The position numbers and the translations under genes were made by a program. DNA of 64,000 nucleotides from Scolanthus callimorphus (taxonomy: Eukaryota > Cnidaria > Anthozoa > Actiniaria > Edwardsiidae), in the NCBI GenBank assembly GCA_033964015.1, contig CM066922.1, positions 27,088,961 through 27,152,960 on the forward strand. Reading direction: 5' to 3'. This document shows positions 1 to 64,000 of this stretch, piece by piece (position 1 is the stretch's first letter; each line of letters begins with the position of its first letter). The notes under the pieces are model-generated. The model worked only from the letters and a program-made list of their open reading frames with translations. It searched no databases and had not been told where the DNA came from.

Positions 1-246
1 AGTTCGGCACGTATTAAAAGGTAATAGAAGGAAATATGCTAAAACATAATCAGACGTTCGATATTTTTAATAAGGATATGTTGTATAAAAAAAACGATCT
101 TCCGTTTTTTAATTTGAGGGGAAAAACGCTTCAAAATCTAACGAGACAATAATGCAGTACTAATAGGTAAGTCTATTGAAGGTGAAGTGTGTCCGATGGG
201 CTTGACATAGTTCTGTAGCCAATAAAAAAAAAATCTATGCTAATAA

Positions 247-679
247 GACCCCGTCCACACTACACCGTTTTCAAACGAAAAACGGATACTTTTTGCTCCG
301 TTTTCAAAAGGATTTGCGTCGACATTTATCGTTTTCGCCCGTCCACGCTACGACGCGTACCTGTACGAAAACGCTCTTATGCATTCAGTGGGCATGCTCA
401 AACAAGCTCAACGCATGCTTATTTCGATCTGTCGACCCGCGAAATTGGTCGGGTTTGCTGTCGTGACGCCATCGTTTTCAGATACCATCGTTTTCACCCG
501 TCCACACTAGAAAACAGCGTTTTCAAACAGCTCCGTTTTCGGATCGCTCCACTCGGGAGAGCGTTTTCGGATTGATCCGTTTTCGTAGATGCTTTTCGGC
601 GTTGAAGTGTGGACGATGGCCGTATCCGGAGCAAAAAGTATCCGTTTTCGTTTGAAAACGGTGTAGTGTGGACGGGGTC
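247..679. mobile_element. MITE with ~50-bp TIRs and TAA target duplication
   Basis: The ends are near-perfect inverted repeats beginning GACCCCGTCCACACTAC and extending past the GTTTTCAAACGAAAA stretch. TAA flanks both sides (244-246 and 680-682). A three-base TAA duplication fits the PIF/Harbinger group. There is no transposase, so it is non-autonomous. A shorter copy sits at the equivalent place in the second duplicate (53904-54196). Confidence 0.85.
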
Positions 680-1454
680 TAAGATAACGGTAAATGTAGT
701 GAACTCAATCCGTCTAAATCTCACAGAATTTGGATCAGTCATTTGGTTTACAACTGGTTTAAGTGGTATGAAGTTGTAGAGCCGCTAACTAATGGTGTTA
801 TATTTTTTACTGTACAAAGTTCCGTATTTAAATAAACACAACAAAGAGGTGATGATATTGTCAACCCATCGGACACAGGGTCTTTAAATCAACAACCACG
901 TGTCGAACTCAGCAGACAAAGCGCGGACCATGGCTTCTACAATGCTGCGCTATTTATACTAAGTAATCTAGCTCTAACATTCTCTACAAACTGCACTAAA
1001 TGTTACTAATTTATCGTCCAAACAAGCATGTCTACTTAATTGTTGTCGACTTATGGAATGTTTCCTCGCCGCGCTTTGGAGTAGCCGTCTCGGCCTGCCG
1101 ATAATGCAATCAGCCGCAGCAATTTTGATACCATCTATATTTAGAGACTTGACAAAAAGGTTAACTTTTTGTCAGTTAAGCGCATTTTACCATACAAACG
1201 CGAGAAAAAACACAGGAAAAACTAATAGCAGACCTTCTTCTCGTGTTTGGTTTCAATGAATACGAAAACAAAGCTATGCATTATGAGCAGGGTAAGTCGG
1301 TGAAGACATATGGAGAGTGCGGTGATGTAGTATCCAAGGTTAGAATATGGAGTATCTGTGTCCGTTCCAATTTTTTTCCCGGAAAGATCCAGTACAAGGC
1401 AGGCATTCTTCATCGTGTATTGACTATTAATAATGAAAAAGAAAAAGATTAATA

Positions 1455-1795
1455 TTTTTTTTAGAAAATAACACCTATGTTGTATTGTGAATGTGCGCAT
1501 TCTGATTGGTTAAAAAGCGTGTTTGTAAGAGACCTGAGAAACACGATTGTCACGCAACGCTGTCGCGCGTGTGTATGTTATTTTCTAAAAGCAATAAAAA
1601 ATACTTCTGCGTGCTCTCTGGTTTCTTACAAACACTCGGGGAATGTTGGTCGAACTGATAAAACTCGCCTTCGGCTCGTGCCTTTCAAGTTCTGATCAGT
1701 TCTCCCAACATCCCCTCGTGTTTGTAAGAAAGCAGAGAGCACGCGGAAAGTACTTTTATTGCTTAAATACATATCAGGAACATGTGCTGGCTAAA
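1455..1795 (+). repeat. Dispersed inverted-repeat element, copy a
   Basis: This block recurs in reverse orientation at 26195-26745. Shared landmarks are AGAAAATAACACCTAT, GAATGTGCGCATT, the phrase TTTTCTAAAAG, GAGAGCAC, and GTTTGTAAGAAA near both ends of its right half. The right half is itself a palindrome in which TTTCTTACAAACAC pairs with GTGTTTGTAAGAAA. No coding frame is convincing. It is probably a non-autonomous DNA transposon. Confidence 0.7.
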
Positions 1796-1811
1796 ATGGG
1801 AACGAGATCAC

Positions 1812-2685
1812 TTCATTTTTTTTTCCTGCTCCTGGTGAGTAGAGTATCACGAGATCACTTCATTTTTTTTCTGCTCCTGGTGAGTAGAGTATCTCGAGTT
1901 CATTTCCTTGTTTTCCTGCTCCTGGTGAGTAGAGGATCACGAGTTCATTTCCTTGTTTTCCTGCTCCTGATGAGTAGAGTATCACGAGTTCATTTCCTTG
2001 TTTTCCTGCTCCTGGTGAGTAGAGTATCACGAGTTGATTTCCTTGTTTTCCTGCTCCTGGTGAGTAGAGTATCACGAGTTGATTCCTTGTTTTCCTGCTC
2101 CTGATGAGAAGAGGATCACGAGTTCATTTCCTTGTTTTCCTGCTCCTGGTGAGTAGAGTATCACGAGTTCATTTCCTTGTTTTCCTGCTCCTGGTGAGTA
2201 GAGGATCACGAGTTCATTTCCTTGTATTCCTGCTCCTGGTGAGTATAGTATCACGAGTTCATTTCCTTGTTTTCCTGCTCTGGTGAGTAGAGTATCACGA
2301 GTTGATTTCCTTGTTTCCTGCTCCTGGTGAGTAGAGTATCTCGAGTTCATTTCCTTGTTTTCCTGCTCCTGATGAGTAGAGTATCACGAGTTGATTTCCT
2401 TGTTTTCCTGCTCCTGATGAGAAGAGGATCACGAGTTGATTTCCTTGTTTCCTGCTCCTGGTGAGTAGCGTATCACGAGTTGATTTCCTTGTTTTCCTGC
2501 TCCTGATGAGTAGAGTATCACGAGTTCATTTCCTTGTTTTCCTGCTCCTGGTGAGTAGAGTATCACGAGTTGATTTCCTTGTTTCCTGCTCCTGATGAGT
2601 AGAGTATCACGAGTTCATTTCCTTGTTTTCATGCTCCTGATGAGAAGAGGATCACGAGTTCATTTCGGTCCTTGTTTTCCTGCTC
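1812..2685. repeat. 45-bp minisatellite, about 19 copies
   Basis: The unit reads CTGCTCCTGGTGAGTAGAGT, then ATCACGAGTT(C/G)A and TTTCCTTGTTTTC, with a few substitutions and single-base losses. Because 45 is divisible by three, the array stays open in several frames on both strands and gives artificial 15-residue repeat peptides. It is absent from the duplicate at 53.7-59.5 kb, so it arose in this copy or was lost from the other. Confidence 0.95.
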
Positions 2686-2879
2686 CTGTTTTCGAGGTTT
2701 TAGCCTTCGCTGGCCATGGTTACGGGACGATACTTCTCTGGTGTTGAAAGATGCACAGAGCAGCTGCTAACTCTCAATGGCTTCAAGGTAAATTACGATT
2801 GTAATTTTCGATTCTTATTCAAATACTCTATGCAAAGTGTGAAACCTTAGCTTAATTCATTTGACAACGTTAAGGAGAT

Positions 2880-4225
2880 AAATAGCTGTTGTTTCTCTTT
2901 TTATTATCTCTTTTTCGATTTCGTACAAGATTCGTACCTTTAGAGTGTTCTGCCTCCTCTTCTACTGTTCCTCTCATTCTTTCTCTTGGGTCTCCTGATC
3001 GGGCTTGGTTTTCTTCTTTAAATTTTATTGATGTTGGAACAGAGCTAATTTTATCTGATACCAGAAAGAAAAAAACGAAAAATGCTAAAAATTAGTAATT
3101 TCTAAAAGAAACACATATAATCAACGTCCTTCAGTAACATTTGCAAAACGGAAATTCTAAACAGTTCTCGACTGAGTTGCTGCGTCACACCGAGGCTAAG
3201 GTTAACCTGCAGACACTGATAAGATCTCCATTCTCTTGAAATGCAATGAGACCTTTTGTAATGCTAACGAGTTACGTCTCTAATTTAACAGCGCAAGGTC
3301 ATTTTTTTTATTCTGGTTCATCAAGTCTGTCGATCAACTGCGAAATGGAGTTGACGAAAAGTGATCGGGGTTATTTTAGGTAAAACACGCCGTGCGCGTC
3401 CAGACGTATCCAAGCCGCTAAGAGATAGATTAGCCTACAAAAAAATGTCTCGATTCTGATTGGTCAAGAGCAGCTCAATAACAACTGAAACTACATGCAA
3501 GTATTCCATGAAGCCGATGGGGTTACTAAACAATGGAAATTTTGCGCACGAACCAATAAAATGCGAGATGATTCAGCTTGACCGCTCTCGAGATCGAGGG
3601 AGAGAGATCATCAATTTCTTTCCATTAATTTCACCTTCCGAAACTTGTGGAAGGCAACATGTGGATTCTTATGCAGGACAAAACAACCCCGGTTTGTTGT
3701 TTACGATTGAACTTGTTCTATTTGCTCTATTTCTTGGACAGGAGGCTGCAAATTCCTTTTATCAAACACATACTGGGACATACGCACTGTTTAAATATAT
3801 CGTAAATTTTCGCTCGGAAATTGGTTCTTACCAATCAGCAACCAGGCATGACATTTTTTACGTGTAGCGGAAACGATACGTCCAATCGTATTTTTACCTC
3901 CAGTCAACTGAACACGCGCTGGCAAGATCTTGTCTAAAACTCTACACGAGTGACCACGAGTGACCACGAGTGAACACGAGTTGAAATTTGAAGTTAATAA
4001 AAAAAACACAGCCATATTTTTATGCGGAGCTCGTAGCGGAGCCCCATAGCTACATGCAGGAGGAAAGGAAATACAAAAGTGTATTTGCATCGACCAGTTC
4101 TGTTATGGATTCACCATCTCAACTTGTCTTGGTTTGGAATTTCCAAAAAAAATTGCTAGTGATACAGGTATCTTTACAACAATGGAGGAAAGTCGATTTT
4201 CCAGTCACTCTAATTTTTTGGAAGA
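2880..4225. other. Gene-poor stretch in the left duplicate
   Basis: Open frames here are short and lack recognisable domains. 2880-3165 has a counterpart at 58690-58945, while 3170-4225 has none there. Near 4022-4048 two degenerate GCGGAGCTC/GCGGAGCCC motifs resemble the hairpin family at 17.6 kb and 63.6 kb. I see no gene. Confidence 0.6.
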
Positions 4226-4420
4226 CTTGTGTATCGTTTCATGATTGTCCGGAAAACAAAAAGGCAAAATAAAAAATAGAAATAGAACTGCCAAAGATTG
4301 GTTTTCAGACAAGACACGAACATTTTGTAACGGTTTTTAGTCGCCCTGAGGAAGGCCCGAAACAAGGTCCGAAACGTTGGCATATTTTGCGTTTCTGTTT
4401 TGGTTTTCATTTTCTATCAG
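4225..4420 (+). other. Conserved tail with hammerhead-like core (possible Penelope-like remnant)
   Basis: The segment is repeated at 59145-59320. It contains CTGAGGA at 4346-4352, a GC-rich potential stem (GGCC with GGTCC) and GAAAC at 4371-4375, the order expected for the CTGANGA, stem II, GAAA part of a hammerhead ribozyme. Penelope-like retroelements are known to carry such motifs. I could not complete stems I and III or a cleavage site with confidence, and no reverse transcriptase or GIY-YIG frame is visible nearby. Confidence 0.3.
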
Positions 4421-4821
4421 ACAAGACTCGAAGAACGCAAAGTAAATAATATTCCTCCAAAAGAACTTCATCAATACATGGCGGAATTGTTATTGGTTAA
4501 ATTGCCAGTTTTGAGAGATTTCTGAAGTTGAGAACCCTATGCAGCCACGCTTCTTCCGGTTATCGCAATCAACAATCTTTTATTTCACTTTAGAGCCGCT
4601 ACGCAGGCTCTTGATTTATTCTGTACAGAATTCCTGATACCAAATATACCAGAATACCAAATATTCTGTGAGGAGAATAGACCAATTTCGATATATTAAA
4701 ATTCTTACTTAAGTCCGAGGCTCAGAAATCGCATCGGCATCGTAAAATGAATGATTTAATTGTTTTTTTTTTTTTGTTTTTCCCCTGTGCCTCGTATCAA
4801 AGTTGACATTTTAAAATATAA

Positions 4822-4858
4822 TATATAGATTTAGCCACTGGCTAAAAGCGGAGCTCCC
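4822..4858. repeat. 37-bp motif identical at 61910-61946
   Basis: The motif starts ATATATAGATTTAGCCAC and ends GGCTAAAAGCGGAGCTCCC, and contains the palindrome TTTAGCC-act-GGCTAAA. The same string recurs 57 kb away in unrelated flanks. It shares GCGGAGCTCC with the hairpin family at 17.6 and 63.6 kb, so it may be the end of a small mobile fold-back element. Confidence 0.6.
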
Positions 4859-4860
4859 AA

Positions 4861-6484
4861 CTATCATACGGAATGAAAGATGTCAGAAGAAGCAGTAGTA
4901 GTTGTATGAAAAATAGGTTTATTTTATCTAGACTAATTTTATTTTATCAATCCACAATATAACAAGATAGTGGATGTGATTTCATGATAAAGCTGTACTT
5001 TATAAACAGTCCTTGCAGGTTTAAGTTCTTTTTATGCACCTAGCCAAAGTTAAAATACTTTTGCCACCTCCCTTATATACTATAAAAAGAATGATGCCCC
5101 CTATACCACACACTCAACAAAAAATGATAGGAGAATGACAGTGCATTAAGACCTTAACAATAAGAAACAGGGAGAGAGAAGTGCTTGCAAGCATAGTGCA
5201 TTTATTTTATAATTAAAAATATCTCAATAAAAATGAAATGAAATGAAATAGTATTCGATGATTTGCCAGACTTCACACTTTCAAGACGTCAATTTTGTTG
5301 TTGTTCAAAAATCAAGGCCTGCGATCTTTTAGCGTACCCCTTGGTATAAAAAAGCAAAACACAAAGTGTAATCTATGCAGTTGTGTTAAGTTAGAGTTAA
5401 TTACCGAGATTCGAGGCAATAACCCCAATACATCCCAAGGGCCGTAGGCCCGAGGGATGTATTGGGGTTATTGCCGAGAATCGAGGTAATTAACGGACTT
5501 AGTTTACAGTTGACAAGGTTTCAGAAAACAGGGACAAATGAAATGCATTCTTCTCATTGAATTTAACAGTTTTGAAAAGGAGTACAGTTTACAATTGAAA
5601 AGATAGCGGATTCCAATAGGAACTATTGTTAGTTATTTAGCTGCTTTCACAGAAGTGGGTTCCCCAGAGAAACTTATTGCAATTAACTTTTACCATGCAC
5701 AATAAAGTTGTGATGCTATAGAAAATGAATGACAACTTTTATTCAACTATGATTGACAAAGGTTTCCAAACACGAATTACGTCTTTTGTTTTCGTACAAC
5801 AGCCAGTCCAATCAATCAAGCGGCCTTTGTAAAAGCGCAACTCATTTAAGCGCTGTTATTTTGGTCGGTACGTAGCTGCTTAAAGCTCCTCTCTGGTTGG
5901 ATAATACAACAATACCCTATACCTCAACACAAAGAACGAGGATAATAGACTAGAGACAAAAGAACTTCTTTGTAGAACGAAAATAATAGAGACAAAAGCA
6001 ACTACGTCCTTACTGGTTATTTTCATTTGTACCACGCCCTGACAGCTACAGCTCAATTTGCATAACGTTGTGTCCAGCAAAACGGATGGAACTGATTCAA
6101 GATGGAGAAACTGAAGGCAAGTTTCAGGTATTTTGCGCTCGTTGGTTGCTCTCTACGATTAGATATGCAATTAACCTGGGCATGATTTTATCTGTATTGT
6201 CAGGTTTACGTCTTAAACACACTCTATGGGCAATGAGACCAAGCAAGTAGACTGGACAAACGCTTCTCAATATGGTTCAAGTGAAGGCGTTCTCGGAAAT
6301 CGTGTTTTGTGGCGTTCAACGGGATTCGCATAAAGGCTAATCAGAGCAAATATTGGTTATAGACAGACAGTCAGCATAGATGCATAAACTGAGATTATTG
6401 GATGTTTTTTTCTCGGGGTAAGTGTATGGATTTGAATTCACTAGTAAAATGTTTGGGTTGATAATTGAATTTAGTCATTGTGAA
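4861..6484. other. Gene-poor AT-rich interval with one palindrome
   Basis: No reading frame shows a recognisable domain, and splice-flanked exons could not be supported. The only clear structure is the palindrome at 5396-5494. A 60-codon frame at 6068-6250 has no family features and is probably chance. Confidence 0.6.
5396..5494. repeat. ~40-bp-arm palindrome
   Basis: The left arm GTTAATTACCGAGATTCGAG and GCAATAACCCCAATACATCCC is mirrored by the right arm, which ends CGAGGTAATTAAC. The short GC-rich loop reads AAGGGCCGTAGGCCCGAG and is itself foldable. Only a few mismatches separate the arms, suggesting a fairly young fold-back element. Confidence 0.85.
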
Positions 6485-6823
6485 AGGGGCAACTGTCATG
6501 GTCTATCATAAATTTGGTCTAACTTGGGGTCATTTTAAGTAGCTTAAATGCAGTCAAACTCCCTACAAATCAACAAAATAATGGTCTACGTTTTTTAACC
6601 AACCTTTCAGCTGCTAGATCAATATAAATTTGGAGTATTTTCGTGTATAATCGAGCGGATGGAATTGGATTGCTAATTGGCATTTTTGATTTTCGAACAG
6701 GCTGAACAAGCCTCTTTTTCTTTTTAAGACTAATTTGAAACAGAATATAGGTTCGGAGTTGTTTCTGTAGAACACTTGTCTTATTTTAAAACATTTTGAT
6801 GAAACAAACGTGACAGTGCCCCT
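6485..6823. mobile_element. MITE of the AGGGGCACTGTCAC family, TGAA flanks
   Basis: The ends AGGGGCAACTGTCA and TGACAGTGCCCCT are inverted repeats. The interior shares long matches with 22133-22515, including GAGCGGATGGAATTGGATTG. The flanks are TGAA on both sides (6481-6484 and 6824-6827), while the 22-kb copy has TTAA. A four-base duplication of TTAA type fits piggyBac or Kolobok-like cut-and-paste. It is non-coding. Confidence 0.8.
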
Positions 6824-6848
6824 TGAAGTCTTGGTAAAAATGGCTTAT

Positions 6849-7014
6849 TGTGTGGTTCCAGAAATTATCCATAGGAAGGATAATAGGAAAGGATATATTT
6901 TCCATACAAATACTGTATTTTCTTCAGGAATTCCAGAGAGGGGGGGGGGGGGGGGGGGGGGTCACTTTTCAACACTCTTCCGGGAGGGGGGGGGGTATTT
7001 TCTGGAACCACACA
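6849..7014. mobile_element. G-rich MITE with TGTGTGGTTCC ends
   Basis: The terminal inverted repeats are TGTGTGGTTCCAGAAAT and ATTTTCTGGAACCACACA, flanked by TTAT on both sides. Inside lie runs of 18 or more G and about 11 G, next to copies of the AATTCCAGAG phrase. Related elements are at 9728-9917 and 45220-45380, with a more distant relative at 29715-29968. Confidence 0.75.
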
Positions 7015-7294
7015 TTATTGATTTACAGGTAAGTATATGGCTTATTATGGATTAATAGGTAAATAACTAGATATTTACCTATTAATCCATAATGAGCCAT
7101 ATATTTACCTATTAATCCATAATGAGCAATATATTTACCTAGAAATTCAATTCAATTCTATTGATCAACCCCAACCTTTCCCTGGAGAATTCAAATCCCT
7201 CCCCGACTTTTAGTTTGTTGAGATTCATTATCCGAGTTAATTCCCTACGAATAACAATGGAAACCGCGTCAACTGTAAACTAATAATGGTAATT

Positions 7295-7412
7295 GACCTG
7301 TGAGTAGAGTGCAATTTGGTCAGAAATCATACATGTGATTTCAAAGAGCGCGAGGTCGATTTGAAATCACAAGTATGATTTCTGACCAAAATTGCACTCC
7401 ACTCAAGTCAAC
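7295..7412. repeat. Inverted repeat, ~45-bp arms
   Basis: The arms share GAGTGCAATTT, GGTCAGAAATCATAC and TGATTTCAA and are separated by about 15 bp. It is a hairpin-forming fold-back element without coding content. Confidence 0.8.
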
Positions 7413-9727
7413 TACCACTTCATTTCCATAGAAAATATTTTTCGAACCAAATGAAGGGAAATAACCAAATTTGAAATGCAGCGCATGCTAGAAGTAGAAC
7501 ATTCTGCTCGCGCAATGTCAAAAATATTAAATCAGGTCAATTTAGGAATAAATTGACCTGCTGAGAGCCAATCAGATTGCAGAACACGCGTGTGATTTTA
7601 ACATGGATATAATAAAGGCTTAACATGGGGCTTTATGCACTGGTACAAATGTCTCATGATATTCAGCTTTGTTGTGCCATTCTTGTTGCCAGAGCAACCA
7701 AATCAAGGGGGTGTGATGCTAATTTTGCTTTTTTGATATTCACTTGACATGGGAACATTAAATGAACATTTTACCATGAACTACATGTATTCAAATATTA
7801 ACTGTAATCAGTATATCAATGGGCTTTCTATTGCATCATTTGATAATGTGAAATGCTGTCATAGTAACAAAAAATCCCTGTCTATCACAGTTATATTGGG
7901 CAGGTGGCATGCCTTTTAAAAAAGACAAAACATTTGGAGGAACAGCATAACTAATAAAAAGGTAGGTATTGTTCATCATCTTGGGGAGTAGGGAAAAAAA
8001 TGCTCCTGTTTCACATGAAAAAAAATTGCACCAAGTTATCTTGGTGTTGTGGCTAACACATGCTGCATGCACAACAAATAAAGTTGGCCCCAAGACAGAC
8101 AGTTTACATGGAGCAGATGGCTATCCTAGCTACAGAGATACCATATCTCCCAACCCAGAGTTGTCTCTGTCACATGTGAATTGGGGATTGTATAGCAGGG
8201 TTGTCAACTCTCCAGGTTTTGCCAGGAGTCTCGCATTTTTTTACCTCATCTCGGGTCTCCTGGCTTTTAAAGGCCCATCACCAACCGAGAGCCTTTGCGG
8301 ACTCTTAGCCAATCAGTGCAAAAGAAAACTTGGTGCAAAGGATACCGGTGGTGATGGGCCTTTAAAAGCCAGGAGACCCGGAGATTTTCTTTGAAAAATT
8401 GCTATAGCTTTTTTTGCTTCTGGTCCACTAAAATACAGCAAAAATTTGACATATTTAGGTTTTTTCCTGTGTCAAAAGCCCTATATTTTGGTATCTCAAG
8501 GTTTTTTCGAGCGACAGGGTTGTTGTAACTCAGTATAGAAACTTGTCCAACCACCTTAAATGGTTTGCCATGACAACAACATTATCATTATTTTAAATAT
8601 GGCTGGCACAAATAAAGTAAACTGCCAGGTTTGGTTGCCTCAGCTGTCCCTCAACAGCAAAATATTATTTTCATCTGCATATAAGCCCCATTGTGCTTGT
8701 CAAGCCTTTACATACCTGAGTACAACAATCAACTTCTGTCGCTTAAACTTCCTTTGATAACTGCACAAAAATTTCAAGGCATCAGGGTGCGGAAATTTTT
8801 CGGAAATTGTGCGGAAATTTCAGGGCAAAATGTGCGGAAGAAAAGGCAAATTGTGCAGAAATTTAAATGCCTCTAAAACAAATTTAATTCACATCTAAAA
8901 CAATTTCAGAATTTAAATATGGTCTATCATTATGTATACACATTAAAAGATGCTTTTGCACACAAAAGCTTTGATAAAACAGGGGGGAAATGTTAAAAGT
9001 TAACTTATAGCTTAAGCTTAAATGTACAGAGAAATAGGCTAAATCACTTACTGGATTTCTGATAATAACACCTCTGAAATGGGTCTAGCTAATTCGCCTC
9101 TAAAACAATTTATACATACTGAAAGTTGCACTCCAATCTCCATCAACAGGGCATTTTTGTACTCAAAAAGTTTTGGGACAGAAATTTGACGAGAAACTCT
9201 CAGCAAGCTCTCGTTTTTTTTAAAACAAGGGCCCAGGCTATTTTGTTCACCAGGAAAGCTGGTACGGGGAAAGCTCTCAAGGTGCGGAAATGACCAAATT
9301 GTGCGGATCTGCACCACCGCACCCTCTGTAGGTACAGTAAAAATTTTAAGGTCTTGCCTTTTCTCCCCAAGCATACTGATAAATAGTGAACAAATCAGGT
9401 CATGGATCCTATTTTTTTGGGACCAGGGGCTCAAAAGTATGAAGATGATGGCGGGGGGAAGCTAAGGCATGCATCTAGCCAGCAGAAAACAGCGGGTGGA
9501 TCCTCAACATAGGAGTCCAGTGAAGCTTAATGATTGCACCCCACAAAATAATGGGGTATTTAATAGCAAAACAGCAGAAATATCAGGTTTGAAGAAAATA
9601 CAGCATTTTACACATTTTGCACTAGTTTATAAAGTCTTTTGAATCCCCCTAAAATATCTGGTAACCTTTTCAGTCGTCAAAAAGTCTCTGCAGTTGCAAA
9701 TTTTGTCATGACTAAATTTACTTAATG
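7413..9727. other. Gene-poor interval
   Basis: Several 60-140 codon frames occur, but none carries a recognisable domain or splice-consistent neighbours. One frame (7969-8394) runs through the inverted repeat at 8252-8380. Around 8790-8860 the phrase TGTGCGGAAATTT recurs imperfectly as a short local repeat and reappears near 9275-9305. Confidence 0.55.
8252..8380. repeat. Inverted repeat with ~32-bp arms
   Basis: CGGGTCTCCTGGCTTTTAAA followed by GGCCCATCACCA is mirrored exactly or nearly so at 8350-8380. The loop is about 65 bp. This looks like a small MITE, and target duplications are not clear. Confidence 0.8.
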
Positions 9728-9917
9728 TGTGTCTTTCCAAAAAAATATCCATACCCCCATATGGAAGGGATTGGAAATTCCAGAGGGGTGGGGGGTCAAT
9801 TTACCTGATCTTTTCCATACAAACACTGTATTTTTCTTCGGAAATTCCAGAGGGGAGGGGGGGTCATTTCTCAACAACCTTCCGTGGGGGGGGGGGGATA
9901 TTTTTTGGAAGCACACA
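9728..9917. mobile_element. G-rich MITE, second copy
   Basis: The ends TGTGTCTTTCCAAAAAAATA and TATTTTTTGGAAGCACACA are imperfect inverted repeats. The interior holds G runs and the phrases TTTTCCATACAAACACTGTA and AATTCCAGAGGGG, shared with 6849-7014. Both strands stay open by chance in the G/C runs, and no gene is inferred. Confidence 0.65.
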
Positions 9918-11965
9918 ATCAAATTTATTTGAGAATTAAATAAATTTGGTCTTTACAAATTTTGCAACTGCAGATACTTTTTCAGGGCTGACAAGATAAC
10001 CAAATATTGATAACTTGATTAACGTATTGCTTGGCATGTGTGACATGTCATGATTTGTTCAGGACAATATTATCTTTGTGGAATAACATGCATCTGAACA
10101 ATTTTGTCACCACTGAAACCAAATAATGGGGACACTTTGTCAAGGTGGGGACACCCAAAAATATCTTTCCTACAAGTGGTAAATTTTACTTTGTTATCTG
10201 TTCAGTGGGCATGATACATAGGCACTCATTACCGGTATGCAATCATTATGTATGTTGGGGGGAGAATCAAGTGAACTTATTTCCCTATATTTTAAGATTC
10301 TCGGGCATGTAGTCCCCCAGAAATTAGCATTCCCCCAACTCATCAGAGAAATAATTAAGAGACATTTTACTAGGATTCCAGGCAATTGTGGCTAAAAGTG
10401 GCCAAAAATCCAGTTACTGAAACACTTAGAAGCTCTTGGCTTGATTGCGGTTTGTTTTGGAAGAACTATAAAATATCCATAACAACTAATAGTAAAAATT
10501 GAAGAAATAAATTTCAAAGTTCATCACCTTGGAGTACACAATAGGGAAACTCTATGTCAACCATGCAATTCTATAAAAATCGTCAGCTGTATATTGTAAA
10601 TAAACTGAAATTGACTTTCCTTGTTTGCCATCTAGATTTCATAGTGGAAATAACATGAGTTACTATACTACAAAAAGATTAAGGGTGTTAAATCATTAAG
10701 CCGCAAAGTCTAAATTGTGTTCCAAATATGGGTGGAGCAATTTTGGATGGAGCAAGTTTCATGTTCACAAGATACCCATAAAAGCATCTTATGGTACTCT
10801 AATTTTCACCTAATTGCACTTGAAATACTGAAAATGGAGGTTTCGGGAAAAAATTGAGAAAATAAGAATGAGACATAAAAGCAAAATAATTTCAGTTTAA
10901 GGGGGCATGCTCCCCTCAGAAAATTTTGAAAAACTTGGAACAAGATACTCCTATTCTGTCTGTTTCATTTTCTTCATCTCTTTCTAAAATTCCATTGCCT
11001 ATATATATAAATTTAGGGCTATTTTGATTCTGAGCCAACAAATATGGGAAAACGTGAGTGTCTTTCTGTGCACTCTGCTAACTTTTTATTCCGGCCTTGA
11101 GCACGGAAAATTTTCTTGATAATTCACATTTCGATTGACTGGGAACAAACTCACTCAGAATCTAAAACAAATTTAACCACATGTTGAAGGTTTTATCTTC
11201 AAGAGATAAAAGATAGCCGTTATCAGTGTCAATAGAATAAAGTAATTCTATATTCAATCTGTTCAATGAAAGAACAAAACACAGTTGAAAGTCTGATCAT
11301 CTTTTGACTGTTCTAAATATACCGAGGAATCAAATCTCCTTTGGACTCGTCCATACAGTCATTGAAAATCATGTAAACGGGTGCAAAACATTCTTAACCA
11401 AAGTGTGAGATAAGGAATTAACCTTGTGTGAAAGCTAACGTGCTAATGAAATGGTCCCATGTGTGCTTCTGAGCGTTAGCCCTAGTGTCTTAGCAGTTTT
11501 AGTCCACCTCATAAGCTTTAATTGGACCATTTCACTGAGGAAAATAAGCTTACCGAATTTTTGTCCAACTGCAGCGAACAGTGAGTTTCCAATCCACACC
11601 GCAACCATCATGACCGTAACTGGTGACAAACGTTTTTAGTTCCTGTGACTTCAGCTTTCCTGACAATTTCGTATTCAGTGGGGAAGTAGAACATGTGTGT
11701 TTTAACAGAATTACAGCCTGTAATTTTTCCTCGTGTGTAGGAGCGTGTGTACAACTAGAACTCTAGTCTAGAGATCAACTTCACTATTAACTTTTGCCGC
11801 GTCGTGTCACGTGTAGTGGTCTGAACAATAGAAACTTGTTTCCACTTAACTTATTTCCGCTTCCTATAAAAAAAGTGACTGTGACTCCGGTGATCAAACA
11901 GAGATGAGATCCAACAACTTATTTTTGGGACCAACCAGGGGCTCAAAGTATAATGTCTTATTTTT
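9918..11965. other. Gene-poor interval with one dispersed repeat
   Basis: No exon with domain content is visible. The segment 11402-11480 (AAGGAATTAACCTTGTGTG through CATGTGTGCTTCTGAGCG) recurs in the same orientation at 24450-24525, marking a dispersed repeat. The end of the interval becomes CpG-rich near 11980. Confidence 0.55.
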
Positions 11966-12080
11966 ATGTTTTACTATACCGCGCATGGTTTCGACGCGTC
12001 GACGCTACTCGTGAGGAGTTGTGTCGTTCATCAAGATGGTACGGAAACTTTGTTTTACAAAATGATCATTGTTAGTCCCA
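11966..12080 (+). pseudogene. Open frame interrupted by the DIRS insertion (candidate host exon piece)
   Basis: A 38-codon frame starting MFYYTAHGFDASTLLV is CpG-rich and runs into the retrotransposon end. If the element 12081-17062 is removed, the same frame continues open at about 17063-17127 (FVFSWLTEGLNETVSSST) and then meets a possible but non-canonical donor. The strand matches the receptor gene 1.5 kb downstream. I cannot assign a domain and see no good acceptor before it, and a stop lies just upstream at 11951. It may be a broken exon or simply chance. Confidence 0.25.
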
Positions 12081-12168
12081 TTCAGCTCGAGGAGAGCCGA
12101 AAATTGGAAATTTCATCAGTGCGCAAAGCGCACGCATTGAAATTATAATTTCACGAGCAAACCGAAAT

Positions 12169-12277
12169 AAGATATAATAGCGTATTATCGCGGCTTTCGC
12201 GCCAAATTCAAGCCATTCAAAGTCAAAACGAGGCTAGAGCCTTGACCCCATGTAAAACACCTTCACTCTCAAAAATG
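12169..12277 (+). repeat. DIRS inverted terminal repeat (right end of the element)
   Basis: It reads GATATAATAGCGTATTATCG, then GCGGCTTTCGCGCC, and ends CACTCTCAAAAATGG. Its reverse complement is at 16928-17036 with only a few differences. The outer flank 12081-12168 is also part of the element because it is represented in the internal complementary region. Confidence 0.9.
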
Positions 12278-12726
12278 GATGAGAGCCAGTGAGCAAGGGT
12301 ACGAACGATTCAAAATGTAAACAAATACGATAGGAAGACAAAATAAAGGAAATGGTAAGTCCACAACACATAATATATATAATGTCAAGGGTTTTAATAT
12401 TACTGTACTCATCTTGATGAAACCAAAGGTGAATGTTTCATCGATATCTTTAAATAACAATAGCTCGATAGTGCAAATACACTTGTTCAAGACTAATATA
12501 ACCATTCAATACAACAATTTAAATAACATATACAATGTCTCTGATGGATTATAGCAGCTGCTAAAACTAAGCGGAGTGAACTGATGTCACTGATACCCAG
12601 TAGTAGTCAGTCGAAATGACGGATAGCAACAAGAAGCCATAGCTAATTGTCCTTGGGACCTATAATAAGAAGCAAACCGAAATAAGAGAATTTCCCCAAT
12701 TGTAAGAGGGGAGGGTTGGGTGGGAC

Positions 12727-12845
12727 GCTATTATATCTTATTTCGGTTTGCTCGTGAAATTATAATTTCAATGCGTGCGCTTTGCGCACTGATGAAATTT
12801 CCAATTTCACTTCACAAACCTACATAAGATATAATAGCGTATGTT
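12727..12845. repeat. DIRS internal complementary region
   Basis: The segment 12729-12810 is the reverse complement of the outermost right end (12084-12180). The adjoining 12805-12842 is the inverse of the outermost left end (17023-17062). The two pieces meet at a shared AAATT. In known DIRS biology this region templates joining of the two ends in the circular intermediate, and here it fixes the element boundaries. Confidence 0.85.
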
Positions 12846-12856
12846 TAAAGTTCAAG

Positions 12857-13760
12857 CTAACCTTCTTGAAGTACAACAGCTTGAAAGGAGTTCTGGACTG
12901 TCTTATCACAAACAATGTCCCTTAGATAATGTCGTCTAAAAGTGGACTCTTTTTTCCAGTTGGCCATGTCCAAAATCTCACTGCAGGACAGCCCTTTTGC
13001 CTTAGCCTTGGAAGTTGACGCACCCCTAGTTGAATGGGCACGAAATTCGGATGTGTCAACCCCAGACTGCTTCATAATCTCTACAAGCCACCCTGCGATT
13101 GTGCATGGTACTACCTCCTTATGAGGTCGGATATAGCTCAAAAGTAACTGATGTTTCTCTTTATCTGCCCGCCAAGGCCTAGATCGTTCCAAATAACAAG
13201 TAATGGTGGAAAAAAACACAAAACTTAATAGGAGGTTGACCTTTTCTTCTCGATTTGGTCAGCTTGGCTAGCTCAAAGCTAATGGAGTTGACATTCATAG
13301 TCATATATCGGATGTCAAGGGCCATGAGATCTGAGGATCTCCCAGCAGAAGCAAGTGCCAAAAGCATACTTAATTTAAGTGTCAAACACTTGTCTGAGAG
13401 GGAGGCATTGTCCCCAAGAGAGTGAATGTAGCTCAGTACTTTATCCACATCCCAAGTCACCACATACCTAGGCTGAGGTGGCTTTGCATTGAAGCAAGCA
13501 TTTAGGACTTTACAAATCAGATCATGCTGTCCCACCTTAACTCCATCAATAGGTTTATGAAAAGCAGAGTAGCTCCGTAAGGTAGTCAGCTATAGAGGCC
13601 ACAGAGGAGTGAAATGGATCAATCTTCCTTTGACTACACCAGCAACTCCACTGTTTCCAGGCGCTGTTGTAAGCTCCTGCAGTGGACTTCCGCCATGAGT
13701 GGGAGCGGAGTAAATTGGCTGTTTGCTCTGAAACTCCACCTGTAAGCAAGTTTTGCCTGT
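12857..13760 (-). pseudogene. DIRS tyrosine recombinase, frameshifted
   Basis: The recombinase cuts and rejoins DNA to integrate the element. An N-terminal SAM-like stretch (SWRKSTAGAYNSAWKQW) is fused in frame to the end of the pol frame. After a break near 13550 a second frame carries the first catalytic arginine (AGRSSDL). After another break near 13200 a third frame has the HxxR box (AHSTRG) and the tyrosine region (FRRHYLRD). The R-H-R-Y set is therefore present but split over three frames. It lies at the 3' end of the element, just inside the complementary region, as in other DIRS elements. Confidence 0.85.
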
Positions 13761-16500
13761 AACCATCCAGGCCGCTAGATGCAGGTGGCCCTGAAGAATC
13801 AAGGGGTGTGGCTGTTGGTTGGGCGAGAGTAACAGATTCCTCAATGGAGGAAGCAGGATTGGTTGTCTGCAAGACATTTCCAAAAGGACTGGGTACCATG
13901 CCTGTGCTTGCCAGGCTGGTGTTATCAGCACCATTGTTGCTTGGTCCTTCCTTATCTTTGCCAGGCAACGACAAATCAGTGAAAACGGGGGAAAGCTGTA
14001 TGCCTTCAGAGTTGACCAAGGGATCTGAAAGGCATCTGTCCCCTGTGCGAAGGGGTCCGGAAACCAACTCACATAATTCTGGAGTTGAGTGTTCATGCGA
14101 TCTGCAAACAGATCTATCGAGAAGGGTCCCAGATGGGTTCAGTTTCCAATTGCTCGAGTCTTTGAAATGTCTCGACTGCCAATCTGCCTCGTGATTCAGC
14201 TCCCCCGGCAAATATTCTGCCGTCAGGGTAAGCTGTTTGCTGAGAGCACACTCCCAAAGTTCCTGGGCTATCCCTACTAGTATGGGGGATCGTGTCCCCC
14301 CCATTTTTAATAGGTAGGAAACTGCTGTTCTGTTGTCCATACGTAAATGGACATGAAGCTGTCTTTGATTGTTGGTGAATGCTCTCAAAGCAAACAGAGC
14401 TGCCTTTAGTTCCAAGGCATTTATGTGCAGGAGAGATTCCTCTGGGGTCCAAAGCCCCCTGGTGAAGTTCACCTGGCACACTCCCCCCCAACCCTTCAGT
14501 GATGCATCGGTTGTAATTATCAAATCTGGGGCTGGGGAGATTATTGACTTCCCATTCCAAGTGGACAGTTGATCGATCCACCACTGGAGGTCGTCCCGAC
14601 ATTCCTTGTTCAGTGGAACCACTGAATTGTACCCCTTCCCTAATAACAGGCCTTTTACCTGTAACATCTGTAAATGTCTGTAATGAAGGGGTGCTGGAAG
14701 AACTGCTTGCATAGTTGAAGTCAGTTTCCCAATAATTTGAGAGAGTGTTCTCACAGAGGCACTCTTCTCCAAAATCAGATCCCTGCAAGATTGAACAAGT
14801 TGGAGGATTTTTTCCTGTGGTAACAAAAGGTTCATATCGATAGAGTTGATGACAAAACCAAGGTATTCCATGCTCTGTGCTGGATTCAACACTGATTTTT
14901 TCCAGTTTATCACAAAACCTAAATGTTGAACTAGCCAAAGGGTTGAGTCTCTGTCCCTCAAAATACCCTTTTGAGTTTGATTGAAAACAATAATATCGTC
15001 TAGATATATAATCATTCTCAAGCCCAGTCTCCTTAGCAGGGCCACAACTGGCTTTAAAAGCTTCGTAAACAGAAGAGGGCCAGGTCCTAACCCAAATGGG
15101 AGGCAAGAAAACTGGTACCTCAAGTTTCCATAAATGAAACGTAGAAAGGGTTGGTGTTGTTTGCTTACTGGCACAGTAAAGTAAGCATCTTTGAGATATA
15201 TTTTTATCATCCAATCCCCACTCTGGATTAAATGCTTTAGTAAATACAGTCCCTCCATTTTGAAATGTTGGTAGGCTACATAAGAGTTTAACTCTTTCAA
15301 ATTGATCACCGGTCGGTTCCCCCCATCTTTTTTCTTGACAAGAAAAACCGAGCTCAAAAATTCCCCTTTCTGGGGAGAGACCACCTGAATCGCCCCTTTC
15401 TGCAACATCTCCGAAATTTCTTGATTTATTGCATTCCTCTCTGACTGGCTGTGAAATGTCAGAGGAGGGGTCTGGGTCTGACATGGATATTTGAGGAAGG
15501 GAATCTGGATTCCCTCCACCATTTGCAAGATGAAATGATCCTGAGTCAGTAATTTCCAGTTGCCCACAAAATGCTGGAGTCTCCCAGCCAACCGGAGGGG
15601 TCTGGACAAGATTGAGGTGTCCATTACCATTGCTAATAGCACAGGGTGGACCTGGTTAGAACCAGATGATTGGTCACATCCAAAGTTTTGGTTTGCAGTT
15701 GCGAAAGGGTTTTGAAGTTCAGGTGATCTCTTATGGACCCTGAATCTAACCAACTTGCCTTTAAAATATCCTCTGTTGGGGCCTCTTGCCCTGAAGGATA
15801 CTGATCTGCCCCCACCCCTGTGACGAGATGGGGGGGTGCCTCGAAAGGGCGGCTGGGAGGACCTGGAAGCTGGTCTGTAAACCTCTTTCCTGTTGGAGGC
15901 TGAGCCTTTGAAGGAGACATTACGAGGTCTAGACGAACCCGACAGGTGAGTGGATATCTCCTTAGTAGATTTCCGAATCTTGGTTGCAGTGCGTAGGGCT
16001 TTGTAAAACTTTTTCCCAAACAACTTGTTGTGGGAGTGAGACAGAGAGGACTCATGCTTGGTCAAAAGTTTTCTGGCTTTTTTCAAATCGCCAGTGAGGC
16101 GCCCCAAAATGCTTAGTCTACGGGCGTAAGTTAGACTCACGTTGGCCTGTCCCAGGAGGGTAACAGACTGTTCCACCAACTTAAGACAGTCAAACAAATC
16201 CAATTCATCTGTGGATTTTCCCTCACGGACCTTTTCCAAGGTCAGCCAGAGCTTTCCCAGAGGGCCCATAACGTTAGTTATCCGAGCTTGTGTTTTTGAA
16301 AGTGTGTTGTCACTTTCCTTGCCATAGGATTTATTTAGAGACTCAAAAATCTCGTCCAAGTAGTCATCTACTCTAGGAGTAGTCAAGCATTTCGTCCCAG
16401 GCGGTGGATTAGCATCGAGGACTGACTCCTGGATGGTCTTGTCCCTCACAAAGTACGTGAACTTATCATTCAAGAAATCTTCCATGCCTTGAGACAGCAC
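13555..16500 (-). pseudogene. DIRS gag/RT/RNase H polyprotein, 981 codons
   Basis: Residues ~1-300 are gag-like and end in an Arg/Gly/Ser-rich nucleic-acid-binding stretch. Reverse transcriptase follows at ~340-570, with the FLVKKKDGG and INLKELN boxes and the catalytic YLDD at ~498. RNase H is at ~655-780 (TTDASLKGWGG, ALELKAAL and a D in RMDNRTAV). Near residue ~790 (about 14125) a small deletion shifts the frame: the expected DLFADRMNTQL and methyltransferase-like region (VSWFPDP, DAFQIPW) continue in another frame at 13590-14096. The long frame remains open by reading into the recombinase N-terminus. The frame is also open upstream of 16500, so the Met shown is not a natural start. Confidence 0.85.
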
Positions 16501-16850
16501 AAGCTTTTGGCGGGCTTTTGCACCCGTGTCAAATCTCGTGTATTCACTATCCTCGTTCTCTTTCGAGGGACCGACGACGCTTTCTCGTTTCCGTCGTTTA
16601 GGATTAGCTTCACTAGAGGAGCTAGAGGAACTAGCATCGCTATCGCTTCCCGAACTATCCTCGTCTGAGGAGGATTTTGACCGGGTTTTGACGAACTGGA
16701 GATCGCTTTTGGCCTCCGTTTGTTCGCTGAATGAGAAGAGTCGTTCGACTTTGTCGACGACTGAACTTCATCTAAAACACCCTCTTCTGGAGTGTTAACA
16801 TCAAGCTCCCCTTCTTCAGAAGCGGGGTTGCGATTCTGATCGGTCATGGT
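16470..16850 (-). pseudogene. DIRS gag N-terminus, frameshifted
   Basis: A frame starting MTDQNRNPASEEGELDV is acidic and Ser-rich, as in DIRS ORF1 starts. Its acidic/Ser-rich character continues in a different frame (SSSDEDSSGSDSDA at ~16630-16680), which leads directly into the pol frame. One indel around 16740 therefore separates the start codon from the rest of gag. This is a sequence-based inference, and no single frame covers the whole protein. Confidence 0.6.
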
Positions 16851-16927
16851 GCCGAAAACAGAAGAAATAATGGGCAAATTTTCTCAACTTGAATCTAGAA
16901 GAGAAACGCTGCCACACAGCGCGAAGC

Positions 16928-17036
16928 CATTTTTGAGAGTGAAGGTGTTTTACATGGGGTCGAGGCTCTAGCCTCGTTTTGACTTTGAATGGCTTGAATT
17001 TGGCGCGAAAGCCGCGAGAATACGCTATTATATCTT
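16928..17036 (-). repeat. DIRS inverted terminal repeat (left end of the element)
   Basis: It is the reverse complement of 12169-12277, including GGCGCGAAAGCCGCGA and TACGCTATTATATCTTA. The further outer 17037-17062 (GGAGGTTTGTGAAGTGAAAT) is matched in the internal complementary region at 12805-12842. Confidence 0.9.
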
Positions 17037-17062
17037 ATGGAGGTTTGTGAAGTGAAATTTGT

Positions 17063-18664
17063 GTTTTCATGGCTCACTGAAGGACTGAACGAGACCGTTT
17101 CCTCCTCGACTATCGAGTATCTTGTATAGATATGATGGTTACCTTCTTTCTGCTCTGATTTGCCCGGCTTTTTCCCGGTCGCTGTTTCTAGCTCTGGTGC
17201 TTCAGTTTCTGGCGTTTCTTTCTGCTTTACTAATACGACCCATGTTTGTTTGTATTCGACGGCTTTCTCTTCACGTTGTTTATCCTTTGTGGCATAATTA
17301 TTTATAGCATGGTACTCCAATTAGTTGTCTTTTCTTCTAGCCCTTGAAACTCCGACTGGGAGAGAATTTCAGGAGCAAGCCGGCAAACTTTCACGCACGT
17401 TAAATTTCAACAACCCCCCTTCCCTTGACAACGCGACGTACCCTCCCCCTGTTAGCTGAGCATGCTTGACGTCACAATTGAGCTATTGTGACGTCAGCGA
17501 TCACGGCCACGTTACACATCCGGGACTTGCCAAGACGTCCAAAATTCGGATCGACCCCTAGCAATTTCCACAGGTTACCCAATACTACGAAATGCTGTAT
17601 ATTTACAGTTATCTGCCTTTATTTTGACGCTGTTTTCTTAGGTATGGTGCTCCGCTCTGCGGCGGCCTTCGGCCGCCGCAAGGAGCTCCGCTACTAGGAA
17701 ATGCTGTATATTTACAGTTATCTGCCTTTATTTTCACGCTGTTTTCTTAGGTATGGTGCTCCGCTCTGCGGCGGCCTTCGGCCGCCGCAAGGAGCTCCGC
17801 TACTAGGAAATGCTGTATATTTACAGTTATCTGCCTTTATTTTGACGCTGTTTTCTTAGGTATGGTGCTCCGCTCTGCGGCGGCCTTCGGCCGCCGCAAG
17901 GAGCTCCGCTAAAAATACTTTACAATAAAATTCCTTTGTACAAACTCAAACTGACACTATACTTACAAGACATTGGCGACTTCGACTTATGAACTACACT
18001 CTCCATGCTCAACATTCAACGGTTTTCTTCTGCCCTATTACCTCTCTCGAGCAATTCGAATTTTCTTCCATACTTTCAACTTTGCATAAATTAAAATATT
18101 TTTGGTCTTTTTACAATAGATAAAATAATCACTTGGCGGCTTAACAAAATATGCACTATTGGTCTAACAGTATCATCCCTGGAATTCCAGGAACAAACAC
18201 CTTGATATTCCGTAGGTCCTCAACAGAGGGGAAAAGGGGGGAAGGGGGATTTTAGCAACTTGCCAGACTTCACATCGCATGTACTCTTCGTTTCCATGCA
18301 TCATTATCATTTACTATTCACGAAATGTTTCATTTACAGCTAAAACCGTTTCATCACGAAACACGTTTCCAAAACATCAAATTATGTTTTGATTTTTTAC
18401 TTTGCTCTTCCGCCAATCAAGCTATCTGAGTCAATGAGAATGCTCTCCTGTTTCGCCTAGTGCAATCAACTGGCTTCCCACTGAACTAAAACCAGACAAC
18501 CTCCCGCGGCACAGAAAGCCAGGAGACTGCAATAGGCGAAACAGTGCTGATTGGCTCATAAACAACATAGCTCATGATTGGCTCACTATGTCAAAACGAT
18601 GGTTTGAAAACGCGGATCGCAGTGCAACGATTTTAGCTATAAGCGTACACTTTTCACACTTCAG
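17063..18664. other. Interval between the DIRS element and the first recognised receptor exon
   Basis: It holds a 109-bp tandem hairpin array (17588-17911), one minus-strand frame at ~17060-17320 that is hydrophilic and without a domain, and AT-rich sequence. No further cadherin exon could be supported between 17912 and 18664, although exons upstream of 18665 must exist. Confidence 0.55.
17588..17911. repeat. Three tandem 109-bp units, each with a GC-rich hairpin
   Basis: Each unit has an AT-rich part (AATGCTGTATATTTACAGTT) and a hairpin GCGGCGGCC-TTC-GGCCGCCGC, enclosed by GCTCC and GGAGC. The three copies are nearly identical, with one G-to-C change in the second, so the array is recent. 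The same hairpin plan with a different stem sequence is at 63592-63648. Confidence 0.95.
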
Positions 18665-18834
18665 ATCACTACCCAGTCGTTGGCATCAGCCTCGTTCCAA
18701 ATTCTGTATCTGTTTGGGTCAAGAATGGCACAGTGATCGGTACACTCAACACGGCGACACAATTCCCCGGAGAGCTCTTCACTTATGAGCTGATGGAACA
18801 GAATAGTCTTCCATTCTCTATACACAGTAACCAG
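18665..18834 (+). CDS. Receptor exon 1 seen here: cadherin repeat, first half
   Basis: The acceptor TTTTCACACTTCAG precedes the exon and GTATCA follows it. It enters in phase 1 and leaves in phase 0 (56 full codons). The product has cadherin-like spacing: P-x-V near the start, NSVSVWVKNGTVIGTL matching the usual E-x-x-x-x-G-T-x-V-x-x-L strand, then FTYEL and PFSI. The calcium-binding acids are mostly missing, so this is a degenerate cadherin repeat. It is not the real 5' exon, because it begins inside a codon. Earlier exons were not found. Confidence 0.7.
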
Positions 18835-18891
18835 GTATCATTCATATTTAACAATTAGATTACGAACTCGAGATTTCTATGAGCTGATAGT

Positions 18892-19072
18892 TTTTAGTAA
18901 AATCAAACTCACACACTACCTTCGAATAATGAAACTTTTTATTTATTTGTTTTTCTTTCCTTCAAAACGCGCCGGCCTTTCAAAACTCACTATCTATGAC
19001 TCAATAGACAGTGAGTTTTGAGCCAATCAGAATGCGGGATTTGTTATAGTGTGTGAGTGTGATTTTACTAAA
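18892..19072. mobile_element. Small MITE in intron
   Basis: The ends TTTAGTAAAATCAAACTCAC and GTGTGATTTTACTAAA are inverted, with ACACACTAC/ATAGTGTGTG just inside. An inner palindrome pairs CAAAACTCACTATCTATGA with its inverse. It is non-coding and its target duplications are not certain. Confidence 0.65.
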
Positions 19073-19424
19073 TATATATAGTCAAATCACACTAGCGGTC
19101 TATTGTCAATACTGGGGTTAACTCCGGTGTAATAACCATTCCCAGAGGACACCTTTGTGTTCAGTTCTTATTTCATCCTGATTCGTTCTACCAAACAAAG
19201 GAAGCTTTGTGGCGCAGTTCGTGCGGAAAGCCAGAAAATGGCAAATGACAAGACCAGAAAACGTTTTTTTTTCACGGTAAAATGCGCTAAACTGACAAGA
19301 CATGACGGGTTTTTTTTGTCGAGTCCCTAAATTTTGATGGTATCGAAAAGGGCGGCGACGCATTGCATTATGGGCAGTGTGAGCCGGGTCTTTTAAACAG
19401 AGTTATTGTATATTTGACATACAG

Positions 19425-19563
19425 ATGGTCGTCAAAAGAGTTGTGCTCCAGGATTACCAGAATATAGTATCGAATGCCAAAGATCTGTACGTCTACGTTT
19501 CTATACGGACTGTGGGATCACAGAGTGGAACAGCGGTCAACGGACTTTACATCAATATCCTTA
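19425..19563 (+). CDS. Receptor exon 2: cadherin repeat, second half
   Basis: It is bounded by an ACATACAG acceptor and a GTAAGC donor. It enters in phase 0, matching exon 1, and leaves in phase 1. The product contains VVLQDYQN, where LDYE is usual in cadherins, followed by the alternating DLYVYVSIRTVG strand and GLYINIL at the end. With the next exon it forms INIL-NDAP, the cadherin linker that is classically DxNDNAP. The exact phase match to exons 1 and 3 and this linker make the exon call strong. Confidence 0.78.
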
Positions 19564-19816
19564 GTAAGCAAAGCTTTCATTTTTTTTACACACAAAATCT
19601 TCTCAGATAGACTAACACTCGGGTAGCTCACTCAGATGATATCCATGTGCGGGTTGCCGAGGTTTTGTTCATGCTTTTTACACTTATTGGTGGGCTCAAA
19701 TGTTTAAGATTGGACTCACCATTGTGGTCACTCCCCGCTTCCCACCCACTACTCTTTCAGGTGTCGAAATGTTTTGCTGCTCGTGGAATCTCGTCAGATG
19801 CCCACCTCACTAAAAT

Positions 19817-21408
19817 AGACTAGACGAACTTTCGGAAAATCATACTTCATGAGGCATTTTTTAGTAAAAGCTGGCAACAAGTGCCATCTTATGCGAAATT
19901 TTACGCTGAATCCGAATTTTTTTGTTGCCAACGCAGATTTTGCATTTTAAGAGGTGAAATGACGTCATGATTGACAGCTGTCACACAAACCTATACAATG
20001 AATTTTTCGCCGATTTTTCTTTTCAAATTTTAACGGCCAGTGAAATTCAAATGTATGAGTGGCAATGTGATATTCAAAAAAATGTATCTATATTATGGGA
20101 TAGGGTGATTGATGGGCGTAGAACGTCATCCAAAATGGCGGATCCAATATGGCCGCCGTGCCGCTATTTTGGATATCTGTTGATTGTTGAGGGCCATCAC
20201 GTTCAAAGGCTAAACTTAAAAAAAAATAAACGACAATTTTTTTTTGCAAAACGATTTTGCAATACACAAAAATTAGCAACTGACGATTATGGTGGAAAGA
20301 CAATAATAATATAGGCAAATATATGATTGTTGTTAGTGAATTTAGGTAGGAAGCGCAATCCACAAAATTATAGCAAGTGAGTCGTCCCTACTGTAAAAGT
20401 TCTCACTGACTATTGATTTCAAAGCCTATCACCGAGTCAAATACATCTACGACTATTGTTTTAAATGCATGCAGAATATTCCTCTTACACACACAGGAAT
20501 AATAATGATAAGAAAAAGCAGGGATAAAGGTGGAAATCATTCTATGGCAATTTAGGCGTTGCTTGCCTTTTCCGAATTTTGTTTAATAGCCTGGTGGTAG
20601 CAACTTTGAACTTATAAGCAAAAGTAGAGAATGTAAGACTTTAATTTGTCCTCGGAGTAGCTTTCCTCTCTATGCTTGAAAGCCCTTTCCTATTCCACCC
20701 CTTTCTTGTCTGAGGTTTCCTTTTGAGGTTTTCTGCTGGACCTGAGGTTTTCGCTATTTTTCGATTATGCCACGGGGCTGCAGATTGCGTGATCGTTGTG
20801 AACGAACTTTTGATATAAGGACATCAAAGGCACAGTTTTGTTGCCGGACCAAGGATGATCATCGTAAACTGGGATATCGTTTAGAACGTAAAATTAAGCG
20901 GCGGTGAATCTGATTCACCTTTTCATATTGATTGTCTTTTATATATTTAATATGGCTTCATTCGACCAGCAGCACTGCACTACATTTCATACTGTGATAC
21001 CTTGAATTCATTGTCAGGTATTTATTTCCATGTCTTTTTTGACTACCAGACTGATTGTTTCTAAAAATCAAATTTGACGATATGGCGGCCATCTTGGATC
21101 CGCCATTTTGAATATCACAGCAGCGCCATATCCGAATAATACGACAATTTTTCGTATAGAACATTCTAAACTATCCTGTTCAAGTTAAATATTCGTTCGA
21201 ATTTAAATTATAGCGACAAAACTATTTTAAGGGGTTCGCGAAGAGCTGTCAATCATGATGACGTCATTTTTACCCATTGAAATGCAAAATCAGGGATGGC
21301 AACAAGAAATTCGGATTCAGCGTGAAAAATTACACTTGTTGCCAACTTTTACTAAAAAATGCCTCATGCGCCTTAAATATTGCAATTTTCTGATATTTCG
21401 TCTAGTCT
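19817..21408. mobile_element. 1.6-kb long-TIR element, AAAAT target duplication
   Basis: The ends begin AGACTAGACGAA and remain inverted for more than 170 bp, including GGCATTTTTTAGTAAAA, TGGCAACAAGTG and ATGACGTCAT. AAAAT flanks both sides (19812-19816 and 21409-21413). An inner pair holds AAAATGGCGGATCCAA and its inverse. No transposase frame is visible. It sits in the intron between receptor exons 2 and 3. Confidence 0.8.
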
Positions 21409-21875
21409 AAAATGTTTGCCGTCCACGCAGACAAGTAAAAATTCCTACATTGTGTTCCACAAGCAGTACATCCTATGCTTGGAATGGCCTAATAAACTTG
21501 CCTCTTTCTTAAAATTTTTAACAACAAAACAGTGTCGTAGAAACGAAATTGAGATAGGACACTGTATAGCAGTTAGTCTTAGAGACGAAAAACGTCATTA
21601 TTAGCAGATTGGTGCCCCTTCCCCCAAGTTTCTCCCCAAACAATCCTTAAAAATCCCGATTTTGCTCCCTGCATATCAAATTCCCCCAAACATGCGGTAA
21701 TTTCACATGGCTTGCTACGGCCCTGTATAGAGTATAAATATCCACGAAACGGAAGTTCTAGACTATTCAAGTCAGCAGGGTAGAGAAGAAAACGAAAAAA
21801 AAAACGAAAAAAATATTATATGGAGGGCCACAGGGGCCGTACCCTGCATCATATAACCTGTGTTTTTCAATCCAG

Positions 21876-22060
21876 ATGACGCACCAGACGTTGACATGTG
21901 TCTGGTAAAGAAGAGTATCCCTGAGAGTCAGCCCAAGGGAGCTGTAGTGGGACAGTTACTAATAGAACATACAGATCCACCCAAGTACTCTTGCGCGCTC
22001 ACAAGCTGTTGCCATCAGATTGGGCAAATCAACCCACAGACTTTCCCTTACCAATGCAAG
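21876..22060 (+). CDS. Receptor exon 3: next cadherin repeat, first half
   Basis: The acceptor is TTTTTCAATCCAG and the donor GTAAAA. It enters in phase 1, matching exon 2, and leaves in phase 0. The product starts NDAPDVDMC, the linker motif, followed by KKSIPESQPKGAVVGQLL, a good match to the cadherin I-P-E-x-x-P-x-G-x-x-V-G-x-L segment. A run of cysteines (CALTSCC and YQC) is unusual for a cadherin repeat and may form local disulfides. The next exon's phase does not match this exit, so the junction is unresolved. Confidence 0.75.
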
Positions 22061-22132
22061 GTAAAATTACCCTGAGTCACCTTCTCGCGTTTAATGGAAT
22101 GGCATACGCTTAATTTGTTACGCGTTATTTAA

Positions 22133-22515
22133 AGGGGCACTGTCACCATTTTACACGATTTTAGGGTTAATTTAGGTCGCTTAAATGAAGTCAGATTCAC
22201 AAGAATTGAACAAAATAATCGTCTAGGTTTGTTAAATAACGTTTCAGCTACAAGATGAGTACACATTTGGAGTGTTATCGAGCGGATGGAATTGGATTGT
22301 AAAATGACATTTACATATCAGGCTGAACAGTTTTCAAACTTGGAAATTTGATAGCGAAAGCTATTAAATCGTACGTAAGAATGCCTATATAATGCAAGTT
22401 TCAGTTCCTTTCTTTCTAGGACATAATGACAGTATACATGGGATTCTGAGTTGTTTCTGTAGATCACTAGTCTTATTTTATAATATTTTGTTGAAACAAC
22501 CGTGACAGTGCCCCT
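22133..22515. mobile_element. TTAA-flanked MITE, AGGGGCACTGTCAC family
   Basis: The ends AGGGGCACTGTCAC and GTGACAGTGCCCCT are perfect inverted repeats, flanked by TTAA on both sides (22129-22132 and 22516-22519). The interior matches 6485-6823. It has no coding capacity. The TTAA duplication fits piggyBac- or Kolobok-type mobilisation. Confidence 0.85.
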
Positions 22516-23212
22516 TTAACACCCTCTGACGCTTAACCTCTCAAAGAAAAAGGACGTGCTTATTTGTCACGTTATTTTTGGATCACCCTCTCAAGCTTAT
22601 AAGCCGATCCTTGATGACGTCATTGTTTATATTCACGAAATTTTAAAACGCTGCATCTAGCTTTGAAAAGACAACGAGAAGTTCAAAGTAAGTTCAATTT
22701 ATATTGTTAAGTGTCTTGACCTGTTCCCATATTATTTTTCAGGCTAGTTGAAGCTTTCAAAATTATGTGAAATCATTGCAGCAAAAGGCTAATTTAGCTC
22801 ACATGTTTCCTCTAAATTGATCGTTGCACCGCGGGATTCTAAATGTCAGCTTGAAATTTTCCAATTATGTTTCATTTACAGTCCTTTTATTCAGAACTCA
22901 TTATTTTATAGCTCCTCGAGCGGGCTGATTCTGAACATTACTTATGCTAATGAGCTCAAGTTGTAAGCAAAGGATCCTCCTATTTGACACTGTTTTTGAG
23001 CAACCTCTCTCCTGAAAAGAAGGGACACGCTCATTTCGCACGCTAATTTTTGTCGAGAGGACATCACCTATGGTAGCCCGTGTGTTCTTTGATTTATTTT
23101 GCTTGGTAAAGCTTAGCAAAATGTTTGGTATGTTGAGGATCTAGACAAAGAACAACGTTCGTTGCACTGACAGATTAAATCAATAGTATAGAAGTGGCAG
23201 TAACTAATTCAG
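22516..23212. other. Intron sequence, possible missing receptor exon
   Basis: Exon 3 leaves in phase 0 while the open frame of exon 4 needs phase-1 entry, so a small exon may lie here. I tested splice-like pairs around 22882-22962 and found stops in the usable frames. Nothing else was recognised. Confidence 0.4.
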
Positions 23213-23449
23213 GTTTCTTCGTATTATTGTTTGATGTGCTGGTGGACAGCCCTGATGATAACTCTGTTAACCGACCAAGCCACGACGCTTCTTCCTTGTT
23301 TTATGTTGACGACAGCCTTGTGTTGAGGAGTCGGAAGTCGCTACAGTATAATGACTACCCTAGTGATGAAATCAAGGTTCCGATTAGTTGCCATGATTTC
23401 AGTCGGCCCTTACATTTTATAGGAGACACATATAATGTCTCTGTATTAG
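23213..23449 (+). CDS. Receptor exon 4: cadherin repeat, second half (start uncertain)
   Basis: The open frame ends at a GTAAGA donor in phase 1, which fits exon 5. It contains SSLFYVDDSLVLRSRKSLQY, resembling the cadherin F-x-I-D-x-x-x-x-L-x-x-x-K-x-L-D-Y segment, then DEIKVPISCHD and YNVSVL, like the final beta strands. The best acceptor is AATTCAG at 23206-23212, which needs phase-1 entry, whereas exon 3 exits in phase 0. Other AGs inside the frame would need phase 2. The 3' boundary is firm, the 5' boundary is not. Confidence 0.65.
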
Positions 23450-23599
23450 GTAAGAGAGTGAATGTAGAATGTAGCAAAGCCATAGGGTCTTCTGATAAGA
23501 TAAAAAAACCTCTTCATAATTTCGAGACATTCAATGTTAGACTGAAAATACAAGAAATGATAAGAACACGTTTAATTCTTATCGATTTATGCTTTTGTT

Positions 23600-24053
23600 G
23601 ACCTTAATATGGTACTTGTCTAAAACGAAGCATTGTCTGCGATTGTCTGCCTTAATAATAAAATGCACATGCATATTGTTGAACGTAATATGGTGTTTGT
23701 CTAGAATGTAGCAGACCTCGTTGTCATTTCTTGCTGTTTTTGGCCTTAATATGGTGTTTGTCTAGTATGTAACGAAGTACATCGCCCGGCTTTATGATTC
23801 ATTTCATGCTGTTGATGACATTAATATGGTGTTTGTCTAGAATGTAGCAAAGGACAACGCCCGGCTTTATGAATCATTTCATGCTGTCGTTGGTGTTGTC
23901 TAGAATGTAACAAAGGACATCGCCCTGCTTTATGATTCATTTCATTCTAGTGCTGTTGGCATTAATATGGTGTTTGTCTATAATGTAGCAAAGGGCATCG
24001 CCCGGCTTTATGATTCATTTCATGTTGTTGACATTAATATGGTGTTTGTCTAG
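23600..24053 (+). repeat. Intronic minisatellite built from a 3' splice-site region
   Basis: Units of about 60-85 bp contain TTAATATGGTGTTTGTCTAG, then AATGTAGCAAAGGACATCGC and CCGGCTTTATGATTCATTTC. The last unit ends exactly at the acceptor of exon 5 (TTTGTCTAG before 24054), so upstream copies are near-copies of the true acceptor plus the first exon bases. Copies with CTAG occur near 23703, 23763, 23840 and 23903, and one near 23980 has CTAT instead. Confidence 0.85.
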
Positions 24054-24217
24054 AATGTAGCAAAGGGCGTTGTCCGCCTCCCCCTGACTGTGGCCGGTGC
24101 GCTATTGGCGGGATTTGCATAGACAAGGAGGGAGGCTACATATGTAAGTGTACTCCCGGCTACAGAGGAGAAAAGTGTGAGCAAGATATTGATTACTGTG
24201 TACCAAACAAGTGCGAG
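24054..24217 (+). CDS. Receptor exon 5: EGF module
   Basis: It enters in phase 1, matching exon 4, and leaves in phase 0 at GAG-GTGAGT. The product has a complete six-cysteine EGF: DCGRCAIGGICIDKEGGY, then ICKCTPGYRGEKC. The Gly/aromatic positions before the last cysteine are conserved. It ends DIDYCVPNKCE, the D-x-D-x-C start of a second, calcium-binding-type EGF completed by the next exon. EGF modules next to cadherin repeats suggest the membrane-proximal part of a Fat- or hedgling-like ectodomain, though no laminin G domain is seen. Confidence 0.85.
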
Positions 24218-24449
24218 GTGAGTGTTGTTTGTTTGTTTGATTGATTGTATGTTTTATTTTCTTTCTCTGATTGTCTAAATAAAGCAAATGAGTCTTGAAA
24301 GCTATAATACAAAGGACATCGCAAATCGCATACAAAGGACACATCGCATACATCGCATACAAAGGACACTTAGGCCCTTAGGCAACTGTTATAAAGGTAA
24401 CAAATTAAATAAAAAACAATCAGGGGACAACGTACGACTCAAGTTTAGG

Positions 24450-24612
24450 GGTTGAGACAAGGAATTAACCTTATATGTATGCTAAAGTGCTTAATGAAAT
24501 ATCCCATGTGTGCTTCTGAGCGTTTGTCGTAGTAAGCGGATAAAGAGAAAAAAATATATCTGCCTCCGAGAGCGATTCGAACCCACGACCTCGGTTTAGT
24601 AGTGACCTACAC
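24450..24612 (-). repeat. Partial tRNA-like SINE plus dispersed repeat
   Basis: The right part, read on the minus strand, has GTGGGTTCGAATCGC, a good RNA polymerase III B box, preceded by TACTAAACCGAGGTC like a tRNA anticodon arm. No A box or full cloverleaf remains. The left part 24450-24525 matches 11402-11480. I regard it as a truncated SINE, not a tRNA gene. Confidence 0.45.
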
Positions 24613-24768
24613 GAAAGCAAGTGTTGCTTTGTTTTTGTGTCTTCTATGCATTCTGATTGGCTGACTAAACATAGATTCAAAACCCCAACCAAAAGCAACG
24701 TGTAGAAAACTGCTTTTTCTTTCGACAGTCATCTGATCTCAAAATAAGCAAATAAATAATTTGTTTAA

Positions 24769-25263
24769 AGTGCCACTAAAGGCAGAAATCAACTACATTT
24801 CATCAAAAGATCCATTATCCAAGGGAACAGTAGCGAAACAAAAATGTGCTTTACGCGCGCCGTTAATATTTTATTGATTTTTGAATACATTCGATTGGCG
24901 TTTTTTTTTCGTTCAACTATGCGCGATGCATCTTGGGGGAGAAGTTCTTCAGAACAATGGTTCCTCTGAGGCATGAAGAAGACATAGAAAATACAACAAA
25001 GAAGGTCTTTGTTCTTTTTTCATTGTCTTCTTCGTGGTCTTTGTTCTACTTTCTGTGTCTTCTTCATGCGTCACAGGAACCATTGTTCACCCCACAGGAT
25101 GCAGAAACGCATAGGTGAACGAAAAAAAATCGCCAATCGGAAATATTCAAAATCAAATAAAATATTAACGGCGCGCGTAAAGCACATTTTTGTTTCGCTA
25201 CTGTTCCCTTGGATAATGGATCTTTTTGATGAAATGTAGTTGACTTCTGCCTTTAGTGGCACT
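24769..25263. mobile_element. Fold-back element with very long arms, TTAA flanks
   Basis: The ends AGTGCCACTAAAGGCAGAA and its inverse extend as near-perfect arms of roughly 180 bp (for example CCAAGGGAACAGTAGCGAAA). TTAA flanks both sides (24765-24768 and 25264-25267). The centre contains an imperfectly repeated segment, TGAAGAAGACA with its inverse. No protein is encoded. It could form a long double-stranded RNA if the receptor pre-mRNA includes it. Confidence 0.85.
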
Positions 25264-25338
25264 TTAAGTGACACTGTGTATTTAGGTCATCGTAAAAAAA
25301 CGATAAAAAAGAATAATTTCAAACAAACTAGATTTTAA

Positions 25339-25970
25339 AGCGGGACTGTCACGGTACGCGCATGTGCGAATTTTGATCACTTTGGTCCGGGCCGGAACGA
25401 TGGCTGTGAGAGGGAGGGAAATACGCTGGTAGAATCCGTTCAAATCTTGTTGTTTCGGGGTCCATCTACCCTTACTTCTTAACGGGTATTCTCTCCTGAG
25501 ATCTCCTTAGTATCGTGAACAAATTTGGAGTCGATGCAACATTGTTTGTCGTTTGAAATTGAATGAGACTCGAGCGTCACTTTCACTGATGGCTGCCCAA
25601 CAAGAAAGGCCTAATCGAGGTCGTCCTTACGCCAAAATGGCTTGGGAACACAATAAAAACAGGATCTGGATATCGGAAAGGGTCCATGAGACATGGAAAT
25701 TGTTCAAGGGCTACGGTATCTTCACTTCAGGGACGATTTTGCAGCTCATTTGCCTAAAAACCCCTAAAAACTTACCATAATGTTGCCTCCTGACGAATGA
25801 ACTCCAAATTATGTTAACCCTGAGGCGACGTCGCGCGGGGCGTGAGTACTTTCCCGCGATAACGAAGTGTCCCGTGATTGGTTTATTTAAACAGGGAATC
25901 TCCGTTTTGAATGATAGTTGTGGGAACGGCGGTCTTTGCTCGAGCATGCGCGTACCGTGACAGTCCCGCT
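25339..25970. mobile_element. TTAA-flanked non-autonomous transposon, 632 bp
   Basis: The inverted ends are AGCGGGACTGTCACGGTACG and CGTACCGTGACAGTCCCGCT, flanked by TTAA on both sides. The GGGACTGTCAC core resembles the AGGGGCACTGTCAC family at 22 kb, suggesting related transposases. A 75-codon internal frame (25553-25780) has no recognised domain. Confidence 0.85.
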
Positions 25971-26194
25971 TTAAGCTGGCCAAGAGGCAAACCTATAACA
26001 GTCACTACCGTTTATCAACAAAGATTGAATAGAGCCTTTTTTCTGTGAACCAATCGATCTCTGATTGGCATATTTACAACACTGAATGACGTCAGCGCTA
26101 TTGGCTGTGCACAAAAAATTGTCAACGGCCATGCGAGAATCGAACAGGACTTAAAGACCCTGGCAACTTGACCACCCTGTTACCTAATTTTGTA

Positions 26195-26745
26195 TGTTTG
26201 TTTAAGCAATAAAAGTACTTTCCGTGTGCTCTCTGGTTTCTTACAAACACGAGGGGGTTGTTGGGAGAACTGGATAAAAACTTGAGACGGAGGCGAGTGT
26301 CTTTCAAGTTTTATCAGTTCGACTAGTGTTTGAAAGAAGTGTTTGAAAGTGTGAAAGAAGTGTGAAAGAAGTGTTTGAAAGTGTGAAACAAGTGTTTGAA
26401 AGAAACCAGATAGCGCGGGGAAGTACTTTTATTACTTTTAGAAAATAACGTACACACCCGCGAAATCGTTGCGTGATAATCGTGTACAATACAATACAAT
26501 ACAATATTATTATTATTTCCAATATAGTCAATATAAAACATAAAATACAGTAATCAGTCAACCCGCAAATAGCATAAAGCTAATCGGGGCGGGAAGCTGG
26601 AAAAAAAAAGTTTACAGATAATATTATTACAATATTCCTCTCGTATTTTGTCTCTTTCGTGTTTATCGGGTCTCTTACAGACACGCCTTTTAACCAATCA
26701 AAATGCGCACATTCACTATATAAAATAGGTGTTATTGTCTAATTG
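26195..26745 (-). repeat. Dispersed inverted-repeat element, copy b
   Basis: It is the reverse complement of the 1455-1795 element, interrupted in the middle by extra sequence including (ACAAT)n and ATT repeats near 26485-26520. A local repeat of GTGTTTGAAAG lies at 26325-26400. It lies upstream of receptor exon 6, within the intron. Confidence 0.7.
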
Positions 26746-26773
26746 CCAATAATGGCACTTTTCTCTTCCACAG

Positions 26774-26919
26774 AGAGGAACATGTCAAGATGGTGTGACA
26801 TCGTTTACGTGTAAATGTAACAAAGGCTTCACTGGCGCGTTGTGTGACAAGACCAGGTCACACTGCAGCCAGTGTAAACTTGGCACCCTGTGTGTCATGT
26901 TCGTCAAGGCTCCTATAAG
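26774..26919 (+). CDS. Receptor exon 6: second EGF module and start of a third
   Basis: The acceptor TCTTCCACAG and donor GTCAGT bound it. It enters in phase 0, matching exon 5, and leaves in phase 2. The product continues the EGF begun in exon 5: GTCQDGVTSFTCKCNKGFTG, then ALC, completing six cysteines. It goes on SHCSQCKLGTLCVMFVKAP, apparently the first half of another EGF whose last cysteines must come from a later exon. Exon 7 does not supply them and has the wrong phase, so one exon in the 7-kb intron is unseen or was lost. Confidence 0.8.
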
Positions 26920-26945
26920 GTCAGTTCTAGATGCCATATCGAGTA

Positions 26946-27437
26946 CAGTAAAAACCCGCATAAAAGAACAAGTGGATTAAGGACACTCAGGCTGAAATTT
27001 GGTCAAAAAGGTACCTTAGACATAAGAACAGATGCAGCCTGAAAAATAAAAATTGTTCTTGTATAAGAACAAAAAACTGCCAGTTAGATTTGAGTATAGT
27101 AACCCACTGTGGTAGAGTACTGAGTAGATCAATAGAATGTGCTAGACCATTGCACATAGAGTTCTACAGCAGGTTACTGTATAGGGAATTCCAGGGTACA
27201 TTTAGCAATATTGTTTTTAGACTTGACAAATTGTTGTTACCAAATGACTGTTATCTTCTGCCAATGGCATTCTTTATTTTGACTGTTGGTAGTGTATGCA
27301 GTATTTGATGTTAAGAAACAATTTTAAGAACGCCTTAAGAACATTTTCAGGCTGATTTTACAGAAAACATCCAATGTACAAGAACGAAATCAGCCTGAAT
27401 CCCAAAAACACCTGTTCTTTTATGCGGGTTTTTACTG
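26946..27437. mobile_element. TA-flanked MITE with CAGTAAAAACCCGC ends
   Basis: The ends CAGTAAAAACCCGCATAAAA and TTTTATGCGGGTTTTTACTG are perfect inverted repeats and TA flanks both sides, as in Tc1/mariner-type insertion. The phrases AAGAACA and CAGGCTGA recur in subterminal positions. No transposase is present. It begins only 26 bp past the donor of receptor exon 6. Confidence 0.85.
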
Positions 27438-27902
27438 TACCTCTTTTACGTCTTTTTACGTCTTTACTGGTCTGATGCGGAGCCCATTACCTCTGGGTTG
27501 GCTACAGGCACAGGAGGAGATGATTATCTTTTTGGAACGATTTTCCAATGTTTTTCTAGCTGTGCACTAAACGAACTAAACGAACAATTTCTCGCACCTC
27601 AGCATTTACAGTTCAGTGTGTGAAACACAACCTCATAAGAAGCAACTTCTCGCGCTTTGGCTAAAATGCATAGTGCAATACATAAAACAGATCCTCTTTA
27701 TAACCAACAACTTCTCGCACCTCAGCAGAACGTTACAGAACCTCGTGATAACGAAGCTCACGCTAGAGGCAACAACCCATAAAATTGTTCGGCAAAAAAT
27801 ATTGTAGCAGGGTATGTAAGTAAATCCTGCAACCCTCCTCGCGCTTTGCGGTTAAATGATCTTCCACTGTGCAGAACCTTGACACGTTTGCAAAGCTACA
27901 AT
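27438..27902. other. Intron interval with no recognised feature
   Basis: There are short imperfect repeats of CAACTTCTCGC(G/A)C and CACCTCAGCA(T/G) at 27590-27730, and no exon-like frame with an EGF ending. Confidence 0.5.
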
Positions 27903-28045
27903 AGACCGAGTCAGCCTTGTTTACTTCCGGTAGATCACGTGACCTGAATTGGGAAAACAAAGCCAAGCGCGCGAAATATTCCCGCGCTACAAATCTTGTA
28001 AGACGTGTGTCGCTTCTTCTCCTTTCCCTTGATGAAAAGTTGAAA

Positions 28046-29663
28046 ATGGTCCATTGTTGCTGTGTGAAGGAATGTAATAATAATTCTACTGTTCCCGGAC
28101 TGTCATTTCACAAGTTTCCGGAAAACTCCGGCTTGGTCGAGGTGAGGAAATCTTTATTTTTGTGCAAATATACTGTCTTCAAAACAAACCTACAGGTTAC
28201 GATGCGGTTTGAAACATCTTGACTAAACTTGTCAAAACATATGTTTTTTTTACTTTCTTTCAATAGCTTTGGACCCGAAAGATCAAAAGGAATCATCCGA
28301 AGGACGTGTTCGTAATAGGCGACCATACCAAAGTGTGTTCTGCTCACTTTATCAACAGCGACTTTATAAATCCATTCAGTGATAAACGGCGACTCCGCGC
28401 GGACGCCATTCCTTCGGTGTTTGCTTGGTCAAAGCAAGTCGTGCCGAGGCCTTTCATAGAGAAAAGGCGACGATTATAAGATGAAAAACAAAAAGAATTG
28501 GCCGAGGAAACAGACACAGCTTCAGAGGGAGAGGGTGTGTACGAGGAAACCGAGAATGAAAAGTATGTATCGCGGCGAATTCAAGTTGAAATGGCAGTGA
28601 CGTGTTTACATCGTTTTTCGCTTGAAGTACTGATGCAAATGGCTGATACTCCAGGGAAAAAAGCAGAATACATTTGCCATTTCACCGGTTTCAATTCATA
28701 TGAAATGTTTATGGAGGTTTTGGACTTTGTTTTTCCTGGATTAGACCGTGGAAACATAATATACTGTGACACTGTTGCAGCAAACGAGAACAAAATTGAT
28801 ACCTCGGTACTTTTTGATAGCGAAAGTCAGGGCTCATCTGCCGCCGATTCAGACGAGGAATATACCATTTCTAGTACCAACTCAAGGGATCATAAGCTAC
28901 CTGTACAAGACGAATTCCTTTTATTAATGATGAAGTTAAAGCTCGGCTTGACTAACTTGGATTTAGCAGTGAGGTTCGTTATATCTAAGGGCGTGTCTCA
29001 AACATCATTAACAGTTGGCTCAACTATTTGTACATTTTCTTCGGAAAATTTAAAGTCTGGCCTCACCGTGACATTATTATCGAGCAAATGCCGCCAAACT
29101 TTAAACAGAAATATCCCGTGAATGTTGTCATCATAGATTGCACAGAGTTGAAAATCGAATGTCCATCTTCTCTGGTGAGACAGTCTCAGAGCTACTCTAG
29201 TTATAAGTCTACAAACACACTCAAATGTCTGATTGGAGTGGATGCCAAAGGTGGCATTATGTTCGTGTCCCAGTTATACACTGGACTAATTTCAGACAAA
29301 GAAATAGTTGTGAGAAGTGGCTTCTTGAAACTTTTACAAAGCAAACTTGATGTTGGGGAGATTTTAGCTGGAGATTCAATAATGGCAGACAAGGGGTTTG
29401 ACATAAGTGAAGATATCTCTAAACTTGGCCTAAAGTTGAACATTCCCCCATTTCTGGGACAACAATCTAAATTCACCGAATCTGATGTAATAAATACTCA
29501 AACAGTAGCACAACACAGGATTCACATTGAGAGAGCAATCGGGAAAGTAAGGAGGTTTCTTGTATTCTCCAGGAGAGTGCCAGTGAGCATGCTAGGCACT
29601 GTAAATCAACTATGGACTGTTTGTTGCATGCTTTCAAATTTTATGGACCCAATATTAGAGTAG
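28046..29663 (+). pseudogene. THAP-domain DDE transposase, broken
   Basis: Exon 1 (28046-28141) encodes MVHCCCVKECNNNS and HKFP, the C2 part of a THAP zinc finger. A GTGAGG donor and CAATAG acceptor remove 28142-28266. Exon 2 continues with LWTRKIKR, KVCSAHF and RLRADAIPSVF, giving the C2CH ligands and the THAP tail. An in-frame TAA follows at 28477-28479. The frame then stays open through a helix-turn-helix region (LPVQDEFLLLMMKLKLGLTN) and shifts near 29030. The last frame holds the DDE_4-type catalytic core: D in VVIIDCTE, D in AGDSIMADKGFD and E in IHIERAIGK. The transposase would recognise the TIRs and cut the element out, and this copy cannot make it in one piece. Confidence 0.85.
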
Positions 29664-29714
29664 GGTTTCATTCTGAGCATGAGTTGTGAAGTGCTTACAC
29701 TTACAATAGCTACA

Positions 29715-29968
29715 ATGGGCAATTCCAGAAAATAATATATGTACCCCCGCCATGGGCGGCACCAGTTTTTGCCCCCCCCCCCCATGCATCCAGAATTTCC
29801 AAAATGGCTTCCCCCCATGCAGGCAGAATTCCTGAGAGGTGTTAACCTACCTTCCAGCTTAAAAAAAAACCATGCAGGCAGAATTCCGAGCTTTAAAACC
29901 CCCCTCCCATTCAGAATTTCGAAATGCCACCTGTCCCCAGGGTACATATATTTTCTGGAATTGCCCAT
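29715..29968. mobile_element. C/G-rich MITE nested in the ISL2EU-like element
   Basis: The ends ATGGGCAATTCCAGAAAATA and TATTTTCTGGAATTGCCCAT are inverted. Inside are a C run and three copies of the GCAGAATTCC / CAGAATTTC type phrase. It resembles the TGTGTGGTTCCAGAAAT family in sequence and design. Confidence 0.75.
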
Positions 29969-30021
29969 AAGCAGTAACAGTAAGCAGTTCTATATCAATA
30001 CCTACATTTACACTTTCACTA

Positions 30022-30143
30022 TAGAGCAGACTTCACATGACTGTGGTGAGTAATTCGCAATTAATCACTCCTATAGGTTTTATTCAGAATTTGTGTAATT
30101 ACTTTGTGATTGGTTTCACAACAGTCATGTGAAAACTGCTCTA
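30022..30143. mobile_element. 122-bp MITE with TAGAGCAG ends
   Basis: The ends TAGAGCAGACTTCACATGAC and GTCATGTGAAAACTGCTCTA are inverted. The same ends bound 49837-50085, so it is a family. It is nested in the ISL2EU-like transposon. Confidence 0.8.
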
Positions 30144-30178
30144 TGATGAGTGAGAAAAAGGAAAAATCACTCTTTTCA

Positions 30179-30340
30179 TACACCTTATTCCAAAATGGCT
30201 GACTGACCCTTGATGTCTTGTTCTCATGAAATTATTCTTTTCTTTTATATTCACTGAAGCTCGAGACAAAAGATAATTTCATGAGAGCGAGGCAACAAGG
30301 GTCAATGGAACAAAAATTCACCATTTTGGAATAATGTGTA
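30179..30340. mobile_element. Small MITE with TACACCTTATTCCAAAATGG ends
   Basis: The left end is mirrored by CCATTTTGGAATAATGTGTA. Inner arms pair CTCATGAAATTATCTTTT-like stretches (TCTCATGAAATTA with TAATTTCATGAGA). It is non-coding. Confidence 0.75.
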
Positions 30341-30924
30341 TTCAGTCTATCAGACATTCATATTTATTATTAAAATAATGTATGGACTTATCCTGGATAC
30401 CAGAGTCTCCAAGCTTAACAAAACGAAGCTGTATATAAATGTGTCCCATTGATTTGTTTAATTCTTACCACATTTCTTGTATTTACTTTTTAATATTGTA
30501 CAGAAAAAGGATATTTGATATCCATATTTGATTCAAATCATATATCACATGATACATTACAATAATTTGTAAGTTGTAATTTTTTAAATATAATTTGTAA
30601 ATATTTTGTAATAATATAAATATTTATATGTACATACATAATAATATATCATATTTCTTGAGCCTGATTAAAGAATAATTGTTCTTTATGCACTGCAAAA
30701 TAAAAACATCAGGACCACTTTGGATATGGAATGCTAACTTGGACGAGAGGCTAAAGGGAATAAAACTAATAAACAATATTAATTTATTCCACTTCAAATT
30801 TTACCCCCCAAAAGGTACTACCAGGGCCTGATTTTAATCCCTAGAAGTTATGACGAGCACTCCCCCCCCCCCCCTTTCAGTAAGAAAAACAGCTTGGCCA
30901 TTTTCTGAATAAAGAAGAGGGTGC

Positions 30925-33178
30925 TTATAGCTGGAGTTGCCCATTACACACAATCTGGTCTGCAAAGTATGTGACACAGTGATCTGTATAGAACTCTTGC
31001 ATCTTGGGAAGGAGGGTTTCTCTCCAATAATGATTATCAAAGTAGACCCTTTCTACATTTATATTTCTTGATCCAGCCAAGAAAACAATGAAGTCACACC
31101 AGCTAAGTCCTGAGAGCGCAAGTTGGCCCTGAACTTGGGCATAGTAGCCAGCTGAATGTTCTTTCTTGAGCCGTACCTCATTATTAACCACATTGCAGAA
31201 GAACTTCTCGTCCTGGCAGGCCTCTAGGATACTATGATGCCGCCATGTGTATGGGCACTTGATCTCAATCAGCCCAAAGTGGCTTCTTTCTGTCGGATCA
31301 AACACTTTCCCATCTGGGGTAGCCCCTAGGAATGGATGAGCTGGGTTGACAACTAAACCGCATTCATACACGGTTAAGAGGCGGTGCACCTTTTTTTGCA
31401 TTTTCTGGCAGTACATTGTTCTAGCCACAATTTCATTTTGCCTCCCATGCTTGATTGATGTAACATTTGACAAGTCCTTGCTTTCAAATAAACTCTTCAT
31501 AAATGAGTCTGATGGTTCCCTTTTTCTTGTTAGAACACGCCCAAAGTTTGATGCAGTTAATCTATACTTCCTTTCCCTCTTCCACTCAAAACTTCTTGTC
31601 TGCTGCACTGTGCATTTGTTTATTCTTTTTGCTTCAGTCATAGTTACTTTGATTTTATCAATAACTATTTTCATAGAAGGGGTGTCTGGAAGTGATGGGA
31701 TGTCAGTAACTCTGTCTTGGACCATGGGGAGATCAGGGAAGGGTTCTATATGGCTTGCCTGGTTTTCTTTTGGTAAAATCATCTGATTTTTCCTCACCAA
31801 ATTTAATACAGATTTCTTTTTCTGCACATCATGAAATTGGTAGCCTAAATAGGAACCCAAAGGTACGTTACCAACCACTGTATTTACATTTTGACTAATT
31901 TCTTGATCTTTAAGGAGGTATGAAAATGGTGGGATCTTGTCATGCTGAGACATGGAGTTGCAAGCACGTTTTATTTTATCTTCACTGAGCTTGACTTTTT
32001 TGGCAGCATTATAGCTTACATTCAACTGGATTTCGTTTTCGTGTGTTGTCTCGATCTTTGCTTGCCTTGGCAAACACACATTTCATTACAGGTTCAGCTT
32101 TGATGTCTTGAGTGCGCGGTTTGTGCCACACCTGTGGAAGGCTGGTACATGTCTGGTCAGCTGGAATCTCAGCAGCATCTGTCATAGTCCAGTGAGCAAG
32201 GAGGTACAGCATTGCAAATATGTGGTTGCAGTGACCACCAGCACTGAAATAAAAATAAGGGAATAAGTATTTTGATGTTCATAATTATTAATCTAATCAA
32301 AAATAAGTTACGGTAACTGTTTGATTCAAAAGAAACAAAAGGGATGTTAAAATATGGAATGATTACCTATTACACATTCTATAAAAATAAGAGGCTTTTT
32401 ATTCTATAGTATTTTTATTTCTGTAAAGTCAGAATTGGAAAACAGGAAAGTTGTATGTTGCTGTTTTCAATTTGCAATGTTGCAGTCAAAGGAAACCTCT
32501 CCTCCCTTGGGGACTTTTCACTATATGATATAAGCTTATTATTATTATTATTATAAGCTCACGAAATTTCTAGCAGTTTGAAAAGTTAAATTCAGAAACT
32601 CTGGTGGGATAAGAATCTTGTTTTTAAAAGCTGATGCTTGCAAGTGGAAACACTGGACTCGGTACTGAGCTCTGGATGCTTTAAAAAGTCATAAACTTAA
32701 ATAGATTGCCAACATATTTGCAGCACCGAAATAAAAAAGTTGTCTTGTGCGTGTAACTCGTGTTGCAAACGAGAGTAAGTCCAAAAGCTTAATCAACCCG
32801 AAACACCCGTAACTTATTTTAGTGTTGTTGTTTTTTGGTCAACGTTTAATCAAGAACTTACCCGGCTTTACAGTTGCATTGCGAGGAGACCACATGGCCG
32901 TCTTGCTTCAACTCAAGATAAAAAGAGTGAGCCACTTCATGTTTCTTTTGACTTCGACAACAGTTGCCCTTCACGAAAACATTGTCACGGTCACCGACTT
33001 GACCTACATAAACGTCTCGAATATAATTCTCTGCAAAATATTTGTAAGCTTTATCTCCAACATTTTCTTTTCCACAACCCTTAAGATGAGAAATGACGTG
33101 ATTCCAGGTGATTCTAGGCGTTGATTTCATGGATTTTGTCCACTCAATAGACGAAGGAAGGCCCGACGCGGCCGCCAT
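30925..33178 (-). pseudogene. SWIM zinc finger plus YqaJ-type nuclease gene of the transposon
   Basis: Exon 1 (33178-32862) starts MAAASGLPSS and ends in CNCKAG just before a GTAAGT donor. Exon 2 starts at 32243 after TTTCAG and supplies GHCNHIFAMLYLL, completing a CxC...CxH SWIM finger. A one-base frame change near 32012 breaks the link to the main domain, which then runs open to 30925. That domain has the YqaJ/lambda-exonuclease signature: HGRQNE, GATPDGKV (Asp) and LIEIKCPYTW (E-x-K). It is a DNA-degrading or end-processing enzyme thought to assist ISL2EU transposition. It is convergent with the transposase and about 1.3 kb from its end. The shift could also be a sequencing error. Confidence 0.8.
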
Positions 33179-33319
33179 CTTTGTTTGTGTTTTCCCATTT
33201 CAGGTCACGTGACCCTGAGGCTGATTCGGTCTATTATAGCTTCCCCTGATGAAAACGGTGACCGGTGACCAAGAACAGTACGCAACAGTATTTTACCTGC
33301 TTGCGAGATATATATTAAG

Positions 33320-33545
33320 TTTAGGCCTACTCCGAGCTGCCCACTCCGGGTTCTAAGATCGCCGTAATATTAGGCATTCTTAGGGTATCTTGTGAGTGTT
33401 TTACTATATTTCATGTTGCCACCTTGAGCGATCTTAGGACTCAGAGTAGGCCTTGGCTGAAACCACGCGCGATCTTAAGGCGATCTTAGGTTTCTTGGGC
33501 AATCTTTGGCGATCTTGGGCGATCTTAGGACTCAGAGTAGGCCTA
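33320..33545. repeat. Inverted-repeat element with GCGATCTTAGG repeats
   Basis: The ends TTTAGGCCTACTC and GAGTAGGCCTAAG are inverted, and GCGATCTTAGGACTCAGAGT plus AGGCC occurs twice. Shorter GCGATCTT copies lie between. It is probably a MITE, located between the ISL2EU-like right end and the SINE. Confidence 0.6.
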
Positions 33546-33556
33546 AGTTCACCATT

Positions 33557-33935
33557 GGCCGGTTAGTGCAGTGGTAGAGCGCCGGGCTTATGTGCGGGAG
33601 GTTGGGAGTTCAAACCCGAGCGGACCAACACTCAGGGTCTTTTCTGTATAATTGAGGAGAACGGCGCTGCCTTTGCTCTAATATCTGCAAATGGTTAGAC
33701 CTTCGCGTCTTCTCGGATAAGGACGTTAAACCTTAGGTTCCACCTCTCACATACACTACACTAACCTGAAGCAGAGGGACGTTAAAGAACCACGGCGACG
33801 TCGGAAGTTGCCCATCCTCAATGCAGGGCTTACAACTTACTAACCCAGAACACTGACCAGGGCACCACGTGATTGGAGCCTCGCTCTTTGAGGATTTCCC
33901 GGCCTCGGGCAAATCATATAAATAAAAAATAACAT
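33557..33935 (+). mobile_element. tRNA-derived SINE
   Basis: The head (33557-33628) is tRNA-like: TTAGTGCAGTGGTAGAGC gives an A box and GAGTTCAAACC a B box. It continues into a non-tRNA body with AACACTCAGGGTC, ATCTGCAAATGGTTAGAC and GTCTTCTCGGATAAGGACG, a central domain I associate from memory with anthozoan SINEs. It ends in an A-rich tail (AAATAAAAAATAAC). It stops about 20 bp before the acceptor of receptor exon 7, so its tail abuts the polypyrimidine tract. Confidence 0.85.
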
Positions 33936-33958
33936 TTGAACTTATTTACTCCTTGCAG

Positions 33959-34161
33959 GTAAGGCTCGTCGCCGTCGTTCTCCTGCCGACTACTATGTAG
34001 AAATCCTCAAAAGCACTCCCTTGAGTGGCAAGGACCAGCGCACAATACTCTACTTGACCATCATGGAAGCGCAGTATAACTACCAACCCATGCTGGCATC
34101 ATATGCATGCAAACTACTAGCCAAGTCCAAGAGGGAGTGCGTTGGGGAGAAGGACTGTCAG
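33959..34161 (+). CDS. Receptor exon 7: membrane-proximal segment
   Basis: The acceptor TACTCCTTGCAG and donor GTAACT bound it. The open frame enters in phase 1 and leaves in phase 0. The product begins KARRRRSPADYYVEIL, continues with a helical-looking, lysine-rich stretch and ends ECVGEKDCQ. The RRRR run looks like a furin-type site, so the ectodomain could be cut here. I recognise no named domain. Exon 6 leaves in phase 2, so it does not join this exon directly. Confidence 0.7.
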
Positions 34162-34637
34162 GTAACTATTAAAACGCCGTATGGTTGCTATAGTAACAAA
34201 GATTGGAGGACAGAGCGGAAATTATATTTTGTGGTCTGTTTTATTGTGTTTTGCCTGCTAGCCGGTTCTCCAGGTGATTTTTTCGGATATTTAATTATTG
34301 TTTTTTTGGCGCGCGGAATTCGGCTATATTGTATTTTGCAAAAATGTTCAAGATTTTTGTGCTTATCTAAGTATCAACTATCGTTGAGGCTTGGATATCT
34401 AAAGAGCATATCCTCAAAATAAATCATCCAAATACTACTTGAGTAGCGGCTATCATAGTAGGGGGTCCGGAGGTAGTCATGGCAACATAACTGCTACGTA
34501 AGCGAGCGTGCCATGACAATGACAGTTACCATATGAACGGCAGTAGGGCTCCTAGTAAGGGTAGGAATTTGTGGACCTTGATGTGTCATTCTCGGTCCAA
34601 CAAAAAGTGGACAAAAAATTTAATTCATCTCTTGTAG

Positions 34638-34817
34638 GTCCTAGAAGCAATTGGAGAACAATGCCCAGGTACTGGCAAAGGAGGGAGAACAGGAGCCCAG
34701 TCGTCCGGCCTGGGTGGCGGTGCTACGGCTGGTGTGGCTATTGTGATTGTGGGGGTCCTGTGTATCTTGGCCTTGTTAGCGGTGTTCTACTACCGACGAA
34801 AGTACAAGAAAGCAAAG
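34638..34817 (+). CDS. Receptor exon 8: transmembrane helix
   Basis: The acceptor is TCTCTTGTAG and the donor GTAGGT. The exon is exactly 60 codons, phase 0 on both sides. A Gly/Ser-rich linker (GLGGGATA) leads into the hydrophobic stretch GVAIVIVGVLCILALLAVFY, then the stop-transfer basic run YRRKYKKAK. This gives a single-pass type I topology, with the cadherin/EGF part outside and exons 9-10 inside. Confidence 0.85.
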
Positions 34818-37029
34818 GTAGGTTATACAACACCACTACCAACTCGCGCGCTCTGATTGGTCGGCAGGCCATGTGTGATAATAGTACACACGTACGATGG
34901 CAATAGCGTTTGTGCTATTGCATAAAACAGATGCGCAATAGACGTCAATGCTCAGGCAAAAGGTGCATAAGGAGACCCGATGAATGCATTCCCGAGATGT
35001 GTACTCTCTCTCTCTCTATCGTGAGCGCGCTTAGCGTTGTTGCGGGATATGCGCTGCATGTTGGTAGATGTGGGACATTTGTCGAACAAACTGTTAAAAA
35101 AGCGCGCGCTGCATTCTGCTAGTTGTGGGACATGGCTTGGCACATCTGAATAAAGAAATTCGCATGCGCTTAGAAGGCAAAATCAGAACTCAGGGGAGCT
35201 CATGAGTAGGGAAGACATATTGACACTTTCAACGAGTTTGTACGAGTTTCCACCAATTCGGGAAGGTCCTTGTCGATAAACAGACGATTGCAGCAATAAC
35301 ATGCGCGCGTTGCATGACGATAAATGTTGAGCATGCGGCAAGTAATGTAGTTGCGGTACATGTCAAGGGCATTTCTAAACTGAAGTGCTCGCGCGCGCTT
35401 GTAGCTTAAATGCTTCATTAAGTTTGCTGATTTTCGTATTGGTCTTTTATGATTTTGTTTTATCTATTATTTTATGCAGACTTCCTTTCTCGCTCTCTCC
35501 ATTTCTTTCGCTATTGTATCTGTGAACGTCAATCGTCAATCGTCATGTAAGCACGCGCACAAACAACTCATAAACACATAAACTCTTAAACAATTCCATT
35601 CCATTCCATTCCAATCCATTCCATTCCATTCCAATCCATTCCAATCCATTCCATTCCATTCCATTCTATTCTATTTTATACACGCGTACACTCTTCCAAA
35701 ATGCTATTCTCGAACCCGGAGCTCCCCGGCTCGTCTTCTCGCGGGAGAGGCTCTGGTGACAGCCATTTAATTGATGCATGCGCGAGATTTGATACAGAGC
35801 CGTTGAGGGAAATACCTTTCTGCACGTGCCCCAATGTCCAAAATCAGCCAATCAGCGAAGGCCCTCAATCGGTCGCCACTAGAGCCTCCACCACGAAGCC
35901 GTGGAGCTCTGAGTACGAGAATGCTAAAATGCCGAAAGGCTAACATTCACGCAAGCGCTGTTATTTCTCACCGCTGACGTCTGTGTTTGCACACTCAAGC
36001 ATTACCGAGAGGTCATGGTGTCATACACGTGTAACTCGCCTGCCCAGCGACCACGACTTGTAAGTAGCCATTGCATGCACACCTGCAACACTCACTAGAT
36101 ACGCTTTGCTGTGGCAACTTCCGTTGAGTTTGGAGCAAGATCATATAGATGAGGTCAGTTAACTCAAAAAGTGGCTTTGAATAGAGCCTCCTACGCAGCC
36201 GCTGGCGTGTCGCTCGTTTCACTTCTCCTCGTCAGCGTCATAACGTTACGAAAGTTAAATAGGAAAATTAACGACATAAGAAAAATATCACGCGAACAAA
36301 ATTTAGTGGTTTCGAAACATCGAAGTCAACAAAAAATAACATAAAATTGCTATGGGGAAGTAATCGAATGATAATCCATGGAAAATATTGATTATTTCAG
36401 TTATTTTCCCATGCTTTTATCGTTGTTACATAACGTCCTTATGTCGTTATGTCGCTAGTGTGCACCGAGCTTTATGCTGAACTCTACTCCAACTAGCAAA
36501 CCGCAGTTTGGCTTCCTCCAATCAAACGAGTGAACAGCTCTTGGTGATTTCACGCTTTTTTGAACTTATAAGACCAACTTTTTCACCATAAAATGCAAAC
36601 GAAACTCATAGAACAAGTCCAAGTCCATGCGCGTCTTAAGGTTACTGAGAACCTTCGCGCACGTCCTCGGAAAAGAAATCATACTCGTCCTTAGTTTAAC
36701 CAAAACATGTCAACCTTATATCGTTGGAAAGCTTATAGAATGGACTAGCAGGCTATGGCAAAAAGAAGTAACTTTTTATTAAACATAATTTTTTTAAAGC
36801 TTTTATAAAAATTGAGTGTGACATTTTCAAGAGCTATCGAACGAACGCGAAAACATGGACGGAAGCCAAAACGGAGTTTGACGTTGGGAAATGTAAAGTG
36901 CGAGTTCCCAGAATTATGAAAATTGCATAAGGGATATCGGGGGCGTATAAGTGCGAGCTTCTATAAGGGTTTCTATGAAATAATATTTCCTACTGCACGG
37001 ACGTGTTGGATGTGGCTTGAATGACGCAG
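34818..37029. other. Receptor intron between exons 8 and 9, left part
   Basis: It contains a small inverted-repeat-like patch at 34840-34930, a (CT)n run near 35008 and an (ATTCC)n microsatellite (35594-35675). Frames at 35701-35943 and 36013-36222 lack domains and splice support. I see no gene. Confidence 0.55.
35594..35675. repeat. (CCATT)n microsatellite
   Basis: There are about fifteen pentamers, CCATT with occasional CCAAT or CTATT variants. Confidence 0.95.
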
Positions 37030-37700
37030 CTGCCGTTGTTGTTGTCGTTCCTCCTACTGTTACTTGGACGCCTTTATTTAAGACCGAGGAAGGCTGTAGT
37101 TCCTATTGTGTTTGTTGTTATTGTTATTGTTATTGTTATTGTTGATGTTAAATAGACGGCTTTATTTAAGACAGAGAAAGGCTTTAGTTGCTGTTGTCGT
37201 TGGTTAAATGGACGCTTTTATTTAAGACCGAGGAAAGCTACAGTTGCTGTTGTGTTGATTTTTGTTGTCGTTGTCGTTTTTGTTCTTGTTAAATAGACGC
37301 CTTTTTTAAAGATCGAGACAGAGAAAGGCTAATAATGTCAGTGGTGTTGTGCTTGTTGTTCTCGTTGTCATTGTTGTTCTTGTTAAATAGACGCCTTTTT
37401 TTAAGATCGAGAAGGGCTGTAGTTGGTGTGTTGTTGTTGTTGTTAAATAGACGCCTTTATTTAAGACGGAGGAAAGCTACATTTGCTATTGTGTTTATTG
37501 TCATTCTCGTTGTTGTTCTTGTTAAATAGACGCCTTTTTTTAAGATCGAGAAACGCTGTAGTTGCTGTTGTCGTTGTTGTTAAATAGACGCCTTTATTTA
37601 AGACCGAGGAAAGCTACAGTTTCTGTTGTGTTTGTGTTTGTGTTTGTGTTTGCTGTTGTTATTGTTTTTGTTGTTGTTAAATAGACGCCTCTATTTTAGT
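37030..37700. repeat. GTT-rich minisatellite with AGACGCCTTTATTTAAG core
   Basis: About nine copies of AAATAGACGCCTTTATTTAA, followed by GACCGAGGAAAGCTACAGTT and variable (GTT)n, spaced 55-95 bp apart. It is intronic, ending about 275 bp before receptor exon 9. Long frames on both strands reflect the GTT/AAC content and not genes. Confidence 0.9.
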
Positions 37701-37975
37701 CTGTAGTTGCTGTTGTGTTTGTTGATGTTGTTTTCGTTGTTGTGCTATTCTTGTTGCTTCCGTTGTCGTTGTTGTTTTTATACTTTTTTGTTGATTTTCT
37801 TGCTATCGTTCTCGCATGCCCGCCACTGGCTGCCCCAAGCAAACATACAGCCCGTACAGGCTTGCTTTGTTGTATAAAACCATTCAATAACTTAGAGCTC
37901 CAGCCTGGCGATGAGATTTGAAAAAAAAGCCAACATGCGCGGATTCGTATTGATGTGACTTGTTTTCACTTCCAG

Positions 37976-38173
37976 CCTGACGAGCGCCCGGTCATTTACA
38001 GTTCCCATGACAACCGCCTTGATTTCTCCAACCCTGTGTATGACAACCGCCCTGATGCAGACCCTAATGATTCTGTTGTCATGGAGCAGCTTGCGCGTGA
38101 CAGACTAGCCAAGGAAGGCCTAGTGGCCAATAACCTCAACCCAACTAATGTAATCAAGTGCAACGATATTACG
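37976..38173 (+). CDS. Receptor exon 9: cytoplasmic tail, NPXY motif
   Basis: The acceptor TTTTCACTTCCAG and donor GTAAGA bound 66 codons, phase 0 on both sides. The product starts PDERPVIYSSHDNRLDFSN and includes NPVYDNR, an NPXY motif that can bind PTB domains and also a Y-x-N motif for SH2 binding. It continues with MEQLARDRLAKEGLVANNLN. It follows the transmembrane exon in phase. Its 3' part is triplicated in tandem (38101-38439). Confidence 0.8.
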
Positions 38174-38439
38174 GTAAGAAGAGGAGAGCGGGATACCTGT
38201 GGTAAACTCTAGACAGACTAGCCAAGGAAGGCCTAGTGGTCAATAACCTCAACCCAACTAATGTAATCAAGCGCAACGATATTACGGTAGGTAGAGGAGA
38301 GCGGGATACCTGTGGTAAACTCTAGACAGACTAGCCAAGGAAGGCCTAGTGGCCAATAACCTCAACCCAACTAATGTAATCAAGCGCAACGATATTACGG
38401 TAGGTAGAGGAGAGCGGGATACCTGTGGTAAACTCTGTA
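38101..38439 (+). repeat. 113-bp tandem triplication of the 3' end of exon 9 with its donor
   Basis: The unit runs from CAGACTAGCCAAGGAAGG through the donor to GGTAAACTCTAGA. Copies start at 38101, 38214 and 38327 and differ by a handful of bases. Copies 2 and 3 have donor ACG-GTAGGT instead of ACG-GTAAGA. Reading through the first donor meets a TAG within 13 codons, so the extra copies cannot simply lengthen the protein. Confidence 0.95.
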
Positions 38440-38529
38440 AATATCATTACGTAATATTTACATCCAGGCAGAAGTCTATACGTCATTCAATCCCTTCATT
38501 TATTTTTGATAATATTCCACTTAAATAAG

Positions 38530-39390
38530 AGAAGGCAGGCAAATTCTTGGGTGTCTTCATAGACAAAATCTCACCTGGAAGTGCCATAAAAATTACATAT
38601 GTAAAAAGATCACAAAGTCTGTTGGCATCCTGTTCAGATATCGTTTTTTGTTCTACTAAATTATCACTATACTATAGCATATTAGTATAATTGCTCAAGT
38701 GATTATAAGAATTTCCGCGCGCTGATTGGTCGAGAGGTTCGTTTTCTCTCGCTATAATCACGTACAGGTGATTATAACATTGAAAGGATTGGGCGTGCGC
38801 GTTTTAAGACCTTATATCACTTTGATCAATTATACTAAATCAATAGTTGCGTTAGGCTCCGTGATTATCGGCGAATAGTCCCCTCGACTTCGTCTCGGCG
38901 ACTATTCGCCGATTATCACGTCGCCTTGGGCGACTAATTGTTAAATATACCCCTATTTATTCTACTGTACAACAGCATGGTCTTCAACTTATGCCTCCAA
39001 TCTGAATAATTTTTTTTTTACTTTAAAAGAAAAATTATGATCTGCTCCTTTATTCCCACAACTAAATATATTGGATATTTACAAAATAAATCATTTCCAT
39101 GTTACTACTAAATTTTTGTTTTCTTATTACCACCAACTTTTGCCCCCAGTCTTTTCAAATTTGTTTGTAACTAGTCGTCAGCTCCATGATTATTACACTA
39201 GAAATTCTGATCGTTACCGTTCCCACGCTTGTCGCAGAAAAGAAAAAAAAATCACTATTCTTTATCAAGGCCCAAACATATTGAACTCCCTACCTTTATC
39301 TGTCGTATCATCTATTAGAGGGGGCCTCCTCTCACAAGCCTGGTGGCTTTTTGAGGCCCTCTCGCCCCCCTCTTGGTATGTGTAAATTAA
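38530..39390 (+). pseudogene. Non-LTR retrotransposon (LINE) 3' remnant
   Basis: KFLGVFIDK at the start matches the thumb region after reverse transcriptase in LINEs. After an insertion (38692-38947) the frame resumes with HQLLPPVFSNLF, LHDYYTRNSDRYRS and ILYQGPNILNSLP, the usual C-terminal motifs of these proteins. Stops and frameshifts are present. It ends near an AAATAAAATTGAATTG tail. It lies in the last intron of the receptor gene. Confidence 0.8.
38692..38947. mobile_element. Composite MITE with GTGATTATCGGCGAATAGTC palindrome
   Basis: The first part carries TAGTATAATTGCTCAAGTGA and its inverse. The second part is a palindrome, GGCTCCGTGATTATCGGCG mirrored by CGCCGATTATCACG. It interrupts the LINE remnant. 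The same composite arrangement is at 53398-53615. Confidence 0.7.
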
Positions 39391-39762
39391 TGGCAAATAA
39401 AATTGAATTGATTTGATTTGAAAAGTGCGTACGACACCAGCCCCAATTAGTTTTTTAGCGGCAAACGCGCACGCTATCACGAGATTTCTGCCGACGATGT
39501 GGACTCGCTTGACGGTGTGCGCGCCGTTTCTTTCATCTACAGACTTCTCCTCAATCAACGTTGTCCCACAATATGTAGCGACTGTCATTTCCCAAAACGA
39601 TCGTTAATAAGCAGTCCGTGACGTCCCTAGGCCACGCGCAAACAAGCGCAGCCTGGGAACGAGGCTGCGCGAGCTTTGATTTGAGTTCCATACGTTTATT
39701 GCGTGCTCCAGCTTGATTGCATCATCATCTAAATCTCGCATTTTTTAAATATCACATTACAG

Positions 39763-40605
39763 GTACGAGAGAATGAGCTCTACCGACCCCCTGGACAGGA
39801 AAATCAGGAACCGGGAATCCCAATCACCGTCAGGAACCCTTGTTATGCCGGAGCGTCCGGATCGTCAATAAGTGCGAGGCCGAAATTGAATAATGTGTCA
39901 GACGAGAAACCTACCAAGCCTATAAATACTGTGGACCTTAAGTCAGGCAAGGAATTCTCGGAAGATTCCGAGAGCAACGATGACCATTACGAGACGGTTG
40001 ATGACATAAAGAAGGCCGTAAATGTGGATGTGGCAGTTGATGAGGATGTGGCAGAGATTAAAGCAAGTATAAAAGCGCAAGAAAACCCCGTGGGTTGCAA
40101 GCCACTATATGATAACAAGGCTGCTTCAAAAGCACCGCGATATGAGGAGGTGCCGCAACCAAGCAGGCGCCACAAGGGACGTAATAGGTCCAGTGCTAAG
40201 GAGGAGGATCCTAAATCACAATATGAGAACAGCCCTCTGAACAATGCGCCCCGTTATGAAGAAGTACCCCGTTTAAACAAGAGGTCCTCTTCATATGAAA
40301 ATGTTCCTCCCTCGAAACATGACAAAACGGAACAAAAACTCACTCGGAGATCTAAGGGCTCGGTACCCGATAGCGAAAAGAAGGGCAATGTTGTATACGA
40401 GAATTACGACCAAGCTCCCGATCAACCGGCTGACGAATTCGAGAGCCCAGATGTGTTTGATGAGGAACCGGAAGTGACGTCACGGATGGAGGAGCCTCTT
40501 TACGAGGTGATACCTCCAGTAGGCCTTGTAGGGGGCGAAAACGTCCGGCGGCGAGGCATGTTACGGAGTTTATCTTCAGAGAAAGCGAAGGGTATGAGGA
40601 ATTAG
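39763..40605 (+). CDS. Receptor last exon: tyrosine-motif-rich cytoplasmic tail
   Basis: The acceptor ATCACATTACAG gives phase-0 entry, matching exon 9, and 280 codons run to a TAG. The product starts VRENELYRPPG and is hydrophilic and low-complexity. It carries YETV, YDNK, YEEV (twice), YENS, YENV, YENY and YEVI. YxN sites fit the Grb2-type SH2 consensus and YxxV/I sites fit other SH2 or sorting adaptors. No kinase or catenin-binding domain is seen, so this is not a classical cadherin tail. I found no clear AATAAA downstream. Confidence 0.85.
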   Translation, partial: VRENELYRPPGQENQEPGIPITVRNPCYAGASGSSISARPKLNNVSDEKPTKPINTVDLKSGKEFSEDSESNDDHYETVDDIKKAVNVDVAVDEDVAEIKASIKAQENPVGCKPLYDNKAASKAPRYEEVPQPSRRHKGRNRSSAKEEDPKSQYENSPLNNAPRYEEVPRLNKRSSSYENVPPSKHDKTEQKLTRRSKGSVPDSEKKGNVVYENYDQAPDQPADEFESPDVFDEEPEVTSRMEEPLYEVIPPVGLVGGENVRRRGMLRSLSSEKAKGMRN

Positions 40606-42329
40606 AACCAGATTCGAACGCATCATAAGGATATCTTTTTTAAAAATTAATATACCTTTTAGATCGCAAACATCATGAGACAAGGGAAGAACTTACTCCG
40701 ACTTCAAATTTCTGATCGCCAAACTAATTGTTTGGCTTCCGTCCGCCAGACCTTTTAAGACAGGCAAATGCATATTTTCTAAGTTTCGTTTGCATTTTAT
40801 TGGGAAAACTTTTGATTTGAAGGCGAGCGAAATTAAGAAAAACGAAAGTTGCCGTAACAGCAAGTGACACCCGCAAAGCGAAAAAGTGTATATTCATCAA
40901 ATATAAAGCCCAGACGAAAAAATTTGGGAATATTCTGCGAAAGAAAGTCCTGTTTTTCACTCCGTAGATCGATCATCGATGACCGTTTTGTGTACTTCCT
41001 GCAACGAATGCGATGATCTTCATTCGCAAATAATTTTAACTACCATACCGAAGAGTTTTGCGTCTCGTTTTTCTCCACTTCACAGTGTTTGGAAATTCTG
41101 ACATTCTCTCCCGTGTTTGATATATTGCATAAAAATAGCCTAAAACACCCTCCAAATTCTGCTAGCAGGCTATTCATTTTGTACATACACAGTGGCCGTG
41201 TATGAGAAATGGTAGCCTCCGGTAGCTTTTAGGGGGTAAATTCGAAAACTTGCAATTTTTTCTACATAGGTACCTATTAGAGGTCCGATCTAGCAAATCA
41301 AGCAAATCACACTTGTTGGTAGCCTGAATGTCAGACATTTTTTCCCTTGTAAAAAAATACGAGAGAAAATTACGAGGGAAAATACGTCTTGTTGGTACAT
41401 TTTAGGAGTCAAAATCAACTAAGCGACGTCATTTTAGGTAACTTTTAGGGGTAAAATCGAAAGTTCCCGACGAGCAACCCCGCCCCAAAAATATGGGAGT
41501 CTCCCAAAATTTTACAATTGTATCCTCCCAAATGAATCACCACATGATAGGAATTGCGTGGCGACAACAGGTAAACACCCTTAACAGATTAACAGTGCGT
41601 CTACACTAGGACTTAAAACATAATGAAACTAATACTGAAACATGTTGAAAATTCTTGACCAGTGTGGACGCACTATAACTCTTAGACATTTTTCTCAGGT
41701 GTGTGTGCAAACAAAAAGAGATGCAGTCATTGTTTTTGGAAATAGTTGTTCCAAGTGTTCCCTTGTTGACAGATCCTGAAGTGAAGCTTTTTGCGAACGC
41801 TTACCTAAGAAAATGGTCTATTGTTTATTTGTGCATCACAAACATATAGGAATTTGACTGGATACCAATTTTCCCAGAGGAGAGCTAATATCTCTTGAAA
41901 ATTACAGAACTTGGAACTCAACGGAGGTATCTATTTTAATCAACGACGAACGTACATCGGGATTTTATTCGTGTGTAATACTGCATGTTTTCGAAGTTTA
42001 AACTTGTTTTATCTATCATACCAGAAAAGAAGCCGTCACGTGGCGATGAAAGATTTCAACAACTAAAAGGTTTTAAAACTCATGAATATTGAAGGAGGTT
42101 TGGGCGCGTCTTCTAAGGTTTTCCTTATTTTTCTAGACATAAAATGATTCGTTTGAGAAGTATATCAAATACTCCACAGTTTCTTTCATCAGGATTTCAA
42201 AACACCTCGAAGTCGATTAAGCAACTCGGATTTGCCTCGGTTATTCAAACCACTTCTCAGTGTTAGGAAATCCTGATGATACACGTGTTTGATCGTCAAC
42301 CTTCCTTGCTTCCATTTGAATATAGCGTA
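40606..42329. other. Downstream of the receptor gene, gene-poor
   Basis: This presumably includes the 3' UTR, but no polyadenylation signal stands out. A short inverted-repeat element lies at 41591-41683. Near 41543-41581 is a lone arm (AATTGCGTGGCGACAACAGG) of the family at 47605-47784. There are no domain-bearing frames. Confidence 0.55.
41591..41683. repeat. Very short inverted-repeat element
   Basis: AGTGCGTCTACACTAGG is mirrored by CCAGTGTGGACGCACT about 90 bp later. It is too short to encode anything. Confidence 0.7.
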
Positions 42330-42736
42330 GGGAGCATTCATTATTTATGCCACGGGGTGGGCTGGCAAGAATTAAGGGGGGCCATGTTAAATTTGCCACG
42401 TTCAAGTAGGGGGTCACCAGAAAATAAGAAAACACTGTGAGGGGTCATCTACGTTTTTTTAGAAACATTAATTTAACAAGAGGATGCACGCCTGTGAAAT
42501 TACAACAAACTGTTCATGCGGCGCAGTCGCAGGAAATTGCAATGTCCTAATGAAATACAGGAAATGGTCTTGGTATCTACATGTTGCAACATTTCGTCCT
42601 CAATCAAGGGGAAAGGAGGCTTTCATTATTATAAAAATTGCTTAATGGGGCTTTGAGGTTTTTATTCATACTTGGAGTGGTCATGAGGTTTTGGGGCCAG
42701 CCAGCCCACCCCCTGGAATAAATAATGAATGCTCCC
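42330..42736. mobile_element. TA-flanked MITE, 407 bp
   Basis: The ends GGGAGCATTCATTATTTATG and ATTTATTCCAGG...CCC-type right end mirror each other, with GTGGGCTGGC/GCCAGCCCAC inside. TA flanks both ends. It is non-coding. Confidence 0.8.
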
Positions 42737-43129
42737 TAACTCAATATAGGTGGAGATTATTTGTAATACGTTATTCTCCCCGTTTAAAGTCAACATTCAT
42801 TGTTTACACTTTTACCAGAATAACTAGAAACCTATTCAATTGTTCGTCTACCAAACGCATTTCAAAAGGATTTGACATTTGACGTGTCACGAGGAGCGTC
42901 AGACATACAAAAAAAAAGGTTTAAAGCGTCTATGACACGAAATGTTACATAGTAGTTTTTTGTCTTAAATGTCGAGAAGAACGTCTAAATACTACTTTTC
43001 GAGACTTTTCCACTTTTTTAAATATTTTTACAAAACTTAGAGCGGTCAGAAAAACCGCAATTTTCCCTTCAAGCGGTGAAAGACTGGGTCCGAGTGTGTG
43101 ACGTATGCAGTGTGTTCTCTCAAATCAAA

Positions 43130-43288
43130 ATGGCTTCCAAGCATGTCAAAAGCAGCAGCAGTTCGTGTTCTTCTTTGGAATTCGAGGTCAAGGAATGCGT
43201 TGGAGAACAGGAACTCGACCTCTACTCAAGTGAGCCCTTAGCTAGCGACTGCTATTCTTGGTTGAATTCTGAACACAGAAACCGATGA
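43130..43288 (+). CDS. Short frame at the left end of the TTAA element
   Basis: 53 codons starting MASKHVKSSSSSCSSLEFEV, Ser-rich then acidic (ASDCYSW). The start has an AAA-ATGG context. It faintly resembles N-termini of cnidarian proteins with a P2X7-like intracellular domain, but the cysteine-rich core is not found downstream. It may be the first exon of a decayed passenger or transposase gene. Confidence 0.2.
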   Translation: MASKHVKSSSSSCSSLEFEVKECVGEQELDLYSSEPLASDCYSWLNSEHRNR

Positions 43289-44410
43289 TAAAGATGGAGC
43301 AAGTTCGATCGACTCGGCGCGATTCTTTTGCACTTTGTCTCAGGAACCTTGCTGGTTTTGCGTTGCCATCCTACATGGAAATTATTGTGAATTACTCAAG
43401 ATTCCAAATGTAGAAATTGCGCTGTTGAACTTCACGTTCTCGAGTGCGGCTTGGCTTGCATACTTGAGAACAGCTACGATCAGCAGGATTGTACACAAGG
43501 CTGTTTTCTTCTCCCAGCTACATATTATTAAAGAGTGGATAACTTTTCCTGATTGATGCCTCAAAACGTTACGTAGTCGAGGACGCAGCTACATATTTTA
43601 TTTTTCCCCAAGTTAAAAAGATGGCCTAGAAATGTTTTTATAAAACTTTTTGATGTTAGTTATTTCTAAATTCCTCACCTATTCTTATGATCCTCTTCTA
43701 CATTTCTTTAGCACATTACTTTATACCCACATTCTGATAAAAAACAATATGGTAGCAGATATTGCACTTGCTTTCTTATGACTTGTGGCATTGGAAACTT
43801 GGATAACGTGGATTAGCTTGCTAGTGGAAAGTATCTCAATTAAAGTTAAGTGTAACATCAAATTAAATCATGAGCCGTACAAGTACAGTAAATTTTATGG
43901 TATTTTTTTGTAAAATTCTGACTAATAACTTGGTAGTTCGTCTGTATCCTGATGTGTGGTTGCCTACACCGACTGTTTTTTCAACAAGTGGATATTTGGG
44001 TACCAGGGCTGTGAAAACTCCAGACCTCTGCTAGCCTGCATCTTTTATGGCATCAGTGAAGCATGGCTCATCATCATCATCTGACTGGGTTGAATGTTTA
44101 CAGCATTTTTCTCCCATTACATGGATACAAAGCTACACAATAGCAGGAACATAATTGCACTACTTGGCCCTATGGAATTTTTCACCATCGATGAATGTTG
44201 TGCTAAAAAATTTCCCTGGCTCGCACCTTCAGTTGTCAAGATTTTCTAACAAAGGAAGACACATTTGTTGACTCAGCTTACTCACGGGTATGACTAGTTT
44301 TCAGGAAAACTAGGTGGTCTGCTTCAGTGGGGATGTAAACAAGGACAACAACAACCAAAGGTTGAGATTTGTGTTAACACTGTGGGGAAATGGTGTTTTG
44401 CTGACATTTT

Positions 44411-45219
44411 AAGCATTAGCCCTTCATCGGATCAAAGAAAAAAAGTTAACTCCAAGCTACAATCTTAGACAGATTAGTTGGCTAAAATTGATATCCCGCC
44501 CTCTCCCCCACCCCTCTCAATGTTGGATGGGCTAGGCAAAAGATTTTGGGCGTTTTTTTACCAACATTGAAGGGGGGAGGGGGGAGAAACGATGACGAAT
44601 AAAGAGGTAACGTGTTGCATGCTTGCTAAAAGGTCAAGTCAACAAATTATTCAAGATAATCTGTCGAGGATTGTAGGTAACGCTTGAAAGGTCAGCAAAA
44701 CAGCATTTCTCCACGGTGTTTAACATAAATCTCAACCTTTGGTTGTTTTTGTCCAAGCTTATATGACGTACTCGAAATCTTTTTAGCACAATGCCATGTG
44801 CATGTATTCGATTCCAAATTGATGTGAAAAAGTTTTCAATGGTACACTGTACTGTACCTCCAAATGTCAAGACAGCATGAGGCCAGTAATCCATTACAGG
44901 CGATGGGCTTGCTACATGTTTTGGGCTTAATTTAAACAAACATGATTGGAACTTGAACTGTTTATCAGGCATTTCTTTGAAGGAGGAGTTTAAATTGTTC
45001 ACACATTTTAAAATGTGTGAACAATGTGCTTTTCATATGAAATTGATGTCTGCTTTGAGAATTTTTATGGTTAATTTTGAATTTCGCACCTACAAATATT
45101 GATCATGCAGCTAGTGTAGTGAAGCCAAACACAACTCCTGGACATTGGTGTCTGTACCAGATTCTTTTTCAAGAAAGTCATTCGAGTAAGGCAAGCTAGA
45201 GGTGCCTGTTTTCTGAAAT
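44411..45219. other. Interior of the TTAA element, no gene
   Basis: A 122-codon minus-strand frame (44634-45002) crosses the inverted pair at 44693-44757 and has no recognised domain. There are C-rich and G-rich patches at 44500-44585. Confidence 0.4.
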
Positions 45220-45380
45220 GTGTGATTCCAGAAATTGTCCATAACTATAACCCACCACCCACTTGAATTTCCAGTGAAAAATATAGTAATTGTATGGGAA
45301 ATATTTTACCCCCACCCCACCCTTCTAGAATTTCGAAATCCCTACCAAGGGGGAGGAATGGATTTTCCTGGAACCACACA
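45220..45380. mobile_element. MITE, TGTGTGATTCCAGAAAT family, third copy
   Basis: The ends TGTGTGATTCCAGAAATTGTC and TTTTCCTGGAACCACACA are inverted. The interior AAATTGTATGGGAAATATT-like part and C-rich patch match the plan of the copies at 6.8 and 9.7 kb, with fewer homopolymers. Confidence 0.65.
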
Positions 45381-45660
45381 ATGTCAAAGAATATGAACTG
45401 TTATGACTGCTATTGGTCCCTTGCTAGTAGAGGCCTCTAATCTCTGCATTTTGCTGCCTGAGGGTTGCAAGGAAAAGAGACCCGGGTCAAAACTTGCTTT
45501 GTTTTGCCACCTTCCACCACACAATGTCAAAGAATATGAACTATGATGACTGCTATTGGTCCCTTGCTAGTAGAGACCTCTAATCTCTGCATTTTTCTGC
45601 CTGAGGGTTGCAAGAAAAAGAGACCCGGGTCAAAACTTACTTTGTTTTGCCACTATCCAC
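45381..45660. repeat. 142-bp tandem duplication
   Basis: ATGTCAAAGAATATGAACT through TTTGTTTTGCCAC occurs twice with only a few differences (offset about 142 bp). The unit starts at the last base pairs of the neighbouring MITE's right end (CCACACA), which is copied too. Confidence 0.85.
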
Positions 45661-47604
45661 AACCTTGGGTGGTTTCCTAATCATTTTGTGAGCCCATTAT
45701 ATGTGGAAGCATATCTACAGACATTATCTGCTGATATTATTTGAGCCAAATGGAGCAGAAAACGTCTGTAGATATCCACGGTTGTGGACAGTGGTAAAAC
45801 AAAGTGAATTTCAACCTAGAGCAGAGGTCTATTTTCCTCAGCTAGTGAAATACAGAGAAAAGATGCTAGCAGAGAATGCTATTGGAAGTTAAACACAAGA
45901 TTACAATTTATAATATTGTTACAATTTTTGATTATATTTCTCTAAATGTGGTTCAAGATTTTGAAAATATGCTAAACCATCATAATGTGCCATTGTAATT
46001 GATGTGCGTCTTTGCAGACTCCCCACGGATGGCTCTTTTTTTTTTGCTTCCCTTGCATGATGCTCCTTGCTTTAACTGCCTTTGAACTACATATTGTATG
46101 TATCTGCTGCTGCTCTGTAACTGAAAATATCCAATAAGAACTTAGTTTTGGGAATGTTGTAAACATAACAAGTTCAACAACTAACTGATAAACTTGTGAC
46201 CAAAAAAAATAAAACCAAAAGAAACTGTTTTTATTCTGATTAGAGCTCAACCATTAGGAACTCATAGTAAACACAAGTTTGCTTTGACTCATTGAAATCT
46301 TGTTAAATGGGACAGAGCAGTTAATTTTTGGGTTTGCTACCACCGAGAATTATTTACTCATCATGGTACTTATTCCTATGAACCATGATGAAGCAACACT
46401 GAAAGCAGAGTATAAGACATGCTGACATGATTTTCTGGGTGAGGTAATATTCAGAGTTTTAGGGTTGCCAAGAATCAGTGACTGATTCAAGTCTGGGAAT
46501 GAATAGAGAGAGTCCATCAGCTGCTATACAGTAAAATGTTATCAGTGGAATCACATAGGCAGACACAAAAGATATGGAACCATATTTAAAAACTTTGGTA
46601 GGTGCTCATTAGTCATGTTAAACGCCTCAAAAATACATGGTCTCTTTGCCCCATGCCCAAAATACCATGATCAAATATGACTTTAATTGTAAAATTAGAA
46701 AAAGCCAAATTTTAGAGAGAATCATTAATGAAAATTTGCCATGTCAAGTTTTTGTACCCCCAAAAAATTCTAAGGTTTGGTTTTGGACGAAAAGAACAAA
46801 AATATCACACCAAAAAATTCCTTCACACCTTCCTGACAGCATAGTCTGGAAACCATAGTTTCCAAATCAAGTTTATCTCACTAAAGATATGCTTTCATTT
46901 CGCTTATACTCTGGTATCTTTAAAAAACATTAATGGAAGGGATGGACACCAGTAACTTACTTAACTAGCGAGGGAATCATTCAATCAAGTCACGAAAAGG
47001 AAAATCAAGATAAGAAAACATTAGGCAAAAAACCTTTGACAATAAACTTTTAATAAGCACTGTAATTCCGTATTACTTTTACCTCTAGTGATAGTCCATA
47101 AGCTTTACAGTTGAAGAAAGCGGAATAGAACCCATTAGCAAGAACAGAACACGAGGAGGGTAGAAATTCCTTGAACAGAGTGTTCGGTGGTGGGCGGTGT
47201 TTTCTCACAAACTTCGCTTCTGCAGGAAACTAAGCTTTCCGGAAACGTGTGTAGCGAAATCCCAGGTGTATTGTTCGTGTTTTTGGTAAACATTCCATCC
47301 GGGCGACCTCATACGCTTCATGTTTTTCTGTGATTCCTCTCCTTGTTCGCCATGTTTTCTTCGTTTTTGCAAGCCGAGGGAGAATCGAAGACACACTGCA
47401 TACGTCATAGCCTCGTTTGCATGCAATTGGCCGCGCGCGGGAAATTTCGCACTTTTAAATTGAAAATGCTGAAATTCGAATCGCTATATCTTGCTCAAAA
47501 TTTACCCGAATACTGTGAAATTTGGTAGATGGTTTAAATATTCCTATGCCTTTCATTATATCAAAAAGATATGTTTTAAGAATTTGGTGTCATAGACGCT
47601 TTAA

Positions 47605-47784
47605 GGTGCTCACATGCTGTTGCCACCCAATTCACACCATGTGATGCTTTTATTTTGGATAATACAACTGTACAATTTCTCAGAGACGACCGAGCCCATG
47701 CAAGTATGCACAAAACTAACAACAGTAGCCTTTCAAATGACTCGGCAGGTGATATGAATTGGGTGGCAACAAGATGTAAACACC
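47605..47784. mobile_element. MITE with GGTGCTCACATG / GTTGCCACCCAATTC ends
   Basis: GGTGCTCACATGCTGTTGCC plus ACCCAATTCACACC is mirrored by GAATTGGGTGGCAAC and AAGATGTAAACACC. It directly abuts the TTAA at the right end of the 4.7-kb element. Confidence 0.7.
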
Positions 47785-47998
47785 GATAACCGGCTTCGTC
47801 TGTTGTCGGATATTTTGGAAAAGGAATATTTTGTGGCCAACTTTTAAGCACTATGATCATTTTTTTAGCAATATTTATTTTTCTAATGTACTAGCGACTT
47901 GAACCAGGTCATGCCTAACAGTCACTGTTATTAGGATATTTAATTTTTTGTGGGTCTGAACGCAGGATGTCCGATCTTTAGAATATATATTTTTTTAC

Positions 47999-48121
47999 TC
48001 TTCTTTGGCGAACGTCCAAACATCGAGAGAAAGTCCTATAGTCCTACATTATAGTTTGTGTGGCGATTTTCTCTCCTGAATTAGGACTTTCTCTCGATTT
48101 ACGGACGTTCGCCAAAGAAGG
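47999..48121. repeat. Fold-back hairpin
   Basis: TTCTTTGGCGAACGTCC and GAGAGAAAGTCCTA are mirrored at 48075-48121 (TAGGACTTTCTCTCGA, GGACGTTCGCCAAAGAA). The loop is about 45 bp. Confidence 0.8.
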
Positions 48122-48739
48122 AATTTAAGCAGTATATTTTTATGCCGATTTTTTAAAGATATTTTTGAGTAATTGCTACATTTTGCATCGTTTTGATGTA
48201 AAAGAAGAATTAAGCAAAAAAAAAAACAATGTTGTTTTAATAGCACTACTAACCCATGTATTTTATGGGATTTTTTAAAGTTGGCATTCAAAATGCACAA
48301 CGTGAATGTAATGAGCATTGTTTCTACTCTCCATTGTAACTAATATATTTTTAACATTTTATAATGATATTGCTAATTTAAGCATTTCCAAGATGCATTT
48401 ACATTTTTCCATCTATTTGTACAGCCATACTCACCTATCTTGTACAGCCATCCTTACCCTCACCTACCTGTATCATAGTTTAAATCAGTACTTTAGTCCA
48501 AAATTTAGTCCTTGAAAATATCAGCGCTCTCCAAGAGCAAAACACCAATGATCACCAATGATTACCTAGGGCGTCCATCTAGGGGTAGCAAGGTGAACAT
48601 AATTGGAAAATGAAGCAGATCTGAACGACGTATGTTTTGGACAATAGATTAGCCGCTTCAATAAACTTCTCTAGAAAACGCATACGCTTCCTGCATTCTG
48701 ATTGGCTGAACAAATGTGTGGTGTATGCTTTGCGTGAAA

Positions 48740-49195
48740 GTTTGATACTAAAAATAACTTGAAATGGGCCTCATTCCAAAACGCTGTGCCCGGTGATAGC
48801 ATTGGAGATGGACGCTCCACGCAATACGTTCCTACAGTTATTACATTACATCACTATACTCCAGGTCGTAGTCTTCGCTCAGCAAATCAATGTCTCCTTG
48901 TCGTCCCTGGGTCTAATCAAAAGACTTATGGTGACAGGGCATTCTCAGTGATAGCCCCTAAGCTATGGAATGCCCTGCCCATTGACATAAGGAGAAGCAG
49001 TTCTCTTTTAATTTTTAAAACGCGCCTAAAAACTCATCTTTTTAAACAAGCATTTTTATAGATTATTTTTATTATAGATTATTATACTGATTATTTATAG
49101 AATTGTTTTTAATTGTAGCATTGTAAAGCGCCATGAGCAGTTAATGTATATGGCGCTATATAAATCTATTATTGTTATTATTTATTATTGTTACA
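48740..49195 (+). pseudogene. LINE (L2/CR1-like) 3' remnant with hairpin tail
   Basis: The frame 48759-49061 ends a non-LTR reverse transcriptase: YTPGRSLRSANQCLL, TYGDRAFSVIAPKLWNALP, IRRSSSLLIFKTRLKTHLF. It is followed by the typical 3' UTR stem AAAGCGCCATGAGCAG...TATGGCGCTATATAAAT and a short TTATTA-type repeat, where L2/CR1-type elements end. It is 5'-truncated, as usual for LINE copies. Confidence 0.85.
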
Positions 49196-49548
49196 GTTAT
49201 AGTGTAACGTCATTTGGTGGCTGATCTTGTATTCACAATCCAATAATAAAAATTTGTCAACCTACTTTGCAGGAATGTAATCAAATAATTGTCTCGAAAA
49301 AGACGGTTTTAGGCTCTGTTGGCTTGTGCGATGATCTCTATGAAGTCTCAGTTACCATAAGCCAAAATTGGACCATGTTAAATGGTTTGTGTGACGTTTA
49401 TTTGAATACATTCGAAAGTATACAGTTTTAAATGTGTATGAAATCATCAAATTTGTTTGTAATCATCGTCAGGTTTCTTGTACTCACTTGATGTTAGCCT
49501 AACAAGCAATGTAGGTACGTTTTATCAGCAAAACTGCCGACATTCAAA

Positions 49549-49792
49549 CAGCGGAATTCGATGTATCGCGATGCTCCAATTCCAAGAATCGGTCTTTTTC
49601 TTCGGGCAATTCTGCGCTGTCACTCAAAAATGGGAGCGGGGCTATGCAAATTACCATGAACTCGACGGGCCTCAACGGAACTCACTTGTGATTTGCATAG
49701 CTCCGCCCCCATTTTTGAGTGACAGCGCAGAATTGCCCAAACAAAAAAACGATTCTTGGAATTTGAGCATCGCGATACATCGAATTCGGCTG
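49549..49792. repeat. Fold-back element with ~100-bp arms
   Basis: GGAATTCGATGTATCGCGAT, GGGCAATTCTGCGCTGTCAC and TCAAAAATGGGAGCGGGGC are mirrored at 49688-49790, around a loop of about 40 bp. The arms are nearly identical, so it is young or recently homogenised. Confidence 0.9.
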
Positions 49793-49836
49793 TAATGAGT
49801 CTATAAAGCCTACAACCATGATCGCTTTCTATCTAA

Positions 49837-50085
49837 TAGAGCAGATTTCACATGACTGTCAAGACTTGTTTGCAATTGCTTTGCTTTCTCACTGGCTATT
49901 CGTTTCCCTCAGCCAATCAAATTCTGTAGTAAATACAATTGTGTAATTACTTAGTAATTGGTTCGGCTTGCAATTGGCTGAGAAAAAAGCCATTTAGGAG
50001 AAAGTCGTGATTTCTCTCGATTCTGATTGGCTAGTGATTGCTCAATTGCAATTGTTTTCACGACAGTCATGTGAAAACCGCTCTA
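49837..50085. mobile_element. MITE of the TAGAGCAG family
   Basis: The ends TAGAGCAGATTTCACATGAC and GTCATGTGAAAACCGCTCTA match those at 30022-30143. The centre contains CCAATCAAATTCTG and its inverse-like copy. Confidence 0.8.
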
Positions 50086-50217
50086 AACCTAAAACTAGTA
50101 TTTTGGCCACTCATCAGTTATTTGTATGTTTCTGCTATCAACAAAAGTGTGCTAGAATCGTGACATCGCTTCTTTAAAATCAGCAACATTTGTGTTGACA
50201 CGTGGTTATATTGTAGA

Positions 50218-52012
50218 GTAGGAGGGGCTAGAGCAACCTGGAACTTATACTAGCTAGTGGACCAACCTGGAACTCATACTAGTTAGTAGAACAACCTGGA
50301 ACTCATACTAGCTAGTAGAACAACCTGGAACTCACACTAGCTAGTGGAACAACCTGGAACTCATACTAGCTAGTAGAACAACCTGGAACTCATACTGGCT
50401 AGTGGAACAACCTGGAACTCATACTAGCTAGTAGAACAACCTGGAACTCATACTAGCTAGTGGAACAACCTGGAACTACTAGCTCGTGCAACAACCTGGA
50501 ACTCATACTAACTAGTGGAACAACCTGGAACGCATACTAGCTAGTAGAGCAACCTGGAACTCATACTAGCTAGTGGAACAACCTGGAACTCATACTAACT
50601 AGTGGAACAACCTGGAACTCATACTAGCTAGTGGAACAACCTGGAACTCATACTAACTAGTGGAACAACCTGGAACTCATACTAGCTAGTGGAACAACCT
50701 GGAACTCATACTAGCTAGTGGAACAACCTGGAACTCATACTAACTAGTAGAGCAACCTGGAACTCATACTAGCTAGTGGAACAACCTGGAACTCATACTA
50801 GCTAGTGGAACAACCTGGAACTCATGCTAGCTACTAGAACAACCTGGAACTCATACTAGCTAGTAGAACAACCTGGAACTCATACTAGCTAGTGGAACAA
50901 CCTGGAACTCATACTAGCTAGTAGAACAACCTGGAACTCATACTAACTAGTAGAACAACCTGGAACTCATACTAGCTAGTAGAACAACCTGGAACTCATA
51001 CTAGCTAGTGGAACAACCTGGAACTCATACTAGCTAGTGGAACAACCTGGAACTCATTCTAGCTAGCAGAACAACCTGGAACTCATACTAGCTAGTGGAA
51101 CAACCTGGAACTCATATTAGCTAGTGGAACAACCTGGAACTCATACTAGCTAGTGGAACAACCTGGAACTCATACTAACTAGCGGAACAACCTGGAACTC
51201 ATACTAGCTAGTGGAACAACCTGGAACTCATACTAGCTAGTGGAACAACCTGGAACTCATACTAGCTAGTGGAACAACCTGGAACTCATACTAGCTAGTG
51301 GAACAACCTGGAACTCATACTAGCTAGTGGAACAACCTGGAACTCATACTAACTAGTGGAACAACCTGGAACTCATACTAGCTAGTGGAACAACCTGAAA
51401 CTCATACTAGCTAGTGGAACAACCTGGAACTCATACTAGCTAGTGGAACAACCTGGAACTCATACTAGCTAGTGGAACAACCTGGAACTCATACTAACTA
51501 GTGGAACAACCTGGAACTCATACTAGCTAGTGGAACAACCTGGAACTCATACTAGCTAGTGGAACAACCTGGAACTCATACTAACTAGTGGAACAACCTG
51601 GAACTCATACTAGCTAGTGGAACAACCTGGAACTCATACTAGCTAGTGGAACAACCTGGAACTCATACTAGCTAGTGGAACAACCTGGAACTCATACTAG
51701 CTAGTGGAACAACCTGGAACTCATACTAACTAGTGGAACAACCTGGAACTCATACTAGCTAGTGGAACAGCCTGAAACTCATACTAGCTAGTGGAACAAC
51801 CTGGAACTCATACTAGCTAGTGGAACAACCTGGAACTCATACTAGCTAGTGGAACAACCTGGAACTCATACTAACTAGTGGAACAACCTGGAACTCATAC
51901 TAGCTAGTGGAACAACCTGGAACTCATACTAGCTAGTGGAACAACCTGGAACTCATACTAGCTAGTGGAACAACCTGAAACTCATACTAGCTAGTAGAAC
52001 AACCTGGAACTT
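50218..52012. repeat. 29-bp satellite array, about 61 copies
   Basis: The unit is TGGAACAACCTGGAACTCAT followed by ACTAGCTAG. Variants are TAACTAG, TAGAAC, CATGCTAG and a few single changes, with blocks of variants repeating in order (higher-order structure). Each unit holds CTAGCTAG, a self-complementary octamer. Degraded copies reappear at 52838-52905. Confidence 0.97.
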
Positions 52013-53397
52013 ACTCAAGTGTATTAAGGCCTGGGTTAACCCAGAAAATCGAGAAAATTACAAAATTTCAAATATCTTTTCTAATCATTAATGCTGGAGC
52101 ACGAAATTTTCAGGATAGTTAACATTCATCGAGTTAAATGTTTTTTTGTGTGTGGAATTTCGGCTGATACACTTGTCACGTGGCCAGTCACGTGACTTTT
52201 TCACTTTTCAAAGTTTAAAAATTTCTCCGGTGGTTAGTTTCACTCCTTTTTGAAAAGTTAATAGCTAATAATATTTCTCTAATTGGGTTCTACATAGTGA
52301 CGTGGAAAAAGTTTGCTCCTTTAGGGTGCTTCAAGGGGCTGATATATTAATTATGTCACGCGACCTGATTCCGACCCTTATATCTCGTTAACAGTAAATA
52401 ATAGTTCAGCAGCCAAAACCGTACGATGTTTCTATTGCTGAGGTCTATCCATTTTCACCAAAGCTGTATTCTTAGATGTTTCCTCCATCACCGTCAAAGC
52501 AAATTACTGTTTTGTCACTTGCCTTCCCTTGTGACGTCACTCCACACTAAGTTAAAGCACCAAAATATTGGTATATGCTTCATCGCTAAATGTCACAATA
52601 GCCGCCTTATTTGAATATGAATGGTCCTTTTGTTTGATTATGCCTCTTTCTATTAGAAGACGACAATATGGCATTCAGCGATGAAGTAGATACCGAAATA
52701 TTAAGTTCGTCCAGCTTTTTCACTGTGCCAAACATTAACCTGCCTTAAATAGATTAAAGCAATTTAAGGCACATTTTGCGTTTTTGGGGGCTAGCCCCAA
52801 GCCCATTTCGAACCCCAGGCCTTAATGTGCTTGAGCATACTAGCTGGTGGAAAAACCTGGAACTCCTGCTGGTTAGTGGGTGGTGCTGGAGCAACCTGGA
52901 ATTCTAGGGCATGCTCCCTTTGTCGCATAATTAATTTTGTTAGCCAAACTTCACATTTTCTATAGAACCAGTCATAACCGGGTGAGTTCGATCCCGGTTC
53001 ACAAATCACCAACTCCCTTCGAAACGCCACTGATTTCTCGCACTTTTGAGACATCTTTCGAACTGAAAGATTGCTTCTTGCCTGGCCTCTCCTGTTGTTG
53101 CATGTATTTTTTTTTTATTTCTCAATGTTTTTCTGTGCATGGAATATATTTGTTACCTTCTTTGCCCGCCCTCCACCTCCTCGATCGCTTTTCTAATTGT
53201 TCCGTCCATAAGTTAGAAGTGCTATCGCTTTAATTATCAGTGTCAGGAAATCAGAACGTACAAGAAAGGGAAGGGAAGAGAAATACAGCACACAATTGAA
53301 TGCTTCGTGCTTTAATAAAACCTTGGCGGATACAAGTGATTATAAAACGACCGTTGTGTTGATTAATAATATGCATGATTATTACGTTGATTAAAAT
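52013..53397. other. Gene-poor interval after the satellite
   Basis: No domain-bearing frames. Decayed satellite units lie at 52838-52905, and a T-rich stretch at 53100-53120. Confidence 0.5.
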
Positions 53398-53615
53398 GTA
53401 TCAGTATAATTACTCAAGGTGATTTTAGTAATTCTCATATGATTTTCATATGGTTACGAAAAATGCAACAAAACAAAGTTTTTTGTCTAAAAACCTTATA
53501 GATCACTTGAGCATTCATGCTAAACAATTGGTCTCCTCAGGCTCCGTGATTATCGGCGAATAGTCACCTCGATTTTCTAGGTGACTATTCACCAATATTC
53601 ACGGAGCCATCAAAT
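53398..53615. mobile_element. Composite MITE, second copy
   Basis: It has TCAGTATAATTACTCAAGGT, ATCACTTGAGC and then the GGCTCCGTGATTATCGGCGA palindrome, the same order as 38692-38947. It ends about 50 bp before the second duplicated segment. Confidence 0.65.
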
Positions 53616-53903
53616 GCCAACCCATTATATAATGTATTGCAAACTTTGATCGGCTATGGTAAACTGAGTTCAGCACGCATTAAAAGGTAATAGAAGGAAA
53701 TATGCTAAAATATAATCAGACGTTCGATATTTTTAATAAGGATATGTTTGTATAAAAAATGGTCTTCCGTTTTTTTAATCTGAGGGGAAAATGCACCAAA
53801 ATCTAACGAGACCATAATGCAGTACTAAGTCTATTGAAGGTGAGCTGTGTCCGATGGGCTTGACATAGTTCTGTAGCCAAAATAAAAAAATCTATGTCAA
53901 TAA

Positions 53904-54196
53904 GACCCCGTCCACACTACAACGTTTTCAAACGAAAACGGATATTTTTTGCTCCGTTTTCAAAAAGATTTTCGTCCACATTTATCGTTTTCGCCCGTCC
54001 ACGCTACAACGCGTATATGTACGAAAACGCTCTTATGCATTCAGTGGGAATGCTCAAACAAGGTCAACGCATACTTATTTCGATCTGTTTCGATCCGTTT
54101 TCGGTGATCGTTTTCGGCGTTGTAGTGTGGACGATGGCCGTACCTGGAGCAAAAAGTACCGTTTTCGTTTGAAAACAGTGTACTGTGGACGGGGTC
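53904..54196. mobile_element. MITE copy at the orthologous site in the second duplicate
   Basis: It starts GACCCCGTCCACACTAC like 247-679 but lacks about 140 bp internally and the right TAA is lost (GGGGTC is followed directly by AATCCG). Because both duplicates carry it at the same place, it inserted before the duplication. Confidence 0.8.
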
Positions 54197-54687
54197 AATC
54201 CGTCTAAATCAATCCGTCTAAATCTCACAGAATTTGGATCAGTCATTTGGTTTAGAACTGGTTTAAGTGATATGAAGTTACAGAGCCGTGAACTAATTGT
54301 GTTATATTTTTTTTGCTGTTAAAAGTTCCGTATTTAAATAAACACAACAAACAGATGATGATATTGTCAACCCATCGGACACAGGGTCTTTAAATCAATA
54401 ACTACGTGTCGAACTCAGCAGACAAAGCGAGCATCCTGGCTTCTACAATCTTGTGCTTTTAAAAGGCGGTGATTACATGAGACCGGTACGAACTCAGAGC
54501 GATCTGAGTTCATACCGGTCTCATGTAATCACCACCTTTTTGATCGTGTTTACGTGAGGACGGTACAGACTCGAAAGTCGTTCGTGTCGGGTCAGCAACC
54601 GAATGAACTCGTGCCGGTAAGGCCTTTTTTCTGACCAGCCTCATGTAAACGCACATAAAGAAATGTATGAGAGCCGATACGAACTCA

Positions 54688-56703
54688 CAGGGTCTGGATG
54701 GGGTTTAGCGACAAACGGCCTAAAAAATAACCGACTACCGACAAAACGGGGAAAAGTTACTGACTACCGACAAAAAGATATTTACTGACTACCGACAATT
54801 TATGATTGCCCGTATTATAAACTCTTCATTTCTATCGTCAGCATACATAAATCCTATAATTTATATTCTTGCGAACTCGGCTATCTACTAAACGAAGCGC
54901 AAGTTTACACAAGTCGATGCAAGTTGTGACTTGCACAGACTTTTGACTTTTGTTCACTTGCGCTGAGATGCAAGTTTTCATCAAGTTAGGGGCCGACCAT
55001 CTGACTTTTTTTGGGGGGGATGGATGATTTTGAAACAAAAAAATTCCTGCAAGCTACGTTCCCCAGAAAACAATTCATGCAAAAGCAGAAGAGTAAAAGA
55101 AAAATTATACGATTGTGCACCCTGCATGTGGTAACTTGACATACTGGGCTCTAAATTTTCGGCGCGCTTCGCGCGCAAAAGAGTTCATTAAACTTTCCCT
55201 ACAAGCTTCCTTGGGTTTTATTACCGTGACCCCCCTCCCCCCAAGTTTTTGGAGGTTTGCAACCGGGTCCGGGTTTTATTGTTACGGCTCCCGTGTAGCT
55301 TATCATTGTGTGAGTAAGAGAAACGAGTGCTGAAAAGGCTAGGACATTTCTTAAATCTCTTTTTATCATTGAGATATACTAAAATAATTTATATTCGATG
55401 GCAAAAAGAATCATAAAGGATATAACAGATATAACGTCTCCAAATCAAAATATACACAAAGGACTTTTTTTCATTTCAAATGTTTCTCCTTCTGTTAGTT
55501 CTGCCAATCTGTTTGCAGCAGCCATCTCACACTTCCCTGCTGCCAGTAAATCAAGTAAATAAACTAGTAAATGTTGCTGAATAAATTAAAATTATTTGCC
55601 AATCAGGGGGCTCGAATCCCTATATTTACTGGAAAAATTATACTTAATGTTACTATTTACTGATTTGCAGCGCTTACTACTCAGAAAAATGCAAAATATC
55701 CTAAAAGAGACTCCAATCGTAGAACCTGAGAGTAATGTATCAGTCAATTCCAGCGGTGACCATCCCCCCCGGACACCGTGGGGCATTTGCACACCAGTGC
55801 CTTCCCTGGGGTGGGGAATGTTGAAAATTTTGCTGGCCCCGGGGTCGGGAATTGTTTTTCCCCGGGGGAGGGGGATGGGGAATTTTGGTTTTCTCATCTC
55901 AAGCGCGTCGGGTTTTGCGAACTACAACCCAGTTACAGAAAATAACGCCACATAAAATATAATGCAGAGCATGGCCCGTATACACCACGTTTGGAGACTG
56001 ACACATTTGCACATTTCACAGTTAACGTCTTCTATAGAGAAGAAACAGATTTCGCAATTTCGTCTCAGTGGAAAAACATAAAAATGAATTGACACTATAA
56101 ACAGAGTTCCAATTTCGCAAAAAGTCAAGTAACATAACTGCGAAATAGTTGCTCTGCAAATAGAATAAAGGTAAATTTCGCATTGAGAGATGCAGCTAAA
56201 TGGCTACAACCGCGAATGGCCTAGGAATGTCACTTCTTTATTTATATTTTGTCTCACTTTCAGTGAAATGAGAACTCGTTCAGACGAGAAAATTAAAGTA
56301 CCATTTAAAAACGAATTGTAGATGCTCGGACAGTATAAATGGAGTTGAAGTTTTTGTTGTGAAGCTTTGTCACGCAGAGTTACCGTCTTTTTCTCGTCCC
56401 GGGGGTGGGGCATTTTTCCGCTTTTTGTGTTCCCCGCCGTGGGGTATTCTGCATTTTTGCTAGCCGGGGGCGGGGAATTTTCAGTTTTATTTTTAGAAAT
56501 GACCAAAAGCCCGGGGGGGGGGGGGGGCATGGTCACCGCTGGAATTGACTGATACATAACTAACAAGGTTTGTAATTTTCAATTTTACTACTTTTTAATT
56601 ATTAACTTAAATTTACCGACTTCCGAAAATTTTAACTGACTACCGACAAATTACTGAAATTTTAACTGACTACCGACATGCGGACCCCCCCATCCAGACC
56701 CTG
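54688..56703. mobile_element. 2-kb element with CAGGGTCTGGATGGGG ends, nested
   Basis: The ends CAGGGTCTGGATGGGG and CCCCCATCCAGACCCTG are inverted, and AACTCA flanks both sides (54682-54687 and 56704-56709). Just inside both ends are direct copies of AACTGACTACCGACAAA. A 55736-56556 MITE is inserted in it. No transposase is recognised. The CAG/CTG start and subterminal repeats are CACTA-like, but the six-base duplication is not typical of that group. Confidence 0.65.
55736..56556. mobile_element. TAA-flanked MITE, TGTATCAGTCAATTCCAGCG family, copy 1
   Basis: The ends TGTATCAGTCAATTCCAGCG and CGCTGGAATTGACTGATACA are perfect inverted repeats, flanked by TAA on both sides. Arms of GGGG/CCCC-rich sequence follow. 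The same family is at 57769-58603. Long frames on both strands here reflect the G/C runs and are not genes. Confidence 0.88.
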
Positions 56704-57768
56704 AACTCAGATCGCTCTGAGTTCGTACCGGTCTCATGTAATCACCGTCATCTCTACAAACTGCACTAAATGTTACTAATTTATCGCCCTAACAAACTTG
56801 CTACTTAATTGTTGTCGACTTATGGAATTTTTCCTTGCCGTGCCCTGAATGAACCGACTCACCCAGCCCATAATGCAATCAGTCGCCACAATTTTTGATA
56901 CCAACTGTATCCAGAGACTTGACAAAAAAGCTTTACTTTTTGTCAGTTAAGCTATTTCACCATACAAACGCGAGAAAAACTCCGAATAACAGACCTTCTT
57001 CTCATGTAAGAGTTTGGTTTCAATGAATACGAAAACAAAGCTATGCCTTGTGAGCAGGGTGAGTCGGTGAAGACATGGAGAGTGCCGTGATGTAGCTGTA
57101 TCCAAGGTTAAAGTATCGAGTATCTGTGTCCGTTCCAATAAGAGCGTCAAGTCAAGGCAACTGAAAAACATCGGGCAAAAGGATGTTGGGCGGATAGTGA
57201 AGTCGATATTATTAACGTTTTTCTTTTTAAACAAAGGGAGCCTGTCATGATACGCGCATGCTGCGATAACTGATTGATGAGACTGTCGTCCAAAGGGAGA
57301 CAGAGAGCGAAAGATATGCATTGCCTACCATTTATGCTAAAACAAGCATTTGATTTCAAAGACAAAATATCCACTCGTTTCTTCTGTCGTTTCAACTCGA
57401 GAGCAAATGGGCCCCGAAATCACTGTGAAATGTAAAGATTCCGTAATCTTTTTAACAACTTCTAGGTGTTAAGAATCGTTTTGGTTATAATACCCCCAAA
57501 CTACTTTGGTTCAATTCCAAGGCATTACTGCTGGGGTGCGGCTTCTTTTTGCTGTTTCTTTGAAGTCAGTCATTATTATGGTTTAGACGCTAAGTTTACA
57601 AGTTTACCAAGAAGTCTACATGGCCGCTGGATGGAGAAATAGCGGGATTATATACGATTTGTTTTCGAGGTTTTAGCCTTCGCTGGCCATGGTTACGGGA
57701 CGATACTTCTCTGGTTTGAAAGATGCACAGAACAGCTGCTAACTCTCAATGGCTTGTAATCAAGGTAA

Positions 57769-58603
57769 TGTATCAGTCAATTCCAGCGACGACCATGCCC
57801 CCCCCCCCCCCCCGGGACACCGTGGGGCATTTGCACACAACTGGGTTCCCTGGGGTGGGGAATTTGGAAAATTTTGCTGGCCCCGGGGTCGGGATTTGTT
57901 TTTCTCCAGGGGAGGGGAGGTGGGGAATTTTGGTTCTCTTTCACAATCTTTTAGCGCGTTGAGTTTTGCGGAACTACAACACCAGTTCACTTCCCTGACC
58001 AGTTATAACTATCAATTGGCGTTACAATGCCCCAGTTACAGAAAATAACGTAACACAAAATAAAATGCCGAGCATGGCCCATATACACCACTCTAGTTTT
58101 GAGATTGAGCGATGCCGGGGACGACAAATGAATGGAGTTTGTAGCCAAATGGCTACAACCGAGAATGGCCGAGAGAAATTAGTGGAGACGTTTGTTGTAC
58201 GTCACTACTATATTGCAATACCTTAGTAGAAGAATAATTTCAATTACGACTTGAGACTGACGGACTTGTTTCACTGTTTACTTATATTTTGTCTCGTTTC
58301 AGAGAGGAGAAATCTAAAAGTATAGTTTAACAACGAACTATAAATGCTCGGACAGAATAAATGGAGTTGAACTTCTGAGCGGGAATATTTTGTAGGGAAG
58401 CTTTACGCAGTGTCGATGGAATCTTTGTCTTTTTCTGGTCCGGGGGAGGGGCATTTGTCCAATTTTTGTCTTCCCCGCCGTCGGGTATTTTACACTTTTC
58501 CAGCCCCCGGGGTGGGGAATTTTTACTTTTAATTTTAGAAATGACCAAAATCCCGGGGGTTGCCCGGGGGGGGGCATGGTCGTCGCTGGAATTGACTGAT
58601 ACA
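57769..58603. mobile_element. TAA-flanked MITE, same family, copy 2 (empty site known)
   Basis: The inverted ends are those of copy 1. TAA flanks both sides (57766-57768 and 58604-58606). The left duplicate has the uninterrupted site CAAGGTAAATTACGATTG at about 2783-2800, which proves the boundaries and the three-base duplication. Confidence 0.92.
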
Positions 58604-58956
58604 TAAATTACGATTATGATTTTCGATTTCTTATTCAAATACTCTTTGCAAAGTGAGAAACTTTACCTTAATTCCTTTGACAACATCAAGGAGATAAATA
58701 GCTGTTGTTTCTCTCTTTTTTATTATTATCTTTTTCGATTTCGTACAAGATTTGTACCTTTAGAGTGTTCTGCCTCCTCCTGTTCCTCTGACTCTTTATG
58801 TATGTGATAGAGTAGAGCTAGATTGCCCTGATACCAGAAAGAGAAAACGAAAACTGTTAAAAATTATCATTTCTAAAAGAAACACAGATAATCAATGCTC
58901 CTTCAGTAACATTTGCAAAACGGAAATTCTAAGCAGTTCTCGAGTAGACCTCTTTA

Positions 58957-59131
58957 CCTTGGGCGTAATGTTGTCCCATTTCAGATCACGTGGTATTCCG
59001 ATCCCATGAGTATTTTTTCTTTGTTGTTCTGCTACGCACCGAAGGATATATGAATATGGAAGCCCCAAACAAAGAAAGATTATTCAAATGAATAACACGT
59101 GATCTGAAATGGGACAACATTACGCCCAAGG
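58957..59131. mobile_element. TA-flanked 175-bp MITE
   Basis: CCTTGGGCGTAATGTTGTCC and CATTTCAGATCACGTG are mirrored at the right end (GGGACAACATTACGCCCAAGG). TA flanks both sides. It lies at the breakpoint where the two duplicates diverge. Confidence 0.85.
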
Positions 59132-59144
59132 TAGAGTTGTAATT

Positions 59145-59320
59145 CGTTTCATGATTGTCCGGAAAACAAAAAGGCAAAATAATAAAAAATAGAAATAAAA
59201 CTGCCAAAGATTGGTTTTCAGACAAGACACGAACATTTTGTTTGGTCGCCCTGAAGAAGGACCGAAATAAAGGTCCGAAACGTTGGCATATATTTTGCGT
59301 TTCAAATTGTTATTTGTTAA
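59145..59320 (+). other. Second copy of the hammerhead-like tail
   Basis: CTGAAGA at 59251-59257, a stem GGACC with GGTCC around an AT-rich loop, and GAAAC at 59277-59281. The stem here is fully paired, better than in the left copy. It otherwise matches 4225-4420. Confidence 0.3.
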
Positions 59321-59505
59321 ATTGCCAGTTTTAAGAGATTTCTGAAGTTAAGAAACCCTGACTTCTTCCGGTTTTGAACTTTAGAGCCGCTACGTAGGGC
59401 TATGCTTCTTTATTTATTCTGTACAGAATTCCTGATACCAAATATATACCAGAATACCACATATTCTGTGAGAATAGACCAATTTCAATATATTAAAAAT
59501 CGTAC

Positions 59506-62018
59506 TTAAATTGCGAGTATGACCAAAATGGTTTCTTTCCTATAAATCCACTATGTTGTACTATAATAGTCCAGTCATTTTACGTGAATAATAAGGCTAA
59601 CCCGGAACAAATTGCAACGTACAAATCTCAACGGATTTAGACTCTATTATACTCACTTAATAACATATCAAATGTCGTCCCAAATCCCGATACGGCAACA
59701 TCTCGAAAAAAGGGATTTATTCAAAGCAATCGGGAAACAGCTTTCTTCGCCATATTGGCTTTTGTTATTTACGGTATAAAACGTTATTTACGGTACTTAT
59801 AGCTCTACGCTGATGAAACTAGTTCTAGACTGTAACGCGTTACAGGTAAATATTCTAACGCTTTCCTTTACATAGAAATGACCCCTTGTATAGAGTCTAT
59901 TGATGTTTGCAAACCGAATCCATTATTAAGAATTATTGAGTTGTTTATGGAAACGTGTTTCAAGATTCCTAGTCAGGCACTGTATTGGAATTATGACATT
60001 GGAAATTTCTCTTAGTCAAAGCGTAGTTTGCAAAAATAACATACCTAACAAAGTATATATAACACGAATGAGTCCATTTTAAACCACTAAGAAGTTAAAC
60101 ACTTAGCTGGGAATACTTGGGGGTGGCTATTTTGCGAGCCACCGAGCCCCAAGCCTTTCGGGGCGAGCCCCGAGCCTTTTAGTGTATGTCTTGCCATTTC
60201 TTATTAAATTTAAAATAACGCTAATTCAATAAGGGAAGATGGCAAAAAGGTTGACCATACCGCTTCTGGACATAAGGTTTGTTCAAGTTTTTATTATGTT
60301 TTACAAAGAGTCGCCTTAAATAGCCTCGGGGCTCGCCAAGAGGCTCGCAACCGTGGAATGGGCTTTGATTGCGTTTAGAACGCTGTTAGTGGTCTGTTAG
60401 GTTACAATCCTGAATTTTTTATTGCATCTCCTAAGAAAGTTACATTTTTTATAAACTATTATAAAATATATAAATATTTTGAAAGCGTGCGGCTGTAATT
60501 GTATAGCTCATTTCAAAATTCATCTTTTGAAAGACGGAAACTAAATCGTGATTTGTCGGTTGGGTAGAAGTTGCGAATGGAATAGAAGGGGGGGGGGGGG
60601 GGGGGGGGGGGGGGGTGAGGAGCGAGGAAATCGGGCAATCTTCATGACTGCCTATACCATGCTGGATAAACCAGTACTAAGAGAAGAGGCAGGCTAGAGC
60701 TACGTGGTAACCAATTTATGAGCAATGGTATTCATGATAATCATTTTGAAGGAACTGGGATTTGTTTGCTTTTTGCATTTCTTAGTTAGACTATAATATT
60801 GCCGAAAAGAGTGGAATATTAATCCTTGGTATCTTTAAGAGCGGCTGCCTGTAAAGATCGAGAACCGCATTTCACCGACCATTTGGTCGCACTTTTGATA
60901 TTTCGTCCAAAGATACACTTTGGGCTACTTTACTCGAAAATCATTTTAAAAAGTTCCGAAGAGTTATAATTTTCGAGAAAATCGAAAGAGTTTGAAAATG
61001 CGGCCCAGTAATATGATCGCAGACTGACGAGAGGTTGCTATATTATGTTCTTGGACGAAGCGCCGTAAACGGCTTAAAATAATAAGATCCTGAAACTTCC
61101 CACAAATCTAGATCAACTATACCAGAACAAAAGTGAGTAAACTAAATTCCCCGAGTCGCTCACTATTTTTTAGGGCTGGTGCGTTTCTAAATAATATCCG
61201 AAATTACCGTAAATGCAATGCTTTTGTTAAATGTACACAAAGTGCTCCTGGTACATAATTTCTCCAAAATCCAACCTAATCGTTCGAAAGGGAAAGGATT
61301 GAAGTTTACTTATGGAAAGTTTCAAGCTTTAATGGAAACTCCTTCCTGTTTGCGAAGACCGCGAAAGTACAATATTAGCCGATCAAATTTCACGGCTCAC
61401 CTCAAACTTCATTATAAAATCTTGACTTTGACTTTTTTTGGCGTCATAATAGTTACATATCTAGATAATAGCTGTAAAAAGCTGTTCAGAGTTTTCCAGG
61501 TTCACAGTTTTCTTATTTCTGTTATTAGTAATTTTATTTATTCCGGTGTACTGATTTTTGCATCTAATTAGCATATGAGACGTACATCAAAGTTGTAAAT
61601 AAATCCCATTTCTTACCGGAGGGGAAGAGTACATAACTGTATGTTTAAAACCAGTAAACAAATGCTTTATTGGATGAATGGCAGAACGAGAATAAAAAGT
61701 GAATAGGAAATCAAATATTTTGAGTTGAGAACTTCCTAGAACTCACGATTAGTTATTAGTGAAACGCGACAAATAAACCTGCTCTTTTATTAATTCTACA
61801 TATAATATTCATCCATTATTCATAGGATGCTCATCCAATCTCTGCACTGGATTCGGATCAGGTGACACTACTTGTAATACCACATGGCTAGGTGTCTGAT
61901 ACAGAATAATATATAGATTTAGCCACTGGCTAAAAGCGGAGCTCCCGGTTACAGTTTATTTAACGAGACAAAAAGGTTGCCATTGTACATGAATAGATAG
62001 CCTTGCACCGTTATACCA
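59506..62018. other. Gene-poor interval
   Basis: There is a 28-base G run at 60588-60615. CCGAGCCCCAAGCC with its partial inverse near 60320-60345 suggests an old fold-back element at 60120-60350. The 37-bp motif of 4822 recurs at 61910-61946. The 61218-61571 frame has no recognised domain. Confidence 0.5.
60588..60615 (+). repeat. Poly-G tract, 28 G
   Basis: It is an uninterrupted run of G as given. Such tracts can form G-quadruplexes, and their length is prone to sequencing error. Confidence 0.9.
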
Positions 62019-62019
62019 C

Positions 62020-63290
62020 GTGACTAAGCACTTGTTCACCCAAGTGTGGTTATCTAAGGTTCATCCCTTCTTGAGATATTTCATTTTTCTCCTATGATGA
62101 CGTCATCGATGACGTCATACCTCGTGACCATGCTGTTGCACCCCCCTTGCCACTTAGATAACTTCACCCAAGTTGGTTGTCTGAGGTTCATCCCTTCTTG
62201 AGATATATCATTTTTTCTCCGATGATGTCGTCATCAATGACGTCATACCACGTGACCATGCAGTTGCACCCCCCTTGCCACTAAGATAACTTCACCCAAT
62301 TTTGGTTGTCTGAGGTTCTTCCCTTCTTGAGATATATCATTTTCTCCTATGATTACGTCATCAATGACGTCATACCACGTGACCATGCAGTTGCACCCCC
62401 CCCCCCCTTGCCACTAAGATAACTTCACCCAAGTTTGGTTATCTGAGGTTATCCCTTCTTGAGATATATCACTTTTCTCCTATGATGACGTCATCAATGA
62501 CATCATACCACATGACCATGCAGTTGCACCCTCCTTGCCACTTAGATAACTTCATCCAAGTTTGGTTGTCTGAGGTTCATCCCTTCTTGAGATATATCAT
62601 TTTTCTCCTATGATGACGTAATAAATGACGTCATACCACGTGACCATGCAGTTGCACCCTCCTTGCCACTTAGATAACTTCATCCAAGTTTGGTTGTCTG
62701 AGGTTCATCCCTTCTTGAGATATATCATTTTTCTCCTATGATGACGTCATCGATGACCTCATACCACGTGACCATGGAGTTACACCCCCCTTGCCACTTA
62801 AGCCGGGGAAATACGAGGCACAAAATCTCTCAACTTGTGGCGCAACATTGCTGCGTTGCAAGTCTAATGTTTGTTGCTCGTTTTTCATCAAATTCACAAC
62901 TTGTCGCGCAACATTTTGTCTTGATGATCACACATGCGAGGCCAAGGCGAATTTGGCTCCTTAGCACTCCATTTCTATTGACCAACCAACTTGAATCGTA
63001 GGCAAAATGTTGCGCGACAAGTTGTGTGTTTGATGAAAAACGAGCAACAAAGCCAGAATTTGTGTCTCAAAGTAGACCCGCGCTCTACTTCGCGCAACAA
63101 ATGTTTTTGTTGCGCGACAAGTTGTGGCGCGAGATGAAAAACGCGCAACATCGATCATCAACTTGCAACGCAACAATGTTGCGCGACAAGTTGAGGGACT
63201 TTGTGCCTCGTATTTCCCCGGCTTTAGATAACTTCATCCAAGTTTGGTTGTCTGAGGTCCATCCCTTCCCGAGATTTTTTAATTTTCTTA
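62020..63290 (+). repeat. 128-bp satellite with TGACGTCA sites, about 6.5 copies
   Basis: The unit holds CTTAGATAACTTCACCCAAG, TTCATCCCTTCTTGAGATAT, CCTATGATGACGTCATC, AATGACGTCATACCACGTGA and CCATGCAGTTGCACCCCC. The spacing between copies is 127-132 bp. Most units have two overlapping CRE/ATF-type TGACGTCA palindromes and a CACGTG E-box. A MITE interrupts the last unit (62801-63223). A short inverted piece recurs at 63409-63455. Confidence 0.95.
62801..63223. mobile_element. MITE with TTA duplication inside the satellite
   Basis: The ends AGCCGGGGAAATACGAGGCA and TGCCTCGTATTTCCCCGGCT are inverted, and TTA flanks both sides (62798-62800 and 63224-63226). Neighbouring satellite units give the empty site CCACTTAGATAAC. 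It carries six or more copies, in both orientations, of GTTGCGCGACAAGTTG, probably transposase-binding subterminal repeats. TTA/TAA duplication fits PIF/Harbinger. Confidence 0.92.
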
Positions 63291-63320
63291 GTATACCACA
63301 GGGTTCCCATGAGTTTCCGC

Positions 63321-63376
63321 GGACGGCGGACGGACGGACGGACGGACGGACGGACGGACGGACGGACGGACGGACG
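63321..63376. repeat. (GGAC)n microsatellite
   Basis: About thirteen near-perfect tetramers follow the last satellite unit. Confidence 0.95.
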
Positions 63377-63591
63377 CTATACCTTTAATACCAGGAAGAA
63401 ACAAAAAAATTCATATCTCAAGAAGGGAACAACCTATGGCAACCAAACTTGGACACATTAATCTTTTGGGCGATACCATTTCAACGCCCTAATCATTTGA
63501 CTTGGCGCCGTCAATAACGTAAGCAAAATGAGCAAGAAAGCCCGTGACGTTTGAAAATCAACTCCATAGTTATGCGAGACGTTATTTCCTT

Positions 63592-63648
63592 AGGTATGGT
63601 GCTCCGCTTGCGCGGGCCTTCGGCCCGCGCAGGAGCTCCGCTACTAAT
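63592..63648. repeat. GC-rich hairpin, same plan as 17.6 kb
   Basis: GGTATGGTGCTCCGCT leads into GCGCGGGCC-TTC-GGCCCGCGC and AGGAGCTCCGCTACTA. The outer parts match the 17.6-kb units, but the nine-base stem differs and is still perfectly paired. Confidence 0.85.
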
Positions 63649-63659
63649 TGATCTAATTA

Positions 63660-64000
63660 GTATTCTGTATCTGAGGATAAACGAGCAATGACGCAAATGG
63701 AGAGAACAACACACATGATCGAGGGCGAAGACGCGTACGAGTCTGGACTACTTTTGAGAGAAGAACACCCGTCTACCCAGCAATTATGAGATGGCGAAAG
63801 AAAGACTGCATAGCTTGGAGAGGAAGTTTGAGAGGAATCCTAGGATAAGAGAAAGATACGCAAAGTCTATTGAAGACGACATCGAGAAGGGTTACGTCAA
63901 AAAATTAAGTGGAGAAGAAGTCGAGAAGGAAAATGACGTCACGCGGTACTTACCTCATAGATATGTGATAAATCCGAAGAAACCGGACCGTCTGCACACT
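63660..64000 (+). pseudogene. BEL/Pao retrotransposon pol fragment (runs off the window)
   Basis: SEDKRAMTQMERTTHMIEG followed by YESGLLLREE matches the segment before Pao-type reverse transcriptase. After a one-base frame change near 63785 it continues NYEMAKERLHSLERKFERN, IEDDIEKGYVKKL and RYLPHRYVINPKKPD, the start of the Pao reverse-transcriptase domain. The expected catalytic motifs would lie beyond the edge. The hairpin at 63592-63648 sits immediately upstream, so the 5' part of the element is missing or displaced. Confidence 0.75.

Follow-up and report, generated by a model that had tools for sequence, protein, structure and literature searches.

Classical cadherins signal via catenins, as set out in PMC13245172. 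Among non-bilaterian proteins, hedgling and lefftyrin are large cadherins with EGF domains (PMC4054682 and PMC12221298), and the N-terminal Hh domain of hedgling adjoins a VWA domain (PMC4054682). PMC12549020 counts a 'protocadherin Fat4-like' of Nematostella, which may or may not be the gene considered below (P0001), among the Wnt/PCP components that it discusses. Here, we analysed a window of 64,000 nucleotides (C12:27088961-27152960, where C12 is contig CM066922.1) from the 597-Mb genome of Scolanthus callimorphus. Our main reading, to which we give a probability of about 0.6, is that the window carries a young broken copy of a non-classical anemone cadherin, the intact gene of which would encode an adhesion receptor that furin processes and whose tail offers docking sites to PTB and SH2 proteins.

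A genome search with the tail exon gave nine matches. Four are long and lie within 1.2 Mb of one another on C12; the remaining five, on C267 and C36, are partial, and most of them contain stops. The C12 copies are the window and three sister copies (P2, P3 and P4), and the ten window exons (A-F, G, T, C1 and C2) were found in P2, P3 and P4 with their order kept; in all three cases the matches begin at position 18169 of the window and stop near 42.16 kb. P3 could be modelled as 19 exons encoding 1939 aa with no internal stop and with consistent splice borders and phases. No P3 sequence was found 5′ of its exon X1, and the N-terminus of P3 is missing from the model. Two further regions, C14:9435810-9488190 and C9:7212925-7221885, hold long open frames with cadherin repeats that are more distantly related (at most 39% identity to the P3 repeats). 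In Hydractinia, the Alr proteins combine varied ectodomains with a shared signalling tail, and the presence of four tail copies on one contig, 94-95% identical to the query tail, could likewise point to an allorecognition-type family. We regard this as very improbable, since divergence in the shared ectodomain exons does not exceed that in the tails (dN 0.005-0.013 versus 0.009-0.023), the anemone orthologues keep one architecture and small lesions affect two of the sister copies. These are single-base gaps in P2 (five in exon X6 and two in exon X7) and one in exon A of P4, with X1-X4 of P2 and X1-X6 of P4 lying outside the stretches compared; in any of the copies, indels of this size could stem from errors of the assembly. 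Exon C2 of P4 is also shorter by 36 bases. A stop in the exon X6 match of P4 was not scored as a lesion, as the match extends beyond the exon border.

All ten exons of the window gene lie on the forward strand. Exons A (18665..18834, with AG/GT borders and the same exon in P2, P3 and P4) and B (19425..19563) encode the two halves of a degenerate cadherin repeat 9, and exons C (21876..22060) and D (23242..23449) those of a degenerate repeat 10, the assignment of B and C resting on sister copies, splice borders and profile comparison. Exon E (24054..24217) encodes an EGF domain, whereas exon F (26774..26919) encodes another together with the beginning of the Cys-rich juxtamembrane part; the EGFs of the sequence-only reading are therefore confirmed and number two (Pfam EGF 24.7 and 23.9 bits, PDB EGF matches), both exons being present in the sister copies. 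Exon G (33959..34161), again shared with the sister copies, holds the juxtamembrane domain with an RRRRS furin-type site, and exon T (34638..34817) the transmembrane segment TAGVAIVIVGVLCILALLAVF (mean hydropathy 2.89), followed by a basic stop-transfer sequence. The tail begins in exon C1 (37976..38173), which contains FSNPVYDN, and continues in exon C2 (39763..40605), which contributes 11 of the 13 tyrosines. As had been proposed from the letters, exons T, C1 and C2 (180, 198 and 843 bases) encode the membrane segment and the tail: their borders are AG/GT, the last closes with a stop and, when joined, they form one open frame.

Several repeats and mobile elements were also seen in the window. 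At 38099-38436, three tandem 113-bp copies (97% alike) each contain the 3′ end of exon C1 and its splice donor, with six such copies in P3 and three in P4; these could act as alternative splice donors. A 75-bp minisatellite at 23724-24066 has a unit that takes in the acceptor site and the opening bases of exon E, and its arrays are longer in the sister copies. Other tandem arrays occupy 1821-2688 (45-bp unit, 19 copies), 50234-52011 (29-bp unit, about 61 copies, 95% alike, in a stretch with strong AT skew) and 62035-62800 (128-bp unit, 6 copies). Upstream of the truncated gene, a reverse transcriptase domain (71.7 bits) in a long open frame at 13558-16767 on the reverse strand marks a retroelement. 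Between F and G, the stretch 27902..33233 has no counterpart in P2, where the flanking matches abut; it contains a DDE_Tnp_4 transposase with a helix-turn-helix in the adjacent frame (28480-29660, forward strand) and a YqaJ-type exonuclease domain (30928-32082, reverse strand).

Compared with P3, the window lacks nine exons, namely the 5′ exons X1-X8 and the juxtamembrane exon I. Exons X1-X8 were not found in the 64-kb window, and the 10 kb upstream of it gave only short matches to the sister copies. When the genome was searched with X5-X7, near-identical copies were found on C12 at 25.94, 26.51 and 26.93 Mb and, on the opposite strand, at 26.63-26.71 Mb, as well as on C267, and none near 27.1 Mb of C12 among the best-scored candidates. 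P2, P3 and P4 each have exon I between F and G, and part of it occurs on C267; the window lacks it, and joining F to G there leads to an immediate stop. An extra exon guessed between F and G was dropped, since, judging by the phases, exon I follows F without another exon in between. At the splice acceptor of exon D, the window has TG where P2, P3 and P4 have AG, and a one-base deletion near the end of C2 shifts the frame of the C-terminus, replacing the GYEEL...SNA end of P3. With nine exons of the intact P3 missing, the window locus in its present state could not give rise to the receptor, and the earlier view of a receptor is not supported for this locus.

The window copy has a dN/dS of 0.30 to P3, and its tail one of 0.23-0.30 to the other copies. 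Its private changes comprise 18 replacements, one of which is a post-frameshift artefact, and 13 silent changes; the replacements are below the neutral ratio (p 0.012) and none hits a tyrosine. Given the dN/dS of 0.30 and this deficit of private replacements, either the copy was lost recently or the locus still partly serves. In the latter case, another promoter or other exons would yield a shortened product, a membrane-bound tail with little ectodomain. The open tail, which keeps every tyrosine but the last, the dN/dS values and the in-frame junction that exon B or D could form with G all speak for such a product, yet we consider it improbable: with X1-X8, any signal peptide is missing too, the exon D acceptor is lost, exon I is absent, F+G stops, the C-terminus is shifted, and the window copy carries the most replacements of the four (18 versus 5, 8 and 7). 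Hence, on these sequence grounds, the window copy is most likely a young, recently broken duplicate, that is, a pseudogene.

The intact gene was therefore characterised from P3, which has a Cys-rich/TSP1-like part with EGF modules at its N-terminus, followed by ten cadherin repeats divided by linkers (the last three degenerate), EGFs, a juxtamembrane domain with RxRRS, a transmembrane segment and the tail. Within residues 1-1550 of P3, Pfam recognised cadherin and EGF domains, the Cadherin model scoring 152.8 bits over five stretches (cut-off 28.8). Pfam found no TSP1 in P3 itself and detected it in P0002-P0004; the start of P3 is named TSP1-like because of its position and cysteines. Neither Pfam nor a phmmer search of the PDB recognised the degenerate cadherin repeats that had been proposed for the window and that number two, but they gained support from profile-profile comparison, in which window repeat 9 matched regular repeat 1 (96.2%) and repeat 10 matched repeat 4 (95.8%), compared to less than 1% for four control blocks and for repeat 9 against regular repeats 4, 6 and 7. 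A structure model of repeats 9-10, made on the matching anemone stretch, was too poor for use (mean pLDDT 41).

The full-length relatives of P3 include P0001 from Nematostella ('protocadherin Fat 4'; 51% identity at 97% coverage), P0002 from Actinia ('CELSR1-like'; 45% at 100%) and P0003 from Exaiptasia ('fat-like'; 41% at 100%). Further matches are a second Nematostella protein, P0004 (44% at 82%), and an Acropora muricata protein of 1201 aa that stops before the membrane (42% at 38%). P0002-P0004 begin with a methionine and a hydrophobic stretch. P0004 ('protocadherin Fat 4 isoform X2') ends shortly past the membrane, without the tyrosine tail. The P3 query matched 203 proteins at E ≤ 0.001 among 7987 scored, and most of the 120 listed are other cadherin-repeat proteins, many of them bacterial. 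From the juxtamembrane part to the end, P3 matched only the Nematostella, Actinia and Exaiptasia proteins at E ≤ 1 (7974 candidates). The tail from the window exons gave no match at E ≤ 10 among 7993 candidates, in a search whose length limit left out the relatives (1871-2022 aa).

If the database names of P0001-P0004 and P0006 were right, the receptor would be a Fat4 or CELSR orthologue. There is very little chance of this, as P3 (residues 1-1550) and P0001-P0004 have one transmembrane segment, no LamG and no 7TM family, and the Pfam Fat4 N-terminal model is below its cut-off in P3 (24.9 of 35). At Pfam E ≤ 1, the full-length P0001-P0004 contain neither the seven-pass GPCR part of CELSR/Flamingo nor LamG, a single transmembrane segment being followed by the tail. 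The LamG that stands beside EGFs in Fat/Fat4 was likewise not found by Pfam in P3 (1-1550) or P0001-P0004, a comparison of domains and not of the Fat tail. The names Fat4 and CELSR are misleading, because the receptor fails the tested CELSR features and lacks Fat's LamG, and they could mislead work on planar polarity. Searches of open-licence PMC papers, which are far from all that has been published, yielded no description of this receptor family, and the database names do not fit the defining parts, in line with the initial impression that no named family applies.

We then examined the juxtamembrane domain. A furin-type R-x-[KR]-R sequence is present outside the membrane in all five sequences, as RRRRS in the window and as RxRRS in P3 and the three anemones (Nematostella, Actinia and Exaiptasia), and sits in a predicted loop of the domain. 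The structure model of the domain is good; its first Foldseek match is PCDH15 (E 0.0017), none reaches E 0.001, and similar VIA Z values were obtained for unrelated folds (ACE2, nucleoporins). The juxtamembrane profile was related to no solved structure among the PDB sequences. Notch is absent among the 50 VIA matches listed, which is no evidence against a shared fold. As modelled, the domain may be SEA/MAD-like, a type that has a ferredoxin-like alpha/beta fold close to the membrane, and the conserved basic site suggests that the receptor is probably cleaved by furin.

The window tail has 346 aa and 13 tyrosines, and contains every motif that the sequence-only reading had named: NPVY; YDNR, YDNK, YENS, YENV and YENY; YETV, YEEV twice and YEVI. 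It contains in addition NPCY, and YENV also fits Yxx[VIL]. In 20,000 composition shuffles of this tail, with motifs picked after that reading had named them, YxN was enriched (5 versus a mean of 1.08, p 0.002), as was NPxY (2 versus 0.10, p 0.004), whereas Yxx[VIL] was marginal (5 versus 2.1, p 0.042). Ten of the 13 tyrosines are followed by D or E, compared to 2.4 in the shuffles, none of which reached as many, and this enrichment occurs in all five tails when P3, the window and the three anemones are aligned.

Conservation of the tyrosines in orthologues had been left as a point to check, and the outcome is divided: seven of the 14 tyrosines of the P3 tail are kept in each of the three anemones, a larger share than among the other residues (48 of 339 invariant; Fisher p 0.002), whereas the other seven vary, four having no tyrosine in any anemone, one having it in one and two in two. 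The invariant tyrosines lie in FxNP[VS]Y, LYxxP, the second NPxY, YE adjoining DDIK, PRYE, Y[DE]N and PLYxxIP. YxN sites fit Grb2, and sites resembling pYEEI fit the SH2 domains of Src-family proteins. The emphasis that had been placed on YxN and Grb2 was too strong, because only one YxN site keeps its position in all (5 sites in P3; 1, 4 and 3 in the anemones), while NPxY and the acidic-flanked tyrosines persist. P3 and the window share an ITAM-like pair that the three anemones lack, and a C-terminal SxA common to P3 and the anemones is lost in the window. Motifs for beta-catenin and p120 were found in none of the five tails with two patterns from PMC13245172, which distant variants could escape; by this pattern search, the earlier remark that beta-catenin binding is absent holds for the motif.

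The NPxY sites could also mean that the tail serves mainly uptake and sorting, with FxNPxY for clathrin adaptors and the other tyrosines secondary. Read alone, FxNPxY suits an uptake signal just as well. In LDL-receptor relatives, the motif is bound by clathrin adaptors of the PTB type with no need of phosphorylation; here, all five tails (P3, the window and the anemones) have FxNP[VS]Y, the second NPxY being invariant as well. We think this unlikely, given the five further invariant tyrosines outside NPxY and the acidic residues enriched after tyrosine in every tail. We thus favour a signalling tail with docking sites for PTB and SH2 proteins.

The architecture, the lesions of the window and the conservation of the tyrosines and the basic site are computed results, from which we infer cleavage, adhesion, phosphorylation and binding partners as follows. 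The intact gene would produce a single-pass receptor with a TSP1-like part and EGFs, ten cadherin repeats, two EGFs, a SEA/MAD-like domain, a transmembrane segment and a tail of ~350 residues. Furin would cut it on the way to the surface, and the two parts would stay together as a two-chain adhesion receptor. In the tail, FxNPxY and the second NPxY would recruit PTB proteins, and a cytoplasmic tyrosine kinase would phosphorylate the acidic-flanked tyrosines, to which SH2 proteins would then bind. More tentatively, and with low probability in our view, the family might be a cnidarian receptor class in which a SEA/MAD domain, acting as a Notch-like, furin-processed and possibly force-sensitive switch, links the cadherin ectodomain to the dense PTB/SH2 docking tail; tension where cells touch would then be converted straight into tyrosine signals, and the tail might be set free. 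The proposal of an adhesion receptor that signals by tyrosines is supported in part for the gene family, by its cadherin/EGF ectodomain, conserved tyrosines and lack of catenin motifs, but not for the window locus. What makes the family of interest is a cnidarian cadherin tail that, lacking catenin motifs, keeps NPxY and other tyrosines across anemones and the source anthozoan, beside a conserved furin-type site. If it works in this way, the receptor would offer another path by which adhesion leads to signalling in non-bilaterians, one open to testing in Nematostella.

Compared with known systems, the receptor belongs to the cadherin superfamily by its EC repeats (Pfam in P3, profile comparison for window repeats 9 and 10). 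By its sequence, it is a cadherin in its domains, yet not a classical, CELSR or hedgling cadherin by the tested features, and the LamG of Fat is missing. It resembles hedgling and lefftyrin as a large cadherin with EGFs and differs in that no Hh, VWA or LamG was found: an N-terminal Hh next to VWA is not seen in P0002-P0004, nor did Pfam detect Hh or VWA in residues 1-1550 of P3. PCDH15 and CDH23, which have a membrane-adjacent MAD domain, share at most 17% identity over the aligned part; here, EGFs lie between the cadherin repeats and the juxtamembrane domain, and a furin-type site and a tyrosine tail are present (the tails of PCDH15/CDH23 being outside the comparison). With Notch, whose SEA-like domain is cut by furin, the receptor shares EGFs, then a domain beside the membrane that is modelled as alpha/beta and holds a furin-type site, and then a transmembrane segment, and by analogy it may work similarly; the juxtamembrane profile, however, had no Notch match in the PDB search, where only EGFs matched, and the tail composition is unrelated. 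The sponge cadherin P0008 (EukProt, 'Protein fat') also has cadherin repeats, EGFs, a juxtamembrane part, a transmembrane segment and a tyrosine-rich tail with NPLY and NPVY. A relation of its juxtamembrane part was not supported by hhalign (0.2%), P0008 was not recovered by the P3 juxtamembrane-to-tail query, and the likeness may be convergent. Nematostella P0001, Actinia P0002 and Exaiptasia P0003 have the same domain order, RxRRS and tyrosine tail as P3; compared to them, the window is incomplete, and most YxN sites and a repeated YEEVP stretch differ. On this sequence comparison, the receptor is common to the sea anemones Nematostella, Actinia and Exaiptasia and to the source anthozoan.
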